From Phycisphaerae bacterium (GTDB lineage Bacteria; Planctomycetota; Phycisphaerae; UBA1845; UTPLA1): 64,000 nucleotides of DNA. The DNA lies in contig DATEMU010000007.1 of NCBI GenBank assembly GCA_035275405.1, forward strand, positions 1 to 64,000. Reading direction: 5' to 3'. The notes below the pieces were generated by a model. The model ran no database searches. It had not been told where the DNA came from and saw only the letters and a list, made by a program, of their open reading frames with translations. Of the stretch, positions 1-64,000 are shown piece by piece (the first letter of the stretch is position 1; the number at the start of each line of letters is the position of its first letter). Both the position numbers and the translations under genes were made by a program.

Positions 1-151
1 TGGATCATCGCCCTGCTACCCGACGCCGCACGCCCCGCGCCTGTGGCCTGCCCAGCGGCGGCCTTGTGAATTGTCCCTTGGGAGACTGTGAATGAAAACC
101 CGAAAACGAGCCTTGCAAACGGAGAGAACATCTTGTTCCACAAACAAAAAA

Positions 152-181
152 CGCCTCTGTGTCCTCGGTGCCTCTGTGGTG
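152..181. repeat. Half copy of the dispersed CTCTGTG...CTCTGTGGTG palindromic element
   Basis: The bases CGGTGCCTCTGTGGTG (166-181) match the right arm of the palindromes at 22191-22253 and 62281-62373. No matching left arm is visible upstream, so this is a truncated or decayed copy. Similar strings are familiar from intergenic DNA of several environmental bacteria, where they give rise to spurious short proteins. Confidence 0.55.
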
Positions 182-416
182 CATCCCTATCTGGTTTCTA
201 TCCGCGAACCCGTTTACGGCTCTTTGCGGCTCCATGGGCCTCTTTATGGTGGAGGTGGGGGACACCAACGCCGCGCCCCCGCCGGGCGTTGCATTATTTT
301 CCACTATTTTCCGTGTAAAAAATGGAGGCCCCAATCATGTCTCTCCTCATCGCCCGCTCGATCCGCATGGAGTCCAGTCGCCCAAGCGACAAATCCGCAA
401 TCCACCATCGCCTGCA

Positions 417-443
417 TCCTGTCAATCGTGTTCATCCTGTCCA
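417..443. repeat. Three imperfect 9-bp tandem units
   Basis: The units are TCCTGTCAA, TCGTGTTCA and TCCTGTCCA, ending about 37 bases before the start codon of the Clp N-domain gene. They lie in its probable promoter or leader. No function is shown. Confidence 0.4.
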
Positions 444-479
444 TTCCCCTCCGCTACACTCTGTGCGAAGGAGCGACCC

Positions 480-1316
480 ATGTTCGAACGATTCACCGAC
501 CGCGCTCGCAAGACGATGGCCCTCGCCAATCAAGAGGCGATCGACTTCGGTCATGAGTACCTCGGCACGGAGCACATCCTTCTGGGCTTGGTCAAGGAAG
601 GCAGCGGCGTTGGGGCCAACGTGTTGAAAAACCTCGGCGTCGACCTGCGTAAGCTAAAGAAGGAGATCGAAAAACTCTGCACACCCGGCGCCGGCGGCTC
701 TCAAGGTGAAAAGGTCCCGCAGACGCCGCGTGCCAAAAAGGTCATCGAAAATGCCATCTTCGAAGCCCGCAGCCTCAATCACAATTACGTCGGTACCGAA
801 CACCTCCTGCTGGGATTGCTCCATGAGCGCGAGGGCTTGGCGTCGCAGGTGCTCAAGAATCTGGGCATCGATCTTCAAAAAGCCCGCGAGGAAGTCATGG
901 ACCTTCTCGGTGTGGTTTTGCCATCCGCCGAGCGAACCAAAGGGCCAACTGAACCCACAGTAACTTCACTTTGTGATGCAGGGCTGGAACCGCTCATCGG
1001 CGCACTTGTTACGGGCTTTCAAAAACAATTGGACGAATTGAATCAGCAAAAGGACGATTGGGTTCGCAAATCGGACTACGAAAACGCAGCCGATGCGCGC
1101 GACAAAGCCATCGCACTTGTCTGGTTCAAGGAACTCGTCATTAAGCGGGTTTTAGATACGCCAATCGATGCCAAGCCCGTCGCCGGTCAACCCTGGGGCG
1201 AACATTACGCCCGAATGCTCGCCCAACTCCTCGCCGCCCTCATCGAATCCTCCCCCGACCTCGCCGCGAGGCTCGGCGACATTATCAAAGAACTCCGTAA
1301 AGCCGCCGAGCCATAG
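480..1316 (+). CDS. Stand-alone ClpC-type N-terminal domain protein with UVR motif
   Basis: This 278-residue protein has the two Clp-N repeats of ClpC (about residues 1-65 and 80-145) but no AAA+ ATPase. Each repeat carries the signature GTEHILLGL or GTEHLLLGL. The glutamates E31 and E107 align with the two that line the phosphoarginine pockets of Bacillus ClpC (known family biology). A UVR-like segment follows (about 183-222, core YENAADARDKA), like the linker found in ClpC and McsA. The C-terminus is a short helical tail. ATG at 480 is chosen because GAAGGAG lies just upstream and homology starts there; the open frame continues upstream to 159. It could be an adaptor, a substrate-binding decoy or a phosphoarginine reader. 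Cytoplasmic; no neighbour explains its job. Confidence 0.88.
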   Translation: MFERFTDRARKTMALANQEAIDFGHEYLGTEHILLGLVKEGSGVGANVLKNLGVDLRKLKKEIEKLCTPGAGGSQGEKVPQTPRAKKVIENAIFEARSLNHNYVGTEHLLLGLLHEREGLASQVLKNLGIDLQKAREEVMDLLGVVLPSAERTKGPTEPTVTSLCDAGLEPLIGALVTGFQKQLDELNQQKDDWVRKSDYENAADARDKAIALVWFKELVIKRVLDTPIDAKPVAGQPWGEHYARMLAQLLAALIESSPDLAARLGDIIKELRKAAEP

Positions 1317-1469
1317 GCCCAGTGCCCTCAGATTCCTGTCCCCTTATCTCTGTTTAGAGGGAGCGCTGATTAGAGATTAAGGGCAAGGACAAAACCAAGG
1401 TAGCGAAGCCGCCGCCTTCGTTCAGCTTACCGCTTAAAGGGACCGAAAGGACCAAAAGTGAGAGCGATT

Positions 1470-2630
1470 CTAGGGGATGAGAAGCGTTACAAACGACCGG
1501 ATGTCCTTTCCGTCCGTCCGCCCGTCGCCGTTGAGGTCGCCGTTGCTGGTGTTGCAGAGGGGGTGCTGCACGTCGTAGGCGGAGGGGTTCACCAGGCGCA
1601 GGGCGAAGGCGGTCACGTCGGATGCGTCGGCGGCGCCGTCGCAATTGGTATCGCCGGACAGCGGCGGGTCGAAGAACTGCGTCAGGAGGAAGTTGCGGGC
1701 CGAGGCGTCGGTGTCGTTGCCCAGGAAACCGTGACCGGCGCCGTTGATCGAGCGATAGTCGTGGAACACGCCGACCGCGGGCATGGCGTCGGTCAGGCGG
1801 ACGCTCTGCTTGATCGGCACGCTCGTGTCCATGTTGCCGTGGGCGATGAAGAGCGGCGGGTCGTCGGCCGTCAGCCACGTGATGGGATTCACCTGGTTGC
1901 AGAGCGTGACGAGCGCGGGATACGGCGGGTTGGGATTGGCGATGTTCGCGCGGATATCGCCGATGCCCTGACCGGGATCGTCCCAGCCGACGAGGTGCGA
2001 TTCCGGCGACGTCGGGGCGTCGTGGTTGATCCCGCTACCGGGGGGCGTGGTCGTGTCAAGGTTGATGTTCAGAATGTCGGTCGGGCCGAAGTAATCGACG
2101 GCGGCCTGCACACGGCTGGAAAAGGTGGGGTTGCCGCCGGAGGTTCCTTCGAGTTCCGCGACATCGCCGGACGTCGCCAGCAGCGCGGAGAGATGACCGC
2201 CCGCCGAGCTGCCCCATGAGCCGAAGCGCGTGGTATCGAGGTTGTACGTCGCGGCGTTGGCGCGCAGGAACCTGACCGCGCCCTTCACATCGTGAATCTG
2301 CGCGGGGAAGATCGCATCGCCGGACAAGCGATAGCTGACGCTGGCGATGGCCACGCCCGCGGTCGGCAGTTGCAGCGCGCTGCCGGGCACGGTGTTGTGC
2401 GTCCCGCCCTGCCAACCGCCGCCGTGAATCCAGAGTACGCACGGATACGGACCCGACCCGGCCGCGGGCAGGTAGATATCCATCAGAAGCGTCACCGTCC
2501 CACCGGCATCGCGCGGCACGACGCCAAAGACGACATCGTCGTAGGTGGGTGTGATTTGGCCCGACGCGCGCACCGGGAGAACGGCAAGCGCGACGAGGAG
2601 TGCGAGGTATGCGATTCGAAAAAAGGACAC
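1470..2630 (-). CDS. Secreted alpha/beta-hydrolase (esterase/lipase, BD-FAE-like) with dockerin-like tail
   Basis: A 386-residue secreted hydrolase. It opens with a signal peptide (about residues 1-24, VSFFRIAYLALLVALAVLPV from a GTG start). The oxyanion-hole motif HGGGW is at about 69-73 and the nucleophile elbow GSSAGG places the catalytic Ser near 142. This arrangement is typical of the HSL/feruloyl-esterase-like carboxylesterases. The last 60 residues hold two DxNxDG-type calcium loops (GDTNCDGAADASD and DLNGDGRTDGKD), the dockerin-like duplication also seen on the protease at 12461 and the nuclease at 28450. GTG at 2630 is preferred because translation from 2810 would add 60 residues and run over the start of the divergent gene. 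The substrate is unknown; an acylated polysaccharide is plausible. Confidence 0.85.
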   Translation of the reverse strand: MSFFRIAYLALLVALAVLPVRASGQITPTYDDVVFGVVPRDAGGTVTLLMDIYLPAAGSGPYPCVLWIHGGGWQGGTHNTVPGSALQLPTAGVAIASVSYRLSGDAIFPAQIHDVKGAVRFLRANAATYNLDTTRFGSWGSSAGGHLSALLATSGDVAELEGTSGGNPTFSSRVQAAVDYFGPTDILNINLDTTTPPGSGINHDAPTSPESHLVGWDDPGQGIGDIRANIANPNPPYPALVTLCNQVNPITWLTADDPPLFIAHGNMDTSVPIKQSVRLTDAMPAVGVFHDYRSINGAGHGFLGNDTDASARNFLLTQFFDPPLSGDTNCDGAADASDVTAFALRLVNPSAYDVQHPLCNTSNGDLNGDGRTDGKDIRSFVTLLIP

Positions 2631-2801
2631 GGCTGGATTCCCACTGCCTACGGAGCGCCTTCCCTTCACCAAACGCCATTGTAGCTGAAATATTGCCTCT
2701 CTTGAGGTCACCGAGGAACGGATCACTCCTTGTGTGCATAGGTGCGCGGACGTACGATAGCCTCCACTCGCCACGACGGACAAAGAGAGGGAGGTCCAAT
2801 C

Positions 2802-4130
2802 ATGCGACAAGGCAAGTATCTCCAGCGTTTACGACTGGTCGTCCTTCTGACCGCCGCCGGCACCCAGGGTTGCTCCATGGCCGAGCCCGACCGGGCGGAG
2901 CGGATGACGCGCGGTTACCTCTATTACTGCGACGGCGCGGGCGGGGGAGGCCTGGTGTCGAACTGGGCGGGCGGCGTGCGCAGCGGTCTGGCGGAGGCCG
3001 GCTACAACGGGGCCGGCGAGATCTTCCGATGGAACACGGGCTTCGGCGTGTACGCGGACCAGGTCTCCAGCGTGGAATACAAGCAACAGAAGGCGAAAGA
3101 GCTCGCCAACGAGATCGTCGCGTATCAAGCCAAATATCCGGGAGCGGCCGTACACCTGATGGGCCTGTCGGCCGGGACGGCGGTCGTGGCGTATGCCTTG
3201 GAGGCATTGCCGCCACAAGCCAGCGTCGATAATGTTGTGATGCTCTCGGGCTCGCTGAGCTCCACTCACAACCTCACCAATGCCCTGCGGCGCGTCAAAG
3301 GCAAGATGTACATCTTCACGTCGCAGCGCGACGAAGTGCTCCTCGCCCTGGTGCCATTCGCCGGGACCGCCGATCGAACCTCCGCCGACAGCGGAACGAT
3401 CGGATTGAACGGCGCCCGGCTGCCGCGCACCGCCACGTCCGAGGCACGCGAGCAGTATCGCAAGATCGTCACCATCCCGTGGAACCCGCAGTTTGAGCGC
3501 TACGGAAATCGCGGCGGCCACACCGACACCGTCGCGGCCCCGTTCGTTCAGCAGTTCGTGGCGCCCCTGGTCGTGACGGGCACGTCGCGCAGCAGCACGG
3601 CGGTCGCGTCGGCGGGAACCGGCCATGTCGAGAACCCGGATTACGCGCGCTGGTCGCGGTTCGCCGCCGGCTCGTGGGTGGTTTTCGAAGGCGATCAGAT
3701 TGAGGGCGGCACCCGACAGCCGATCCGAGTGCGCGTCACGCTGGTGGAAAAAGAGCCGGATCGCCTGCTGATTCAGCGGGAGGCGGAAGGAAGCGGCGAA
3801 ATAGCCGAAGCGTTGACCAAGTCGTTCTACGTTACGCGCCACATCGATCCTGCGCAGCATCCGTTTACGCAACGCGGCGCCCGACGGAAGGCGCTCCCCT
3901 CCGAGGCCGTGACCATTGGCAGCCGCCGTATTATTGCGTGCAAGGCGCAGAGCGTGGAGATCGAAGGCGATTTCCCGGTCTGGGGCCACAACGTCAAGGC
4001 CATGGTGGTTTCCAGCCCGGAGATCCCCGGCGGCATCGCGCGGATCGAACTTGACACCGAACTGAATGGCCAACCGATCAAGGTTGCCGGACGCGCGGTC
4101 GACTACAACATCGGTTCGTCGATTCAATGA
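2802..4130 (+). CDS. Putative lipoprotein with alpha/beta-hydrolase-like N-terminal half
   Basis: A 442-residue exported protein. The N-terminus is basic then hydrophobic and ends GTQGC, a weak lipobox. Residues about 35-200 resemble an alpha/beta hydrolase: a strand with YYCDGAGGGG, then a nucleophile elbow GLSAG in the segment HLMGLSAGTAVVAYAL, then a strand ending MLSGS. A histidine in GNRGGHTD is a candidate for the third triad residue. The C-terminal half (about 270-440) is beta-rich with no recognised family. ATG 2802 is chosen because GAGAGGGAGG sits 8-9 bases upstream. It is divergent from the esterase at 1470 and followed by two more lipoprotein genes. The enzymatic role is inference. 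Confidence 0.75.
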   Translation: MRQGKYLQRLRLVVLLTAAGTQGCSMAEPDRAERMTRGYLYYCDGAGGGGLVSNWAGGVRSGLAEAGYNGAGEIFRWNTGFGVYADQVSSVEYKQQKAKELANEIVAYQAKYPGAAVHLMGLSAGTAVVAYALEALPPQASVDNVVMLSGSLSSTHNLTNALRRVKGKMYIFTSQRDEVLLALVPFAGTADRTSADSGTIGLNGARLPRTATSEAREQYRKIVTIPWNPQFERYGNRGGHTDTVAAPFVQQFVAPLVVTGTSRSSTAVASAGTGHVENPDYARWSRFAAGSWVVFEGDQIEGGTRQPIRVRVTLVEKEPDRLLIQREAEGSGEIAEALTKSFYVTRHIDPAQHPFTQRGARRKALPSEAVTIGSRRIIACKAQSVEIEGDFPVWGHNVKAMVVSSPEIPGGIARIELDTELNGQPIKVAGRAVDYNIGSSIQ

Positions 4131-4182
4131 TGGCGGAACTAGGCGGAAGGATATTTTTCTATTGAGAAAAAGGAGTCATAGC

Positions 4183-4827
4183 ATGCAGCGTCGCAACGGC
4201 GGGTGGAGTGCGCGGACAAACCCTCTCCTGGTGTGCGGTCTATTGGTGGCGTCGGCGTCTGGGTGCCGATTGCATCCCGTCAGCCTGGCGTCCATGGCCA
4301 TCGGCGACGTCATCAACGACGCCGACGTGAAGAAGCGCCAGGAGGAGCTGCACAACCAGCCGGTCTCGGCTGCGGATGCGATGTTCGGGGAGCGGCAAGA
4401 GACGCTGGTCTATGCGGACGACGCCAAGCGCGAATTGATCATGTACCCGGTGAAGGGCGACCTCCTGGATTCCCAGAATTGGGTGGTCGAGTCGCAGAAC
4501 GGAAAGCTGGTCGCTCTGTCGCGGGTGAAGCGAAACATCGACGGCGTGGAGGACGTGATCAAATCGGCGGCGATCGAGCCGAAGGTCATGGGCAAGTCGC
4601 CGGAGGATTGCTGCCGGGACGCCGAATTCAAGCCGCCGATCGCCACGCTGCGCTGCCGCGAATCCGGCGAGGTCATGCGGGTGTACGACATCCGCAACTG
4701 GACGAACAGCCGGGGAGCGCGGTATTGCGTCCTGCGGTTCGATGAGAACGATCGCTGCAAGAAGATCAATCTGATCGGGGTGAGCGCCTCCAGCCTCAAG
4801 GATCCACTGGCGACGGACCAGGGGTAG
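4183..4827 (+). CDS. Lipoprotein of unknown function
   Basis: A 214-residue protein with a clear lipoprotein signal (LLVASASGC). The mature part is about 187 residues, hydrophilic, with paired cysteines (DCC and TLRC) and no family I recognise. ATG 4183 follows a strong AAAAAGGAG; the frame stays open upstream to 4066 but that overlaps the previous gene. It lies 52 bases after the hydrolase-like lipoprotein and may be cotranscribed with it. Confidence 0.7.
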   Translation: MQRRNGGWSARTNPLLVCGLLVASASGCRLHPVSLASMAIGDVINDADVKKRQEELHNQPVSAADAMFGERQETLVYADDAKRELIMYPVKGDLLDSQNWVVESQNGKLVALSRVKRNIDGVEDVIKSAAIEPKVMGKSPEDCCRDAEFKPPIATLRCRESGEVMRVYDIRNWTNSRGARYCVLRFDENDRCKKINLIGVSASSLKDPLATDQG

Positions 4828-5003
4828 CCTCCGGCGATGCTGTACGATCCCCCCAGCCGCGAAACGGAAATCGTCTCGCGTCCACATTTTTCGGGCCGAT
4901 CACAAATCCCGATTGATCCGGGTCCGCGCGGCGGCTACGGTCTGTAACCCGTATTCGGGAATCCGCGAAGTTGAACAAGACCAAAAGGAATCCGTGGCGG
5001 CAC

Positions 5004-6050
5004 ATGATCCGTTCTTTTTCGATACTTAGCCTGGCCTGGGTCCTCGGCATCGGGGCGGCCGCGTGTGCCAGGCCGGAGCCGCCGACCCCGCTCAAGCCGC
5101 TCAGCGACGCGGACCTTGGCGGCACGCAGTGGCTGGCCGAGACGGAGAAGTCCCTCGAAAAGGACTTCAAGGGCATCGACCCACCGCAGCCCCGCGAAAC
5201 CTGGGAGGTGGGTTCGGAGGCGGTCTACTCGGTGCGGATCGAGGGGCGCGGCGAGCCGATGGTGCGGCTTGTCCATTTCATTCTGAAATCCAAGTCGCTC
5301 GCCGGGATCCAGACCGTACGCATCAATCCGGCCGGACCCGCGGAAAATCCTGGGAAGGTCTTCGATATCCGCGATCCCGGCGAAAAACCCGGTGAACTTG
5401 TGGTCAAGGATTGGAGCTACCCAGCCGAAGCTGACGGCTCTCACGAGAGAACGGAGACGATCACCTCGGGCTCGGTCGCTGTCTGGCTGGGTCTGCACGA
5501 TGAACAGGGCCAGCGGCTGGAGTCGCACTACGCGCTTCTGCCCGAGGCGCACTTGCGCGAAGGCCTGGCCGCTTACTGCGAATGGGCAGAGATGACGGAA
5601 CCCCCGCAAGGAGAATCGTCCGCGCCCAGCCGCGCCTTCCTCCAAGCCCAGGCGGCGCTGTACAGCTTCGGGGCCGTGGCGAATGCCTCGCCGGTCGCCC
5701 TGCCGCTCATGAAACAGATCCTGCCGCGCTCCAAGCAGTTTGGGATCTGGCTGTTCGGCAAGCCCACGATTGAATTCGAGATTGGTGAACCGATGCCGGA
5801 GACGCGCGAACTTCCGGCGCTGGCCATAGGCCGCAAGGCCTGGCAATTGCCGCTGACCATCTCGATGGATGGACAGCAGACGCTGCAATGCAGGATGACC
5901 ATCACGCCACCGGACAGCCCGTTCGATTTGTGCGCCGGCATCGTGGCTTTTGAGGGGCGGTTGATCGATCACCCCAAGCGGCGATTTCAGATGCACTTGA
6001 TCGCGGCGAAGCGGGCGGACGGTCAGCCCACATCCATGAAAAGCGAGTGA
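5004..6050 (+). CDS. Lipoprotein of unknown function
   Basis: A 348-residue exported protein. The signal (SILSLAWVLGIGAAAC) ends in a lipobox-like cysteine; the mature protein starts ARPEPPTPLKPL. No recognised domain. The middle contains alternating hydrophobic segments that suggest a beta-rich fold. ATG 5004 is preferred; a TTG at 4971 would add 11 mostly basic residues and is also possible. The 3' end overlaps the convergent aldolase gene by 28 bases (6023-6050), so the two transcripts are partly antisense. Confidence 0.7.
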   Translation: MIRSFSILSLAWVLGIGAAACARPEPPTPLKPLSDADLGGTQWLAETEKSLEKDFKGIDPPQPRETWEVGSEAVYSVRIEGRGEPMVRLVHFILKSKSLAGIQTVRINPAGPAENPGKVFDIRDPGEKPGELVVKDWSYPAEADGSHERTETITSGSVAVWLGLHDEQGQRLESHYALLPEAHLREGLAAYCEWAEMTEPPQGESSAPSRAFLQAQAALYSFGAVANASPVALPLMKQILPRSKQFGIWLFGKPTIEFEIGEPMPETRELPALAIGRKAWQLPLTISMDGQQTLQCRMTITPPDSPFDLCAGIVAFEGRLIDHPKRRFQMHLIAAKRADGQPTSMKSE

Positions 6051-6667
6051 ATCTCGGCGGCCTTGCGCTGAATAGCGGCGTAGTCGCCCTTGGCCAAAAG
6101 GGCGGGGTCGAAGAGGGATTTGACGAAGCCAACGCCGAAGGCCCCGGCGCGGAGGATGGCGCGAAAGTTTTCGGCGGTCACGCCGGCGGTCGGGAAGATC
6201 TTGAGATGCGGCAGGGGTGCCAGAATCGCGGACACATATTCGGCGACGTCGGCGGGGGCGGGGAAGAGCTTGACGATGTCGGCCCCGAGCCGATGCGCCG
6301 TCATCATCTCGGTGGGCGTGAACGCGCCGGGGATGCACACCGCGTCAAGGGCGGCGGCCTCTTTGATAACGGCGGCGTCGGTGACCGGCGAGACAAGGAA
6401 ACGGGCGCCGGCCCTCACGGCGGCACGGGCATCGTCGACGGTCAAGACCGTACCCGCGCCGACAAGCATTTCCGGTCGGACGGCGAATTGTTGAACAAGT
6501 TCCAGCGCGCCGGGAGTGGTCAGGGTAAACTCGACCATGCGAAAGCCGCCGGCGACGGCGGCCTCCATGGCCGCGCGGGCTGTCTCCGACGACTTTGCAC
6601 GAATGATGGCGCTGAGCCGGAGGCGGCTGATTTCGGAGAGAGTGGATTGTCGACGTCCGATGTTCAT
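6023..6667 (-). CDS. eda: 2-dehydro-3-deoxy-phosphogluconate / 4-hydroxy-2-oxoglutarate aldolase
   Basis: A 214-residue class I aldolase of the KDPG/KHG family, cytoplasmic, cleaving KDPG to pyruvate and glyceraldehyde 3-phosphate (family knowledge). Visible motifs are the glutamate in VEFTLTTP, GAGTVLT, the carbonyl-binding SPVTD segment, and the Schiff-base lysine in VKLFPAP. The length matches the family. In E. coli Eda the first motif reads VTLR, with Arg49 contacting substrate; here that arginine position is Thr, so the natural substrate may differ. It stands alone between unrelated genes and no dehydratase (edd) is nearby, so a role in Entner-Doudoroff flux is not shown by context. Confidence 0.85.
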   Translation of the reverse strand: MNIGRRQSTLSEISRLRLSAIIRAKSSETARAAMEAAVAGGFRMVEFTLTTPGALELVQQFAVRPEMLVGAGTVLTVDDARAAVRAGARFLVSPVTDAAVIKEAAALDAVCIPGAFTPTEMMTAHRLGADIVKLFPAPADVAEYVSAILAPLPHLKIFPTAGVTAENFRAILRAGAFGVGFVKSLFDPALLAKGDYAAIQRKAAEIHSLFMDVG

Positions 6668-6893
6668 ATCAACTCGGCGCCAAGGGATACCGGCGCAGCG
6701 CTCATTCTACTTCAGGGACCGGAAATTTCCCATAGTCCCTCCGCAATGCACTGAACTGTTCGTCGGGAAATCGCCGCGGCGAAAGTTGGGAAAGCAGATG
6801 ACGGCGCGATGTTGACGCGCGCATAGCTCACGAGCGGTGCGTCGTCATCGCGAATTCAGAAAATTTTTAATCGCCCCGTCCATAATTGGGGGC

Positions 6894-6912
6894 TGGCCGG
6901 AGTGTCCGGCCA
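6894..6912. promoter_or_regulatory. Leader hairpin before the BON gene
   Basis: TGGCCGGA (6894-6901) and TCCGGCCA (6905-6912) form a perfect 8-bp stem with a 3-base loop. A run of seven T follows about 11 bases later (6924-6930), and the start codon lies at 6951. It could be an mRNA-leader structure or a weak attenuator. Confidence 0.4.
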
Positions 6913-6950
6913 TGAAATCCAAACTTTTTTTATGTAGAGAGGGTTCACCC

Positions 6951-7949
6951 ATGATGCGACAATCTGACCGACCGAGTTCTCACTATCGCTCGTCACGCGG
7001 ATCGCAGCATTCCTGCCCGACCTGCGGGGCCGAATGTTCCTTTGAGTCCCAGGGCTTCGAGGAAGGCGGAGAATATTCGGAGCGCGAGCAGCCGCGCGAT
7101 GAGTACGGACAATTTGCCCGGCGTGAACGCGGCCACCGGGGCTATCGCGGCAGTCAGGGGTCGCGTGAATTCGGGCGTTACGGCCAAGGGGGCCAGGGGG
7201 AGCGCGAAAGTTGGCGCTCCGGCGAGGGCTATCGTTCATCCGGTCGTTATGGGAGTGAAATGGGACGCTCATCGCAATACGGCACCGAGTACGAACCGTA
7301 TGAAGAGGGATCCATGGAAGATTACAGCAGCCGCAGCTATCGCGGCGAGTACGGCGGCGGTTATGGCGGGAGCATGGGCGGGGGGTACTCGTCCCAGGCG
7401 GGATCGTATCGCGAGGGACTGGGTCGCGACGAAGGTTACTCCGGTCAGTTCGGTTCGGGCGGTTCCTACTCCGGCGGCCGCTCAGAGGGCGCCTTCGGAA
7501 CGTATGAAGGCCAGCGCGGAATGGGCTGGAATGGCGGTCGCGGTCGGGAGAGTTTCGGCGGCGGGCAGCGCAGCCAGGGGCGATTTTCCTCCCAGGGCCG
7601 GCAGCGCAATCGCGGCCCGAAGGGATACACCCGCTCAGACGAGCGAATCAAGGAAGATCTCTCGGACCGGTTGATGGAAGGCTACCTCGACGCCAGCGAG
7701 GTGGAGATCGATGTGTCCAGCGGCGTGGTGACGCTCAAGGGGACGGTGGACAGCCGCGATTCGAAATATCAGATCGAGGAACTCGCGGAAAACATCGGCG
7801 GCGTCAAGGACGTCAACAACGAGATCAAGATCAAGCGGGAGTCGGACCGTGAGGCTGGCGACGGCTCAGGAGGCCAGACTTCCGGCGGGACATCGTCTCA
7901 GCGGGGGTCGACGGGCAGCCGCAAGTCCTCGATGTCGTATTCGTCGTAG
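6951..7949 (+). CDS. Gly/Arg/Tyr-rich protein with C-terminal BON domain
   Basis: A 332-residue protein in three parts. The N-terminus (about 1-45) has a single knuckle CPTCGAEC. The middle (about 45-225) is low-complexity, rich in Gly, Ser, Arg, Tyr and Gln, with many RGYR- and GGYGG-like units, resembling intrinsically disordered regions. The C-terminal part (about 228-300) is a BON domain, with VEIDVSSGVVTLKGTV and the typical second half. BON domains usually bind membranes or lipids in stress proteins of the OsmY type. No signal peptide is seen. ATG 6951 has AGAGAGGG upstream; an ATG at 6912 is possible but falls in the hairpin. Stress-related function is inference. Confidence 0.8.
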   Translation: MMRQSDRPSSHYRSSRGSQHSCPTCGAECSFESQGFEEGGEYSEREQPRDEYGQFARRERGHRGYRGSQGSREFGRYGQGGQGERESWRSGEGYRSSGRYGSEMGRSSQYGTEYEPYEEGSMEDYSSRSYRGEYGGGYGGSMGGGYSSQAGSYREGLGRDEGYSGQFGSGGSYSGGRSEGAFGTYEGQRGMGWNGGRGRESFGGGQRSQGRFSSQGRQRNRGPKGYTRSDERIKEDLSDRLMEGYLDASEVEIDVSSGVVTLKGTVDSRDSKYQIEELAENIGGVKDVNNEIKIKRESDREAGDGSGGQTSGGTSSQRGSTGSRKSSMSYSS

Positions 7950-8080
7950 CAGCGGAAACGCCGCAGCGACGTGGAAGATAAAATGTCAGCCGGCGACGGC
8001 TGGAAGATCCAGCCGCCGCGGGCGACTTTTCCGTGCGGGATTACGGAATCAAAGGGGGAGAGGCCGCCCAGAACGACTCC

Positions 8081-8986
8081 TTATTCGCAACCGCCGGTCC
8101 CACGCGTTTGGCCGACAACGCGGGTGGTCTCGCTGGATTGATAGAGCGCGCCCTCCGGATGGCGCGGAGGCTCTTCGTAGTTCTGCCGGTAAAACTGCTT
8201 CGCGGACATTCGGTCGCCCAGGCGCGGCGCGATTCTGCTGAGCATCGTGTTGAATCTCGCCATCGCTCCGACTTTTCGATCGCGCGCCGGCATGACCGCG
8301 GCGGCGAGGATCGCATCGGCCACTCGTTGGGGGTCGATCCGCGGCGAGGGCAGTTTGGGTTCTTTGGCCATGTAGTTGCGGGCGTGCTGGGGAAAGGGCG
8401 TATCCACGGCGGTCGGCTGGATGAGCGCGATCGAGACGGCCGCATGGTCAACTTCTTCAATCTCCACCCGCAGCGCGTCGGTCAGGCCCTTCACGGCGTG
8501 CTTGGAGGCCGAGTACATGCCCTGCAGGGGAATGACTCCCTCGGAGACTTCGCTGCCGACATTGATCAACGCGCCACCGTTTCGCCGCAGATGCGGCAAG
8601 GCGGCGAGGGAGCCGTAATAAACGCCCCAGAAGTTGATATCGAAAAGACGCCGGCTGTCTTCCTCACTGACTTCATCGAGCCGGCCGTAGATCGATGTTC
8701 CGGCGTTGTTGATCCAGGTGTCAATGCGGCCGAAATGGTCGATCGTCGTATTGGCTAGATTCTCCACCTGCGCTCGCTGGGACACATCGCAACAGACGGC
8801 CAGGGCTCGCGCGCCACTCGCCGTTAACCGCTCGGCGATGGCCTGAATGGCGTTTTCACTGCGAGCTGCCAGGACGATCGTGGCGCCCGCGTCCGCGGCG
8901 GTTTCGGCGGTGGCCAGGCCAATGCCGCTCGAGGCGCCGGTGATGACGATGACTTGCTCTTCTAATGGTCGGAGGGATTTATTCAT
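8081..8986 (-). CDS. Short-chain dehydrogenase/reductase
   Basis: A 301-residue NAD(P)-dependent oxidoreductase of the classical SDR family. The cofactor motif TGASSGIG is at about 16-23, NNAG at about 93-96, a serine at about 145 and the catalytic YSASK at about 158-162. The extension after residue 230 is longer than in minimal SDRs, as in the DltE-like or YqjQ-like subgroup. The start is placed at ATG 8986, with GAAGG upstream; a GTG at 9013 is the alternative. It lies downstream of the Kelch gene on the same strand with 111 bases between. The substrate cannot be told from sequence. Confidence 0.88.
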   Translation of the reverse strand: MNKSLRPLEEQVIVITGASSGIGLATAETAADAGATIVLAARSENAIQAIAERLTASGARALAVCCDVSQRAQVENLANTTIDHFGRIDTWINNAGTSIYGRLDEVSEEDSRRLFDINFWGVYYGSLAALPHLRRNGGALINVGSEVSEGVIPLQGMYSASKHAVKGLTDALRVEIEEVDHAAVSIALIQPTAVDTPFPQHARNYMAKEPKLPSPRIDPQRVADAILAAAVMPARDRKVGAMARFNTMLSRIAPRLGDRMSAKQFYRQNYEEPPRHPEGALYQSSETTRVVGQTRGTGGCE

Positions 8987-9097
8987 GGGCGCATTGCTGC
9001 CTTCGGTGGGCACGAAATGCTAGGACCGGGAATCTATCTGCGTTATGAATTCGAAATAAATGCCATACCAGAAATGGTGGAAGCCCCTTTATTGAAA

Positions 9098-12000
9098 TTA
9101 TGACGTCCGGCGTCGACGGAAAGTGACCAGTCCCAATAGCGCAAGCGGCATCGTCATCGGCATTCGGCGCCGCAGCAGCCGGCGAGGCCTTGGGGCGGCG
9201 GTTCGCAGACGGGACCACGCGCCGGTGCACTGAGCGAGTGAACTTGAGGCCGGAAACTGGAAACTGGAAATCAGGAGGACGACTGGCGTAATGATCTTTC
9301 TGTTGATCGGCGCGCGGCTCGGGAGCCTCGCGCTTCCTGGTGTCGGGAGTCGGCCATGATTCGCGCGGCGGCGAGTCGTGGCGTAGAGAGCGAACAGCGC
9401 GAGTGGCATCATTAGGGGCACGCCTGCGCCACACGCGCCGCAAGCCGCGTCCGGCGGCGGCTCGCAGGAATCGGGCGTTCCGTTGGAGTTGGCGTCGAGG
9501 GCGGGGTCGGCGACGAGATCGCATGAATCCAATACTCCGTTGCCATTGCAATCGCCGTTGGCATCGATCGGTTTGCAGGGATCCACGACCAGCGTCGCAT
9601 CGCGGCTGCGTGTATTTCCGCAGGAATTGACGACGATACAGGTATACACGCCGACGTGATCGGCAGTGGCCGAGCTGATGGTGAGATTCGCCGTGTTGGT
9701 GCCGGAGATTCCGTTGCCGTCGGCGAGTTGCGCTCCATCCTTGCCCCAAAAGTAGGACAGCGTGCCGGGGCCGGTGGCGTTCACGGAGAAAACGGCGGAC
9801 TGGCCCGGCGCGACGGTTTGATTGGCGGGATGTTGAAGGATGGCGGGTTCGGGCCCGGTCCATTCCCACGTCTCGCCGTTGTAGTTGTTCGTGAAACCGC
9901 CGAAGAGCACGGTCATGCCGCGAATGCTGTCGTAAGCCAGACGGTGCGAATCGCGGGCGGACGGCGCGGGAGCGGGAGAACGCATGGTCCAGACACTGCC
10001 ATCAAACTCCCACGTGTCGCCCGCTACGGCACCGGTCCAGCCCCCGAAGAGTACGATCATTTGGCGGGCAGAGTCGTAGGCCAGGGCGTGATCCGATCGG
10101 GCCGGCGGGCTGCCGAGGATCATTCGCCTCGTCCAGTTCGTGCCGTCCCACTCCCACGTCTCGTCAGAAGCAGCGCCGGTGTCGCCGCCGAAGAGCACAG
10201 TCACGTTGCGGAAGGAATCGTAGGCCATCGCGTGATATTGGCGGATCGAGGGTGCGATGGCGGGCGACCTTAGCGACCAGGTTGTCCCATCCCACTCCCA
10301 CGTTTCGGCGCTGCCACCGTTATCAAGCCGACCGCCGAAGAGCACGGTGACGCCGCGTGCGGAGTCGTAGGCGAGCGCATGGCGACGCCGCGGGGAGGGC
10401 GACGCGGGCGGCAATTGCTGTGTCCAGTTGGTCCCATTCCATTCCCACGTCTCGTTGTTCACATCGATGGCGCCGGTATCCCCGCCGAACAGCACGGTCA
10501 CGTCCCGCGCGGAGTCATAGGCCATGGCGTGATATCCCCGCGGCGCCGGCGAATTTTCGGGCAACCTCCGCGACCAGTTTGAGCCGTCCCATTCCCACGT
10601 CTCCGCGCTCAAACCTCCGGCGGTATCGCCGCCGAAAAGCACGGTGACACCGCGGAGGGAGTCGAAGGCCATCGCGTGATTGTTCCGGGCTGAGGGCACG
10701 GAGGCTGACATGATCGGGGTCCACGTACCGGTGCATTGGGCAAGTGCGCTGGAGGCATGAAACTGGAAACTCGTGACGAGAAAGGCGATCGCCATAAGAG
10801 CGGATGAATGGCTCGGCAGAAGCCTCGACCTCCCCATGGGGACAATCGGGGGACGACGTATGCGTCGACGGCCCTGCGCGGCCCACACGCCGATCATCGC
10901 GAACGGCATGGTCATCGGCACGCCGGCGCCGCACATACCGCAGCCGGACTCGCAGGATTCCAGCGTCCCGTTCATGTTCGCGTCGAGCGCGGGATCGGCG
11001 GCGATGTCGCAGGAGTCGATTCGGCCGTTGCCGTTGCAATCGGTCACCTCATCGAGGGCGATGCATGGATCGACGACGAGCGCCGCCGCGCGGCTGAGCG
11101 TGTCTCCGCAGGGGTTGGTTACGACGCAGGTGTAGGAACCGCTATCGGACTCCGCTGCGGGGTTGATGGTCAGCGCGGCCGTCGTCGCGCCGGCAATCGC
11201 GCCGCCATCGGAAAGCGGAATACCGTCCTTTCGCCAGCGATAGCTCAACGGGGCGAGCCCGCTCGCGCTGATGGAGAAAGCGGCCGGCTGACCGGGGGCG
11301 ATGGTCAGGGCGACCGGTTGTGGGGAGATGGCCGGCGTGGGACCGGCCCATTCCCATGTCTCGTTGTCAGGACCTCCGGCGGGGGTGGAGTCCGAGGCGC
11401 CGCCGAAGAGCACCGTCACACTCCGGATCGTGTCGAAAGCCATCTTGTGGTCGTATCGAACCGCGGGCGCGGGAATAACCACGCGTTGCGACCAGTTGGT
11501 TCCATCCCATTCCCAGGTCTCGCCGTTGCGGCCTGCGTCTGTGTAGCCGCCGAAGAGCACGGTCACGCCGCGCGACGAGTCGTAGGCTATGGCATGTTCG
11601 GAGCGGGCCGATGGCGCCGCGGCGGGAAGTCTCTGGGTCCAATTCGTGCCGTCCCACTCCCACGTTTCGCCATCATGGGTGGGCGTATAGCCGCCGAAAA
11701 GCACCGTCACTCCACGAGCGGCATCGTAGGCCATCGCCGAACGAGCGCGACCTGAGGGCGCGGTGGCGGGCGACTTCTGCGACCAGTTGGTCCCGTCCCA
11801 CTCCCATGTTTCGGCGTTGTAGCCGACGTCGGTTTCGCCGCCGAAGAGTACCGTTACTCGGCGCGCGGAGTCGTAGGCCATCGTGTGTTCCTCGCGGCCC
11901 GAAGGCGAGACGGCGGGCATCCGCTGCGTCCAGTTCGTGCCATCCCATTCCCACGTCTCCGCGTTTGTGCCGCCGGTGCTGATCCGGCCGCCGAATAACA

Positions 12001-12322
12001 CGGTCACTCCTCGGGCGGCGTCATAGGCCATCGCATGCAATCGCCGCACGGAGGGAGCATTCGCCGGCATCTTCTGCGACCAGTTGGCGCCGTTCCACTC
12101 CCATGTCTCGCCGTTGTAGGCAGGGCTTCCCCCGCCGAAGAGGACCGACACGCTCCGGACCGAGTCGTAGGCCATGGCATGGGCGCTGCGGGCCGACGGC
12201 TTCGCGGCGGGCGTCCGTAGCGACCATGCTCCGTTGCACTGGGCCAAGAGACGGGGGACTGGAAACTGGAAACTAGAAAGAACGATGAACAGACCAATGA
12301 TCGGGAGCTTTGAGCGATTCAT
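9098..12322 (-). CDS. Secreted multi-module Kelch-repeat/Ig-domain protein with internal signal peptides
   Basis: A 1,074-residue open frame made of tandem units. Unit 1: signal peptide (1-28, ending LLAQC), six Kelch-like repeats of about 48 residues (42-325, core HAMAYDSxRGVTVLFGG then ETWEWDGTNW), an Ig-like domain (about 333-418), a DCNGNGxxDSCD calcium-type segment, then a tag CGMCGAGVPMTMP followed by a hydrophobic stretch and arginines (461-490). Unit 2 (about 496-988) repeats the same order, including its own signal-like stretch ending SSALAQC and tag CGACGAGVPLMMP. Unit 3 (1007-1074) keeps a signal-like stretch, then jumps to a terminal MPMTMPLALLGL and RRRR. Six repeats per unit would suit a six-bladed propeller. 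AAGGAG precedes the ATG. Surface display or adhesion is inference. Confidence 0.85.
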   Translation of the reverse strand: MNRSKLPIIGLFIVLSSFQFPVPRLLAQCNGAWSLRTPAAKPSARSAHAMAYDSVRSVSVLFGGGSPAYNGETWEWNGANWSQKMPANAPSVRRLHAMAYDAARGVTVLFGGRISTGGTNAETWEWDGTNWTQRMPAVSPSGREEHTMAYDSARRVTVLFGGETDVGYNAETWEWDGTNWSQKSPATAPSGRARSAMAYDAARGVTVLFGGYTPTHDGETWEWDGTNWTQRLPAAAPSARSEHAIAYDSSRGVTVLFGGYTDAGRNGETWEWDGTNWSQRVVIPAPAVRYDHKMAFDTIRSVTVLFGGASDSTPAGGPDNETWEWAGPTPAISPQPVALTIAPGQPAAFSISASGLAPLSYRWRKDGIPLSDGGAIAGATTAALTINPAAESDSGSYTCVVTNPCGDTLSRAAALVVDPCIALDEVTDCNGNGRIDSCDIAADPALDANMNGTLESCESGCGMCGAGVPMTMPFAMIGVWAAQGRRRIRRPPIVPMGRSRLLPSHSSALMAIAFLVTSFQFHASSALAQCTGTWTPIMSASVPSARNNHAMAFDSLRGVTVLFGGDTAGGLSAETWEWDGSNWSRRLPENSPAPRGYHAMAYDSARDVTVLFGGDTGAIDVNNETWEWNGTNWTQQLPPASPSPRRRHALAYDSARGVTVLFGGRLDNGGSAETWEWDGTTWSLRSPAIAPSIRQYHAMAYDSFRNVTVLFGGDTGAASDETWEWDGTNWTRRMILGSPPARSDHALAYDSARQMIVLFGGWTGAVAGDTWEFDGSVWTMRSPAPAPSARDSHRLAYDSIRGMTVLFGGFTNNYNGETWEWTGPEPAILQHPANQTVAPGQSAVFSVNATGPGTLSYFWGKDGAQLADGNGISGTNTANLTISSATADHVGVYTCIVVNSCGNTRSRDATLVVDPCKPIDANGDCNGNGVLDSCDLVADPALDANSNGTPDSCEPPPDAACGACGAGVPLMMPLALFALYATTRRRANHGRLPTPGSARLPSRAPINRKIITPVVLLISSFQFPASSSLAQCTGAWSRLRTAAPRPRRLLRRRMPMTMPLALLGLVTFRRRRTS
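9250..9270. repeat. Heptamer tandem in signal-peptide code of vestigial unit 3
   Basis: CCGGAAA, CTGGAAA and CTGGAAA are three 7-bp units. On the coding (minus) strand they give the SFQFP of the internal signal-like stretch. Confidence 0.6.
10756..10776. repeat. Heptamer tandem in signal-peptide code of Kelch unit 2
   Basis: CATGAAA and CTGGAAA are two 7-bp units followed by a degenerate third. They encode the SFQFH of the second internal signal-like stretch. Confidence 0.5.
12259..12279. repeat. Heptamer tandem in signal-peptide code of Kelch unit 1
   Basis: CTGGAAA, CTGGAAA and CTAGAAA are three 7-bp units that encode the SSFQFPV of the N-terminal signal peptide. Gain or loss of one unit would shift the reading frame. 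Confidence 0.6.
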
Positions 12323-12460
12323 GGCGACTCCTTCGTTTGTTCGTTCGAGGCGAACGAGCTGGATTCAATGCGGAGAAACGGCGCGGCCACTCACGCGAAT
12401 TCCGCGACGGCGGAGCTTCGACGGGGGCGCCCGCCACGACGGTCAATCGTCAAACCCGCT

Positions 12461-15412
12461 TCATCCAGCGAGGACGGCGTTGACGAAGAGCTGAAGATCT
12501 TTGCCGTCCGCAAATCCGTCATCGTTCATGTCGGCCTGCTGGAGGTTGCAGGGGGGGCAGTTGGCGGGATCGATCAGGACATCGACCATATACGGGAGAT
12601 CTTCGTAGCTCACGATCCCGTCGTCGTTCACGTCGCCCTCTTCGGGGGGAGGCGGGGTGAGCGTCACGTTCAGGAACAGCCAGCCGCCTCCGGGATCGGG
12701 GTTGTAATCGCTGACCCGCACGACAAAGGTGTGGCCCACCGTGACCGGCTGCGTCACGAAGGATTGATATCCGCCGGCGGAGTCATCGTTGCAGATGTAG
12801 TAGCCGAAGTCGTCCGGGCCCATGCAGAACTCGCCGTTCCCGTCGCCGCAGGGGTTGGCGAAGGCCGTGCCGTTGTACAGTGTCAGGACCGTGTCATAGT
12901 CGCTGCCGTAGGTGTCCATGGTCACCGTGCCGCTGACCTGGGGAATAAAGCTGTAAAACACCGAGTTGCTGTTGCCACTGGGATGGCCACAGCCGGCCTC
13001 GGACAGTTCGTAGCAATCGCCGGGACTGACCGTCGCCGAAGTCGTGTTCAGCGGCGTCATGTTGTGCGTGCCGGCTGTGCCGGGGATCGGCAGGCGGTTA
13101 AAGCAGTGATCGTTCGGTGGGGAGGAATAGAAAAAGTACAGATCAACGAAAAGCTCGCCGCCTTCCGATGTCGTGTCGTAGTCCGAGACCTTTATCATGT
13201 AGGTCTGGCCGCCATTGACCGGCAGGCCGAGGATGCGGGACTGCAGGGTTCCATCGACGTCATCGTTGCAGGCTAATTGCGTGGGGAACCAGATCTGCGT
13301 CGCGCCGATGTAGGCGCCGCACCCGTCGAAGACGGACAGCACCGTGTCGTAGTTCGAGCCCCAGGTATTCAGGTCGATGGTCCCGTTGCCGGGCGGCGTG
13401 TAGCTGTACCAGACCGAGTTGCTCACCCCGACGTTGCCCGCTTCGCAGGACTCGTCGGGCTCGTAGAAGTTTGAGACGGTGGCGTTGTAAGTAAAGATCG
13501 AGCCGGGGTTGTAGAAGGTACCGGGAATGGCGTAGGCGTTGGTGCATTCGTCATTGCTCGGGCCGAAGATCGTGATCGAGCGATACGCGTTGACGAAGCC
13601 CCAGCCGAACGTCGTGTCATAGCCGCTGGCGCCCAGGTCGATCGCCCCGGACTTCATCGCGGTTTCGATGTTGATCGGCCCCCACGTGGGGTGCGCCGCC
13701 TTCACGATCGCCGCGACGCCCGCGGCGTACGGAGACGCGAAGGAAGTGCCGTTTACCCAGGCGTAGTCGCTGGCGTTGTTGTAGCCGTTGGCCCCGGTGC
13801 GGTCGGTGGCCCGGATGTTTGTGCCGGGGGCGGAAAAGTCCAGGCCGGTACCAGTCTGGCTCGTCGGGTTCAGCGTGCCATCCTGCTGGAGGTTGCCCAC
13901 GGCGTTCACCGTGTCGGCCGAGGAAGGGTAGGCGATGGCCGCCGTGCCGTTGTTGCCACTGGAGGCGAAGTGCGTCTGCCCGTTGTTGTAGGCGTTCAGG
14001 TAGGCGGCGTCGATGGCGTCGGACGTAGTTCCATAGCTGTTGCTGTTGTTGGTGATCAGGATGCCCTGGTTGACCGCCCAGTTCAGGGCATTCACCGTCC
14101 AGGTATTGCTGCCGCTCCAAAGGTTGTTACACGTCAGGTTGGCCACCATGCAGCGGGCCGACACGACGCGGCTGCTCGGGGCAATCCCGACAATGCCCGT
14201 GCCATTGTCAAAGTGAGCGGAAACGCACCCCGCCACCGCCGTTCCGTGGTTGTCGCAGGCATTGACCGGCCCACCGCCGGCGACGCCATCGGCCTCGCCG
14301 CCTGTAAAATCGCGGCCCGCATTCTGGTTGATGTCCGGATGGTTCTGCTGCACGCCCGTGTCGATGATGAGGACGCGGACGCCGCTGTTGCCCAGGGAAA
14401 TGTTAAAGGACTCGTCACCGTCCATGTCCATGTCGTCGGTCCCCGCCGTACCGTTTACCGTCTGGCCTGTATTCCGGATGCCCCACAGGTTGCCCCATTC
14501 GGGATCGTTTGGAAAAATGTCGCCGCGGCCCGTGAAGTACATCTCCGGCTCCGCCCACTTCACGCGCGGGTCCTGGGCCAGCCGGTTCGCCGCTGCCAGA
14601 ACCTCAAAGCCGTTCCGCGCGGCGCCGGCGAGCCGATAGGCGTTAGCCATTCCGCCGAAGTTCTCCTGTTTGATCTGAAACCCGGCGGCCAACTCGCCCA
14701 GCGCCGACGCCGCCCGCGCGCCATGCTCTTCTTTGAACTGGACCAGGACGTCCGGCGCCATGGCAATCCATCCATCCGGCAGCAGCAGACTCTTGAAGAC
14801 GGGCGAGGCGAATTCCACGCTGCCGGCCTGAAGGGCCGCCTCGATCTTGCGCCGGCCATCGGCCAGGTCGGCGAGGGGCTGAGTCAGGGTGACGAGATTC
14901 CAGCGCTCGATGCCGGTCGGCTTGACGTCCGACACCTCGATGCCGAGCGCGCGGGATCGGGCCTGTGCGTCGCTCAGATCGAGCCCGGCCGCCACGCGAA
15001 TCGCGAGGCGGTCTTTGTCCAGCGGGAGGGGAATCGGCTGCCCATGGTAGTAGTAATAGTTGGGCACATTCACATCGACACTCATCGGCGTGGAAAGGTC
15101 CAGGTGCGAGAGGGTCAGGGCGCCGTCCGTCTTGGGATTGTTTTCGTTCCGCGCCCTGATCTCGTCCGGGGTGAGCGGCACCAGTGGAAACTCCACGACG
15201 GGCGCGTCCTTGGCCTGTTGCAATGCCGCCGGGGACTCCATTGTTTCCGCAGGGGCCCGGGCGAAGGTGGCCTTCCGAGAATCATGGAGCAAGGCTTTTG
15301 CCTTCGACGCCTCCGGAGAATCGGTGATCCGCGGAGTATCAGCGGCCACCTGTGCGAAAACGCTCAGGGACAGAATAAATACCCATACGCTGCGGCTGAT
15401 GACGATTTTCAT
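12461..15412 (-). CDS. Secreted subtilisin-like (S8) protease with dockerin-like tail
   Basis: A 983-residue exported serine protease. Signal peptide at about 1-23, then a prodomain-like region to about 290. The S8 catalytic domain follows, with Asp near 351 (VLIIDTGVQ), His near 389 (NHGTAVAG), oxyanion Asn near 487 (SSGNNGT) and Ser near 557 (GTSFASP). Two related beta domains of about 130-150 residues come next, each with a SVWYSYTP- or SVFYSFIP-like core and YDTVL, typical of the pre-peptidase C-terminal class. The last 58 residues are a two-loop dockerin-like module (GDVNDDGIVSYED, DMNDDGFADGKD). ATG 15412 has AAAGGAA upstream; the longer frame from 15574 is rejected. It is divergent from the sigma factor gene, with 164 bases between. 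Confidence 0.92.
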   Translation of the reverse strand: MKIVISRSVWVFILSLSVFAQVAADTPRITDSPEASKAKALLHDSRKATFARAPAETMESPAALQQAKDAPVVEFPLVPLTPDEIRARNENNPKTDGALTLSHLDLSTPMSVDVNVPNYYYYHGQPIPLPLDKDRLAIRVAAGLDLSDAQARSRALGIEVSDVKPTGIERWNLVTLTQPLADLADGRRKIEAALQAGSVEFASPVFKSLLLPDGWIAMAPDVLVQFKEEHGARAASALGELAAGFQIKQENFGGMANAYRLAGAARNGFEVLAAANRLAQDPRVKWAEPEMYFTGRGDIFPNDPEWGNLWGIRNTGQTVNGTAGTDDMDMDGDESFNISLGNSGVRVLIIDTGVQQNHPDINQNAGRDFTGGEADGVAGGGPVNACDNHGTAVAGCVSAHFDNGTGIVGIAPSSRVVSARCMVANLTCNNLWSGSNTWTVNALNWAVNQGILITNNSNSYGTTSDAIDAAYLNAYNNGQTHFASSGNNGTAAIAYPSSADTVNAVGNLQQDGTLNPTSQTGTGLDFSAPGTNIRATDRTGANGYNNASDYAWVNGTSFASPYAAGVAAIVKAAHPTWGPINIETAMKSGAIDLGASGYDTTFGWGFVNAYRSITIFGPSNDECTNAYAIPGTFYNPGSIFTYNATVSNFYEPDESCEAGNVGVSNSVWYSYTPPGNGTIDLNTWGSNYDTVLSVFDGCGAYIGATQIWFPTQLACNDDVDGTLQSRILGLPVNGGQTYMIKVSDYDTTSEGGELFVDLYFFYSSPPNDHCFNRLPIPGTAGTHNMTPLNTTSATVSPGDCYELSEAGCGHPSGNSNSVFYSFIPQVSGTVTMDTYGSDYDTVLTLYNGTAFANPCGDGNGEFCMGPDDFGYYICNDDSAGGYQSFVTQPVTVGHTFVVRVSDYNPDPGGGWLFLNVTLTPPPPEEGDVNDDGIVSYEDLPYMVDVLIDPANCPPCNLQQADMNDDGFADGKDLQLFVNAVLAG

Positions 15413-15576
15413 GGCAGTTCCTTTCGCGGGGGCTTCTTGCCCAATACGGGGCAGCCTGGGATGGACCGGCCTCCGCCAACTACCCTGCGTACAGGGTGCC
15501 GCTTTACTCACGCGGTTTCCCTGAATTCTTTGGGGCGTGGTATACTGGCCGTGGCCCATTCGACCGGAAGACACCT

Positions 15577-16191
15577 GTGACCGATGAGCAGCGACTAATG
15601 GTGGTTCGTGCCTGCGCCGGCGACAAAGACGCGCTGGCGGAGCTCCTGGAGCTTTTCGGCCCGGAGGTGGAGGCGGTTCTCGGCATCAGCCCCAAATGGC
15701 AAGGCATGATCGACGCGGCCGACGTCATGCAAGTGACCTACTTGGAGGCCTTTGCGCATATCCGCGATTTTGATCCCGCTCGCGCCGAGTCATTTCCGGC
15801 CTGGCTTGGGCGCATGGCGGAGAACAACCTCCGCGACGCGATCCGCGCCCTGGAGGCCAAGAAGAACCCGCCTCCGCATCTAAAACTGGACGCGTACGGC
15901 GCGGATCATGGATTGGCGCTCTTTGATGTCCTCACTTCCGGGGGGGAAACGCCGAGTCGCATCGTGCGGAAAGACGAAGCCCGCGAACGGCTGGCCCAGG
16001 CGCTGCGGTGTCTGCCTCCGGACTATGCCCGGACGATTCAGCTTTACGACCTGGAGGGGCATCCCGTCGAGGACGTCGCGGCGCAGCTTGGACGCTCGAC
16101 GGGCGCCGTTTTCATGCTGCGGATGCGGGCCCATGACCGGCTGCGGGAGCTGTTGGGCCGTGCTTCGCAGATTCTTGAGTCCCGGTCGTGA
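15577..16191 (+). CDS. RNA polymerase sigma factor, ECF type (kinase-linked)
   Basis: A 204-residue sigma-70 family factor. Region 2 spans about 20-90 (DVMQVTYLEAFAHIRDFDP), and region 4 about 140-195 (LPPDYARTIQLYDLEGHP then a helix-turn-helix VEDVAAQLGRSTGAV). No anti-sigma gene follows. Instead a membrane Ser/Thr kinase gene starts 53 bases downstream, the pairing known for planctomycete ECF groups. Start GTG 15577 has GGAAG seven bases upstream. A TATACT (15541-15546) is a candidate -10 with no good -35. Control by phosphorylation is inference from the pairing. Confidence 0.88.
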   Translation: MTDEQRLMVVRACAGDKDALAELLELFGPEVEAVLGISPKWQGMIDAADVMQVTYLEAFAHIRDFDPARAESFPAWLGRMAENNLRDAIRALEAKKNPPPHLKLDAYGADHGLALFDVLTSGGETPSRIVRKDEARERLAQALRCLPPDYARTIQLYDLEGHPVEDVAAQLGRSTGAVFMLRMRAHDRLRELLGRASQILESRS

Positions 16192-16244
16192 GTGGCCGCA
16201 CGGTTTATACGCATTGAGAGCGTTGCTCTGAAGGCTTGGAGACT

Positions 16245-18659
16245 ATGCCCGCGCCCAGCCCGGACAGACAATCGCACCAGAATTGGATCCGGCAGGCGCG
16301 CGCGCAGTCGGACGAGGCGGAGCGCCATCTGATCGAGGAGGGCCTGGGACTAGCTCTCGGTGATTCATCGGGGGGGAAGACGACATTGCGGCCCGACCTT
16401 TTTCCAGGCTATGCCCTGGAGACGGAGATTCATCGTGGCGGGCAGGGCACCATCTACCGCGCGAAGCAGCTTAGCACCGGCCGGCGAGTGGCGGTCAAGC
16501 TGATGCACGACAATGTCTTCAGCGGGCCTCTGGAGCGCGCGCGGTTTGAGCGCGAGACCCGCGTGCTGGCCGCGCTGCACCATCCCAACATCGTCGCGAT
16601 CCACGACGGCGGCAGCCACGACGGGCGATTTTTCCTGGTGATGGACTACATCGCCGGACAGCCGCTCGATGTCTACATCGCCAGTCAGTCGCGCTCGATC
16701 CGTGAGACGCTGGAGTTGTTCATCCAGATTTGCGACGCGGTCAATGCCGCGCACATCGGCGGGATTATTCACCGCGACCTCAAACCCGCGAATGTCCGCG
16801 TCGATGCGGAGGGGCGGGCGTACGTTCTCGATTTTGGATTGGCGAAGTTCACGGTCAGCGCGCCGGAAGGCGCCGGCTCCGAAGCCATGTCTCCTCCCAA
16901 CATGACCGTGACCGGTCAATTTCTCGGATCGATGCCGTGGGCGGCGCCGGAACAGGCGGAGGGCAGCCCGAGCCGAATCGACACGCGCACCGATGTGTAC
17001 GCGTTGGGCGTCCTGCTTTTCCAAATGCTGACCGGGAAGTTTCCGTATCAGGTCGTGGGGAGCGTCCGCTCGGTGCTGGACAACATCGCGAAAGCGGAGC
17101 CCATTCGGCCGCGCACGCTTTGCCGAGAAATCGACGATGAACTGGAAACGATCATACTCAAGTGTCTGAGCAAGGATCGGGAGCGGCGCTACCAGACGGC
17201 CGGCGAACTGTCGCGGGACCTGCGGCGGTATTTGAAGGGCGAGCCGATCGAGGCCAAGCGCGACAGTGCCTGGTACGTGTTGACCAAGTCGCTGCGTCGG
17301 CACACCTTGGCGGTTGCAGTGGCCGCGGGGTTTGTGGTGCTCGTCAGCGGGTCGGCGCTGGCGCTCGGGATCATGTATCGAGGAAAGGCCGCAGAGTACG
17401 CCCGCGCCGAGCGGCAGCGGGGAGAGGCGGTCATGGCGCGCGATCGGGCGGAGAAGGCGGCAGGCCAAGCGAGTGCCGTCACCCAGTTCCTCGAGAACAT
17501 GCTATCCTCCGCCGACCCGGAAGAGGGCAGCGGGCATGAGGTGAAGGTCGTTGACGTCCTGAAACGGGCATCAGGTCAGGCCACGGAGGCGTTGGCGAAG
17601 CAGCCGGAGGTACAAGTCGCGGTTCGCCGAGCATTGGGGAGCTCGTACTTTGGCCTTGGGCAGTATTCTGAGGCGGAAGGGGAATTCATCGCGGCCCTTC
17701 AAATCGCGCGGCAGTTTCTGGGGGAGGAGCATCAAGATACTCGAGCAATGGTCTCGGCCCTTGGCGCCAACTACTGGATCCAGGGAAAGTTTGATCAGGC
17801 GGAGCCGTTGATGCGTTCCGGGCTGGAAATGGAGCTGCGCCTGCATGGGGAGGACCATGTTGAATCCATCACGATGATGGATAACCTGGCCAGCGTCCTT
17901 AAGCGGACGGGCCGACCGGAAGAGGCCCTGCAATTGAACCGCCGCGCCTTCGCCGCGGCGGAGCGAGTGCTCGGACCCAACCATGAGACCACACGCAACT
18001 GTCTGAGCAACCTCGCCTTCGGCTTGATGGTCGCGGGGCACGACGCCGAGGCGGAGGCCCACTTTCGACGGGCGCTAGAGATGGACCGGTCGACGAGCTG
18101 GAGCAACAGAGAAATTTCGACAAGCACCCAGGTGGCCTTTGCCAACCTCCTCGTGAAAGTCGGGAAGGTCGAGGAGGGGGAGCAAGTGGCCCGCGCGTGC
18201 CTGGAGGAGCGAAAACGGCATTTGCCCGCGGGGCACACTCTCATCGGCGATTCCAAGCAAGTTCTGGGACGCGCCCGGCTGGCGCAGCACGACGCGGCGG
18301 CCGCGGAGCCGCTGTTTCGAGAAGCACTGGGCATTCACCAGGCGACGTTGCCTGCGGGAAGCTGGCGAATCGCCGTTACACAGTGCGACTTGGGACTAGC
18401 TTTGACCCAGCTCGAACGCTTTGAAGAGGCTGAACGACTCCTGCTCGAGTCGCACGCGACATTGAACCGCACGGCCGGAACCCAACCAAGACATGAGCAA
18501 AAGACGATCGCGGGACTAGCGGATTTGTATGCGGCTTGGGAGGCTGCCGCGCCGGGGACGGGCAAGGCGGAGAAGGCCGCGGAGTGGCGCGCGAAGCTCC
18601 CTACGACGCAAGCGGCTACACCGGCCACACAGAGCACTTCAAATCCGAAGTCGCGGTAA
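16245..18659 (+). CDS. Membrane Ser/Thr protein kinase with C-terminal TPR domain
   Basis: An 804-residue protein. The kinase domain spans about 55-320: ATP-binding loop RGGQGTIYRA, VAVK lysine near 85, HRDLKPANV with Asp near 178, DFG near 196, and the activation segment ending PWAAPEQ. One transmembrane helix follows at about 353-378. A coiled-coil-like stretch rich in Ala, Arg and Glu comes next, then a long array of tetratricopeptide repeats (about 430-760). This is the PknB-like planctomycete layout with a cytoplasmic kinase and a TPR sensor or scaffold. The TTG at 16236 is rejected for ATG 16245. It is cotranscribed with the upstream ECF sigma gene. Confidence 0.92.
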   Translation: MPAPSPDRQSHQNWIRQARAQSDEAERHLIEEGLGLALGDSSGGKTTLRPDLFPGYALETEIHRGGQGTIYRAKQLSTGRRVAVKLMHDNVFSGPLERARFERETRVLAALHHPNIVAIHDGGSHDGRFFLVMDYIAGQPLDVYIASQSRSIRETLELFIQICDAVNAAHIGGIIHRDLKPANVRVDAEGRAYVLDFGLAKFTVSAPEGAGSEAMSPPNMTVTGQFLGSMPWAAPEQAEGSPSRIDTRTDVYALGVLLFQMLTGKFPYQVVGSVRSVLDNIAKAEPIRPRTLCREIDDELETIILKCLSKDRERRYQTAGELSRDLRRYLKGEPIEAKRDSAWYVLTKSLRRHTLAVAVAAGFVVLVSGSALALGIMYRGKAAEYARAERQRGEAVMARDRAEKAAGQASAVTQFLENMLSSADPEEGSGHEVKVVDVLKRASGQATEALAKQPEVQVAVRRALGSSYFGLGQYSEAEGEFIAALQIARQFLGEEHQDTRAMVSALGANYWIQGKFDQAEPLMRSGLEMELRLHGEDHVESITMMDNLASVLKRTGRPEEALQLNRRAFAAAERVLGPNHETTRNCLSNLAFGLMVAGHDAEAEAHFRRALEMDRSTSWSNREISTSTQVAFANLLVKVGKVEEGEQVARACLEERKRHLPAGHTLIGDSKQVLGRARLAQHDAAAAEPLFREALGIHQATLPAGSWRIAVTQCDLGLALTQLERFEEAERLLLESHATLNRTAGTQPRHEQKTIAGLADLYAAWEAAAPGTGKAEKAAEWRAKLPTTQAATPATQSTSNPKSR

Positions 18660-18738
18660 TCGCCGAATTTGATCGCGATAGGGTCCATCCCGCTCCGCTT
18701 CGATTGCCCCCCTATCGGCGATTCGATATCCTCCGCGA

Positions 18739-19659
18739 ATGCGACCGCTCGGTATGGCCCTCGCGCTGCTGCTCTTTTTTGGCGCGGGCTGCACGCGCTC
18801 CGAATCCGAAGTTCGCAAACCCTCACAAAAGATTATTGGCGTCACGCTGCTGACCGTGCAGCACCAGTTCTACCAGGAACTCCGGGCCGGTCTGGAGGAA
18901 GAGGCCGTGCGTCACGGCTACCGGCTGCTTATCAGCACGGCGGAATTCGACTCGGCCCGGCAGGCCAACCAGATTGATGAATTCATTGTGCAGAAGGTGG
19001 ACGCGATGATCGTCTGTCCCTGCGACTCGCGGAGCGTCGGGGCGAGCATCGTCGCGGCGAATCAGGCGAATATCCCCGTGTTCACGGCCGACATCGCGTC
19101 CGTGTCACCGCTCGGAAAAGTCGCGGCGCACATTGCCTCGGACAACGTCGCCGGGGGCCGAGCGGCCGCGAGGCTGCTGGCCAAGGCCATCGGCGACAAA
19201 GGAAAAGTCGTGGTGCTGTCCCACCCCGAGGTGGCCAGCGTCGCGGATCGCGTTCGGGGCTTCAAGGAGGAATTGGCCGCGCATCCGAACGTGCAGGTCG
19301 TTGCCGAGCTGTCTTCCGATGGCAAGCGCGACAAGGCCGTGCGGGTGATGGAGGACCTTCTGCAAGCTTATCCCGATCTGAGCGGCGTTTTCGGCATCAA
19401 TGACGATACGGCGCTGGGCGCGCTGGCGGCGATCGAGGCGGCCGGAAAACTCAAGCAAATCAAGATCGTCGGATACGACGCGACGCCCGAGGCGCGGGCG
19501 AAGATCAAGGCGGGCCAGATTTACGGGGATGTTATTCAAGACCCTCGACGGATCGGAGTCCTTACCATTCAGGCCATTCGTGATTCGTTCGCGGGGCGGA
19601 AGCCACCTGAAGTGATTCCCGTCGAAGTCGGCGTCTTCACTGGCGATTCGCCGCCGTGA
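18739..19659 (+). CDS. Sugar ABC transporter substrate-binding lipoprotein (RbsB-like)
   Basis: A 306-residue periplasmic-binding protein of the type I sugar family. The lipoprotein signal ends FFGAGC. The mature part has the ribose-binding-protein order: IIGVTLLTVQHQFYQEL, DAMIVCPCDS, HIASDNVAGGRAAARLL, VFGINDDTALGALAAI and IVGYDATPEA. It starts an operon with the ATPase (4-base gap), permease and GH38 mannosidase genes. The sugar is not proven; the linked alpha-mannosidase suggests mannose or a mannoside. Confidence 0.92.
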   Translation: MRPLGMALALLLFFGAGCTRSESEVRKPSQKIIGVTLLTVQHQFYQELRAGLEEEAVRHGYRLLISTAEFDSARQANQIDEFIVQKVDAMIVCPCDSRSVGASIVAANQANIPVFTADIASVSPLGKVAAHIASDNVAGGRAAARLLAKAIGDKGKVVVLSHPEVASVADRVRGFKEELAAHPNVQVVAELSSDGKRDKAVRVMEDLLQAYPDLSGVFGINDDTALGALAAIEAAGKLKQIKIVGYDATPEARAKIKAGQIYGDVIQDPRRIGVLTIQAIRDSFAGRKPPEVIPVEVGVFTGDSPP

Positions 19660-19663
19660 TGTT

Positions 19664-21172
19664 ATGGACTCCGTCCCTCCGCGCATTCGATTCGATCGTA
19701 TCTCCAAGTCCTACGCCGGCGTGCGAGCCCTCGACGCCGTCAGTTTTGATGTACGGCCAGGCTGCATCCATGCCCTCGTCGGAGAGAACGGCGCCGGAAA
19801 GAGCACGCTGATGAAGATCCTCGCCGGGGCCGTCCGCGCCGACGCCGGTGCGATCGAATTGGATGGCGCCCCCGCGATGATGACCGACGCGCGGACCGCG
19901 CAACGGCTCGGCATTGCCATCGTTTACCAGGAATTCAATCTCATCGCGCACCTGTCGGTCAGCGAAAACGTCTATCTGGGCCGCTGGCCGCGAGCCAAGA
20001 TGGGGATCATCCGGAACGGTGAGATGAACCGCCAGGCGCAGCGGCTTTTCGACGAATTGGGATTACCTGTCCCCGTGCGCGCCCCGGTCGCGGACCTCAG
20101 CGTCGCGCAGCAGCAGATGGTCGAGATCGCCAAAGCCCTGTCGCTGGACGCCCGCGTGCTGATCCTGGACGAGCCGTCGGCCGTCCTTACGCCGCACGAA
20201 CTGGCGGCCCTGTTTCGCGTCATTCGCGAATTGGCCGCGCGGGGCGTCACCATCCTCTACATTTCCCATCGTTTCGACGAGATTTTCGAACTCGCGGACG
20301 ATGTGACCGTCCTGCGCGACGGGCAACACATCTCCACGCGCCCAATTCGCCAGGTGGATCGCAGGCAGTTGATTGCGGAATGCGTGGGCCGGCCGCTGGA
20401 AGAGGAGTTTCCTCCTCGCCTCGTCGAACAGGGAGCGGTCGCGCTGCAAGTCGAACGACTCTCCTGCACGGGCATCTTCAGCGATGTGTCCTTTGATGTC
20501 CGCGAGGGAGAAGTCCTGGCGTTGACCGGTCTCGTTGGCTCGGGGCGAAGTTCAGTCGCCCTCTCCATCTACGGCGCGTTGCCCGCCACGAAGGGTCGCA
20601 TCGTCGTGGGCGACGCCGTCGGGCCGTTCAGATCCCCGATCGAGGCCCAGCACGCGGGCATCGCCTACGTACCGGAAGACCGTCGCCATCAGGGCCTGCT
20701 CATGGCCCGATCGCTTCGAGAGAATCTCACTTTGGCGCGTCGCGAGGACGCGGCCGTGTGGGGACTGCTGAGCGTCTCGCGCGAGCGAGTCATTGCGCGG
20801 CGCAGGATTTCCCAATGCGCGATTAAGGCGGCGGGAACGGAAATCGCGGCCGCGACGCTCAGTGGCGGCAATCAACAGAAGCTGCTCCTGGCGCGGTGGC
20901 TCGATCGCCCATTTCGCGTCATGATTCTCGATGAACCCACGCGCGGCGTGGACGTCGGCGCGAAGTCCGAGATCTATGCCATGATCAACGCGATCGCGGC
21001 TCAAGGGACCGCTATCCTGATGGTTTCCTCCGACCTACCCGAGGCACTCGGCATGGCCGATCGCATCGCCGTCATGTCGCGCGGCCGCCTGACCGGCATC
21101 CTCGCCAATCGCGACCGGCAGGTTACGCAAGAACAGGTCCTTCGCTTGGCGCTCGGAGAATCCGCGTCATGA
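19664..21172 (+). CDS. Sugar ABC transporter ATP-binding protein (RbsA-like)
   Basis: A 502-residue double ATPase. The N-terminal half has Walker A GENGAGKST, signature-like LSVAQQQMVEIAKAL and Walker B VLILDEPSAV. The C-terminal half has the usual weaker GLVGSGRSS and a good LSGGNQQK and VMILDEPTRGVD. This tandem layout is diagnostic of CUT2 sugar importers. It starts 4 bases after the binding-protein gene and overlaps the permease gene by ATGA (21169-21172), so translational coupling is likely. Confidence 0.94.
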   Translation: MDSVPPRIRFDRISKSYAGVRALDAVSFDVRPGCIHALVGENGAGKSTLMKILAGAVRADAGAIELDGAPAMMTDARTAQRLGIAIVYQEFNLIAHLSVSENVYLGRWPRAKMGIIRNGEMNRQAQRLFDELGLPVPVRAPVADLSVAQQQMVEIAKALSLDARVLILDEPSAVLTPHELAALFRVIRELAARGVTILYISHRFDEIFELADDVTVLRDGQHISTRPIRQVDRRQLIAECVGRPLEEEFPPRLVEQGAVALQVERLSCTGIFSDVSFDVREGEVLALTGLVGSGRSSVALSIYGALPATKGRIVVGDAVGPFRSPIEAQHAGIAYVPEDRRHQGLLMARSLRENLTLARREDAAVWGLLSVSRERVIARRRISQCAIKAAGTEIAAATLSGGNQQKLLLARWLDRPFRVMILDEPTRGVDVGAKSEIYAMINAIAAQGTAILMVSSDLPEALGMADRIAVMSRGRLTGILANRDRQVTQEQVLRLALGESAS

Positions 21173-22164
21173 CGCCTTCTACGCAAGTCTCGTTCTGGCG
21201 CTACGTCCTCGCGGCACGGATGCTCGTCATACTGCTTCTGTTGGCGGCGGCATCCTCAGTGATGACCAAGGGACAGTTCGCCCAACTCGACAATCTCGTC
21301 AACGTCGCGCGGCAGGTTTCGTTCGAGGGTCTGATCGCGTTCGGAATGACGCTGGTGATTGTCACCGGCGGGATCGATCTCTCCGTGGGTTCGCTGGTCG
21401 CCCTCACCGGCGTGATCGCCGCGCTGGCCATGCGCGCAGCCGACGGCTCGCCGCCCACGGTCGCCATATCGCTGGGACTCCTCTGCGGCGTCGCTGGCGG
21501 GGCCGCCATCGGAGCGTCGTCCGGCGCGATCGTCGCAAGATTCTCCATTCCACCGTTCCTTGTCACTCTCTCGGCCATGCTCATGGCCCGAGGGTTTGCC
21601 TTCATATTCTGCAATGGCCAGCCCATCTATGAACTGCCCGAGCAACTCATCACGCTTGGCCGGGGATTCTTATTCGAGGATTCCCTCGGACGCTTGCTGC
21701 CGGTGCCGGTCGTCGTCCTGATCTGCGCGTATGGATTCTTTGCAGTGCTCCTGGGTCGCACCGTTTTTGGGCGCGGCGTCATCGCGATCGGCAGCAATGA
21801 AGAGGCTTCGCGACTGGCGGGAATCCCGGTGCGCCGCACGAAGGTCCTGGTTTACATGATTACCGGCGCCCTCTGCGGGCTGGCCGGCGTGCTGCACGTC
21901 GGCAAATTGATGGCCGCGGACCCCAAGGTCGGCGACATGTGGGAGCTGAATGTCATCGCGGCCGTCGTGGTCGGGGGAACGAGCCTTTTTGGCGGTCGCG
22001 GGACGATGACCGGGACGCTGCTGGGCGCGCTTCTGATCGGCGTCCTCAATAACAGCCTCAATCTCTTGCATGTCGAGCATTTTTGGCAGAAGGTGGTGCT
22101 GGGCGGCGTGATCCTGGCGGCGAGCCTGGTGGATGCAGGGCTTCGGCGGCTGGAATCGAGATGA
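21169..22164 (+). CDS. Sugar ABC transporter permease (RbsC-like)
   Basis: A 331-residue inner-membrane protein with about nine to ten hydrophobic helices. It carries the CUT2 permease signatures ALGMTLVIVTGGIDLSVGS (here FGMTLVIVTGGIDLSVGS), GRTVFGRGVIAIGSNEEASRLAGI and the conserved VVGGTSLFGGRGTMTGT loop. It overlaps the ATPase gene by four bases. The mannosidase gene begins 12 bases later behind its own AGGGGA. Confidence 0.94.
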   Translation: MTPSTQVSFWRYVLAARMLVILLLLAAASSVMTKGQFAQLDNLVNVARQVSFEGLIAFGMTLVIVTGGIDLSVGSLVALTGVIAALAMRAADGSPPTVAISLGLLCGVAGGAAIGASSGAIVARFSIPPFLVTLSAMLMARGFAFIFCNGQPIYELPEQLITLGRGFLFEDSLGRLLPVPVVVLICAYGFFAVLLGRTVFGRGVIAIGSNEEASRLAGIPVRRTKVLVYMITGALCGLAGVLHVGKLMAADPKVGDMWELNVIAAVVVGGTSLFGGRGTMTGTLLGALLIGVLNNSLNLLHVEHFWQKVVLGGVILAASLVDAGLRRLESR

Positions 22165-22176
22165 AGGGGATTGCCC

Positions 22177-25100
22177 ATGAAAAAGAGATTCACCGCAGAG
22201 GCACAGAGCGTACTTAAGAAATGTACTCTCGGAGCCTCTGTGTCTCTGTGGTGTGGGACTTTCCTGTTTGTAGTCCCCAGTGGTATTGGCGCCGAGCCGC
22301 CGAAGTATGATCTTTCCAAAGACCGCGTCCTGTATTGCGTCGGCTATGCACACCTGGACACGCAATGGCGGTGGGACTATTGCACGACCATTGATCAGTA
22401 CATCAAGAACACCTTGGACGACAATTTTCAGCGGTTCGAGAAATATCCCGGCTACGTTTTTAATTTCACGGGCTCCGTGCGCTACGAGATGATGAAGGAG
22501 TACTACCCCGAGAAGTACGAGCGCCTGAAGAAGTACATCGCCGAGGGCCGCTGGTTCGTCTCGGGGTCGTCCGTCGACGAGGGCGATGTCAATGTGCCGT
22601 CCGCCGAGGCGACGATCCGCCAAGTCCTGTACGGCAACGAGTACTTCCGGCGGGAGTTCGGCAAGGAGAGCATCGACTTCATGCTGCCGGACTGCTTCGG
22701 CTTTCCGGCGTCCATGCCGTCCATCTGGGCGCACTGCGGTCTAAAGGGTTTCTCGACGCAGAAGCTCACCTGGGGCTCCGCCGTCGGGATTCCTTTCAAG
22801 ATCGGCGTCTGGGAAGGGCCGGACGGCAAGTCTGTCATCGCGGCCTTCGATCCCGGGCCATACGTCGGGGCAATCCAAGGACGCGTGGATACGAATGAGG
22901 AGTGGGTGAAGCGGGTTGAGGAAAACGGCCGCCAGTATGGCGTGTGGGCGGATTACCACTATTACGGCGTCGGCGACCAGGGCGGGGCGCCGCGCGAGGA
23001 GGACATCAAGAACTATCTCGCCAGCATCGGCAATGCGGACGGCAAGATTAAGGTGGCCCTCGTCGCATCGGACCAGATGTACAAGGACATTACGGCCGAG
23101 CAGGAAAAGCGGCTGCCGCGTTACAAGGGCGACCTGCTGCTGACCGAGCACTCCGCCGGGACACTGACTTCGCAGGCGTACATGAAGCGCTGGAACCGCA
23201 AGAACGAGCAACTGGCCGACGCGGCCGAGCGAGTTGCCGTCGCTGCGGACTGGCTCGGTGGGGCGGTCTATCCGCGCGAGAAGCTCAATCGTTCCTGGGT
23301 GCGGGCGCTCGCCAATCAGATGCACGATATTCTGCCTGGTACGAGCATTCCCCGCGCTTACACGTATTCGTGGAATGACGAGGTCGTGGCGCTCAACGGG
23401 TTTGCCGCCGTACTGAGCGACTCAGTCGGGGCGATCGTTCGAGCCATGGATACGCGCGGGAAGGGTACGGCGCTCGTGGTGTACAACCCGCTCGCCATGG
23501 ACCGCGAGGATCTTGTCGAGGCCGAAATCCTCTTCGACGAATTGCCGCCCAAGTCCGTACGAGTCTTCGATGGGACCGGCAAGGAGACGCCGTCGCAGAT
23601 TGTCGGCCGTGGCGATCGCGCGATTACGGTGCTGTTTGTTGCGCGTGCCCCCTCGGTCGGCTTGGCCGTGTTCGATGTGCGAGCGAGCGACTCGCCGAGT
23701 CAAATGAAAACGGGGCTTCGCGTCGCGGACGCCGAATTGGAGAATGAGCAATACCACGTCTCGCTGGACGGCAATGGCGACGTTTCATCCATTCGCGACA
23801 AGGCCAGTAGCGACGGTCGCGAACTCCTCGCCGCGCCGGCCCAATTGGTGTTCACGTATGAAAAGCCGCGCAACTGGCCCGCGTGGAACATGGACTGGGC
23901 CGATCGCCAGCAACCGCCGATCGATACCGTCCGCGGCCCCGCGAAGATTCAGATCATTGAAAAGGGGCCGGTTCGCGTCGGCATCCGCGTTGAGCGAAAG
24001 GCCCGTAATTCGATCATCGTGCAGGAGATCCGGCTCGCCGCGGGAGATGCCGGTCGGCGCGTGGAGTTCAGGACCGCCATCGATTGGCAATCGACGGAGT
24101 GCGCGCTGAAAGCGGCATTTCCATTGAAGGCCTCCAACCCGATGGCGACGTACAACTGGGGCATGGGCACGATCGAGCGCGGCAACAACGAGCCGACCAA
24201 GTATGAAGTGCCGTCGCATGAGTGGTTTGAATTGACTGACTACTCGGGTGAACATGGCGTCTCCATCCTTGAAGACTGCAAGTTTGGCTCGGACAAGCCC
24301 GTGGACCATATTGTGCGCTTGACGCTGCTCTACACGCCCGGCGTCCGCAAGGGCTACCTCGACCAGCACAGCCAGGACTGGGGGCGACACGACATGCTCT
24401 ACGCGCTCTACGCCCACGCGGGGGACTGGCGCAAAGGACAAAGTGAATGGCAGGGGCGTCGGCTCAATCAGCCGCTCGTGGCGTTTCAGGCGCCCATGCA
24501 CAACGGGCCGCTCGGCAAATCGTTCTCGATCGCGTCTATCGATCCCGGCGCGCCGGGACAAGTGGATATCCGCGCGGTAAAGAAGGCGGAGCAGGGCGAT
24601 TGGACCATTGTTCGCCTCCAGGAGCTTTGGGGACGCAAGGCCGAGGGCGTGACTGTCCGCTTGGGCACCGGAATAAAAGAGGCCCATGAAGTGGATGGGC
24701 AGGAGCGGCGGATCGGGGATGCCGTTGTTAAGGACGGAAAGCTCGTGACGAGCCTCTCTCCCAATAGCCCCCGAAGCTTTGCCGTTCGTTTGTCGGCGCC
24801 CGCTACGTCGCTCAAGCCGCCGCAGTGCATACCCGTAACCCTGCCGTTTGATCAGGATGTCGTAAGTTCGGATGCCAAACGTAGCGACGGTGCAATGGAC
24901 GCTGAGGGCCGCACCATGCCCGCCGAAATGCTGCCAAAGTCAATGACGAGCGAGGGCATCACTTTCGAGTTTGGTCCGACCGCCGATGGCAAGCCGCAGG
25001 CCGTGACCTGTCGCGGCCAAACGATCGCGCTGCCAGCGGGCGATTTCAATCGGATCCATCTCCTCGCGGCGGCGACTGAAGCTACAACGGGGCAGTTCGA

Positions 25101-26118
25101 TATTGACGGCCATCCGCATGAAGTGGCCGTCCAGTCGTGGACCGGCTTCGTCGGCCAGTTTGACGATCGCGTCTGGGATCGCTCGTTCGGCGAGGTGGAC
25201 TACGTCTGCGAGGGCAAGGTCGTGGGATTGACGCCCGGTTTCATCAAGCGCGACACCATTGCGTGGTTCGCTACGCATCGCCATCACCCGAAACTCGACA
25301 ATGAGGCCTACAAGTTCAGCTATCTGTACAAGTACGGATTCGACCTGCCGCCAAGCGCCAGAGAACTGCGCCTGCCCGACAACGAGAAGATCAAGATCCT
25401 CGCGGTCACGCTGGCAAAAAACGAAAACGACGCGGCACGGCCTGTTCAGCCGCTTTACGACGATTTTTCCAAGCGTGGCCCGCTCGAATTTCGCCATATC
25501 TATCCTCCGCCCCCGCCGCCCATCTACGACGGTCTCAAACCCATCGCCGCGGTGGCGATCGACCGGAAGCCCGCCTTCGACGCGCTGAGCATGGGTCCGC
25601 CTTCCGCCGCGGACGACACCGATCGATCGAAGGGCGGCCCAATGTTCGAGTTTCTCGATCGCGACGGCGAATTCTCGCCGCACTCCCGATCCGGCGCGGA
25701 CGGCCGCAGCCTGCCACGGCTCAACGACGGCCTGGCCGCCAACAACGACGACGACATCGAACATTGCGTCTGGTTCGACAATCAGGCCCGATTCTTTATC
25801 GACCTCAAGTCGAGCCGGCGACTCGAACGCATCAACACCTACTCCTGGCACAGCGCCAACCGCGCGCCGCAGTATTTTTCGCTTTGGGGTTGCAACGACG
25901 AGAAACTGCCGAAAGTCGATTTCGCACGGGGCGGTCACGGCGACTGGACGCTGATCGCCGTCGTGGATACTCGCCCGCTGGGTCAAGGCGAAATCCACGG
26001 CTCATCGGTTGCCGCCGCGACGGGCACACTTGGACCATTCCGGCATCTATTGTGGATCGTCGAAGAGTCCGCCCCCGGCACCTTCTTCACGGAGATTGAT
26101 GTTCATGCCGCCAAGTAA
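22177..26118 (+). CDS. Secreted GH38-family alpha-mannosidase
   Basis: A 1,313-residue exported glycoside hydrolase. The metal-binding YAHLDTQW (His59, Asp61) and the nucleophile segment MLPDCFGFP (Asp172) are the GH38 hallmarks; the middle and C-terminal beta domains of the family follow to about 890. The extra C-terminal 400 residues include a discoidin-like stretch (about 1180-1313, LERINTYSWHSANRAPQYF), possibly for carbohydrate binding. ATG 22177 is chosen because AGGGGA lies six bases upstream. Residues about 5-26 of the signal peptide are encoded by a palindromic repeat element (22191-22253), so the signal peptide looks recently recruited. It lies in an operon with a sugar importer. 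Confidence 0.9.
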   Translation: MKKRFTAEAQSVLKKCTLGASVSLWCGTFLFVVPSGIGAEPPKYDLSKDRVLYCVGYAHLDTQWRWDYCTTIDQYIKNTLDDNFQRFEKYPGYVFNFTGSVRYEMMKEYYPEKYERLKKYIAEGRWFVSGSSVDEGDVNVPSAEATIRQVLYGNEYFRREFGKESIDFMLPDCFGFPASMPSIWAHCGLKGFSTQKLTWGSAVGIPFKIGVWEGPDGKSVIAAFDPGPYVGAIQGRVDTNEEWVKRVEENGRQYGVWADYHYYGVGDQGGAPREEDIKNYLASIGNADGKIKVALVASDQMYKDITAEQEKRLPRYKGDLLLTEHSAGTLTSQAYMKRWNRKNEQLADAAERVAVAADWLGGAVYPREKLNRSWVRALANQMHDILPGTSIPRAYTYSWNDEVVALNGFAAVLSDSVGAIVRAMDTRGKGTALVVYNPLAMDREDLVEAEILFDELPPKSVRVFDGTGKETPSQIVGRGDRAITVLFVARAPSVGLAVFDVRASDSPSQMKTGLRVADAELENEQYHVSLDGNGDVSSIRDKASSDGRELLAAPAQLVFTYEKPRNWPAWNMDWADRQQPPIDTVRGPAKIQIIEKGPVRVGIRVERKARNSIIVQEIRLAAGDAGRRVEFRTAIDWQSTECALKAAFPLKASNPMATYNWGMGTIERGNNEPTKYEVPSHEWFELTDYSGEHGVSILEDCKFGSDKPVDHIVRLTLLYTPGVRKGYLDQHSQDWGRHDMLYALYAHAGDWRKGQSEWQGRRLNQPLVAFQAPMHNGPLGKSFSIASIDPGAPGQVDIRAVKKAEQGDWTIVRLQELWGRKAEGVTVRLGTGIKEAHEVDGQERRIGDAVVKDGKLVTSLSPNSPRSFAVRLSAPATSLKPPQCIPVTLPFDQDVVSSDAKRSDGAMDAEGRTMPAEMLPKSMTSEGITFEFGPTADGKPQAVTCRGQTIALPAGDFNRIHLLAAATEATTGQFDIDGHPHEVAVQSWTGFVGQFDDRVWDRSFGEVDYVCEGKVVGLTPGFIKRDTIAWFATHRHHPKLDNEAYKFSYLYKYGFDLPPSARELRLPDNEKIKILAVTLAKNENDAARPVQPLYDDFSKRGPLEFRHIYPPPPPPIYDGLKPIAAVAIDRKPAFDALSMGPPSAADDTDRSKGGPMFEFLDRDGEFSPHSRSGADGRSLPRLNDGLAANNDDDIEHCVWFDNQARFFIDLKSSRRLERINTYSWHSANRAPQYFSLWGCNDEKLPKVDFARGGHGDWTLIAVVDTRPLGQGEIHGSSVAAATGTLGPFRHLLWIVEESAPGTFFTEIDVHAAK
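22191..22253. repeat. Palindromic element encoding a signal peptide
   Basis: Left arm CACCGCAGAGGCACAGAG (22191-22208) and right arm CTCTGTGTCTCTGTGGTG (22236-22253) pair at 16 of 18 positions around a 27-base spacer. The arms match the copy at 62281-62373 closely. This copy lies inside the start of the mannosidase gene and is read in frame. Confidence 0.75.
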
Positions 26119-27244
26119 GACCACATGCCAAAAACGACGGCCTCGAATAGGGGCGCTCGCGGCCTTTTGTATGGTTGGGATGCTCGCTCCGTCGGTGCCG
26201 GCCCATGTCATTTCGATCGTCCACGGCACGGCATTAGTATTCCCTGACCGAATCGACGTTGAATTGACCGTCAACGCGGAGGACTTCGTGCATTATTACG
26301 GCGCCTCGGCCGCACAAGGGGATTCCCGGTCCGATGCGGCCATTGAGCGCGCTGCGGTCCGCCATGCCGATCACCTTTTCGAGCACTTTATCATTCGCGA
26401 CGTCGACGGCGAACGCCTGTCCGGCAGGGTGGTCTCTTTTGACACAATTCCAGTCGAAGCGGCATCAACAGAGAACGGCTCGCGCCATTCGCGCATCGTT
26501 TACCTCCTCGAATACTCCTTGACTGCTCCGCCGCGCTATCTGTCGTTTCAACAAACGCTTGGCTCGGGCGATGCCGGGCTGCCCTCGCAGCTTTACCTCG
26601 ATGTTCGCACCGAGGATAACGAAGAATCGACGGCGCTTCGGCTGACCAGCGGCGGCAACGTGGAAACGCTGAAACTCCATTGGCCGAACGGGGCTCGTTC
26701 CGGGGATCGATCGGAGATTGTGGGACCTCTGGAAGAGCTGAAGTCCATCGCGACGCGAGTTGAAATCGATGATGCTGGGACACGTGTACTGATCGACCTG
26801 CCGGTTCCCCTGTTAGAGACTTTCCTCCCCGTCCGACGCACTGGTCGCGACTTTCTTGAGTCCTCGGAGCACCTCGCCGCCCAACGTGCTATTGAGGAAT
26901 TCCTCCACGGTCGCTTGCCGATGCAGATCAACGGCCGACACGTCGAACCGCACGCAACAAGTCTCAACTTTCTCGACCTGGAACCGGATGGCGCCGCGAA
27001 TTCCGCCCGACGGCAACGGCGCAGCGCCTGGACCACCCGCGTCCGGGTGGTGCAATCGTATCCTACGTTGTCAATGCCGCAGGCCATCGAGCTTCAATGG
27101 ACCCTTTTCAATCCCCTCGTCCTGGAGGTCCAGGCGGTCATCGCCTGCGGCCATCGCGAATCCATCCACCGTCTCAGCACCTACGATCCAATTCTGCGTT
27201 GGACATCCGCCGCGTCCGGTGTCGTTGCACGGAGTTTACGATGA
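26099..27244 (+). CDS. Exported protein of unknown function
   Basis: A 381-residue protein with a signal peptide (about residues 10-32, GALAAFCMVGMLAPSVPAH). The mature part starts HVISIVHGTALVFPDRIDVELTVNAED, similar in feel to the periplasmic head of HupE/UreJ-type proteins, but there are no membrane helices afterward. The start ATG 26099 overlaps the end of the mannosidase gene by 20 bases and has GGAG five bases before it; ATG 26105 is also possible. Its stop overlaps the next gene by ATGA, so the three genes are coupled. Function not recognised. Confidence 0.7.
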   Translation: MFMPPSKTTCQKRRPRIGALAAFCMVGMLAPSVPAHVISIVHGTALVFPDRIDVELTVNAEDFVHYYGASAAQGDSRSDAAIERAAVRHADHLFEHFIIRDVDGERLSGRVVSFDTIPVEAASTENGSRHSRIVYLLEYSLTAPPRYLSFQQTLGSGDAGLPSQLYLDVRTEDNEESTALRLTSGGNVETLKLHWPNGARSGDRSEIVGPLEELKSIATRVEIDDAGTRVLIDLPVPLLETFLPVRRTGRDFLESSEHLAAQRAIEEFLHGRLPMQINGRHVEPHATSLNFLDLEPDGAANSARRQRRSAWTTRVRVVQSYPTLSMPQAIELQWTLFNPLVLEVQAVIACGHRESIHRLSTYDPILRWTSAASGVVARSLR

Positions 27245-28395
27245 GCCATTCGTATCGGTGCCGAAGCACCGCCGCCACAAAGCCGCGCCTCGCCGGTATC
27301 TTCGCCATTTTCCTATCGCTCGCGGGCTGCACGGCGGGCGATCGCGTCAATCTGCTCCACCGAACGGGCGGCAGCGCAGCGCTCTTCGAACAATTCCAGG
27401 CGTTCGACGGCCGCACCGGCGCCGCGATTTCCTTCCAAGACGTCGTTAGCCGCGCGGACCGCGCCGATGTCTTGCTTTTCGGCGAGGAACATTCGGATAT
27501 CGTCTGCAATGCCCTCGAGGCGCAGCTGCTTTCGGCCCTCTCGCGGCAGCGCCGACCGATTACCCTGGCGATGGAGTTCTTCGAGACCGACACGCAGGCC
27601 GCCCTCGACGCATACTTATTCGGCCGTATCAGTGAGACCGAGTTCCGCGAGCAGACGCGGCAGAAGCGCGGTTACGCCACGACGCATCGCCCGCTGATCG
27701 AGTATTGCCGCGCCGCATCAATTCCCGTCATCGCCGCCAACACGCCGCGCCGCTTGATTCGCGCCCTTCGGGAATCGGGAAGGCCCTACGACGAATTCCG
27801 CGCCGATCTCGATCCGGCCGACCGCAGCTGGCTCCCGCGGACCAGCGACCTGCTCGACGGTCCCTACTATGATCGCTTTGTCAAAGCGATGGCCGATCAT
27901 GCGATGCCCACGTCCGCTCCATCGTCGCAGCCGACCTCCGCGACGAGCGCACCGGCCGCGTCCCAGCCGACGACCCAACCCGACCGCGAAGAGCAACTCC
28001 TGCGAGCGTATCGAACTCAGTCGCTCTGGGATGACACGATGGCCGAGTGGATGGCGGCCCATCGCCGCAATTATCCGGAACGCCGCGTTCTGCTCGTCGT
28101 CGGCGCGTTTCACGTCGCCGGCGGGGGAGGCACGGCGATCAAGCTTCATCGACGGCGGCCGACCGACCAGGCGCTGACGATTGTTTATCGCGGCACGTCC
28201 AAAACGCCGCTGGCCTTCGATGAGGCCGATCGCGGGGCCGGCGATATCGTCATTTATGGCGTCAAGCCCGAGGATCCCCCAGAACCCGCCAAGCCGCCGA
28301 CCACCTCCGCGCCGACGTCGGCCCCGGCGACCGCCCCCGCCCCGCATTCAACCGGCGAAAAAACATCCAGTAATGCCCCCGTCGATCGAGTATAA
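27241..28395 (+). CDS. ChaN-family lipoprotein
   Basis: A 384-residue exported protein of the ChaN / haem-binding-uptake (Tiki-like) superfamily. The lipobox is SLAGC. Signature segments are DVLLFGEEHSDIVCN, TLAMEFFETDTQAAL and, near the end, LLVVGAFHVAGGGG. A low-complexity Ser/Thr/Pro/Ala insert lies in the middle and a Pro/Ala/Thr tail at the end. The start overlaps the previous stop by ATGA. ChaN in Campylobacter binds haem (family knowledge); here the link to a mannosidase operon leaves the ligand open. Confidence 0.82.
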   Translation: MSHSYRCRSTAATKPRLAGIFAIFLSLAGCTAGDRVNLLHRTGGSAALFEQFQAFDGRTGAAISFQDVVSRADRADVLLFGEEHSDIVCNALEAQLLSALSRQRRPITLAMEFFETDTQAALDAYLFGRISETEFREQTRQKRGYATTHRPLIEYCRAASIPVIAANTPRRLIRALRESGRPYDEFRADLDPADRSWLPRTSDLLDGPYYDRFVKAMADHAMPTSAPSSQPTSATSAPAASQPTTQPDREEQLLRAYRTQSLWDDTMAEWMAAHRRNYPERRVLLVVGAFHVAGGGGTAIKLHRRRPTDQALTIVYRGTSKTPLAFDEADRGAGDIVIYGVKPEDPPEPAKPPTTSAPTSAPATAPAPHSTGEKTSSNAPVDRV

Positions 28396-28396
28396 T
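28391..28396 (+). promoter_or_regulatory. Candidate -10 box before the endonuclease gene
   Basis: A perfect TATAAT lies 54 bases before the start codon at 28450. No convincing -35 is seen at the usual spacing. The box overlaps the last codons and stop of the ChaN-like gene. Confidence 0.35.
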
Positions 28397-28449
28397 AGGT
28401 GGAACCCTGGAGACGATTTCCGCAGCCGCGAGGGGGCGACGAAGCATCC

Positions 28450-30204
28450 ATGTTCAAACGGTCTGGTTATTCGCCCTTGCGGGGCCTTGTCTTCGTGTGC
28501 ATAGCGGTCGCACCCGCCGTGGCCCAATACGATCCGCCGGCGGGGTACTATAACTCCGCGGTCGGTCTGACCGGCGCGCCGCTTAAGTCGGCCCTCAACG
28601 CGATCATCGACGGTCACACGACGATCACTTACGCCAATCGCGAGGCGCGGCTCGAAATCCTCGACCAGGATCCGGCGAATTCCGCGAACGTGATCGAGGT
28701 TTATTCCGGGTACTCTGTTCCCAAGACGGATTTCCTGCCGGGGGTGACGCCGGCGAATACCGAGCACCTCTGGCCCAACGCCTACGGCATCGATGACGTC
28801 AATCCCGCGTATGGTGACCTGTTCAATTTGCGCCCTTGCGATACTGAAGTGAACAGCGAACGCGCGAACAAGTATTACGACGATGGCGGGACGCTGCCCG
28901 CTCACCCCGAGGCGCCGCTTTGCCGAGACGATGCCGACTCGTGGGAGGCGCGCCCCGTTGAAAAGGGCGATCTGGCTCGCTCGATGTTTTACATGGATAC
29001 GCGCTACGAAGGCGATCTCGCCACCGACGGCTTCGCGAACAACCTCACTTTGACGGACAACGTGGCGCTGATCACCGGAACCGCCACCAACATGGGCAAG
29101 CTCTCCACGCTGATCAACTGGCATTTTTCCGACGCCGTGGATGAGAGCGAGCGGCAGCGGAATCACATCATTTATCAAACCACCTATCTGGGCGTGACGT
29201 TTCAACAGAATCGCAATCCGTTCATCGACCATCCCGAATATGTATGGGCGATCTGGGGGCCGACGCCCAACGACTCGCGGCTCTACCTTGGCGCGACCGA
29301 ACCGGGAGACGGCGCCTCGCTCGTTGCCGTCGATCTCGGCGAAGTCATCGTCAACGGTACGGTTCCCGGACCGCAAAACGTCACCCTCAATAAAGTGGGC
29401 ACGAACCCCACGACGTACGACATCGCCCTCAGCGGCGACGGATCTTCGACAGCGGCGGGGACTCGACAATCCTTCTTGGGCGGCGTGCAAAACCGCGTCA
29501 TCGCCGTCGGCCTGACGACGTCGACCGCAACTGCCGGCGTCAAGTCCGGCGAACTCACTGTCAACAATACCGACCTGACCTCTTCGGGCGCTGGTCGCGG
29601 GGATGCGGACGGCGACGATGTCGCCGACGTCTCGCTTCGCGTACTCGATCATGCCAACGGTTCTTTTGACGACGCAGTCGATCAAAACACGCTCACCCTC
29701 GACTTTGGCACGGTCGACGCCGGCACCGGTCTTCACAATCTGGGTTTCACCATCTACAGCCTGGAATCGACTCCGGGCTTCACCGCCGCGCTCGATTTGG
29801 ATGCGATCGGGGGAACGGGCGACACCGCCGCGCTGACGACCGACGCCGCGCCGCTGAGCAATCTTCCGGCAGGTACAGGCCAGGCCTTTACCGCCTGGCT
29901 CGATTCCGCATCCGTCGGCAGTTTTTCGGCGACCTACACGATCAGCGGCTCGGACCAGGATCTCTCCGGCGCGCAGCCCACGTCGGATTTGGTTCTGACG
30001 CTTGTCGGTGAGGTCGTTTCGGCCTGCGCGGCCGCCGACACGAACTGCGCGGATGGCGTCACGCTCGATGACGTGGAACCCTTCGTCAATGTCCTGTTGG
30101 AGCTGGCCTCCCCCTGCTCGTCCTGCGCCGTTGACACCAATAACGACAACTTCCGCAACGCGGCCGACGTCCAGCTCTTCGTCGACGCCCTCCTGGGCAT
30201 TTAG
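28450..30204 (+). CDS. Secreted endonuclease I with dockerin-like tail
   Basis: A 584-residue exported nuclease. Signal peptide at about 1-24. The endonuclease I (EndA/NucM) domain covers about 25-280, with NTEHLWP, FNLRPCDTEVNSERANK and KGDLARSMFYMDTRY, matching the metal-dependent His/Asn active site of the family. A beta-rich middle follows (about 290-520, choice-of-anchor type). The final 60 residues are a degenerate two-loop dockerin-like module (DTNCADGVTLDD, DTNNDNFRNAAD) ending FVDALLGI, as on the esterase and protease. ATG 28450 is preferred to the upstream in-frame 28399. Likely role: extracellular nucleic-acid breakdown. Confidence 0.9.
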   Translation: MFKRSGYSPLRGLVFVCIAVAPAVAQYDPPAGYYNSAVGLTGAPLKSALNAIIDGHTTITYANREARLEILDQDPANSANVIEVYSGYSVPKTDFLPGVTPANTEHLWPNAYGIDDVNPAYGDLFNLRPCDTEVNSERANKYYDDGGTLPAHPEAPLCRDDADSWEARPVEKGDLARSMFYMDTRYEGDLATDGFANNLTLTDNVALITGTATNMGKLSTLINWHFSDAVDESERQRNHIIYQTTYLGVTFQQNRNPFIDHPEYVWAIWGPTPNDSRLYLGATEPGDGASLVAVDLGEVIVNGTVPGPQNVTLNKVGTNPTTYDIALSGDGSSTAAGTRQSFLGGVQNRVIAVGLTTSTATAGVKSGELTVNNTDLTSSGAGRGDADGDDVADVSLRVLDHANGSFDDAVDQNTLTLDFGTVDAGTGLHNLGFTIYSLESTPGFTAALDLDAIGGTGDTAALTTDAAPLSNLPAGTGQAFTAWLDSASVGSFSATYTISGSDQDLSGAQPTSDLVLTLVGEVVSACAAADTNCADGVTLDDVEPFVNVLLELASPCSSCAVDTNNDNFRNAADVQLFVDALLGI

Positions 30205-30541
30205 CCCGTCGGTCACTTGTAATCGGCAAGACCTTTCCGTTACGATTCTATAGTCCGGCACCGGCGTTCGTTCGGTTTCCGGGCATTGGCAAATCTCGTC
30301 ACGTAACTTGCCGGCGTGAATCGGCCGGCAATGAAGAATCGACAGGGGCGCCGCAAAGATCGCCGCCAACCGGGCGATCGAACGGCGTCCGGCATGTGGT
30401 GGAGTCGGCGAGCGTAGGGCCGACTGGGAAGACAATTCGAATGATACCGATGGTTGGGCCGCGCGGGGATGCGCGGTCGCGGCCATGGTATCGGACCGCG
30501 CGCGTCTCGTACGAGGTGGCGCGGAGAGCCGACGGTGAACC
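30205..30541. other. Intergenic region with two hairpins
   Basis: No gene is seen. A perfect 8-bp stem (TTGCCGGC 30308-30315, GCCGGCAA 30324-30331) and a perfect 7-bp stem (GATCGCC 30358-30364, GGCGATC 30373-30379) lie in series, with GCCGCAAAG between. The first may end the nuclease transcript although no T run follows; together they could form a structured leader for the next gene. Confidence 0.35.
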
Positions 30542-33208
30542 ATGTCCTGGCGAGCCCGGGCACTCACCGGCTGGACGGGCGTCGTCTTCATCCTCGCGAC
30601 GCTGCTGCTGTCCAACCCCGGGGACGAACGGTCCGCTCCGCGCGCGTCCGAATCAACGAGCGCCCTCGATTTTCTGCTGATGCCGATCGCGCGGGCACAG
30701 CCCGCCGAATTGCGGCTCCTGGTTCTGCCGGTCGGCCTCGCCGGACTGCTTCTTATCGCGGCCTTGTTTCCCACAAGTGCGTCAGCGACGAACTCACCCT
30801 CCTGGCCCAAGAGAGTCCGCACCGCCTCTACACCCTTGCCAGCCGGGCCCACTGCGAGCGTCGCCGTGGTTTACTGGCTCGAACTCCTCTCCGCCGCCGC
30901 CATCGCCTTCGCGCTCGCCTCGACCTTCACCAATGGCTCCTGGCTGATCTCGCGTGGATGGCTCCTGCAGCTCGCCGCCGGCTGCGGCTGGGCGATTCTC
31001 ATTGCGCGTCTGGCCGACCGACAAGGGGTCCGGCGAATTCTCGTCGCCGGTTCGCTGATCGCCGTCCTCGCGATGGGGCTCTCCTTCTGGCACCGACAAA
31101 CGCACCACGTCGAATACTTCGCCTGGCCCATCGGGCCCGTCACCCTGTCGGCGGGCCTGGCCGCGATCTGGGCGGGCATGGCCCTGTCCTTCGCGATTGC
31201 CTCCGCCCCGCGAACCGCGCGCGCCGGGGTTACCTGGCCCAGCGTCGTCTGGATGGGCCTGGTCGGCGTCGGCGCACTCCTCATGCTGCTCATCGCCGCC
31301 CGGCGCGGCGCGTGGCTCGCGGTCATCGGTGCCGCGGGTCTTTCGGCAATCCTCGTGGCATGGCGGTCCTGGCCCACGAAACGCGCGCGAGCGCTCATTC
31401 TCCTGGCCGCTGCTGCCATCATCGCACTCGCCATCAGCTACGTCGTCGCACAAAGCCGCAGCGCCGATCCGCGCGCCAGTATCCCCCTCACCTATCGTTA
31501 TCTCTATTGGAAGAACACCATCGCGAATCTCGGCGGGGCCTGGTTGCTCGGCCACGGCCCCGACTCATTCTTGTGCAAGATGTCCGCGATTATCGCCGGG
31601 CAGCGTGCCCGCATGCCCCGCGTCCTGCACGGCAGCATCGACCCCGAGGCCCACAACGAATGGCTGCAGGCGATCTTCGAACTCGGACTGCCCGGGGGTC
31701 TGGTCTATCTGGCCATTCCCCTGATCGCCATCTATCTGGCCGCTCGCCATTGGCTGCGCACGGGGCGATCCGAAAGCGGATCGCTTGCGACGGGATTTCC
31801 AGCCGTGCCGATGGCCCTCGCCGCCGGTCTCCTCACCGTTTTCGTGTCCGAATTCGGGAGCATCTGCCTGCGACGCGGAGGCATGAACGTCTGGTACTGG
31901 ACGTTGATCGGCGCCGTGGCGGCATGGACGCGCGCGAGCGTCGATCGTCCGGTCCGGGCAGCCGCGCAGTCACGCATCGTGTCAAAGGTCGGACGCTTCG
32001 GTGCCGTGGCCGTGGCGCTGGCGCTGGCGCTCGGTGTCTCCAACGAAGCCCGCCGCCGGATCGCCCATGCCCGCGGCAATTTGCAAAGAAGTCAGGATGA
32101 CGTGCTTGCCGCCCAAACACTCGGTGAGGCCGGATGGCGGCTGGGCGCGTGGCAGGCCCTGGCGGCGCGGGCTGACCTGGCCGACGCGCAACTTGCCGCC
32201 GCGCGATCGTCGCAATTCGACGCCGCGCAAGCCGCCCGGACCTGGAAAGAATTGCATCGAATTTGTCCCGCCTTTCCCGGGGCAACCATCCGACTGGCTC
32301 AGGCGCAGCAACTCGCGGGCGACACCTCCGCAGCCTGCGAAACGCTGAAGCAGTACCTTTCCACGATTAATGCCTACGACATGCCCGCCAATACGCTGTA
32401 CGTCGGCGCATGCCGCGTGTCGCCCGACGAGATCCTCGAACACGTTCGCCGCGCGCTCCGAGATGGCGAGTGGACCACCGCGCTGGAGCCGGCGCTGGCC
32501 GCGGCGTTCGCGGCACCGGATATCGCCGCAGCCTGGCCCGGCGAAGTCCTTGCCGCCTTGCAGTCGGTCAGTGCCGCATCCAGCAAACATTGGGCGGATT
32601 CACTCGTCCCCGAAACCCTGCGGCTGGAAGCGGCTCGCTTCGCTGCCGTCGGCGACTTCCCCTCGGCCGCGCGCCTCCAAGCCGTTGCCGTTCGCGCCTA
32701 CGCGCAGCTCGAAAAAGAAAACTCTCCTTATCGCCGAATCGCCTTCGCAGAGGCCGATGCTTCTTTTCGTCACGCAAATTACCGGTTCCTTGCGGAGCCC
32801 TTGAGTACCGCCCCCGCTCTGGAGAGTCTCCGCGAAGCGGAGCGACTCGCCCTCGGCGGACTACCCCAGCGCGCCGTCGACGGGGCCGATCCGCAGGCCG
32901 AATGGGTCGGCGGCCGGGTGGTCCCCGCCGAATTTCCGTCGCGACTCCGGCCTCTTTGGAGATTCGGAGCGATGCTTCACCTCGCCGCCGACAGCGACCC
33001 GAGGCTGGTGCAAGTGCGCGCGGAATGGAGTCTGCCCGATGGTCAACGATCGCCGCCGCAGTGCCTCGCGCTGATTTGCTCAATCGCCGCCGAGTTGGTC
33101 GAGATCTTCAGCCCGTTCGAATCCGCCCGCCGACCGCCCAGCTTCTCGAATCTCGTCGCCCTGGCCAACTACCCTCGCCCGGCGCCCGTTGAACGGTCGA
33201 GCCCTTAG
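30542..33208 (+). CDS. O-antigen ligase-like membrane protein with long C-terminal soluble region
   Basis: An 888-residue protein. The first 510 residues hold about 11-12 hydrophobic helices and the Wzy_C/WaaL-type loop, with GHGPDSFLC and HNEWLQAIFELGLPGGLVYL near 340-395. The remaining 370 residues are Ala-rich, helical and TPR-like, with no clear family. This matches planctomycete O-antigen ligase family proteins with TPR tails. Likely role: polymer ligation or polymerisation at the inner membrane in exopolysaccharide or glycoprotein assembly. No glycosyltransferases flank it, so the pathway is not shown by context. Confidence 0.8.
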   Translation: MSWRARALTGWTGVVFILATLLLSNPGDERSAPRASESTSALDFLLMPIARAQPAELRLLVLPVGLAGLLLIAALFPTSASATNSPSWPKRVRTASTPLPAGPTASVAVVYWLELLSAAAIAFALASTFTNGSWLISRGWLLQLAAGCGWAILIARLADRQGVRRILVAGSLIAVLAMGLSFWHRQTHHVEYFAWPIGPVTLSAGLAAIWAGMALSFAIASAPRTARAGVTWPSVVWMGLVGVGALLMLLIAARRGAWLAVIGAAGLSAILVAWRSWPTKRARALILLAAAAIIALAISYVVAQSRSADPRASIPLTYRYLYWKNTIANLGGAWLLGHGPDSFLCKMSAIIAGQRARMPRVLHGSIDPEAHNEWLQAIFELGLPGGLVYLAIPLIAIYLAARHWLRTGRSESGSLATGFPAVPMALAAGLLTVFVSEFGSICLRRGGMNVWYWTLIGAVAAWTRASVDRPVRAAAQSRIVSKVGRFGAVAVALALALGVSNEARRRIAHARGNLQRSQDDVLAAQTLGEAGWRLGAWQALAARADLADAQLAAARSSQFDAAQAARTWKELHRICPAFPGATIRLAQAQQLAGDTSAACETLKQYLSTINAYDMPANTLYVGACRVSPDEILEHVRRALRDGEWTTALEPALAAAFAAPDIAAAWPGEVLAALQSVSAASSKHWADSLVPETLRLEAARFAAVGDFPSAARLQAVAVRAYAQLEKENSPYRRIAFAEADASFRHANYRFLAEPLSTAPALESLREAERLALGGLPQRAVDGADPQAEWVGGRVVPAEFPSRLRPLWRFGAMLHLAADSDPRLVQVRAEWSLPDGQRSPPQCLALICSIAAELVEIFSPFESARRPPSFSNLVALANYPRPAPVERSSP

Positions 33209-33228
33209 GTCCAATCCGGCAGCCGCAC

Positions 33229-33414
33229 TCAGCGCTTCGGGCCGGTTCGCCTGCGGGGGCTCTTGGCCTTTCGTTTGCCTGGGGAAGCCCGGCCAAACAA
33301 TGGTGGAACGCTGAGGGCGTCCCGAAGCGTCTCGTCCACCGCCTTGGGTGAGGGCTTGATCGATATTGCGCGTTTTCTTGACCCCCTTGTTCGTGCCGCC
33401 TTTTTCCTGGCCAT
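33229..33414 (-). CDS. Small basic protein
   Basis: A 61-residue, strongly basic protein (MARKKAARTRGSRKRAIS at the start, KAKSPRRRTGPKR at the end) with a hydrophobic middle, ETLRDALSVPPLFGR. A perfect GGAGG lies ten bases before the ATG on the minus strand (33425-33429). It resembles small DNA- or RNA-binding tails by composition only. It is antisense to nothing known and sits between two plus-strand genes. Confidence 0.5.
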   Translation of the reverse strand: MARKKAARTRGSRKRAISIKPSPKAVDETLRDALSVPPLFGRASPGKRKAKSPRRRTGPKR

Positions 33415-33781
33415 GGTCAGTCAACCTCCAAAAGGGCAACCAATTCAATCATATACCTTCCTGGCCCGCGGATAGCTCTTTGATTGCCGTGGTTTCCATC
33501 AAACAACGCAGTCCTCTGCTCCATGCGCAGCTTCTGCGCTGGACCGCTCCTGATCCGCTTCGTGAACCGTCGCCGCCCGCCCCGTTCACTGCGCTGATAG
33601 TCGGGTTACAGGACGATCCCCCGGTTTGCCGTTGAATCAATATTGGAAACTGCGTTGACAGCGGCCCGGGACCTCTTTAGAAGCAAACGGCTTCACCCCG
33701 ATCCGGCGGAGGCGGGCACGATCGGCACAGTAACATTGCCGTCCGACGCACTCAATCAAGGGAATACCGACGAATCCGTTA
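33415..33781. other. Intergenic region, promoter candidate for the TolC-type gene
   Basis: No gene supported. TTGACA at 33655-33660 followed by TTAGAA at 33677-33682 (16-base spacer) is a weak promoter candidate reading toward the gene at 33782, leaving a leader of about 90 bases. Confidence 0.3.
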
Positions 33782-35599
33782 ATGCACCAGATAATCCATA
33801 ACATTATTAAAAACATATACTTGCTGTCGCTGGTGGCCGTGCTGTTGCCCGGCTGCCAGTCGCCCGAGCCCGACGTTTCTTCGACGACTCCCGAACGCTT
33901 CGAAGGCCGAATGTCGGCCGACCAAGTCGAGCCCGCCCCCGAACTCACCCAAATGGGCGGTCCCACGCCGGTCGAGTTGACCGGCAAAGTTCCCGCCACG
34001 CAACCCGCCGTCGACACCACGATCTGGCTGCAATTGCCCGATCCGATCCACGCCGAGGAGGTTTTCAAGAAGCGGCTGGAAATCACCCGCCTCAGCGACA
34101 GCATCAAGCGCGAATACGAGCGGATCTATCGGGATGCCCTCGCCTATATCAAGCAGATCGAGCGACCGAAGGTCTTCACGATCTCACTGGGCGACGCCCT
34201 GCGGCGGATGCTCGCGCACAACTATGCCATCAAGATCGAGGGCTACGCCCCGGCGATCAGCACCGCCCAGATCGTCCAGGCCGAGGCCGCCTTTGACATG
34301 GCCTTTTTCGCCAACGCCAGTCGCAACAACACCGATCAGCCGCAACCCTTCCTGATTCGCACCCCGCTGCAGCAACGCGGCTTCGAGAACGACACGACCA
34401 TCGTCAACGGCGGTATTCGCAAGCTATTGGCCACCGGTGCGACGGCGACGCTCACCCAGCAGATGACCCGGCTCGACAATCCCTCTTCGAAGTACACCAA
34501 CTTCTATCCGACCTGGTCGCAGAACTTTATCGCCGAGCTTCGGCAGCCCGTCCTCCGTAACTTCGGCATCGACTTCAACCGAGCCCAGATCAACATCCGC
34601 AAGAACGAGCGTGAGGCCAACCGCGAGGCCTTTCGCGCCCGCGTCATCGAGACCCTCAACAACACGGAACGGGCCTACTGGGAACTCGTGGGCGCGCGCC
34701 GCGACGTGACCATCTCGGCCGAACTGCTCGCCGAAGCCATCCTGACGCTCTCGCAGGTGCAGGCTCGTATCGACTTCGACGCCTACCAGACCCTGCTTTA
34801 CCGCAGCCAAGCCGCCGTGAAGGCCCGCGAGTTTGAATACATCGATGTGAAGAACCGCGTCCGCAACGCCGAGGACCAGCTCCTCAATCTCCTCAACGAT
34901 CCCGACCTGCCGCTCTCCGCGGACTACGAGATCATCCCCATCGACAACCCGACCACGGTCAGCATTCTCCGCGATCGCTTCCAGGCCGTGCAGACCGCCC
35001 TGGAGCACCGGCCCGAAATCCTTCGCGCCCGTTACATCGTCGACACGACGCGCATCCAGCTCGGCGTCGCCAAGAACCAGGCCCTGCCCCGACTCGACGC
35101 GGTCTATCGCATGACCCTCAATGGCGTCGGCGGCAACGCCGACCAGGGCTTTGATGAAATGACCACGGGCAACTTCGTCGATCAGTTCGTCGGGGTCGAG
35201 TTCGCCTGGAACTTCGGCGAGCGCGCCGAACGGGCCGGCATCCGCATCGCCAAGTTGCAGCAATCCCAGGCCGTCGTGGCCTACAAAAAGGCGCTCGACG
35301 ACATCATCACCGACTGCCGCGTTGCCTTGCGCAACCTGGAGACCAACCTCGAGCAGATCCCCCCCAGCCACGAAGCCGTCACGTCCAATAGCGAAAACCT
35401 CCGCTCGCTTCAGGAGCGCCAGGAGCGAAAGAGTCCCGCCGAACTGGACGTCATCCTCAACGCCCAGCTCAACCTCGCCGTCTCGCGCCGCGCCCTGCTT
35501 CAGGCCGTCGTCGCCTACAACCAGGGCATCGTTGACGTGGAACGGGCCAAGGGTACGCTCCTCGAATACGACAACGTGATTCTCGCTGAAGAACCGTAA
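33782..35599 (+). CDS. TolC-family outer-membrane lipoprotein
   Basis: A 605-residue exported protein. The lipobox is VLLPGC. After a Pro/Thr-rich linker (about 26-75) it has two OEP-type repeats of long helices with paired beta segments, for example VIETLNNTERAYWELVGARRDV and AYKKALDDIITDCRVALRNLETNLE. Such proteins form the outer-membrane channel of tripartite efflux or type I secretion. No pump gene is adjacent; the MFP-RND systems at 47204-56156 lack a channel gene and could use this one (inference). Confidence 0.85.
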   Translation: MHQIIHNIIKNIYLLSLVAVLLPGCQSPEPDVSSTTPERFEGRMSADQVEPAPELTQMGGPTPVELTGKVPATQPAVDTTIWLQLPDPIHAEEVFKKRLEITRLSDSIKREYERIYRDALAYIKQIERPKVFTISLGDALRRMLAHNYAIKIEGYAPAISTAQIVQAEAAFDMAFFANASRNNTDQPQPFLIRTPLQQRGFENDTTIVNGGIRKLLATGATATLTQQMTRLDNPSSKYTNFYPTWSQNFIAELRQPVLRNFGIDFNRAQINIRKNEREANREAFRARVIETLNNTERAYWELVGARRDVTISAELLAEAILTLSQVQARIDFDAYQTLLYRSQAAVKAREFEYIDVKNRVRNAEDQLLNLLNDPDLPLSADYEIIPIDNPTTVSILRDRFQAVQTALEHRPEILRARYIVDTTRIQLGVAKNQALPRLDAVYRMTLNGVGGNADQGFDEMTTGNFVDQFVGVEFAWNFGERAERAGIRIAKLQQSQAVVAYKKALDDIITDCRVALRNLETNLEQIPPSHEAVTSNSENLRSLQERQERKSPAELDVILNAQLNLAVSRRALLQAVVAYNQGIVDVERAKGTLLEYDNVILAEEP

Positions 35600-35668
35600 T
35601 CTTTGCCGAGACTTCGTCCCTCGTTGTCCGTCGTCTAATGGCCGGCGACCGAGGATCGACAGCGCATC

Positions 35669-37483
35669 ATGCCACTCGCCACCAGCGACCTTGTCGCCCT
35701 TGCACTGTTTGTCCTCGGCATTCTCTTTCAATTCTCTCACCGCCGCATGCCGCCCGGCCTGGGCGCGTCGCTCTTCGTCGGCGCCGTCAGCGTCGGCGTG
35801 ACCCTCGTCGCCTACGGCCATCGCGGCACGACGCCGTGGAACCTGCCGACCGCCGGCCACCTCTGTGCGACACTGTCCCTGATCTGGGCTGGGTTGGGCT
35901 GGATGGCCGCGAAGCGGTCCACACCCGAACCTTCGCCGACCTCTTCCGCCACCTTCTTTGCCTGGGCTCTCGTCGCCGGCATCGTCGCCGCCATCCTGAC
36001 GCTCAACCATCTGACCGCTCTGACCTGGACCAGAGTGCTCGACGTCCCGCGCGCCGCCGCGCGCGTCGCGGACACCGGGGTATTGTGGGATATTGCCGCC
36101 TTGCTCGGCGCCGTCCTCCTCTGGGCGGCTGCGGGACCGCGCCCGCAGCAGCCGGTCCTTTTGCTGGTGCTTTGCGCCTTTGCCGTCTGGTGGAGCAGCC
36201 TGCGCATCCACCCTTTCCTCGGCGCATCGTCCCCAGTCCAGAACGTGGCCCCCGGGTTTGGACCGGTATGGTGGAACTGGATTTTCCAGATGCAGCTCGG
36301 GCTGACGACCGTACTGATCGTCGCCGCCGTCTTGCAGGACCTTCGCTTCCGCTCTCGCCGCAACCGCGCCTGGCCCGACCGGCTCGACGATCTCCTGGAA
36401 CCGTACTCGCTCTGGCCGCTCTTTATTCAGATCGAAGCGTTTCTTGCCGCGGTGATCCTCGTCCTGGGGGTGTACCAGATCGTGCAATTCGCCCCTCCCG
36501 TCTGGCCGCACGCCCTGGCCGCCGCGATCGTCTCCGCCGCGGCGGGCACGACCTGTGTCTTCATGACCTACCGTCGCTGGAGCGCCAACACCGCCGGTCT
36601 CGGCATGTCCCTGCTCAGCCTCGCCGCCGTGCTCCTGTTCTGCGTCCCGGCCGCCCTGTTTACCGCGCCGCGCGAATCGACCGAGTATGCGGCGAGGATC
36701 CCCGCGCTCTTTAACGCGATACTTTTCGCCCTCGCCCTCATGATCGCCTGGTGGCGATGGCTGGCCAAAGTCTGGAATCAGCAGCTTCTCGACAACGTCC
36801 CATGGACCACCGCCGGGCGCATGATCCCCTATAGCCGCCGCACCGCGTTCATTCTCAGCGCGCTCGCCATGTTACTGGCCTTTGAAATGGCGCTGTGGCC
36901 CCTTCTCGTCGCCGCGAGCGAGTCCGATGATTCCATCGGCCGGATCGTCGCGGGCCTCGTCGCCATCGGACTGCTCACGGCCATGACGCTGCGCTATGCC
37001 GCCCGCGAAGCGTCCGGTTCCAGCGCCGCCCTTTCCGTCGCTCTTCTGGCCGCGGGGATCATCTTTCTTTTTGTCCGCATGCCCGCGCCAGTTTTACGCG
37101 GCTGGATCCTGCAGCACCTGGCGGTCGTGCTGGCGGCCCTCGCCGTCCCCGCGCTCCTCGTATCTGAATCGCTCGGCAGGCATCGCTGGCGAAGTTTTGC
37201 GGCGCCGCTCTGGTGGCTCGCCCTGCTCGTACTTCCCGCGGCCGCAATTTCGGAATTGCTCTCCCGCGAGGCCCCGCCGGCCGAATGGGTCCAACCGACT
37301 GCCCTCGCGCTGCTCGGCGCCCTCTATTGTCTCGCCGGCCGCCGCGAACACCGTCGCGCGTTTCTTGTTCTGGGAGCGGTGCTGCTCATCGCGTCGTTGA
37401 CAAGCGTGTACCGCGGGTCGGGGCGCATGGCCTGGCATCTTCAGGGATATTCTCTTGCGGGAACGGCGACCGGTGACAGTTGA
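35669..37483 (+). CDS. Polytopic membrane protein of unknown function
   Basis: A 604-residue protein with about 16 hydrophobic segments spread over the length and short loops. I recognise no family signature. It begins 69 bases after the TolC-type gene on the same strand and may be cotranscribed. It ends facing the DedA gene. The start ATG 35669 lacks a strong ribosome site. Confidence 0.65.
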   Translation: MPLATSDLVALALFVLGILFQFSHRRMPPGLGASLFVGAVSVGVTLVAYGHRGTTPWNLPTAGHLCATLSLIWAGLGWMAAKRSTPEPSPTSSATFFAWALVAGIVAAILTLNHLTALTWTRVLDVPRAAARVADTGVLWDIAALLGAVLLWAAAGPRPQQPVLLLVLCAFAVWWSSLRIHPFLGASSPVQNVAPGFGPVWWNWIFQMQLGLTTVLIVAAVLQDLRFRSRRNRAWPDRLDDLLEPYSLWPLFIQIEAFLAAVILVLGVYQIVQFAPPVWPHALAAAIVSAAAGTTCVFMTYRRWSANTAGLGMSLLSLAAVLLFCVPAALFTAPRESTEYAARIPALFNAILFALALMIAWWRWLAKVWNQQLLDNVPWTTAGRMIPYSRRTAFILSALAMLLAFEMALWPLLVAASESDDSIGRIVAGLVAIGLLTAMTLRYAAREASGSSAALSVALLAAGIIFLFVRMPAPVLRGWILQHLAVVLAALAVPALLVSESLGRHRWRSFAAPLWWLALLVLPAAAISELLSREAPPAEWVQPTALALLGALYCLAGRREHRRAFLVLGAVLLIASLTSVYRGSGRMAWHLQGYSLAGTATGDS

Positions 37484-37570
37484 TGGAAGCCTCTTAAGAG
37501 GTTCGCTGCCAAAAATTCAAACGCCGCTTTTCGAACGATATTTAGCAAGCGGATTAACTTTCCAGTGGTA

Positions 37571-38305
37571 CTAATCCGTGGGGGGAGATACGGCGGCGGC
37601 CTGGCGGCGATTGTCCGCAGCAAGATCGTCGTCAACGACTGCGGGAAACCCGCCACTGGGTGCGCGGCGCTTTTCGAGACGGTGTTTGAGGTACTCGACC
37701 AGCATCGGCAGGATGGAAATGAAGATGATCGCGAGGATGACCAGCTCGAAATTCTTCTTGACGAACTCCAGGCCGCCGAAAAAGTAGCCGGCGGAGACGC
37801 AGCTTGCGACCCAGGCCACGCCGCCGATCACGTTGTAGGCGAAGAAGCGGCGGTAGGTCATCGTGCCAATACCGGCGACAAAGGGGGCGAAGGTCCGCAC
37901 GATGGGCACGAAGCGGGCGATGATGATCGTCTTGCCGCCGTACTTTTCGTAGAAGGCGTGGGTCTTGTCGAGGTACTCCTTCTTCAGGAACCGCGAGTTG
38001 CCGTTCTTGAGGATCTTGGGCCCAAGGTACTTCCCGATCGTATAGTTGACAGCGTCGCCGAGAATTGCCGAGGTCGTCAAAAGGACAAACAGGAGGATGG
38101 CGTCGAGCGAGCCTCTTCCCGCCAGGGCCCCAGCGGCGAAGAGCAAAGAATCGCCCGGAAGAAACGGCGTTACGACCAGTCCGGTTTCCGCGAAAATCAC
38201 CAGAAACAGGATGGCATAGGTCCAGCCGCCGTAGGTCGTGCACAGATCGTGCAGGTGCTGGTCGATGTGGAGGAAGATGTCCAGGAGCTGGTTGAGATAT
38301 TCCAT
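37571..38305 (-). CDS. DedA-family membrane protein
   Basis: A 244-residue inner-membrane protein with the DedA core: [25 protein letters not shown], the [13 protein letters not shown] segment, and [27 protein letters not shown] with the family's essential arginines. Length and order match E. coli YqjA/YghB. DedA proteins support envelope homeostasis, including lipid-carrier recycling (family knowledge). The gene is monocistronic here, convergent with the polytopic protein gene and divergent from the GspE/PilB gene. Confidence 0.92.
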
Positions 38306-38583
38306 GCTGAACGGCCTTGGATCCCCAAAAGGGCAGTAAGCTCATACGCCCGAGGCAGCGGTAATATCTTATCGCTTCGGCCCTTATCCCGATAGAGTTG
38401 CGGGGAATTCGCACGATAATAGGGGCTGTCACCCCAAAGTCCGCCTTCGTTTCGGTCAGGACATGCAACCCATTACCCCGCTCTTGGTAAGATTCCATGC
38501 ACCACGGTCGGGGTCTGTCCGTAGCCAGGGTGGGCGGAGGGCGGGCCGGCGAAAAGTGGCTTTTCGATGAAGGGCGCATTGAC

Positions 38584-40254
38584 GTGAATCTCGGCGACAT
38601 CCTGCTCGAAAAAAAAATCCTCACGCCCGAGCAGCTCAAGGCGGCCAACGAGCAGTGCGGTCCGACCGACCGGCTGGATCGCGTGCTCGTGCGGATGGGT
38701 TATTGCAGCGAGACGAACGTTCTCGCCGCGCTGGGGTCGCTATATCACTTCGACGTCGTGGACCTGGTCGGCCCGGACGTGCCGGTCAACGTGGACCTGC
38801 TCCGCAAGATGCCGTCCAAGCTGGTGCATCGAGCCAAGCTGATCCCGTTGGACCGCGTGAACGGCTCGCTGCGGGTGGCCACGCCCGACCCGTTTCAGAT
38901 TTACGCCTTCGACGAGTTGCGGATGCTCTGCGGGCTGGAGGTCAAACCCGTTCTCGCCAAGGAAAGCGAGATCAACGAGATCATCAAGAAGTACTTCGGC
39001 GTCGGCGGCGACACGGTCAGCCAGCTCATCGACGAGGACGGCTTGGAAGTTGTCAGCGATGTCGGTGAGTCTTCGGGCGACCTGGCGGAGATGGCCCAGG
39101 ACGCCAGCGTCATCAAGCTGGTGAACGAAATTCTGCTGGAGGCGATCAACGAGCGGGCGAGCGACGTGCACATTGAGCCGTTCGAGAACGACCTCAAAAT
39201 TCGCTATCGCGTGGACGGCGTTCTGCGGAATACGAACGTCCCGCCGCAGATTCGGCAGCTTCAGGCCGCGATCATCAGCCGCATCAAGATTCTCTCCAAC
39301 CTCAACATCGCCGAGCGCCGCCTGCCGCAGGACGGAAGCTTCAAGATTCGGGCGCAGGGCCGCGAGATCGACCTTCGCGTGAGCATCATCCCCATGGTGT
39401 TCGGCGAGGGCGTCGTCATGCGTATCCTCGACAAGCAGTCCATCCTGCTGTCGCTGACCGACCTCGGTTTTGACGACGACATGCTCGAGATTTTCAAGGG
39501 CATCATCAGCCAGCCCCACGGCATCATGCTCGTGACCGGCCCGACCGGCTCTGGTAAGACGACGACGCTTTACGCCGCGCTCAACGGCATCGTGTCGGAA
39601 GAGATTAAATGCCTGACGGTCGAGGACCCGGTCGAATACCATCTGGACGGCATCAACCAGGTGGGCGTGAATATCAAGGCGGGATTGACCTTCGCCCGAG
39701 GGATGCGCTCCTTCCTGCGGCACGACCCCGACGTCATCATGGTCGGCGAAATTCGCGACTTGGAGACGGCGGAGACGGCGGTACAGGCGTCACTCACGGG
39801 TCACCTGGTGCTTTCCACACTGCACACCAACGATGCGCCGAGCGCGATCACGCGCATGCTGGACATGGGCGTCGAGCCCTTTCTCGTGGCCAGCAGCGTC
39901 GAGGCCGTGTTGGCCCAGCGGCTCGTCCGAGTCATCTGCCCCGACTGCAAGGAGGCCTACAAGCCGGAAAAGATCGAGATGCCACCGGACTTCAACTACC
40001 AGGGCGAGCCGGTCTATCGCGGACGCGGTTGCCGGGAGTGCCGTAATACGGGCTATCGGGGCCGCAAGGGCATCTTCGAGCTGATGGTCGTGAACGATGA
40101 CGTTCGCGAATTGGTATTACAGCGGGCCAGCTCCGGGAAGATCACGGTCGAGGCGAAGAAGGGCGGCATGATCCAACTCCGCGAGGACGGCTGGAACAAG
40201 GTCCGCAAGGGGATCACGACGCTGAAAGAGGTCGTGCAGGCGACGAAGGGCTGA
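38584..40254 (+). CDS. GspE/PilB-type secretion or pilus ATPase
   Basis: A 556-residue cytoplasmic hexameric ATPase. An MshEN-type N-terminal domain spans about 1-150 (LGDILLEKKILTPEQLKAA). The ATPase core has Walker A GPTGSGKTTTLYAAL near 318, the Asp/Walker B region VIMVGEIRDLETAETA and the His box STLHTNDAPSA. A four-cysteine zinc motif (CPDC and CREC, about 451-486) completes the GspE/PilB pattern. GTG 38584 is preferred because GAAGGG lies nine bases upstream; the frame runs back to 38497. No other pilus or type II genes are next to it. Confidence 0.92.
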   Translation: MNLGDILLEKKILTPEQLKAANEQCGPTDRLDRVLVRMGYCSETNVLAALGSLYHFDVVDLVGPDVPVNVDLLRKMPSKLVHRAKLIPLDRVNGSLRVATPDPFQIYAFDELRMLCGLEVKPVLAKESEINEIIKKYFGVGGDTVSQLIDEDGLEVVSDVGESSGDLAEMAQDASVIKLVNEILLEAINERASDVHIEPFENDLKIRYRVDGVLRNTNVPPQIRQLQAAIISRIKILSNLNIAERRLPQDGSFKIRAQGREIDLRVSIIPMVFGEGVVMRILDKQSILLSLTDLGFDDDMLEIFKGIISQPHGIMLVTGPTGSGKTTTLYAALNGIVSEEIKCLTVEDPVEYHLDGINQVGVNIKAGLTFARGMRSFLRHDPDVIMVGEIRDLETAETAVQASLTGHLVLSTLHTNDAPSAITRMLDMGVEPFLVASSVEAVLAQRLVRVICPDCKEAYKPEKIEMPPDFNYQGEPVYRGRGCRECRNTGYRGRKGIFELMVVNDDVRELVLQRASSGKITVEAKKGGMIQLREDGWNKVRKGITTLKEVVQATKG

Positions 40255-40462
40255 CGCCGAAATCACAGGGGGCCATATTCCCAGGACGGAACCGCTTGAG
40301 CGGAAAGCGTAGCGGCGCGACGATTCAGGGCCTGAAACTCGCCTCGTCGAGTCGTTGCCGGGTGCGCGGAGTCGGCCATGGCTGATGACGCAGCGCGAAA
40401 GAAATCGTGATCAAAGGCGTCGAACCGCGACTGGTGACCTTGCGGCCATCACCGCGCGGTAA

Positions 40463-40798
40463 TCAACCGCCCCCGCCGCCGGCACCGCCGGAATCGTCCG
40501 TCGGCTGATCGGGTGCATCGCCGCCGGGGAAGTTGGGCGGGGTGAATTCGTCCGGGAAGAGATCGCCGTCCCCGCAGCCCAGCGGGATCGTGCAGGATGG
40601 ATCGGCCGCATAGTCGGGCACTTCCAAATACGGGAAAAGGAGATTGAGCTGATCGCCCGGCGTGCAGAACGTCAGGATCGTGCCGCAGACATTAATGCTG
40701 GCGATCGTGTTGAAACATCCGTTGTCAAAGACCGTGCTGCCGCTCAACAAGACGGTGAGCCCCAGCGTGATCTTCCGAATCGACTTGTAATTTTTCAT
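40463..40798 (-). CDS. Small exported Cys-rich protein with Gly tail (paralogue 2)
   Basis: A 111-residue protein with a signal-like N-terminus (KITLGLTVLLSGSTV) followed by NGCFNTIASINVCGTILTFC. It is Asp/Pro-rich later and ends GGAGGGGG. It resembles the next upstream gene at 40859 in size, GCF motif, spacing of cysteines and Gly tail, so the two are probably paralogues. GGGAAA precedes the ATG. Function unknown. Confidence 0.65.
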   Translation of the reverse strand: MKNYKSIRKITLGLTVLLSGSTVFDNGCFNTIASINVCGTILTFCTPGDQLNLLFPYLEVPDYAADPSCTIPLGCGDGDLFPDEFTPPNFPGGDAPDQPTDDSGGAGGGGG

Positions 40799-40858
40799 GG
40801 CGTTTCCCACTTGGTTCGGACTATCGATCATTCCCGCGATGCTCTTTCGGCGACCGGG

Positions 40859-41164
40859 TCAACCGCCGCCGTCGCCTCCGCCGGTCTGCACCACCACGCT
40901 AACCGGACAGAAGAAGATCAGGTCATCGGCCTGATTGAAGATTTCGCCCTGCTGGGCTCCATTCTCATCGATGATAACGAAGTTCGGCGTCCCGCACGGC
41001 GCAAAGACACCCAGGAACAGCTCGTTCTCATCGAGGAGACTCGAAAACGGGAACGAAGCGACGGCCGTGTTCGCGCCGATGGTGAAACAACCGCCGAGCT
41101 GCGTCAGATACGTTCCCACGGTCAGATACGTTGCCAAGCCTAGGATTTTGACACGCCGGTTCAT
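40859..41164 (-). CDS. Small exported Cys-containing lipoprotein with Gly tail (paralogue 1)
   Basis: A 101-residue protein. The signal ends TQLGGCFTIG, a good lipobox, and the tail is TGGGDGGG. Cysteines in FAPCGTPNF and FFCPV suggest a disulfide. It lies 60 bases before the paralogue at 40463 on the same strand. The start at 41164 avoids an 18-residue hydrophilic extension. Function unknown. Confidence 0.65.
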   Translation of the reverse strand: MNRRVKILGLATYLTVGTYLTQLGGCFTIGANTAVASFPFSSLLDENELFLGVFAPCGTPNFVIIDENGAQQGEIFNQADDLIFFCPVSVVVQTGGGDGGG

Positions 41165-41421
41165 GGTAGGTTCTCGCTCTTTCACTTCCCCTGGGTTGGT
41201 TCGTTTGGCGGGGCACAACCGTGGCCGGTCGCGGAGGACACTCCCTGACCACTCGTCTTATCGTACCCCCACGCGGCCCGCGTTTCAAGGCCACCGCCTC
41301 GTCGAGTTGGCAACGCTTCGTCCGGAAATTGGAGCCGGTTGGGACGACCGCCGACTCGGGAGATCTCTCGCGATTCGGGGCGATCCGAAACTACCCGTGG
41401 AAGGCCCATAAATAGCCGGTT
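41165..41421. other. Intergenic region upstream of the small lipoprotein pair
   Basis: 257 bases between the small lipoprotein genes and the stop of mtnA, all minus strand. It should hold the promoter of the pair. I see no gene or clear motif. Confidence 0.4.
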
Positions 41422-42522
41422 TTACCTGGGATTATCGCGCTTTGCCGGTCCGCCGATCACTTGTTGAATCCTGTCGGTCGTGACCGGGGAGATGAGGCCT
41501 CGCTCCGTGATGATCCCGGCGATCAGCCGGGCGGGTGTGACGTCGAACGCCGGGCTGTAGACCGGTACGTCCGCAGGGGCGATCGGCCGGTCGGCGATGG
41601 TGCGGACCTCGGCGGGGTCGCGATGCTCGATGGGGATTTTCGAGCCGTCGGAGATGGACAGATCGAAGGTCGAACTTGGCGCGGCGACGTAGAACGGGAT
41701 ACCGTGCGCGTTCGCCAGTACGGCGACGCCGTAGGTGCCGATCTTGTTGGCGGTGTCGCCGTTGGCGGCGATGCGATCCGCGCCGGTCACCACAAGGTTC
41801 GCTTTTTTCTCGGCCATGACGACGGCGGCCATGTTGTCGCAGATGAGCGTCGTGTCGATACCCGCGCGCTGCAGCTCCCAGGCGGTCAGTCGCGAGCCTT
41901 GCAGAAGCGGTCGAGTCTCGTCGACGTAGGCCTTGAAGCGCCGGCCCTTTTCTTGCGCCGCGTACATGACGGCCAGGGCCGTGCCGTACTCGCTGGTGGC
42001 CAGCGCGCCGGCGTTGCAATGCGTGAGCACGCCGCCACCCTCGGGGATGAGGTGCTGACCAGCCGCGCCGATCGCCCGGCACATTGCCGCGTCCTCGTCG
42101 CGGATGGCGTGAGCCTCGGCGAGCAACACCGCCCGCGCATCGCGCCACGGTTTATCCACGAGCGTCGTCGCTTTGCGGCGCATCCGGTCCAATGCCCAGA
42201 AGAGGTTGACCGCCGTCGGGCGACTGGTGGCCAGGTGGTCGCAGACTTTGGTGAACGCAACCAGCCACGCCGAATCGCTTGGCGCCGCCTCACCGCAGCC
42301 GACGACGACGCCGTACGCCGCCGCCACGCCGATCGCCGGCGCCCCGCGGACTTGAAGCCGCTTGATCGCCTGCCAGACCTGCTCCAATTTCGTGCACTGA
42401 ATCGTGACAACCTGGTTGGGCAGGAGTGTCTGGTCGATCATTTCCAGCGCGCCATGAGGCGGGATGGAGTCATTCCACCAGAGCGGGCGGAGGTTGTCGG
42501 CTTTTGGTGTTGTTGGGGACAT
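41422..42522 (-). CDS. mtnA: S-methyl-5-thioribose-1-phosphate isomerase
   Basis: A 366-residue enzyme of the eIF2B-like isomerase family that converts methylthioribose 1-phosphate to methylthioribulose 1-phosphate in methionine salvage. Signatures are VRGAPAIGVAAAYGV, LTHCNAGALATSEYGTAL (catalytic Cys), CDNMAAVVM and GADRIAANGDTANKIGTYGVA, ending with PSSTFD. ATG 42522 starts the homologous region. It is the last gene of the trpS-scpA-ridA-mtnA cluster, 35 bases after ridA. No mtnB, C or D is in the window. Confidence 0.95.
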   Translation of the reverse strand: MSPTTPKADNLRPLWWNDSIPPHGALEMIDQTLLPNQVVTIQCTKLEQVWQAIKRLQVRGAPAIGVAAAYGVVVGCGEAAPSDSAWLVAFTKVCDHLATSRPTAVNLFWALDRMRRKATTLVDKPWRDARAVLLAEAHAIRDEDAAMCRAIGAAGQHLIPEGGGVLTHCNAGALATSEYGTALAVMYAAQEKGRRFKAYVDETRPLLQGSRLTAWELQRAGIDTTLICDNMAAVVMAEKKANLVVTGADRIAANGDTANKIGTYGVAVLANAHGIPFYVAAPSSTFDLSISDGSKIPIEHRDPAEVRTIADRPIAPADVPVYSPAFDVTPARLIAGIITERGLISPVTTDRIQQVIGGPAKRDNPR

Positions 42523-42557
42523 CTTGGAATGAAGACCAGTGAACGTGGGCCGCCGTG

Positions 42558-43025
42558 TCACTCCCCGCCGATCAATTCCGCGATCAGCTCTACTTCCACC
42601 GCCGCGTTCATGGGCAGTTCGGCGACCCCGACCGCGGCGCGGACGTGGCGGCCGGATTCGCCGAAGATCGCGACCATGAGATCGCTCGCACCATTGGCGA
42701 CCTTCGGCTGGTCGAAGAAGCCCGGCGCGCTGTTCACGAAGACGCCGAGGCGGACGATGCGGGCGATGTTGTCGATGCCGCCGGCGGCCTGCGCGGCGAT
42801 GGAGAGGGCGTTGAGACCGGCCTGCTTGGCCGCGGCGTTGGCCTGCTCTAGCGTGAGGTCCTTCCCTACCTTGCCGGTTGCGGTGAGTTTGCCGTCGACG
42901 AAGGGGAGCTGGCCGCTGGTCAGGACGAGACCGCCGCACCGCGTGCCCGGGATGTACGAGCCGATCGGGGCGGGCATCTGCGGGAGCTTCAGTCCCAGCG
43001 ACGCGAGTTTCTCTGACGGCTTCAT
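42558..43025 (-). CDS. RidA-family protein
   Basis: A 155-residue protein of the YjgF/YER057c/UK114 family, longer than canonical RidA and like the YjgH/Rid subgroup. Motifs are GLVLTSGQLPFVDGKL, NALSIAAQAAGGIDNIARIV and the C-terminal GRHVRAAVGVAELPMNAAVEVE with the conserved arginine. Canonical members deaminate reactive enamines (family knowledge). It lies six bases after scpA. Confidence 0.9.
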   Translation of the reverse strand: MKPSEKLASLGLKLPQMPAPIGSYIPGTRCGGLVLTSGQLPFVDGKLTATGKVGKDLTLEQANAAAKQAGLNALSIAAQAAGGIDNIARIVRLGVFVNSAPGFFDQPKVANGASDLMVAIFGESGRHVRAAVGVAELPMNAAVEVELIAELIGGE

Positions 43026-43031
43026 GATGCG

Positions 43032-44009
43032 TTAGCTCCCTTCCTTTGTCGAATCGCGCGGCTCTTCACGGAGGATCGCGTCGATATCGACGTCGGTCTT
43101 GATCTGATCCAGCTCGGCGAAGGACTCGTCGTCCTCTTCCTCTTCAGCCCCTTCGGACGACTCCGTTTCGAGCTTCGGGGATTCGGTCACCTCGGCGGCA
43201 CTGCCCGGCGCGGGCCCCGGATCATGCGTCGTCGTTGCGCCGAGCACCGTCCGCGGTTCCCACTCCGAGCCGACCTGGATCGGTTCGGCCGAGAGCAGGA
43301 CGATCATGATCGGGGCGAAGATTTCCGACTGCGTGATGCGGACGCGCTGCTGGCGCATCAGTTCGAGGAGCGCGAGAAACAGACCAATCATCTCCGCGCG
43401 GGTGCGACCGGCGAAGATGCGCTCGAAGCTCATCTCGCCGCCTTCGCCTTGGATGCGGTCGAGGATGTCCGTGGCGTGGAGGGCGATGGGAGTGTCGTCA
43501 AAAACGACGTCGTGCGAGGTGGCGCCGGCTCCGATGGCCGACATGAGCTTGTTGAAGGCGGCGACGAGGTCCCAGATCTGCACTTCTTCGAGGTCGATCT
43601 CGCTTTGCGGCTGAGGCGCCCCGCCCGCGGGGACGCGTGGCCAGCGCTGGGCGGCGATTTCGGCGGCCGAGCCCAACTCCAGGGACGCATCCTTGAACTT
43701 CTTGTATTCGAGCAGTTGGCGGACCAATTCCAGCCGCGGGTCGGAGAGGTCCTCGGCCTCGACCTGCTCGGCGGGCGGGTGCGGCAGGAGCATCCGGCTC
43801 TTGATTTCCATGAGCGTCGCGGCCATGACGAGAAAGTCCCCCGCAATGTTGGGATCGATGATCTTGAGCGTGTCGACGTAGGCGAGATATTGCTCCGTAA
43901 CCCGCGCGACGGGGATGTCGTAGATATCCACTTCCTCGCGGCGGATGAGGTAGAGCAGCAGGTCGAGGGGACCGTTGTAGACGTCGATTTGGACGGAGTA
44001 GTCGGGCAT
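43032..44009 (-). CDS. scpA: Segregation and condensation protein A
   Basis: A 325-residue kleisin of the SMC-ScpAB condensin complex. The N-terminal SMC-binding part reads VYNGPLDLLLYLIRREEVDIYDIPV, with MAATLMEIKSRMLLP; the C-terminal winged-helix part (about 170-240) follows. A Glu/Asp-rich tail of about 60 residues makes it longer than the usual 240-270. scpB is not in the window. It follows trpS on the minus strand with 53 bases between. Confidence 0.93.
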   Translation of the reverse strand: MPDYSVQIDVYNGPLDLLLYLIRREEVDIYDIPVARVTEQYLAYVDTLKIIDPNIAGDFLVMAATLMEIKSRMLLPHPPAEQVEAEDLSDPRLELVRQLLEYKKFKDASLELGSAAEIAAQRWPRVPAGGAPQPQSEIDLEEVQIWDLVAAFNKLMSAIGAGATSHDVVFDDTPIALHATDILDRIQGEGGEMSFERIFAGRTRAEMIGLFLALLELMRQQRVRITQSEIFAPIMIVLLSAEPIQVGSEWEPRTVLGATTTHDPGPAPGSAAEVTESPKLETESSEGAEEEEDDESFAELDQIKTDVDIDAILREEPRDSTKEGS

Positions 44010-44062
44010 TTTTCGAATTTTACCGGAATCCCACCACCGCCGCGAGTTAAGTGCTTAAGGCG

Positions 44063-45043
44063 TTATTTCGCCGTGATTATGCCGCAGGCTTTTCGCACGT
44101 CCGCCATCACCTGCTGGGCCACGGCCCGCGCCTTGCGGCCGCCGTCGGCGAGCATCGCCTCCACGGGCGCCGCATCCTGCACCAGCTTTCTCCGCCGCTC
44201 CCGCGGGACGGCGAAGCGTTCTTCAAAGAGCTCCGACAGCCGTTTTTTCGCGTCGCCGTAGCCCATGCCGCCTTTCTGATAACGCTCGCGCCATTCGGCC
44301 GTCTCGGCCGGCGTGGCAAAGAGCCGCAGGAGCGCGAAGACATTACAGGTGTCCGGGTTCTTCGGATCAGCGACGGGCGTGCTGTCCGTCTTAATGGACA
44401 TGATCTTCTGCCGCACGATCTTGGCCTCGTCGAAGAGGTCGATCGTGTTGCCGTAGCTCTTGCTCATCTTCTCGCCGTCGATGCCCGGAACGATCGCGGC
44501 GTCATTGAGCTGCGCCTTGGGGATCGTGAACACCTCGCACTTATAGGTGTTATGGAAATACCCGGCCATGTCGGCGGTCATCTCGATGTGCTGCACCTGG
44601 TCCCTGCCGACCGGCACGGCGTCGCTGCGGTAAATGAGGATGTCAGCCGCCTGGAGGACAGGGTAGTTGAAAAGGCCCATCGATGCGGGCAGCCCCTTGT
44701 CCACCTTGTCCTTGTAGCTGACGGCGCGTTCGAGCAAGCCTTTGCCTGTCACGGTCGAGAGGATCCAGGCCAGTTCGCAGACCTCCGGCACATCGCTCTG
44801 GCGAAAGAGGCACGCTTTGCTCGGATCGAGCCCGAGGGCGAGGTAGTCGATGGCCACGTCGCGCGTGAGATCGGCGAGCAACCCGGCGTCCTGAATCGTC
44901 GTCAGGGCGTGGTAGTTGGCGATGAAGATAAAGCACTCGTGCTTTTCCTGGGCCTCGATGTGCTGTTTCATCGCCCCGAAGTAGTTGCCGAGGTGCAGCT
45001 TGCCGGAGGGTTGGACACCGCTGAGGATTCGCATGGGGGGCAT
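44063..45043 (-). CDS. trpS: Tryptophan--tRNA ligase
   Basis: A 326-residue class I synthetase. The HIGH-type motif is PSGKLHLGNY and the KMSKS loop is intact in GEKMSKSYGNTI. The tryptophan pocket segments and length match bacterial TrpS. The start is placed at ATG 45043; ATG 45034 is an alternative and neither has a strong ribosome site. It heads the minus-strand cluster with scpA, ridA and mtnA. Confidence 0.95.
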   Translation of the reverse strand: MPPMRILSGVQPSGKLHLGNYFGAMKQHIEAQEKHECFIFIANYHALTTIQDAGLLADLTRDVAIDYLALGLDPSKACLFRQSDVPEVCELAWILSTVTGKGLLERAVSYKDKVDKGLPASMGLFNYPVLQAADILIYRSDAVPVGRDQVQHIEMTADMAGYFHNTYKCEVFTIPKAQLNDAAIVPGIDGEKMSKSYGNTIDLFDEAKIVRQKIMSIKTDSTPVADPKNPDTCNVFALLRLFATPAETAEWRERYQKGGMGYGDAKKRLSELFEERFAVPRERRRKLVQDAAPVEAMLADGGRKARAVAQQVMADVRKACGIITAK

Positions 45044-45150
45044 CTTAAGGCGAAGAAAGCGGTTCGTGAATGGCCCCGGCGCGACCACGGGTTCGTCGGG
45101 CCCCGGTAAACCGTGAAATCGTCATTAGTTAGCAATTTCTTTCACATACG

Positions 45151-45189
45151 TGTTGCAACAATTATTGTTTATCGTATAGTTGTTTAGAC
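45151..45189 (+). promoter_or_regulatory. marR promoter with candidate operator over the -10
   Basis: TTGCAA (45153-45158) and TATAGT (45175-45180), 16 bases apart, form a plausible promoter. The palindromes TGTTGCAACA (45151-45160) and AACAAT-T-ATTGTT (45157-45169) lie over it. TAGTTGTTTAGAC (45177-45189) overlaps the -10 and recurs upstream of pirin. Confidence 0.5.
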
Positions 45190-45207
45190 GGATAGGAGTT
45201 CGTTGCG

Positions 45208-45684
45208 ATGTCGACGTTGGCCCGGGAAATCAAGAAACGAGACCCTTTTGAGTCGCCGGAGCAGGAGGCGATGCTGAATCTCGTTCGGACGGCGGCCCGG
45301 GTGGGCGCGGCGTTCGAGCCCCTTTTTCGGGCACAAGGGCTTTGCGGGGCGCATTACAACGTTCTTCGCATCCTGGCCGGCGAAAAATCGGGGGGCGTGG
45401 ACGGGCTACCCGTGCTGGAGGTTCGGGATCGCCTCATCACTCCGGTGCCGGATATTACGCGGCTCGTCGATAAGCTGGTGCGGCAGAAGCTCGTCCGCCG
45501 GGAGCGGACGGAGAAGGATCGCCGGGTCGTCCTTCTGCGAATTACCGACCGGGGGCAGAAACTCGTGGATCGGCTTCGAGCGCCGGTGCGGGAGGTTCAT
45601 TTGCGTCAGTTGGGGCACATGAACCGCGCGGAACTGGCGACGCTCACGCGGCTGTTGGAGAAAGCAAGGTCCGCTCCCGGTTGA
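45208..45684 (+). CDS. MarR-family transcriptional regulator
   Basis: A 158-residue winged-helix repressor. N-terminal dimerisation helices, then the DNA-binding part with AHYNVLRILAGE, PVLEVRDRLITPVPDITRLVDKLV and the wing VRRERTEKDRRVVLLRITDRG. GGAG lies 10 bases before the ATG. It is followed by pirin and nitroreductase genes that it likely controls, since the same operator-like motif occurs before marR and before pirin. It may sense a phenolic or oxidant, as MarR-pirin pairs often do (inference). Confidence 0.92.
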   Translation: MSTLAREIKKRDPFESPEQEAMLNLVRTAARVGAAFEPLFRAQGLCGAHYNVLRILAGEKSGGVDGLPVLEVRDRLITPVPDITRLVDKLVRQKLVRRERTEKDRRVVLLRITDRGQKLVDRLRAPVREVHLRQLGHMNRAELATLTRLLEKARSAPG

Positions 45685-45720
45685 CCAGGTTTTTTTCGAC
45701 GTTTAGTTGTCTGAACAAGT
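45681..45720 (+). promoter_or_regulatory. pirin promoter with MarR-like operator
   Basis: TTGACC (45681-45686) overlaps the end of marR, with TTTAGT (45702-45707) as a weak -10. AGTTGTCTGAACAAGT (45705-45720) is an imperfect palindrome with TTGT and ACAA arms. Its core TAGTTGTCTGAAC matches TAGTTGTTTAGAC on the marR promoter at 11 of 13 bases. Confidence 0.5.
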
Positions 45721-45756
45721 GTATGTGGAGCGGGATGGAATTGAGGGTTGACGATC

Positions 45757-46455
45757 ATGATGACGATACGACGAGGCAACGATCGCGGGCATTTCGATCA
45801 CGGTTGGCTGGATACGTACCACTCGTTTTCGTTCGCGGATTACCACGACCCGCGGTTCATGGGTTTCCGGTCCCTGCGCGTGATCAACGAGGATCGCGTC
45901 CGGCCGGGCCAGGGGTTTGGTGAGCATCCGCATCGCGACATGGAGATTCTGACCTATGTGCTCTCGGGTTCGCTCGAACATCGGGATAACCTGGGGAACG
46001 GCTCGATCATTCAGCCGGGCGAGGTGCAGTACATGTCGGCGGGGACGGGCATCCTGCACAGCGAATTCAATCCCTCGAAAACGGATTCGGTGCATCTGAT
46101 GCAGATTTGGATTCGTCCCAATCGGAAGGGCACGCTGCCGCGATATGAGCAGCGAAAGTTTCCCTCGCTGAGTGCGGCGGGGTCCCTGACGCTCCTGGCA
46201 TCTGCGGACGGTCGCGGCGGTTCCATCGAAATCCAACAGGACGCCGAACTCCATGCCGCGACACTTCGGGCGGGACAGGGCGCGAGGCATCGCCTGGCCG
46301 CGGGCCGGGGCGCCTGGGTTCAGGTGCTGCGCGGGAGCACCACGCTGAATGGAGAGTCTCTGCAAGCAGGGGATGGTGCGATGGTGGTTGACCAGTCTGA
46401 TGTCGAGTTACTCGCCGCCAGCGACGCCGAAATATTGTTGTTCGATTTGAATTAG
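45757..46455 (+). CDS. Pirin-family protein
   Basis: A 232-residue bicupin. The metal-binding N-terminal cupin has HPHRDMEILTYVLSG, GEVQYMSAGTGILHSEFN, with the three His and one Glu of pirins and YhhW quercetinases; the C-terminal cupin follows. ATG 45757 is chosen because GAGGG lies nine bases upstream; TTG 45748 is possible. It lies between marR and a nitroreductase gene, the common marR-pirin-nitroreductase theme of the quinone or flavonoid stress response. Confidence 0.92.
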   Translation: MMTIRRGNDRGHFDHGWLDTYHSFSFADYHDPRFMGFRSLRVINEDRVRPGQGFGEHPHRDMEILTYVLSGSLEHRDNLGNGSIIQPGEVQYMSAGTGILHSEFNPSKTDSVHLMQIWIRPNRKGTLPRYEQRKFPSLSAAGSLTLLASADGRGGSIEIQQDAELHAATLRAGQGARHRLAAGRGAWVQVLRGSTTLNGESLQAGDGAMVVDQSDVELLAASDAEILLFDLN

Positions 46456-46480
46456 CCGCCCGTAAAATACGAGGATTATC

Positions 46481-47134
46481 ATGAAACCCGTGGACAATGA
46501 CATTGTCTTGAAGCAACTGCAATGGCGTTATGCCGTGAAAAAGTTTGACCCCACGCGGAAGATTTCTCCGGAGGATTGGCGGACGCTGGAACAGGCGCTG
46601 GTCCTGACGCCCTCGTCGTTCGGATTGCAGCCGTGGAGGTTCGTCGTGGTCACCGATCAGCGTGTCAAAGACCAGCTCGTCGCGGCATCATGGAATCAAC
46701 GACAGGTGGCCGATGCGTCCCATGTCGTGGTGTTCGCGATTCGGCGGAACCTCAGCGCGGATGATATTGATCGTTATCTGTCGCGCGTCGCCGCGGTGCG
46801 CGGTGTGGGGCTCGACGCGCTGGATGGTTTCCGCAAGATGATGGTGGGCAGCCTGACGACGCCACGAGCGGGGTTTGACGTCAACGATTGGTCGGCGCGA
46901 CAAGTCTATATCGCACTGGGCCATTTCATGTTTTCGGCGGCGATGCTCGGGATTGACACCTGTCCGATGGAAGGCATTGAGCCGGCCCAATACGACGAGA
47001 TTCTCCGTCTGCCCAAAGATGGCTATGCGGCACAGGTCGTCGCGACGGCAGGGTATCGCGCGGCGGACGACAAATATGCACTGTTGCCGAAGGTTCGATT
47101 TTCCGCGAGCGACGTCATTCAGCGAATCGCGTAA
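46481..47134 (+). CDS. Nitroreductase-family NAD(P)H-dependent oxidoreductase (NfsB-like)
   Basis: A 217-residue FMN enzyme. FMN-binding segments RYAVKKFDP near the start, TPSSFGLQPWRFVVV and the C-terminal TAGYRAADDKYALLPKVRF match the NfsB/NAD(P)H-nitroreductase subgroup. It starts 25 bases after pirin and is likely in the same transcript under MarR control. Probable role: two-electron reduction of quinones or nitro compounds. Confidence 0.92.
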   Translation: MKPVDNDIVLKQLQWRYAVKKFDPTRKISPEDWRTLEQALVLTPSSFGLQPWRFVVVTDQRVKDQLVAASWNQRQVADASHVVVFAIRRNLSADDIDRYLSRVAAVRGVGLDALDGFRKMMVGSLTTPRAGFDVNDWSARQVYIALGHFMFSAAMLGIDTCPMEGIEPAQYDEILRLPKDGYAAQVVATAGYRAADDKYALLPKVRFSASDVIQRIA

Positions 47135-47203
47135 GGCGTTCGCTCGACTGCCGGACCCTCGCTATGCTACGGCACAAATGCGGGCGGGATTAGGAGCCTC
47201 AAC

Positions 47204-48448
47204 GTGAATCGCATTTGCGTATCTCTGGCGGCATGGGCACTGCTGACGGCATCGGGGAACTGCCGCAAGAAGGATTCTCCTGTGCCACCCCCGCCGGCGG
47301 TGACGGTCGCCAGGCCGGTCGAGCGAACAGTCATCGAATGGGACGAATACACGGGATATCTCGACGCCGTGGACTTCGTCGAGGTTCGTGCGCGCGTCAG
47401 CGGATTGATCATGTACTCCCATTTTCAGGAAGGCGGGATCGTGAAGGAGGGCGATCTGCTGGTCGAGCTTGATGTTCGGCCGTTCCAGGCAGATCTGGAT
47501 GCCAAAATCGCGGCGGAAGCCCAGGCCGCCGCGCAGGTGGATTTGGCGAAAGTCGACTTCGACCGGATCGAGGGCATACCCAAAGATTCTCGCTCGCGCA
47601 CGGAATACGACACGGCGGCTGCCAGACTCAAAGAAGCAGAGGCGCTGCTATCGGCAGCCAAGGCGAACGTTGAGTCGGCGCGCTTGAACGTCGAGTGGTG
47701 CCGGGTCACGGCGCCCATCGCCGGCCGAATAAGCCGAAAACTCGTCACCGAGGGGAACCTGATCACCGGCGGAAGCGGCACGGGAACGCTGTTGACCACG
47801 ATCGCATCCATCGATCCCATCTATTGCTATGTAGACGCCGATGAACGTTCGGTCCTCAAGTATCAACGCATGTCGCGCGAGGGGACGCGCACGAGCGCGC
47901 GCGATGCATACATACCCTGTTTTCTGCAATTGACCGACGAGACGAACTTTCCCCATGAAGGGTACATCGATTTCGTCGATAACCGGATCGATCCGACCAC
48001 GGGAACGATTCAGGGCCGAGGCGTTTTTAAGAATCCCAAAGGCTACCTCCTGCCGGGGTTCTTCGGCCGCATCCGGATCCCCGGAAGCGGTAAGTACCAG
48101 GCGGTCCTGGTCCCCGACGAAGCGATCGTCGCCGACCAGGACCAACGGCTGGTGATGACGGTCGGTCCGGATGATGTGGTTCAACCGCGCCCGGTCAAGC
48201 TGGGTGCCCTGTTTGGAAACTTGCGGGCGATTCTATCGGGGGTTGGTGCGAGTGATCGTATCATCATCAACGGACTGATGCAGGCGCGCCCCGGTGCGAA
48301 AGTCAGTTCGCACGAGGCGGAGATTTCGATGACGGCGTTTGAGTCGGCATCGCCGGATCGACCGACCACGCGGGTGTTTTACGACGACGATGCTACCGCG
48401 ACGACTCCCGCGCCCACGTCGACCCCCTCGACGGGAACTGCGCCATGA
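47204..48448 (+). CDS. RND efflux periplasmic adaptor (MFP) 1
   Basis: A 414-residue membrane-fusion protein. Signal-type N-terminus, then the HlyD-family order: barrel-sandwich start VEVRARVSGLIMYSHFQEGG, coiled-coil hairpin (Ala/Glu-rich, residues about 105-165), WCRVTAPIAGRISRKLVTEG, beta-barrel and membrane-proximal domain. The lipobox is weak (SGNC). GTG 47204 has TAGGAG seven bases upstream. It overlaps the pump gene by ATGA (48445-48448). No outer-membrane channel gene follows. Confidence 0.9.
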   Translation: MNRICVSLAAWALLTASGNCRKKDSPVPPPPAVTVARPVERTVIEWDEYTGYLDAVDFVEVRARVSGLIMYSHFQEGGIVKEGDLLVELDVRPFQADLDAKIAAEAQAAAQVDLAKVDFDRIEGIPKDSRSRTEYDTAAARLKEAEALLSAAKANVESARLNVEWCRVTAPIAGRISRKLVTEGNLITGGSGTGTLLTTIASIDPIYCYVDADERSVLKYQRMSREGTRTSARDAYIPCFLQLTDETNFPHEGYIDFVDNRIDPTTGTIQGRGVFKNPKGYLLPGFFGRIRIPGSGKYQAVLVPDEAIVADQDQRLVMTVGPDDVVQPRPVKLGALFGNLRAILSGVGASDRIIINGLMQARPGAKVSSHEAEISMTAFESASPDRPTTRVFYDDDATATTPAPTSTPSTGTAP

Positions 48449-51400
48449 GATTCGCGCATTTTTTTATCGATCGCCCCGTTTTCGCCAGCGTGCTTTCCAT
48501 CGTCATATTGGTGGTGGGCGGGCTCGCCATCTTCACCCTGCCGGTCGCGCAATATCCGGAGATCGTCCCGCCGACGGTTACGGTCACGGCCAGTTACCCC
48601 GGCGCGAGCGCCAAGGTGGTCACGGAGACGGTTGCGACGCCCATTGAACAGCAGGTCAACGGCGTCGAACACATGTTGTACATGTCGAGCCAGAGTTCGA
48701 ATGACGGAAATTACCGTCTCACGGTCACCTTTAAGCTCGGCACGGACCTGGACATCGCCCAGGTGCAGGTCCAAAACCGCGTGTCCATTGCCGAACCCAT
48801 CCTGCCGGAAGACGTGCGGCGCCTGGGAATCGTTGTGCGAAAGGCGTCGCCGGACATCACGCTCGTTGTCGCGCTGTATTCCCCGGACAACCGTTACGAC
48901 ACGCTGTATCTGAGCAACTACGCCACGCTGCAGGTTCGCGACGAACTCGCCCGACTGCCGGGCGTGGGCGATCTCTTTATCTTCGGCGCGCGCGATTACT
49001 CCATGCGCCTGTGGCTTGATCCACAAGCATTGGCGTCGCGCAGCCTGACCGCGGGCGACGTGATCAAGGCGGTGCAGGAACAGAACGTCCAGGTCGCCGC
49101 CGGAATCGTCGGCGGTCCGCCGCTCCCGCCCGAAACGACCCGTTTTCAATACACCGTGACCGCGCAGGGTCGGCTCATCGAACCCGAGCAATTCGAAGAC
49201 ATCGTGGTCAAGACGGGTGATGACGGACGGGTCACGCGCGTGCGCGACATCGCTCGTGTGGAGTTGGGCGCGGCCGACTACAGCTCGTCGATCGCCTATA
49301 ACGGCAAGCCGTCGGTCGGAATTCCGATTTTTCAACTCCCCGGCTCCAACGCGCTGGAAACAGCCAGCGCCATTTACGCCAAGATGGAGGAGTTGAAACG
49401 CACTTTTCCCGAGGGAATGGATTACGCCTACCCCTATGACAGCACCGTGTTCGTCCGAACGAGCATCAAGGACGTGGTCAGGACCCTTTTCGAAGCCGTC
49501 GGACTCGTTGTCATTGTCGTGCTTGTCTTTTTACAGAATTGGCGGGCAGCTCTCATTCCCCTGCTGGCCATCCCCGTCTCGCTGATCGGGGCCTTCGGCG
49601 TCATGTGGGCCTTCGGGTTTTCCATCAACAATCTGTCGCTTTTTGGAATCGTGCTGGCGATCGGAATCGTCGTCGACGATGCCATTGTCGTGGTCGAGAA
49701 TATCGAGCGCTGGATCGAAAAAGGATATTCGCCTCGCGACGCAGCCTACAAGGCTATGGACGAGGTGACGAACGCAGTGATCGCCATCGCCTTCGGATTG
49801 TCGGCCGTCTTCATTCCGGTCGCATTCATCAGCGGGATTACCGGGCAGTTTTATCGCCAGTTTGCTCTGACGATTTCATTTTCGACGCTGCTTTCGGCCT
49901 TCAATTCACTCACGCTTAGTCCGGCGCTGGCCGCCATCTTGTTGCGGCCGCGCCATTCGAGGGATTGGTTCACTCGGCTTCTCGACGCACTGCTTGGCTG
50001 GTTTTTCAGAATCTTCAACAGGAGTTTTGAGGCGGGGGCCCGGACTTATGCGAACGTCCTGCGCCGCGTCGTGCGCGTATCGGCGATGGCGCTACTGGTG
50101 TACGCGGGGCTTCTCGTCCTGACGGGTTGGGGCTTCAAGTCGGTTCCCACCGGGTTCATTCCAGCCCAAGACCAGGGATATCTCATCGTCGCCTTGCAAA
50201 TGCCCGACGCGGCCACGATCGACCGAACGGAAAAAGTCATGGGCCGGCTCGCGGATATTACGCGGGGTATCCCTGGCGTAAGGGCGACGGCCGCCATTTC
50301 CGGCTTTTCAATTCTCAATAGCACGAACCAGACCAATGCCGGAACAATCTTCGTCAATCTGGACTATTTCGAAAATCGCGGGGCGCACTCGGAGAAATCC
50401 GCCGACGCCATCGCCGCGAAGATGATGCGCGAGTTCTCGCAGATTCAGGATGGGCTCGCCTTGGTGATTCCGCCGCCGCCGGTTCGCGGGATCGGCAACG
50501 CCGGCGGTTTCAAGATGCAGGTCCAGGACCATACCGGTCGCGCCACGCCTCAACAATTGCAGACCGTGACCGAACGACTGATCGCCGAGGCGCGGAAAAA
50601 TCCTCAACTCACTTCGGTGTTCACGACCTTTCGGTCGAATGTGCCGCAGCTTTATGCCGACGTCGACCGCGCCAAGGTCAAGAAACAGGACGTGCAGGTC
50701 ACCGACGTCTTCCAGACGTTGCAGGTGTACCTCGGCAGTCTCTACATCAACGACTTCAATTACCTCGGCCGCACCTATCGCGTCAAGGCACAGGCGGACG
50801 CCCCGTTCCGCGCGACCGTCGCGGCGGTTTCCCAACTCAAGACGCGCAACCGTGCCGGAAAGATGGTCCCGCTCGGCGCCGTCGCGAACCTGAAGGACAT
50901 CATCGGGCCCGATCGGATCAACCGTTACAACCTGTACCAGTCCGCCGACATTCTGGGGAACACCGCTCCGGGCGTCAGCAGCGGACAGGCCATTGCCATC
51001 ATGGAGGTTCTCGCCCGTCAGACGCTTCCGTCGGGCTACTCCTACGAATGGACGGAACTGTCCTACCAGGAAAAGCTGGCGGGCAATACCGCGCTGTTTA
51101 TATTTCCTCTGTGCGTTTTCTTCGTCTGGCTGGTGCACTCCGCGGAATATGAGAGCTTCGCACTCTCGACGGCGATCATTCTGATCGTCCCCATGTGCCT
51201 GCTCTCCGGAATCGCCGGGGTCTGGCTGCTCGGACAGGACAACAACATCTTCACGCAGATCGGGTTCGTCGTCCTCGCGGGACTCAGTGCGAAAAACGCC
51301 GTCCTCATCGTGGAGTTCGCGAAACAGCAGCAGGAAAAAGGCGCCAACAGCTTTGAGGCGGCGATCGAAGCCGCGCACCTGCGACTGCGGCCGATCCTCA

Positions 51401-51633
51401 TGACCTCGTTCGCGTTTATTTTCGGGGTGATTCCGCTTTTATTCGCCCGGGGCGCCGGCGCGGAGATGCGCCAGGCGCTGGGAACGGTCGTCGTTTTCGG
51501 CATGTTGGGCGTGACGAATTTCGGCTTGTTCCTTACGCCGGTCTTCTTCACGGTGATCCGCCGATGGACGGGACGCGACGTACTGCCCCCAGACGCCCGC
51601 CATCATGAGTCCGCGGGGCCGGTCGTTCATTGA
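48445..51633 (+). CDS. RND multidrug efflux transporter (HAE1/AcrB-like) 1
   Basis: A 1,062-residue inner-membrane pump of full family length. It has the start FFIDRPVFASVLSIVI, two porter domains and 12 helices. The proton-relay aspartates are visible in GIVVDDAIVVVENIERW; the C-terminal half has GQDNNIFTQIGFVVLAGLSAKNAVLI. It is coupled to its adaptor and convergent with a second pump at 51646, with only 12 bases between the stops. Confidence 0.95.
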   Translation: MRFAHFFIDRPVFASVLSIVILVVGGLAIFTLPVAQYPEIVPPTVTVTASYPGASAKVVTETVATPIEQQVNGVEHMLYMSSQSSNDGNYRLTVTFKLGTDLDIAQVQVQNRVSIAEPILPEDVRRLGIVVRKASPDITLVVALYSPDNRYDTLYLSNYATLQVRDELARLPGVGDLFIFGARDYSMRLWLDPQALASRSLTAGDVIKAVQEQNVQVAAGIVGGPPLPPETTRFQYTVTAQGRLIEPEQFEDIVVKTGDDGRVTRVRDIARVELGAADYSSSIAYNGKPSVGIPIFQLPGSNALETASAIYAKMEELKRTFPEGMDYAYPYDSTVFVRTSIKDVVRTLFEAVGLVVIVVLVFLQNWRAALIPLLAIPVSLIGAFGVMWAFGFSINNLSLFGIVLAIGIVVDDAIVVVENIERWIEKGYSPRDAAYKAMDEVTNAVIAIAFGLSAVFIPVAFISGITGQFYRQFALTISFSTLLSAFNSLTLSPALAAILLRPRHSRDWFTRLLDALLGWFFRIFNRSFEAGARTYANVLRRVVRVSAMALLVYAGLLVLTGWGFKSVPTGFIPAQDQGYLIVALQMPDAATIDRTEKVMGRLADITRGIPGVRATAAISGFSILNSTNQTNAGTIFVNLDYFENRGAHSEKSADAIAAKMMREFSQIQDGLALVIPPPPVRGIGNAGGFKMQVQDHTGRATPQQLQTVTERLIAEARKNPQLTSVFTTFRSNVPQLYADVDRAKVKKQDVQVTDVFQTLQVYLGSLYINDFNYLGRTYRVKAQADAPFRATVAAVSQLKTRNRAGKMVPLGAVANLKDIIGPDRINRYNLYQSADILGNTAPGVSSGQAIAIMEVLARQTLPSGYSYEWTELSYQEKLAGNTALFIFPLCVFFVWLVHSAEYESFALSTAIILIVPMCLLSGIAGVWLLGQDNNIFTQIGFVVLAGLSAKNAVLIVEFAKQQQEKGANSFEAAIEAAHLRLRPILMTSFAFIFGVIPLLFARGAGAEMRQALGTVVVFGMLGVTNFGLFLTPVFFTVIRRWTGRDVLPPDARHHESAGPVVH

Positions 51634-51645
51634 CTCGGAAGCGCG

Positions 51646-54600
51646 TTAGGCTTCGATCGGGGTCTCGACGTGATGGGCCCCGTGGGTTGCCGGAGAGGAG
51701 ACGCTCTGGTGAGCGGATTCGCGGCGATCGGCGAACCATTGCAGCAGGTAATAGAACACGGGCGTGAGGAAAATCCCGAAGAACGTGACGCCGAGCATGC
51801 CGCAGAACACCGTCGTGCCGAGCGTCTGGCGCATCTCCGCGCCGGCGCCTTTGGCCACATAGAGCGGGAGCACGCCGAGGATGAAAGCAAAGCTGGTCAT
51901 GACAATCGGCCGCAAGCGCAGTTTGGACGCCCCGAGGGCGGCTTCGAACCGGTTGTCGCCTTCCTCGTGTTTCTGTTTGGCGAATTCGACGATCAAGACG
52001 GCATTCTTGCACGCCAGACCCGCGAGGACGACGAACCCAATTTGCGTGAACAGGTTGTTGTCCATCCCGCGGGCCCACACGCCGCCCAAGGCGCACAAGA
52101 TGCTCATGGGCACGATCATGATGATGGCCAGCGGCAGCAGCCAGCTTTCGTATTCAGCCGCGTGGGTCAGAAACACAAACAGAAGGCAGAGCGGGAAGAT
52201 CAAGATTGCCGTGTTGCCGGCCAGGAGCTGCATGTACGTCAATTCCGTCCATTCGAGCTTCATCGCCGCCGGCAATTCGCTTTTCGCCAAGTCGTCCACC
52301 ATGGCAATCGCCTCGCCCGTGCTGACGCCCGGCAGCGTTGCGCCGTTGACCGCCGTTGCCGGATACATGTTGTAGCGCGTGATCATGACCGGCCCGGTCA
52401 TGTCGTCGATCTTGGCGACCGTTGAGAGTGGCACGGATTCGCCGGCCGGATTCCGCACCTTTAGCGCACGAATACTCTCAACGGTTGCCCGGAAGCGCGG
52501 CTCGGCCTGCAGGTTGACCTGCCACGTCCGGCCGAAGCGGTTGAAGTCGTTGACGTAATAGCCGCCCATGAAGACCTGCAGCGTTTGAAAGACGTCGTTC
52601 AATGGAACGCCCAGCGTCTTGCACTTCGTGCGATCGACGTCGACATAGACCTGCGGTGTATTGGCGCGGAACATGGAGAACATCCCCAGCATCCCCGGCA
52701 ATTGGCTCCCCTTCGCCGCGAAGTTGTCCGTTTGCCCCTGGAGCATTTCCAGTCCCAGATCGCCGCGATCCTGGACCATGCACTTGAATCCGCCCGCCGT
52801 GCCGAGGCCGTCCACGGGCGGCGCGCCGAACACCGATACGACGGCGTCCGGGATGAGCCGGTCACATTCCCGTTTGATTTTCTGGATGATGGCAGGAGCC
52901 CCAACGCCGGGATCGTGACGATGCTCGAATTCATCAAAGACCGCGAACATGGACGCGAAGTTGGACCCATTCGCGTTCAGCAGAAAGGACTGACCGGCGA
53001 TCCCCATCGTGTGCTTGACACCCGCCGTCTTGAGGACCACGTCATTCACCTGCGCCAGGACGGCTTGGGTGCGTTCCAGTGACGCCGCGTCCGGAAGCTG
53101 GATGTTAATCAGGGCGTAGCCCTTGTCCTGCTGCGGAATAAATCCCATGGGGATCTTCATGAAGCCGAAATAGGTCAACCCCAGCAGGCCGACGTAGACC
53201 AGCATGGCAGCCGCCGCGCCGCGGAGGCAAAGGGTGACCATCCGGCCATAGACCTCGGTACACCGATTAAACAGCTTGTTGAAACCCCGGAAAAACCAGC
53301 CGAGCGAGAGATCAAGCAGCCGGGCGAAGGGATCCTTCTTGGCCCCATGCGGCTTGAGCATCAGGGCCGCCAAAGCCGGGCTCAGGGTCAGCGAATTGAA
53401 GGCCGAGATCAGCGTGGACGTCGCGATGGTCAGGGCGAACTGACGGAAGAACTGCCCCGTGATGCCGGACAGGAACGCGGTCGGGATGAAAATCGCGCTG
53501 AGCCCGAAGGCGATGGCGATGACGGCGACGGTCACTTCGTCCATCGACTTGTAGGCCGCTTCCTTCGGCGACAGGCCCTGCTCGATCCAGCGCTCGACGT
53601 TCTCGACGACCACAATCGCATCATCCACGACGATTCCCACGGCCAGGACGATGCCGAACAGCGAAAGATTGTTCAGGCTGAAGCCCAGCACGGCCATGAC
53701 GGCAAATGTGCCCACCAAGGAGACGGGGATGGCGATCAGCGCGATGGCGGTCGAGCGCCAGCTCTGGAGGAACACGAGGATGACGATGGCGACCAGGATG
53801 ATCGCGTCGCGGAGGGCCTTGAAGACTTCGTGAATCGACTCGTCGATGAAGGGGGTCGTGTCGTAGACAATGGCATAATCCATCCCGGCGGGAAACCGCT
53901 TCTTGAGCTCCTCCATCTTTTCGCGGATACCATCGGCGGTCGCCAGGGCGTTGGAACCCGGTAGTTGAAAGATCGCCAAACCCACCGCCGGTCCGCCGTC
54001 CAGGGTGCAGGACTGGTCCTGATTCTTGGCGCCGAGTTCGATCCTTCCAACGTCGCGCAGGCGGACGACTTCTCCCTTTTGCCCAGTTTTCACGATGATG
54101 TCGGCAAACTGATCCGTCTCCGTCAGGCGTCCCAGCGTGCTCATCGTGTACTGAAAATCCTGTCCGGCGGGGATGGGCGGCTGGCCGATCTGGCCGGCGG
54201 CGACCTGCACGTTCTGTTCTTGGACTGCGTTGACCACGTCCGTTGCGGTGAGATCGCGGGCCGCCATGCGCTCCGGGTCCAGCCAGACGCGCATGCTGTA
54301 GTCCTGCTGGCCCAGGTAGGACACATCGCCGACGCCGGACAGGCGGGCCAATTCGTCCTTGATCTGGATCGTCGCGTAATTGCTGATGTAAAGCTGGTCG
54401 TAGCGGCGGTCCGGTGAGAAGAGGTTGACGACCAGCAGAATGTTCGGCGACTTCTTCTTGGTGGTTACGCCGGTCGCCTTGACCACGTCCGGCAGTGTCG
54501 GCAGGGCCATGGAGACGCGGTTCTGCACGAGCACCTGGGCCATGTTCAGGTCCACGCCCAGTTTGAAGGTCACGGTGAGGGTGTAGGCGCCGTCATTCGT

Positions 54601-54849
54601 GCAGATGGACGACATGTAGAGCATGTCCTCCACGCCGTTGACCTGTTGCTCGATAGGGGCCGCGACGGTCTCCGTGACGACGTTCGCGTTGGCGCCCGGA
54701 TACGTGCAGGTCACTTGCACCGTCGGCGGCGTAATCTCCGGGTATTGCGCGACCGGCAGGACCAAAAGCGAGACGCCGCCCGCGATCGTAATGACAATCG
54801 ATGTCACGGCCGCGAAGACGGGGCGATCGATGAAGAAACGGGAGATCAA
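51646..54849 (-). CDS. RND multidrug efflux transporter (HAE1/AcrB-like) 2
   Basis: A 1,067-residue pump with the same layout: FFIDRPVFAAVTSIVI, GIVVDDAIVVVENVERW and NNLFTQIGFVVLAGLACKNAVLI. It is clearly related to pump 1 but not nearly identical, so the pair reflects an old duplication or separate acquisition, not a recent copy. Its adaptor gene ends 59 bases upstream on the same strand. Confidence 0.95.
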   Translation of the reverse strand: MISRFFIDRPVFAAVTSIVITIAGGVSLLVLPVAQYPEITPPTVQVTCTYPGANANVVTETVAAPIEQQVNGVEDMLYMSSICTNDGAYTLTVTFKLGVDLNMAQVLVQNRVSMALPTLPDVVKATGVTTKKKSPNILLVVNLFSPDRRYDQLYISNYATIQIKDELARLSGVGDVSYLGQQDYSMRVWLDPERMAARDLTATDVVNAVQEQNVQVAAGQIGQPPIPAGQDFQYTMSTLGRLTETDQFADIIVKTGQKGEVVRLRDVGRIELGAKNQDQSCTLDGGPAVGLAIFQLPGSNALATADGIREKMEELKKRFPAGMDYAIVYDTTPFIDESIHEVFKALRDAIILVAIVILVFLQSWRSTAIALIAIPVSLVGTFAVMAVLGFSLNNLSLFGIVLAVGIVVDDAIVVVENVERWIEQGLSPKEAAYKSMDEVTVAVIAIAFGLSAIFIPTAFLSGITGQFFRQFALTIATSTLISAFNSLTLSPALAALMLKPHGAKKDPFARLLDLSLGWFFRGFNKLFNRCTEVYGRMVTLCLRGAAAAMLVYVGLLGLTYFGFMKIPMGFIPQQDKGYALINIQLPDAASLERTQAVLAQVNDVVLKTAGVKHTMGIAGQSFLLNANGSNFASMFAVFDEFEHRHDPGVGAPAIIQKIKRECDRLIPDAVVSVFGAPPVDGLGTAGGFKCMVQDRGDLGLEMLQGQTDNFAAKGSQLPGMLGMFSMFRANTPQVYVDVDRTKCKTLGVPLNDVFQTLQVFMGGYYVNDFNRFGRTWQVNLQAEPRFRATVESIRALKVRNPAGESVPLSTVAKIDDMTGPVMITRYNMYPATAVNGATLPGVSTGEAIAMVDDLAKSELPAAMKLEWTELTYMQLLAGNTAILIFPLCLLFVFLTHAAEYESWLLPLAIIMIVPMSILCALGGVWARGMDNNLFTQIGFVVLAGLACKNAVLIVEFAKQKHEEGDNRFEAALGASKLRLRPIVMTSFAFILGVLPLYVAKGAGAEMRQTLGTTVFCGMLGVTFFGIFLTPVFYYLLQWFADRRESAHQSVSSPATHGAHHVETPIEA

Positions 54850-54908
54850 GAAAAGGCTCCGGCAGAGCAGCCGAGGGCGGCCGCTCTACGCCAAATGGAC
54901 AGCGTGGC

Positions 54909-56156
54909 TCACAGTTGCGTATCACCCCGCGATTCGATGCGCTCCGCGGTTTGCGTCGTCGCGGCTGTTCCCGCCGTGCCGGGTTTCAACACCGATTCCA
55001 TGGGGACGCGCTGGGCATTGACCGACGCGCCGGGCCGCACGCGCTGCATGCCGCTGACGATGACCCAATCGCTATCGCTGATACCCTGTGTAATTACGCG
55101 CAGACCGGCATCAAGCGTCCCGACCGCCACGGGGCGGTACTCCACGACGTTCTTGGCATTGACCACGAACAGGTACCGTTGCCCCTGGTCCGAACCCAGG
55201 ACGCGTTCCGGGACGACCGTCGCGGGATAGGGTTTCCCGATCGGGAGACGCAGCCGAACGAACAAGCCGGGGATCAATATGTTGTTAGAATTAGGAAAGA
55301 CTCCACGAACCTGAAGCGTCCCGGTCGAGGCGTCTACCTCGGGGGACGTGTAGTCCATGACGCCGACGTGCGGAAAGCCTTCCTCGGTCATCAAGCCGAG
55401 GTACATCGGCCATTTTACCTGGCGGATCTCCGGCATGGAGGTTGGAGAACCGCCGTCGCCGACGTACTCCTTTCGGGCCCACTCACGGAGCGTCAGAACA
55501 TCGCGCTCGCTGCAATTGAAATAGGCGAAAAGTGAATCGTCGTTCGTGATCCGCGCCAGGACCGTTTGGTCCGCCGTGACGATGTTGCCGGTGTCGATGT
55601 AGTTGCGGCTGATCCGCCCGGTAATCGGGGCCGTGACCTTGCACCAGGAATACTCAAGGGCGGCCTGCTCCGCGATCGCCTTGGACGCGGCCAGGGAGGC
55701 GCGAACCATATCGCGATTGGCGATCTCCTTGGTGAACTCGCTGGGCGACGCCACGCCTTTCTCCTGCAGTTCGATAATCCGCTCGGCGTCGAACTCGGCC
55801 TTGACGAGCTGCGCCTCGTTGGCCTTCACGTCCGCCTCGGCGCGCTCCAGGGCCGCTTTGAAGGGCCGCGCGTCGATTTCGAAAATGGGGTCACCGGCAT
55901 TGACGCGGGCGCGCGGTTCGAAAAGGACCTTCTCCAGAAATCCCGTTACGCGGGCGCGGACGTCCGCCGATTCGGGCGCGGACGTCGTGCCGGTGTACTC
56001 GACGGCGTCAGTGATCTGGCGTTGCAGGGGCTGGCAGACGGTCACTTCGGCGGGCATTGCCGCGGCGGGCGCCGGCTTACCTTCGCAGCCTGCGCTGCCG
56101 ACCATAAAAGTCATCAATAGGAGGCAGGATCGGACCCGGGGAAGAGTTGCCGCCAT
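54909..56156 (-). CDS. RND efflux periplasmic adaptor (MFP) 2
   Basis: A 415-residue membrane-fusion lipoprotein (lipobox VGSAGC). It has the HlyD order: VRARVTGFLEKVLFEPRARV, an Ala/Glu-rich hairpin, WCKVTAPITGRISRNYIDTG and the barrel domain. ATG 56156 has GAGGTGG upstream; an ATG at 56186 is rejected. It pairs with pump 2 and, like system 1, has no channel gene beside it. Confidence 0.92.
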   Translation of the reverse strand: MAATLPRVRSCLLLMTFMVGSAGCEGKPAPAAAMPAEVTVCQPLQRQITDAVEYTGTTSAPESADVRARVTGFLEKVLFEPRARVNAGDPIFEIDARPFKAALERAEADVKANEAQLVKAEFDAERIIELQEKGVASPSEFTKEIANRDMVRASLAASKAIAEQAALEYSWCKVTAPITGRISRNYIDTGNIVTADQTVLARITNDDSLFAYFNCSERDVLTLREWARKEYVGDGGSPTSMPEIRQVKWPMYLGLMTEEGFPHVGVMDYTSPEVDASTGTLQVRGVFPNSNNILIPGLFVRLRLPIGKPYPATVVPERVLGSDQGQRYLFVVNAKNVVEYRPVAVGTLDAGLRVITQGISDSDWVIVSGMQRVRPGASVNAQRVPMESVLKPGTAGTAATTQTAERIESRGDTQL

Positions 56157-56322
56157 GAGATGTCCACCTCGGAGCGGCGGTCGCAAAGGCGGTTCCTGGC
56201 GAGTGGTGGAACAAGCTCTTGAAGTAATCCTCGCTCCTGATGGAATTACAATGGCGGCCTGTCAGGGTGTCAAGGGGAAGGCCCAGCCCATACTCGGAGA
56301 CCGGGGACTTGCGAAATCGTCT
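56157..56322. other. Intergenic region, adaptor 2 promoter
   Basis: 166 bases between the adaptor start and the stop of the PPK2 gene. It should hold the promoter of system 2. No clear motif. Confidence 0.35.
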
Positions 56323-57096
56323 CTAAAAAACTTCCGGAATGAAGCGCCGCCCCTTGAGTGATGCTTGATCGTCGTACGCGTGCTTTTCAGATCGCTTGGG
56401 TAGCGATACTTTTTCGCGGGCTACTTCCTTGTAGGGAATCAGGCTGAGCAGGTGCGTGATACAGTTCAGCCGGGCCTGGCGCTTGTCGTCGGAGCGCAGG
56501 ATATGCCACGGGGCGAATTTTGTGTCCGTAGCCTCCAGCATCTCGTCGCGGGCCCGTGAATAGTCGTACCACTTTTCGCGCGATGGCAGGTCCATGTTGC
56601 TCAGCTTCCACTGGCGGATCGGGTCATCCAGCCGGGCCTCGAAGCGGCGCTTTTGCTCGTCGTCGCCGACCTCCAGCCAGTATTTGATTAACTGGACGCC
56701 GCCATCGACGACGTGCTTTTCAAACATCGGGCACAACTCCAGGAAGCGCTCGCATTGCTCCGGGGTGCAGAAGCCCATGACCTTCTCGACGCCGGCGCGG
56801 TTGTACCAGCTTCGATCGAAGATCACGACCTCGCCCGCGGCGGGGAAGTGCGGGATGTAGCGCTGGATGTAAAGTTGGCTCTTCTCGCGCTCGCTCGGGG
56901 CCGGCAGGGCGACCACGCGAAAAACGCGGGGACTGACGCGCTCGGTGATGGCCCGGATCGTGCCGCCCTTGCCGGCGGCGTCGCGGCCCTCGAAGACGAT
57001 GACCACGCGGAGGCCCTTGTGCTTGATCCATTCCTGGAGGGTGCAAAGCTCGGCCTGGAGTCTGCGGAGTTCTTTTTCATATTCCTTGCGTTTCAT
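56323..57096 (-). CDS. Polyphosphate kinase 2 (PPK2)
   Basis: A 257-residue cytoplasmic kinase using polyphosphate and nucleoside diphosphates. Walker A is EGRDAAGKGGTI, the lid motif is DRSWYNRAGVEKV, and KYWLEVGDDEQKRRFEAR follows, as in one-domain PPK2 enzymes. The start at 57096 (MKRKEYEKEL) is preferred: GGAGGG lies upstream and the longer frame to 57219 would overlap the divergent gene. Confidence 0.93.
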   Translation of the reverse strand: MKRKEYEKELRRLQAELCTLQEWIKHKGLRVVIVFEGRDAAGKGGTIRAITERVSPRVFRVVALPAPSEREKSQLYIQRYIPHFPAAGEVVIFDRSWYNRAGVEKVMGFCTPEQCERFLELCPMFEKHVVDGGVQLIKYWLEVGDDEQKRRFEARLDDPIRQWKLSNMDLPSREKWYDYSRARDEMLEATDTKFAPWHILRSDDKRQARLNCITHLLSLIPYKEVAREKVSLPKRSEKHAYDDQASLKGRRFIPEVF

Positions 57097-57217
57097 TGGC
57101 CATTGCCCTCCGGGATCGCCGCGATGGGGCGGGGCTTCGCGCCCGCGGGTCCTCGCGTACATAATAGCCGTTAGCGGAGCGTCTTTACCACTAATCGATT
57201 TCTCGGAGGGTTCTGAC

Positions 57218-57823
57218 ATGTGCCTGGGTCAACGCCGGTTTGTTTTTGTCGTGCTTGTCGCCGCCAGTCTGTCGGTCGCCTCCACGAGCTGCGACGTGCT
57301 CAACCTGATCAGCTTCGCCAATTCGCCGCCGGGCACGACCACGACGCTCATTCTCATCCGCCACGCCGAGCGTGACCCCGGGGCGGACCCGCCGCTGAAC
57401 GCCGAGGGACAGGCGCGGGCCCAGGTGCTGAAAGAGGTGTTGAGCGAGCACGGCGTGACGGCGATCTTCTCGCCGGAGCTGATCCGCAATATGCAGACGG
57501 TGGAGCCGATCGCCGCGCATCTGGGAATCGAAATCAAGCATTGGAACAACGCGTCGTACGGCAGCACCGGAGCTTTCGCGGCGGCCGTCGCCGACGACAT
57601 CCTCGCGAACTACGCCGGACAGACCGTGCTGTTCGTCGGAAACGTCGGCTCGACCATGCTGGGCACAACGGGCATCAACGACGAGCTGTACAAGCGGTTT
57701 GGCGGGACGGGAAAGGCGCCCAACCGGTATCAGGACATGTACATCTTTATCATCCCGGACAACGGTCCGACGCGGATCGTCAAAACGATCTATGGGCCGA
57801 AGAGCAGTTTGGATCCGGCGTAG
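57218..57823 (+). CDS. Exported histidine-phosphatase-fold protein lacking the second catalytic His
   Basis: A 201-residue exported protein. Signal or lipoprotein-like N-terminus (SVASTSC). The phosphohistidine motif LIRHAE (His49) and the SPELIRNMQT segment are present. The usual C-terminal motif, typically VVGHSN, here reads VLFVGNVGS, so the second histidine is Asn142. This may abolish or change catalysis; it is a possible sensor or binding protein. GGAGG lies eight bases before the ATG. It is divergent from PPK2, an interesting phosphate-linked neighbour. Confidence 0.82.
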   Translation: MCLGQRRFVFVVLVAASLSVASTSCDVLNLISFANSPPGTTTTLILIRHAERDPGADPPLNAEGQARAQVLKEVLSEHGVTAIFSPELIRNMQTVEPIAAHLGIEIKHWNNASYGSTGAFAAAVADDILANYAGQTVLFVGNVGSTMLGTTGINDELYKRFGGTGKAPNRYQDMYIFIIPDNGPTRIVKTIYGPKSSLDPA

Positions 57824-57935
57824 GGTCGTGGACGGAAGGGGCCGAAATGACGCAGGCGATCGTTGGGGCCTATCATCCCGTCGGACCGGGACAAGGGTGA
57901 CACGCGCGATTACGTCGGGTTAAGGAGAGTGCGTC

Positions 57936-58196
57936 ATGCTCCTCACCGACCTTCCCAAGGGTACGCCGCTTCGCATTCACGAAACGATCGGCAGTCCCTC
58001 CCTCGGAACCTGGACTTCAACCGTGGAGGGCAAGCTGGTGGACTGTTACGTTGAACCCAGCTCCGCACTCCAAAACGACTTCGCCACCAGTCCCTCGGGC
58101 GAATATCCGCTCCTGCGACTTAGGATCGAGGAGGGCGATGGCAGCCTGACCGATCTGGTGCTCGACGAACACACCGTCATTGAAAAGATGGCATGA
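57936..58196 (+). CDS. Small conserved-looking protein coupled to sucA
   Basis: An 86-residue protein with no signal peptide and no recognised family, beta-rich by eye. AAGGAG lies upstream of the ATG. Its stop overlaps the start of the 2-oxoglutarate dehydrogenase E1 gene by ATGA, so translation is probably coupled. A role in the dehydrogenase complex is possible but is context only. Confidence 0.6.
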   Translation: MLLTDLPKGTPLRIHETIGSPSLGTWTSTVEGKLVDCYVEPSSALQNDFATSPSGEYPLLRLRIEEGDGSLTDLVLDEHTVIEKMA

Positions 58197-60961
58197 GCCA
58201 GGAACCCACCGGACTAAACGACCTGAGCCTCCTCAATGCCGCCTTTGTCGCGCGCCTGTGGGAGGACTACCGCGCCGACCCGCAGTCGGTCTCGGACTCC
58301 TGGCAGGCGTATTTTCGAGACTTCGAGAACAACGGCGAGCGGCCCGCGTCCGCGGAGTCGAGCGAAGGGCCCGCGCGGCCATCCGCGCCGGCCGCCACCG
58401 AGGCCGCGGTGCTGCAGGACCGCGTCGATCAGCTCATCCGGGCGTACCGGGTGCGCGGGCACACGATGGCGCGGATCGATCCGCTCAACCTGCCGCGGCC
58501 GGCGCATCCGGAACTCGCGCCAGAGTATTACGGACTCGGCGAAGCGGACATGGATCGGCAGGTGTCCAGTCGGACTATCGCCGGGCCGCCGCTGCGAACG
58601 CTTCGTGACCTGCTCAGCAGGATGCGCAACACGTATTGCCGCTCGATCGGCGTGCAGTTCATGCACATTGACGACCTGGATATCCGCCACTGGATTCAGG
58701 AGCGGATGGAAGGCGCCGAGGGCAGACTGGAACTCACCCGCGAGGAGCAGCTGAGGATCCTCTCGGCCCTGACGCGGGCGGTCGTGTTCGAGGAGTCGCT
58801 GCAGAAGAAGTTCGTCGGGGCCAAGACGTTTTCACTGGAGGGCTGCGAGACGCTTATCCCCCTGCTTGAATCGGCGATCGAGCGCGCCTCCGAACAGGGC
58901 GTCCGCGAGATTGTCATCGGCATGGCCCATCGCGGCCGCCTCAACGTGCAGGCGAACCTGATGGGCAAGTGCGCGGCCGACATCTTCCACGAATTTGAGG
59001 ATCGCGACCCCGCCACGCGACTCGGCGCTGGGGACGTCAAATACCACCTCGGGTACAGCACGGACTGGACGTCCCCGTCGGGCCGGCAGGTCCACCTCTC
59101 GCTCTGCTTCAATCCCAGCCATCTTGAGTTCATCAATCCCGTCGCGACCGGTCGGATGCGGGCCAAGCAGGATCGCGTCGGGGACGTCGAGCGGCGGCGC
59201 GGGATGGCGCTGCTCCTGCACGGCGACGCGGCCATGGCCGGCGAGGGGATCGTGCAGGAGACGCTCAATCTCAGCGAGCTGCCCGGATACATGGTCGGCG
59301 GGACGCTGCACGTCGTCATCAACAACCAGATCGGATTCACGACGCCGCCGCAAGAGGGCCGGTCCAGTCTTTACGCCACCGACGTCGCCAAGATGCTGCA
59401 GATCCCGATCTTCCACGTCAACGGCGAGGACCCCGAGGCCGTCGCCTTTGTGGTCAACGTGGCGATGGACTTCCGGCAGACTTTTCGCAAGGACGTGGTG
59501 ATCGACATGTACGGCTACCGTCGCCACGGTCACAACGAATTGGACGAGCCATCCTTTACGCAGCCGGTCATGTATCGCGCCGTCCGCGAGCGTCAGGGCG
59601 TTCGGGAGGGTTATCTGGGCCATCTCCTGCAGCTCGGGAAGCTCAGCGCGGAGGAGGCCGAAGACGTCGCCGTGCGCTTCCGCGAGTCCCTGTCGGAAGC
59701 GCTCGCTCTCGCCCGCAGCGAGGAATATCAGCCGCCTGATTTGGAGCCCAGGGGAATCTGGGCGGGCTATCGCGGCGGTCCTGAAGCGCAAGTGGACGAC
59801 GTCGATACGAGTGTCGACCGAAAGCGCCTTACAGATTTGCTGCGCCGGCTTAACAACGTGCCGGATGGTTTTCAGCGCCATCCCATGCTCGATCGCTTCG
59901 TGAAGAAGCGCGAGGACATGGCCGCTGGTAAGATCCCGCTCGACTGGTCCGCTGCTGAGGTGCTGGCGCTCGCAACCTTAGCAATGGATGGGGTTCCCAT
60001 TCGACTGACCGGCCAGGATTCCGCCCGCGGCACGTTCGGACATCGCCACGCCATCCTTTACGACCATGAGACCGGCGAAGCCTATGTGCCGCTTCGCAAT
60101 CTTGCCGAGAAACAGGCCCCGGTGGAAGTCTACAACAGTCCCCTCTCGGAGGCAGCCGTCCTCGGCTTCGATTATGGATATAGCCTCGACTACCCCGAGG
60201 CGCTGGTCCTGTGGGAGGCGCAGTTCGGCGACTTCGCCAACGCCGCGCAGGTCATCATCGATCAGTTCCTCGTCAGCGCCGAAGACAAATGGCGCCGGCT
60301 CAGCGGTATCGTCCTTCTGCTTCCGCACGGTTACGACGGCCAGGGCCCCGAGCATTCTTCCGCGCGCCTGGAACGATGGCTCACGCTCGCGGCCGAGGAC
60401 AACATTCAGGTCGTACAGCCCTCCACCCCGGCACAGATGTTCCATCTCTTGCGCCGTCAGGTCCTGCGCTCCTGGCGCAAGCCGCTGATCGTGCTGACCC
60501 CCAAGAACCTGCTGCGACACCCCGCCGCGGTCTCGACGTTGGACGACCTATCCGACGGGGGGTTTCATCGGATCATCCCCGACGACAAATGCCCGCCGAA
60601 GAAGGGACAACGGATTTTGCTTTGTTCAGGAAAAATCTATTTCGACCTGGTCGCGAAGCGCGATGCCTTGAAGCGCGACGACGTTGCGATTGTCCGCATC
60701 GAGCAGTTCTATCCCTGGCGGAACGAATTCCTGGAAGAGACGCTGGAGGGTTTTGCGCAGGGTACACCGGCCCTATGGGTCCAGGAAGAGCCGGAAAACA
60801 TGGGGGCCTGGCCGTTTCTCAGCCGCCTGTTCAAAGGCAATCTGCTGGGCCGCTTTCCGTTCTCCGGCATCCATCGCCCGGCCTCCGCCAGTCCCGCGAC
60901 CGGCTCGTCGGCCGCTCATAAACAGGAACAAAAGGAATTGATCGACGCGGCCTTCTCGTAA
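58193..60961 (+). CDS. sucA: 2-oxoglutarate dehydrogenase E1 component
   Basis: A 922-residue ThDP-dependent E1. The N-terminal E2-interaction helix (FVARLWEDYRADPQSVSDSW) is followed by the core: GMAHRGRLNVQANLMGK, LHGDAAMAGEGIVQETLNL, YRRHGHNELDEPSFTQP and the C-terminal transketolase-like half with DSARGTFGHRHAILYD and GYDGQGPEHSSARLERW. Length matches SucA/OdhA. Cytoplasmic, TCA cycle. Neither sucB nor lpd is adjacent; the next gene is on the other strand. Confidence 0.95.
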   Translation: MSQEPTGLNDLSLLNAAFVARLWEDYRADPQSVSDSWQAYFRDFENNGERPASAESSEGPARPSAPAATEAAVLQDRVDQLIRAYRVRGHTMARIDPLNLPRPAHPELAPEYYGLGEADMDRQVSSRTIAGPPLRTLRDLLSRMRNTYCRSIGVQFMHIDDLDIRHWIQERMEGAEGRLELTREEQLRILSALTRAVVFEESLQKKFVGAKTFSLEGCETLIPLLESAIERASEQGVREIVIGMAHRGRLNVQANLMGKCAADIFHEFEDRDPATRLGAGDVKYHLGYSTDWTSPSGRQVHLSLCFNPSHLEFINPVATGRMRAKQDRVGDVERRRGMALLLHGDAAMAGEGIVQETLNLSELPGYMVGGTLHVVINNQIGFTTPPQEGRSSLYATDVAKMLQIPIFHVNGEDPEAVAFVVNVAMDFRQTFRKDVVIDMYGYRRHGHNELDEPSFTQPVMYRAVRERQGVREGYLGHLLQLGKLSAEEAEDVAVRFRESLSEALALARSEEYQPPDLEPRGIWAGYRGGPEAQVDDVDTSVDRKRLTDLLRRLNNVPDGFQRHPMLDRFVKKREDMAAGKIPLDWSAAEVLALATLAMDGVPIRLTGQDSARGTFGHRHAILYDHETGEAYVPLRNLAEKQAPVEVYNSPLSEAAVLGFDYGYSLDYPEALVLWEAQFGDFANAAQVIIDQFLVSAEDKWRRLSGIVLLLPHGYDGQGPEHSSARLERWLTLAAEDNIQVVQPSTPAQMFHLLRRQVLRSWRKPLIVLTPKNLLRHPAAVSTLDDLSDGGFHRIIPDDKCPPKKGQRILLCSGKIYFDLVAKRDALKRDDVAIVRIEQFYPWRNEFLEETLEGFAQGTPALWVQEEPENMGAWPFLSRLFKGNLLGRFPFSGIHRPASASPATGSSAAHKQEQKELIDAAFS

Positions 60962-60984
60962 CGACAGCCTTGCTGCGATGCGCG

Positions 60985-61449
60985 CTATAGCACTAACTCC
61001 ATGAACCGCGCCCCCGGCACCGGATTGATCACGTACGGCTCGCCATCCTTGAACCCCAGCGATTCGTACAGCGCCATCGCCGCCTGCATCGACGGCACCG
61101 TGTCCAGACACATCCGCCGATAGCCCGCTGACCGCGCCTCAGCGACGATCGCCTCGGCCAGCTTTCGGCCTATCCCGTGCCCCCGAAGCCCCGGCCGCAC
61201 ATAGAACCGCTTCATCTCGCAGACGTCCTCCCGCAGCTTCTTCATCGCCACGCACCCGGCGACCTCACCGTCGAGTTCGGCGATCAGGATTCGCCCCTCC
61301 GGCGGCGCATACCTTCCCGGCAACTCCGCCATCTCCTGATCGACGTCCTGAAACGTCAGATGAAACCCGAGCGCGGCGATGTACTCCAAAAAGAGGACCT
61401 TGGTCTGCAAGAGCTGAGGTTCGGCATGTCCCGCCACGATCGAAATCAT
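60985..61449 (-). CDS. GNAT-family N-acetyltransferase
   Basis: A 154-residue acetyltransferase. The acetyl-CoA loop RFYVRPGLRGHGIGRKLAEA and C-terminal YESLGFKDGEPY fit GNAT. The frame is open to 62226 but that part is antisense to the transporter gene; ATG 61449 with AGAGGA upstream starts the domain. Substrate unknown. It is convergent with sucA. Confidence 0.88.
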   Translation of the reverse strand: MISIVAGHAEPQLLQTKVLFLEYIAALGFHLTFQDVDQEMAELPGRYAPPEGRILIAELDGEVAGCVAMKKLREDVCEMKRFYVRPGLRGHGIGRKLAEAIVAEARSAGYRRMCLDTVPSMQAAMALYESLGFKDGEPYVINPVPGARFMELVL

Positions 61450-61521
61450 TGTCGATGGTCCTCTGATGGCCCTGATTATGTCGATTGACGCCACCGCGCA
61501 CGAGAGGCTTGAATATCCGCC

Positions 61522-62262
61522 ATGCCCAAGTCCCCGCCGCCTCTCGATTACACATCCAAGCCGGTCGCCGCCAACCCCCGCCATTACAAATACTACGACC
61601 TCGTCATGGCCGCGTTCGTCACGGTCCTGCTCTGCTCCAACCTGATCGGTCCCGGCAAGACGTGCGTCCTGTTCGGCATTACGTTCGGCGCGGGCAACCT
61701 CTTTTTCCCCATCAGCTACATCTTCGGCGACATCCTGACCGAGGTATATGGCTACGCCCGCACCCGCAAGGTCATCTGGGCCGGATTCGGGGCCATGATT
61801 TTCGCGACCATCATGGGCCTCTTCGTCATCCACTTCCCTGCCGACCCCGCCGAGCCGTTCAACAAGACGATCCAGCCCGCCCTCGAAACCGTCTTCGGCA
61901 ACACCTGGCGGATCGTCGTCGGCTCGATCATCGCCTTCTGGGCCGGTGACTTCGCGAACAGCTACATCATGGCCAAGATGAAAATCTGGACGAAGGGCAG
62001 GCTGCTCTGGACGCGGACGATCGGCTCGACGTTTGTCGGCCAGTTTGTTGACAGTGCGATTTTTTACCCGATAGCGTTTTACAAGATTTGGGACGACGAA
62101 ACGATGATCAAGGTCGTCCTTTTCAACTGGGTCTTCAAGGTCTCCGTCGAAGTCGTCTTCACGCCGATCACCTACGCCATCGTCGGCTGGCTCAAACGCG
62201 CCGAGAACGAGGACTACTACGACCACCGCACCGACTTCACGCCGTTTTCGTTAAGTGACTGA
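61522..62262 (+). CDS. Queuosine precursor transporter (YhhQ/VUT family)
   Basis: A 246-residue membrane protein with about six hydrophobic helices. Motifs are LLCSNLIGPGKT, FPISYIFGDILTEVYGYARTRKVIWAGF, AFWAGDFANSYIMAKMK and TIGSTFVGQFVDSAIFYPIAF, the DUF165/YhhQ pattern of preQ0 or preQ1 uptake. It is divergent from the GNAT gene and convergent with the dGTPase-like gene, with a palindromic repeat between. Confidence 0.92.
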   Translation: MPKSPPPLDYTSKPVAANPRHYKYYDLVMAAFVTVLLCSNLIGPGKTCVLFGITFGAGNLFFPISYIFGDILTEVYGYARTRKVIWAGFGAMIFATIMGLFVIHFPADPAEPFNKTIQPALETVFGNTWRIVVGSIIAFWAGDFANSYIMAKMKIWTKGRLLWTRTIGSTFVGQFVDSAIFYPIAFYKIWDDETMIKVVLFNWVFKVSVEVVFTPITYAIVGWLKRAENEDYYDHRTDFTPFSLSD

Positions 62263-62280
62263 GCAACGTCTTTATGAATT

Positions 62281-62373
62281 AACCACAGAGACACAGATGC
62301 CCAGAGGATGGACGAGGAGGCTTTTGTTTTCTTCACAAAATACGTCGTCTCTGCGTCTCTGTGCCTCTGTGGT
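62281..62373. repeat. Palindromic element between convergent genes
   Basis: Left arm ACCACAGAGACACAGA (62282-62297) and right arm TCTGTGCCTCTGTGGT (62358-62373) pair at 15 of 16 positions around a 60-base spacer. It sits between two convergent stops (62262 and 62382) and could act as a two-way terminator. Confidence 0.75.
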
Positions 62374-62381
62374 GATCGTCT

Positions 62382-63551
62382 CTAGCCGAAGTGAAACGGC
62401 GCGAACAGTCGCCGGTGCTCCTCCTGGCAATACCGATCCGTCATCCCCGCGATATAGTCGCAAATGACGCGATGCGGACCTTGCTCCGCCACGCGTGACG
62501 AATACCGCTCCGGCATCAGCGCCGGTTCCGCCATGTAGGCCTCGAACAAGTCGCGGATCAGCCGACGCGCCTTCGAATCCATCCGCACGACCGTATACGT
62601 TCGATAAACCGATTCGAGAAGCAGTCGCCCCAGTTCCTCCATGCCGGTTTGAGTCTGCGTTGAGAAGGCGATCAGTTCCCGATCGCAGCGTCGCACATCG
62701 TCCGCGCTCTTCACTCCGTCCTCCGCGATCCGTCGCGCGCTTTCTGCGGCCGCATCCTCCGCCAGGTGCGCCGCGATGCGATCCAGGATTGGTCGGCGTA
62801 TCGAATGCAGGGGCACATCGGGATGGGCCCGTCTCACCGCCTCCGCCGCCGTCTTCCAGATCGCGCTCTGCGCGAGCGCGGCCTCCGTCAGCACGCCCTG
62901 CCCCAGTCCGTCCTCGATGTCATGCAGCGTATAGGCGATCGGGTCCGCCAAGTCCACGATCTGACCTTCCAGCGACGCCTTTGGCCCGCTCTCCACCAGC
63001 ATTCGCGTCGATTCATCCCGCGCGCCGCCGCGATCCGGCCTGTCGTACCAGGTCTGGTGTTTAATCAGCGACTCGCGGACTTCAAAAGACAAATTAAGCC
63101 CGCGAAAGTCCGGGTAAGGGTGTTCGAGATAATCGACAACGCGCAGCGATTGCAGATTGTGCTCGAACCCGCCGTGCGCAGTCATCAACTCCGCCAGCGC
63201 CTTCTCCCCCGCATGACCAAACGGCGCATGCCCCAGGTCGTGCGCCAGCGCGATCGCCCCGGCCAGCCGCCCATTCAGTGACAGCAGTCCCGCCAGACGC
63301 TGTGCCTGGGCGACGACTTCCAGCGTATGCGTCAGCCGCGTGCGGAAATGATCCCCCACGCCGGTCACAAAGACCTGCGTCTTGTGCCCGAGCCGTCGAA
63401 ACGCCATGCAGTTGATAATCCGCTGCCGATCCACCTCAAATGGCCCTTGCCCGCCCGCATACGGATCCCCCTGCGCCCGCCCGCGCGATTGTTCATCGCC
63501 TACGGCATAGCGTGCGAGCGATCCATTGGGTTTCTCCTCCACTTTCGCCAT
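62382..63551 (-). CDS. dGTPase-like HD-domain protein
   Basis: A 389-residue deoxyguanosine triphosphohydrolase-like protein. The HD signatures are present: FRTRLTHTLEVVAQAQRLA, LAHDLGHAPFGHAGEKAL and DLADPIAYTLHDIEDGL. The YDRPDR region and length fit the Dgt type 2 family. It begins 17 bases after the HIT gene on the same strand. Its start lies in a 7-bp tandem repeat and has no normal ribosome site. Likely controls dNTP pools. Confidence 0.92.
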   Translation of the reverse strand: MAKVEEKPNGSLARYAVGDEQSRGRAQGDPYAGGQGPFEVDRQRIINCMAFRRLGHKTQVFVTGVGDHFRTRLTHTLEVVAQAQRLAGLLSLNGRLAGAIALAHDLGHAPFGHAGEKALAELMTAHGGFEHNLQSLRVVDYLEHPYPDFRGLNLSFEVRESLIKHQTWYDRPDRGGARDESTRMLVESGPKASLEGQIVDLADPIAYTLHDIEDGLGQGVLTEAALAQSAIWKTAAEAVRRAHPDVPLHSIRRPILDRIAAHLAEDAAAESARRIAEDGVKSADDVRRCDRELIAFSTQTQTGMEELGRLLLESVYRTYTVVRMDSKARRLIRDLFEAYMAEPALMPERYSSRVAEQGPHRVICDYIAGMTDRYCQEEHRRLFAPFHFG

Positions 63552-63572
63552 TCGCTATTCGCCATTCGCTAT
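63545..63572. repeat. Four 7-bp tandem units TCGCYAT
   Basis: TCGCCAT, TCGCTAT, TCGCCAT and TCGCTAT run from 63545 to 63572. They cover the stop of the HIT gene and the start codon of the dGTPase-like gene. Confidence 0.65.
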
Positions 63573-64000
63573 TTGGAAGGCAGTCCCATGTTCCCCGCCG
63601 CTTCTTTCAAGCGTACGTACATCTTGTCCAGTCCCTCAGGGATCACCCGCACATCCCCCAGCACCGCCATGAAATTCGTATCGCCATTCCAGCGCGGCAC
63701 AACGTGGACATGTAAATGATCCGGCACCCCCGCCCCGGCGCACAAGCCGAAGTTGATCCCGATGTTGAATCCCTGCGCCCCGACGGCCTGCGCCAGGAGG
63801 CTCTTGGCGTCGCGCGTCTGCTTCCACAAGTCCCCCAGCGGTCCGTCGCCGAGATCCGCAAAATCAGCCTTGTGCGCGAGCGGCGCAACGAGCAAATGCC
63901 CGTTGGTGTACGGAAACCGGTTCATCACCACCATCGTTTCCGCCGTGCGCCACAGGACATGGTTCGCCGCATCGGCCGCCGCCGCATCCCGGTACTCGCA
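63569..64000 (-). CDS. HIT-family hydrolase/phosphorylase (partial)
   Basis: The last 143 residues of a HIT protein; the start lies beyond the window edge. The reading frame is open to base 64000 and the visible part begins CEYRDAAAADAANHVLWRTAET, then MNRFPYTNGHLLVAP. The HIT motif HLHVHVVPRW is intact. The pattern fits AP4A-type hydrolases or phosphorylases. It forms an operon with the dGTPase-like gene. Confidence 0.9.
   Translation of the reverse strand, partial: CEYRDAAAADAANHVLWRTAETMVVMNRFPYTNGHLLVAPLAHKADFADLGDGPLGDLWKQTRDAKSLLAQAVGAQGFNIGINFGLCAGAGVPDHLHVHVVPRWNGDTNFMAVLGDVRVIPEGLDKMYVRLKEAAGNMGLPSK

Follow-up and report, generated by a model that had tools for sequence, protein, structure and literature searches.

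A palindromic element read in frame within the predicted signal peptide of a GH38 alpha-mannosidase, and its probable kinship with arm-bracketed GxxExxY nuclease genes

A GH38 alpha-mannosidase-type gene of a Phycisphaerae bacterium raises the question of how a hairpin-forming repeat came to lie within the codons of a predicted export signal. The gene occupies positions 22177-26118 (+) of the 64,000-nucleotide stretch of contig DATEMU010000007.1 analyzed here (the window) and is identified by profile matches (Glyco_hydro_38N, 5.5e-44; 38C, 5.4e-36). Six nucleotides before its ATG at 22177 stands a Shine-Dalgarno-like AGGGG (22166-22170, +; within AAGGGG), and its first 39 codons (MKKR...SGIGA; 22177-22293, +) form a predicted signal peptide, with export judged by hydropathy, not by a trained predictor. 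Sequence, folding and repeat searches place a palindromic element at 22189-22254 (+), in frame within the gene. Its left arm, CACCGCAGAGGCACAGAG (22191-22208, +), and its right arm, CTCTGTGTCTCTGTGGTG (22236-22253, −), are inverted repeats of each other that match at 16 of 18 positions and enclose a 27-nucleotide loop that contains no open reading frame. Each arm consists of two to three CRC[AG][GA]AG units starting TTCACC (22189-22208 and 22235-22254). The DNA fold of the palindrome reaches −16.8 kcal/mol, compared with −7.1 for shuffled sequence (z −5.0), and its RNA fold in context is similarly distinct from shuffles (z −5.3).

The arm recurs throughout the window and the genome. Five matches at ≤3 mismatches occur in the window, where 0.04 are expected, and across the 5.29-Mb genome the core CACAGAGNCACAGAG has 40 exact matches and its reversed-pattern control none; a genome-wide copy search with the 19-mer at ≤3 mismatches gave 82 matches, compared with three for the reversed control. 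These counts rule out chance similarity of the arms and, together with the arm pairing, bear out the initial annotation's description of a mobile-looking palindrome. The second, intergenic copy that it had reported is a dimer at 62280-62375 (unstranded), flanked by convergent genes. We recognized 57 element loci in the genome, about half of them pairs of arms and half single arms; the arms of dimers invariably face inward, at sizes mostly of 61-138 bp. Many copies are intergenic, some lying between convergent genes, and many have CGTC at the inner arm ends, a feature absent from the GH38 copy. The family thus has traits of a MITE, being short, with terminal inverted repeats, many copies and no transposase gene. 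Among 27 dimers examined for target-site duplication, the longest direct repeat averaged 2.9, compared with 2.4 in mismatched controls, and none stands out. The single-arm copy at 164-182 (−) of the window consists of a CACAGAG arm followed by a T-run and a GGAAC motif. Together with the single-arm copies at L054, L056, L065, L067, L068 and L080, it shares a common continuation of a second CACAGAG unit, a T-run and GGTGGAACAAGGCGGAAC repeats, and this continuation marks a second sub-family of single-arm copies.

As had been proposed, the element is read in frame from ATG 22177 and codes residues 5-26 (FTAEAQSVLKKCTLGASVSLWC) of the export signal, sitting between the start codon and the native signal-peptide end. 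The enzyme's N-terminus reads MKKRFTAEAQSVLKKCTLGASVSLWCGTFLFVVPSGIGA-EPPKYDLSKDRVLYCVGYAHLDTQWRW, with MKKRFTAEAQSVLKKCTLGASVSLWCGTFLFVVPSGIGA then followed by EPP, and the element contributes two extra lysines to this leader. When the signal was compared with and without the element, the maximum 10-residue hydropathy was 2.21 with codons 5-26 and 1.91 with them skipped, and the 15-residue value fell from 1.74 to 0.98, a drop which indicates that the element lengthens the hydrophobic core. By this prediction, the palindrome now encodes about half of the GH38 export tag.

Comparison with orthologous GH38 genes indicates what preceded the element. All orthologues with readable N-termini (L082, L084-L098) have signal-like N-termini of their own, such as MKTLTTRWLLLGALVASLLLAAPSYGEEPRYDLS, and none contains the insert; two of them (L084 and L089) share the same upstream permease gene end. 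Because the highest identity is 71% over the matched region, the comparison shows absence of the element rather than a precise DNA-level empty site at 22189. The parsimonious reading is that the element was gained in this lineage, inside a pre-existing signal peptide. The palindrome would then not have created export de novo; rather, an ancestral signal peptide appears to have been lengthened or remodelled. The earlier claim that the palindrome supplies the signal peptide therefore holds for residues 5-26 but not for the whole, since the ancestor already had one.

The GH38 gene is not the only one with such a leader. Another four of the genome's copies are translated in frame and read as export or lipoprotein signals at the N-termini of an amidohydrolase-like protein (C3:523758-523826; MNSSKTEDAPQRHRGTETKNRVLSLCLCASVVNLLYSSAPASA-QLA), a lipoprotein (C5:185978-186056; ...LCASVVSVFLFATG-C), a BatD-like protein with a GTG start (C7:73847-73918; assigned by inspection) and a peptidyl-prolyl-isomerase-like lipoprotein (C3:360560; ...VVSVSLCLCGEFGALLLAG-C; also by inspection). 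Elsewhere in the order, families other than this one contribute two more export-signal copies (L260 in genome G019 and L276 in G025). Orthologues of the amidohydrolase, at ≤80% identity, have element-free starts such as MTRRLHKPYAWLVLLASWSVSSVTPLPAAAQLAIRGETVYTMAG, and so do those of the isomerase (for example MKHASHSPRLLLTAACLGVLFIVGCERS). At the amidohydrolase and lipoprotein loci, no hydrophobic signal core is possible without element-coded residues.

This repeated use is probably explained by the coding properties of the arms, which are polar or basic on the left and hydrophobic on the right in every frame. Translated in three frames, the left arm gives FTTEAQRHR, SPQRHRDTE and HHRGTETQ (mean hydropathy −1.8 to −2.9) and the right arm LCVSVPLW, SVSLCLCGE and LCLCASVV (+1.3 to +2.8); in the GH38 gene the arms code FTAEAQS and, in the + frame, ASVSLWC. 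Judged by these translations, the element comes close to supplying an n-region and an h-region ready-made. The case for its preferring exported genes is no more than suggestive: 54% of window open reading frames are export-like under a lenient rule, a background against which seven exported products out of seven are weak evidence.

A candidate relative of the palindromes lies in the same genome, where a long arm pair (C3:470233-470860) with the same arms as the GH38 copy encloses a GxxExxY gene (TIGR04256, 5e-44; PF13366, 2.6e-43; PD-(D/E)XK). Because of this arrangement, we examined GxxExxY loci for flanking arms. Within the phylum, strong inverted repeats lie just outside the gene at 19 of 29 loci and at none of 29 distant positions. 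Among the 77 usable of 80 GxxExxY loci sampled across many bacterial phyla and some archaea, inverted arms bracket the gene at 48, the corresponding counts being 0 of 73 for distant controls and 4 of 77 for mismatched pairs; the motif is present on both sides of the gene at 51 of the 77, and about a third of the genes are without arms in the flank test. Arm variants around these genes follow ACC-R-CRRAG-N(0-3)-CRCRRAG, and the arm is often translated as the nuclease start (NHRDTETQR..., TAETQRTQR...). The exact arm motif is patchily distributed, in 78 of 392 genomes of the phylum, and the GxxExxY family occurs in 67 of those 78 genomes and in 117 of the 314 others (p 4e-15, a value that ignores kinship). 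In a structural model of the nuclease (pLDDT 91), the predicted fold is that of a restriction endonuclease, nearest to Cas4-type SSO0001 (Z 9.9; rmsd 2.9 over 97 residues), with Hjc and BglII at Z of about 7, and D78, E88 and K90 are invariant in 24 sequences, as a D...E-x-K motif. By modeled fold and motif, the GxxExxY partner is thus a predicted PD-(D/E)XK nuclease; no solved structure related to GxxExxY by sequence was found.

Several states of the element can be compared at a single orthologous intergenic site within the G442 genus. A complete GxxExxY element with AACCACAAAG arms is present there in G442 and G418. The G388 copy lacks 169 bp of its interior, G213 has an arm next to a short stretch without a gene, and in G376 and G277 a gene identified by inspection as coding for a four-helix bundle adjoins an arm left behind; in G130 the site is empty, at only 15 bp, and in more distant genomes it is 72-126 bp long and element-free. 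This site shows presence, absence and decay of the element at one place, the enzyme responsible being left aside. Elsewhere, L273 encloses an intact GxxExxY gene and L283 a broken one. Because the interiors of gene-less copies in the mannosidase genome are mostly unrelated to one another and to the nuclease gene, an origin by internal deletion is directly seen only in other genomes (G388, G213, L283). Many of the copies in G019 are nearly uniform palindromes of 148 bp that have inner sequence in common, a pattern that fits a family which has spread recently.

Several observations accompany these loci. The inner part of the G019 palindromes (L246-L272) is built of GGGATAAA/GGGACAAA units, and many of these copies lie just 5' of start codons. 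In G376 and G277 (L339 and L340, respectively, by locus), the four-helix-bundle element directly abuts the remaining GxxExxY arm, which gives the impression that one type of element inserts beside the other. S23-family genes of the phylum (PF05635, L286-L315) are themselves flanked by inverted short-unit arrays at 24 of 30 loci (0 of 30 controls), and these S23/IVP-family arrays use many units, among them AGTGGTT, GGTTTGTA and TAGGGGT.

Other explanations have to account for the same copies. If the element were a 5' untranslated insertion, with translation starting inside or after it, it would add little to the protein; an in-frame GTG at 22240 would still yield SLWCGTFLFVVPSGIGA, the G019 copies are often placed just before start codons, and a wrongly annotated start is a recognized pitfall where REPs lie close to N-termini (PMC3733652). 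The outcome named in advance as fatal to the in-frame claim was element-free orthologues with an aligned start, together with a true start downstream of 22253. The orthologues do lack the element, but there is no in-frame start just 3' of 22253, the next one being GTG 22240 within the element itself, and AAGGGG precedes ATG 22177. Moreover, GTG 22240 lies inside the strong hairpin (RNA −52.9 kcal/mol over a 121-nucleotide stretch) without a clear ribosome site, and starting there would forfeit the positive n-region yet keep element-coded residues, on which the signal cores of the amidohydrolase and the lipoprotein also depend. We consider an untranslated insertion unlikely. It is more doubtful still, to the point of being very improbable, that the palindromes are non-mobile RNA or terminator structures, conserved and arising or spreading by recombination, whose overlap with the signal is incidental. 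Their strong stem-loops (for the GH38 copy, DNA z −5.0 and RNA z −5.3), the many intergenic copies, some between convergent genes, and the lack of a target-site duplication would fit such structures; the patchy spread over 78 of 392 genomes, the gain in a single GH38 lineage, the near-uniform copies in G019 and the filled, deleted and empty states of one site would not.

Mobility could also have a different agent: an IS200/RAYT-type tyrosine transposase might mobilize the palindrome as a REP-like repeat, the GxxExxY genes being mere passengers. Such transposases are known to accompany REPs and TIRs, including repeats within genes (PMC3733652), and of the five Y1_Tnp matches in the genome, one (C8:102128-102469) has three palindromes around it in a span of 3.4 kb. 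The arms, however, track GxxExxY genes rather than Y1_Tnp, and the other four Y1_Tnp genes have no good arm nearby. At the C8 locus (L036 4111-4566; G000:C8:102111-102566), the IS200/RAYT-like transposase gene among the three CACAGAG palindromes has unrelated inverted repeats of its own, of the CCCAGGGTAGCCGCT type, and these different repeats rule out the RAYT as likely mobilizer. There is only a small chance that such a transposase moves the palindromes with the GxxExxY genes as passengers.

Since the arms are common to nuclease elements, and since elements come and go at an orthologous site, the palindromes are best read as gene-less, MITE-like relatives of those elements. We think it probable that the GH38 palindrome is such a gene-less member of the GxxExxY nuclease element family, inserted into an existing signal and kept for what its arms encode. 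A complete element would span ~430-630 bp, with a GxxExxY (PF13366/TIGR04256) nuclease gene between inverted arms of two to three CRC[AG][GA]AG units. The nuclease may recognize the arms, perhaps when they are folded into hairpins or cruciforms, and may move complete copies as well as, in trans, gene-less ones. One gene-less copy would have entered the existing GH38 signal-peptide region after the split from sequenced relatives, and its in-frame insertion would have lengthened the n- and h-regions while leaving the native cleavage region (GTFLFVVPSGIGA) intact. The encoded leader presumably works as a signal, and the insertion was probably tolerated and retained because, whatever the frame, its left arm is translated into polar or basic residues and its right arm into hydrophobic ones.

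Extended beyond this gene, the same data would describe a class of very small mobile elements in bacteria and some archaea, so far undescribed, in which a GxxExxY or S23-like gene lies between inverted arrays of 7-10 bp units, the nuclease moves complete and gene-less copies, and the palindromes act as portable signal peptides that repeatedly rewrite export signals; we give this broader proposal roughly even odds. The arm association ties a very common, long unexplained CACAGAG-type palindrome to a candidate mobilizing enzyme family of unknown role, a link open to biochemical testing. It also adds several orthologue-controlled cases of mobile DNA supplying a protein targeting signal in known enzymes, and makes the origin of new export signals directly studiable. 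If the broader proposal is true, GxxExxY and S23-like genes, which very many genome annotations list with no assigned function, are mobile-element genes. In the open-access literature, to which the search was confined, we found no description of the GxxExxY arm arrangement and no paper with the arm sequence; the papers found to mention GxxExxY describe, as far as read, no such arm-bracketed element, and none was found that connects four-helix-bundle proteins to both inverted repeats and mobile elements.

Several known systems resemble parts of this arrangement. Rickettsia palindromic elements, which are scattered through genes and intergenic regions as palindromes of ~100 bp and are translated in frame (PMC2229807), are the likeness drawn by the initial annotation. 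The element acts similarly, being likewise dispersed and read in frame, but membership in that family is unsupported: its relatives are CACAGAG-armed palindromes and GxxExxY elements of many phyla, its hosts are others, Rickettsia elements are 105-146 bp long and, as far as can be judged, differ in sequence. In the present family the arms accompany GxxExxY nuclease genes, and copies read in frame are N-terminal, as predicted export signals. The Yersinia YPAL/RU-2 MITE, which partly forms the signal peptide of YPO1552 (Delihas, PMC2229807), is likewise a small mobile element contributing part of a signal peptide; that element is unrelated, and the case concerns one putative protein of unknown function, whereas here a conserved GH38 enzyme and several proteins with element-free orthologues are involved. 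As far as can be judged, both are analogues from different families. MITEs share their termini with an autonomous element, and the same arms do bracket GxxExxY genes, whose autonomous movement is putative. In 23S rRNA intervening sequences with an S23 four-helix-bundle ORF, proposed to be mobile (PMC4990558), a small ORF also lies between inverted repeats forming a long stem, with sporadic distribution; the protein is another one and those sequences sit in rRNA genes, and the S23-family genes found here have arms of other short repeat units. The nearest described system is that of the REP and TIR families with RAYTs (PMC3733652). REP/BIME, REPIN and TIR repeats are short palindromes tied to one HUH enzyme family, RAYT or TIRYT (PMC3733652, PMC3116915), and share with the present family short palindromic repeats, inward dimers and an occasionally intragenic position. 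A single arm here is not self-complementary, as a 20-40 bp REP unit is required to be, the local RAYT-like genes are not flanked by arms, and the outer arm end carries no GTAG/CGTC tag; where REPs have a Y1 transposase, these palindromes are linked to a predicted PD-(D/E)XK nuclease.
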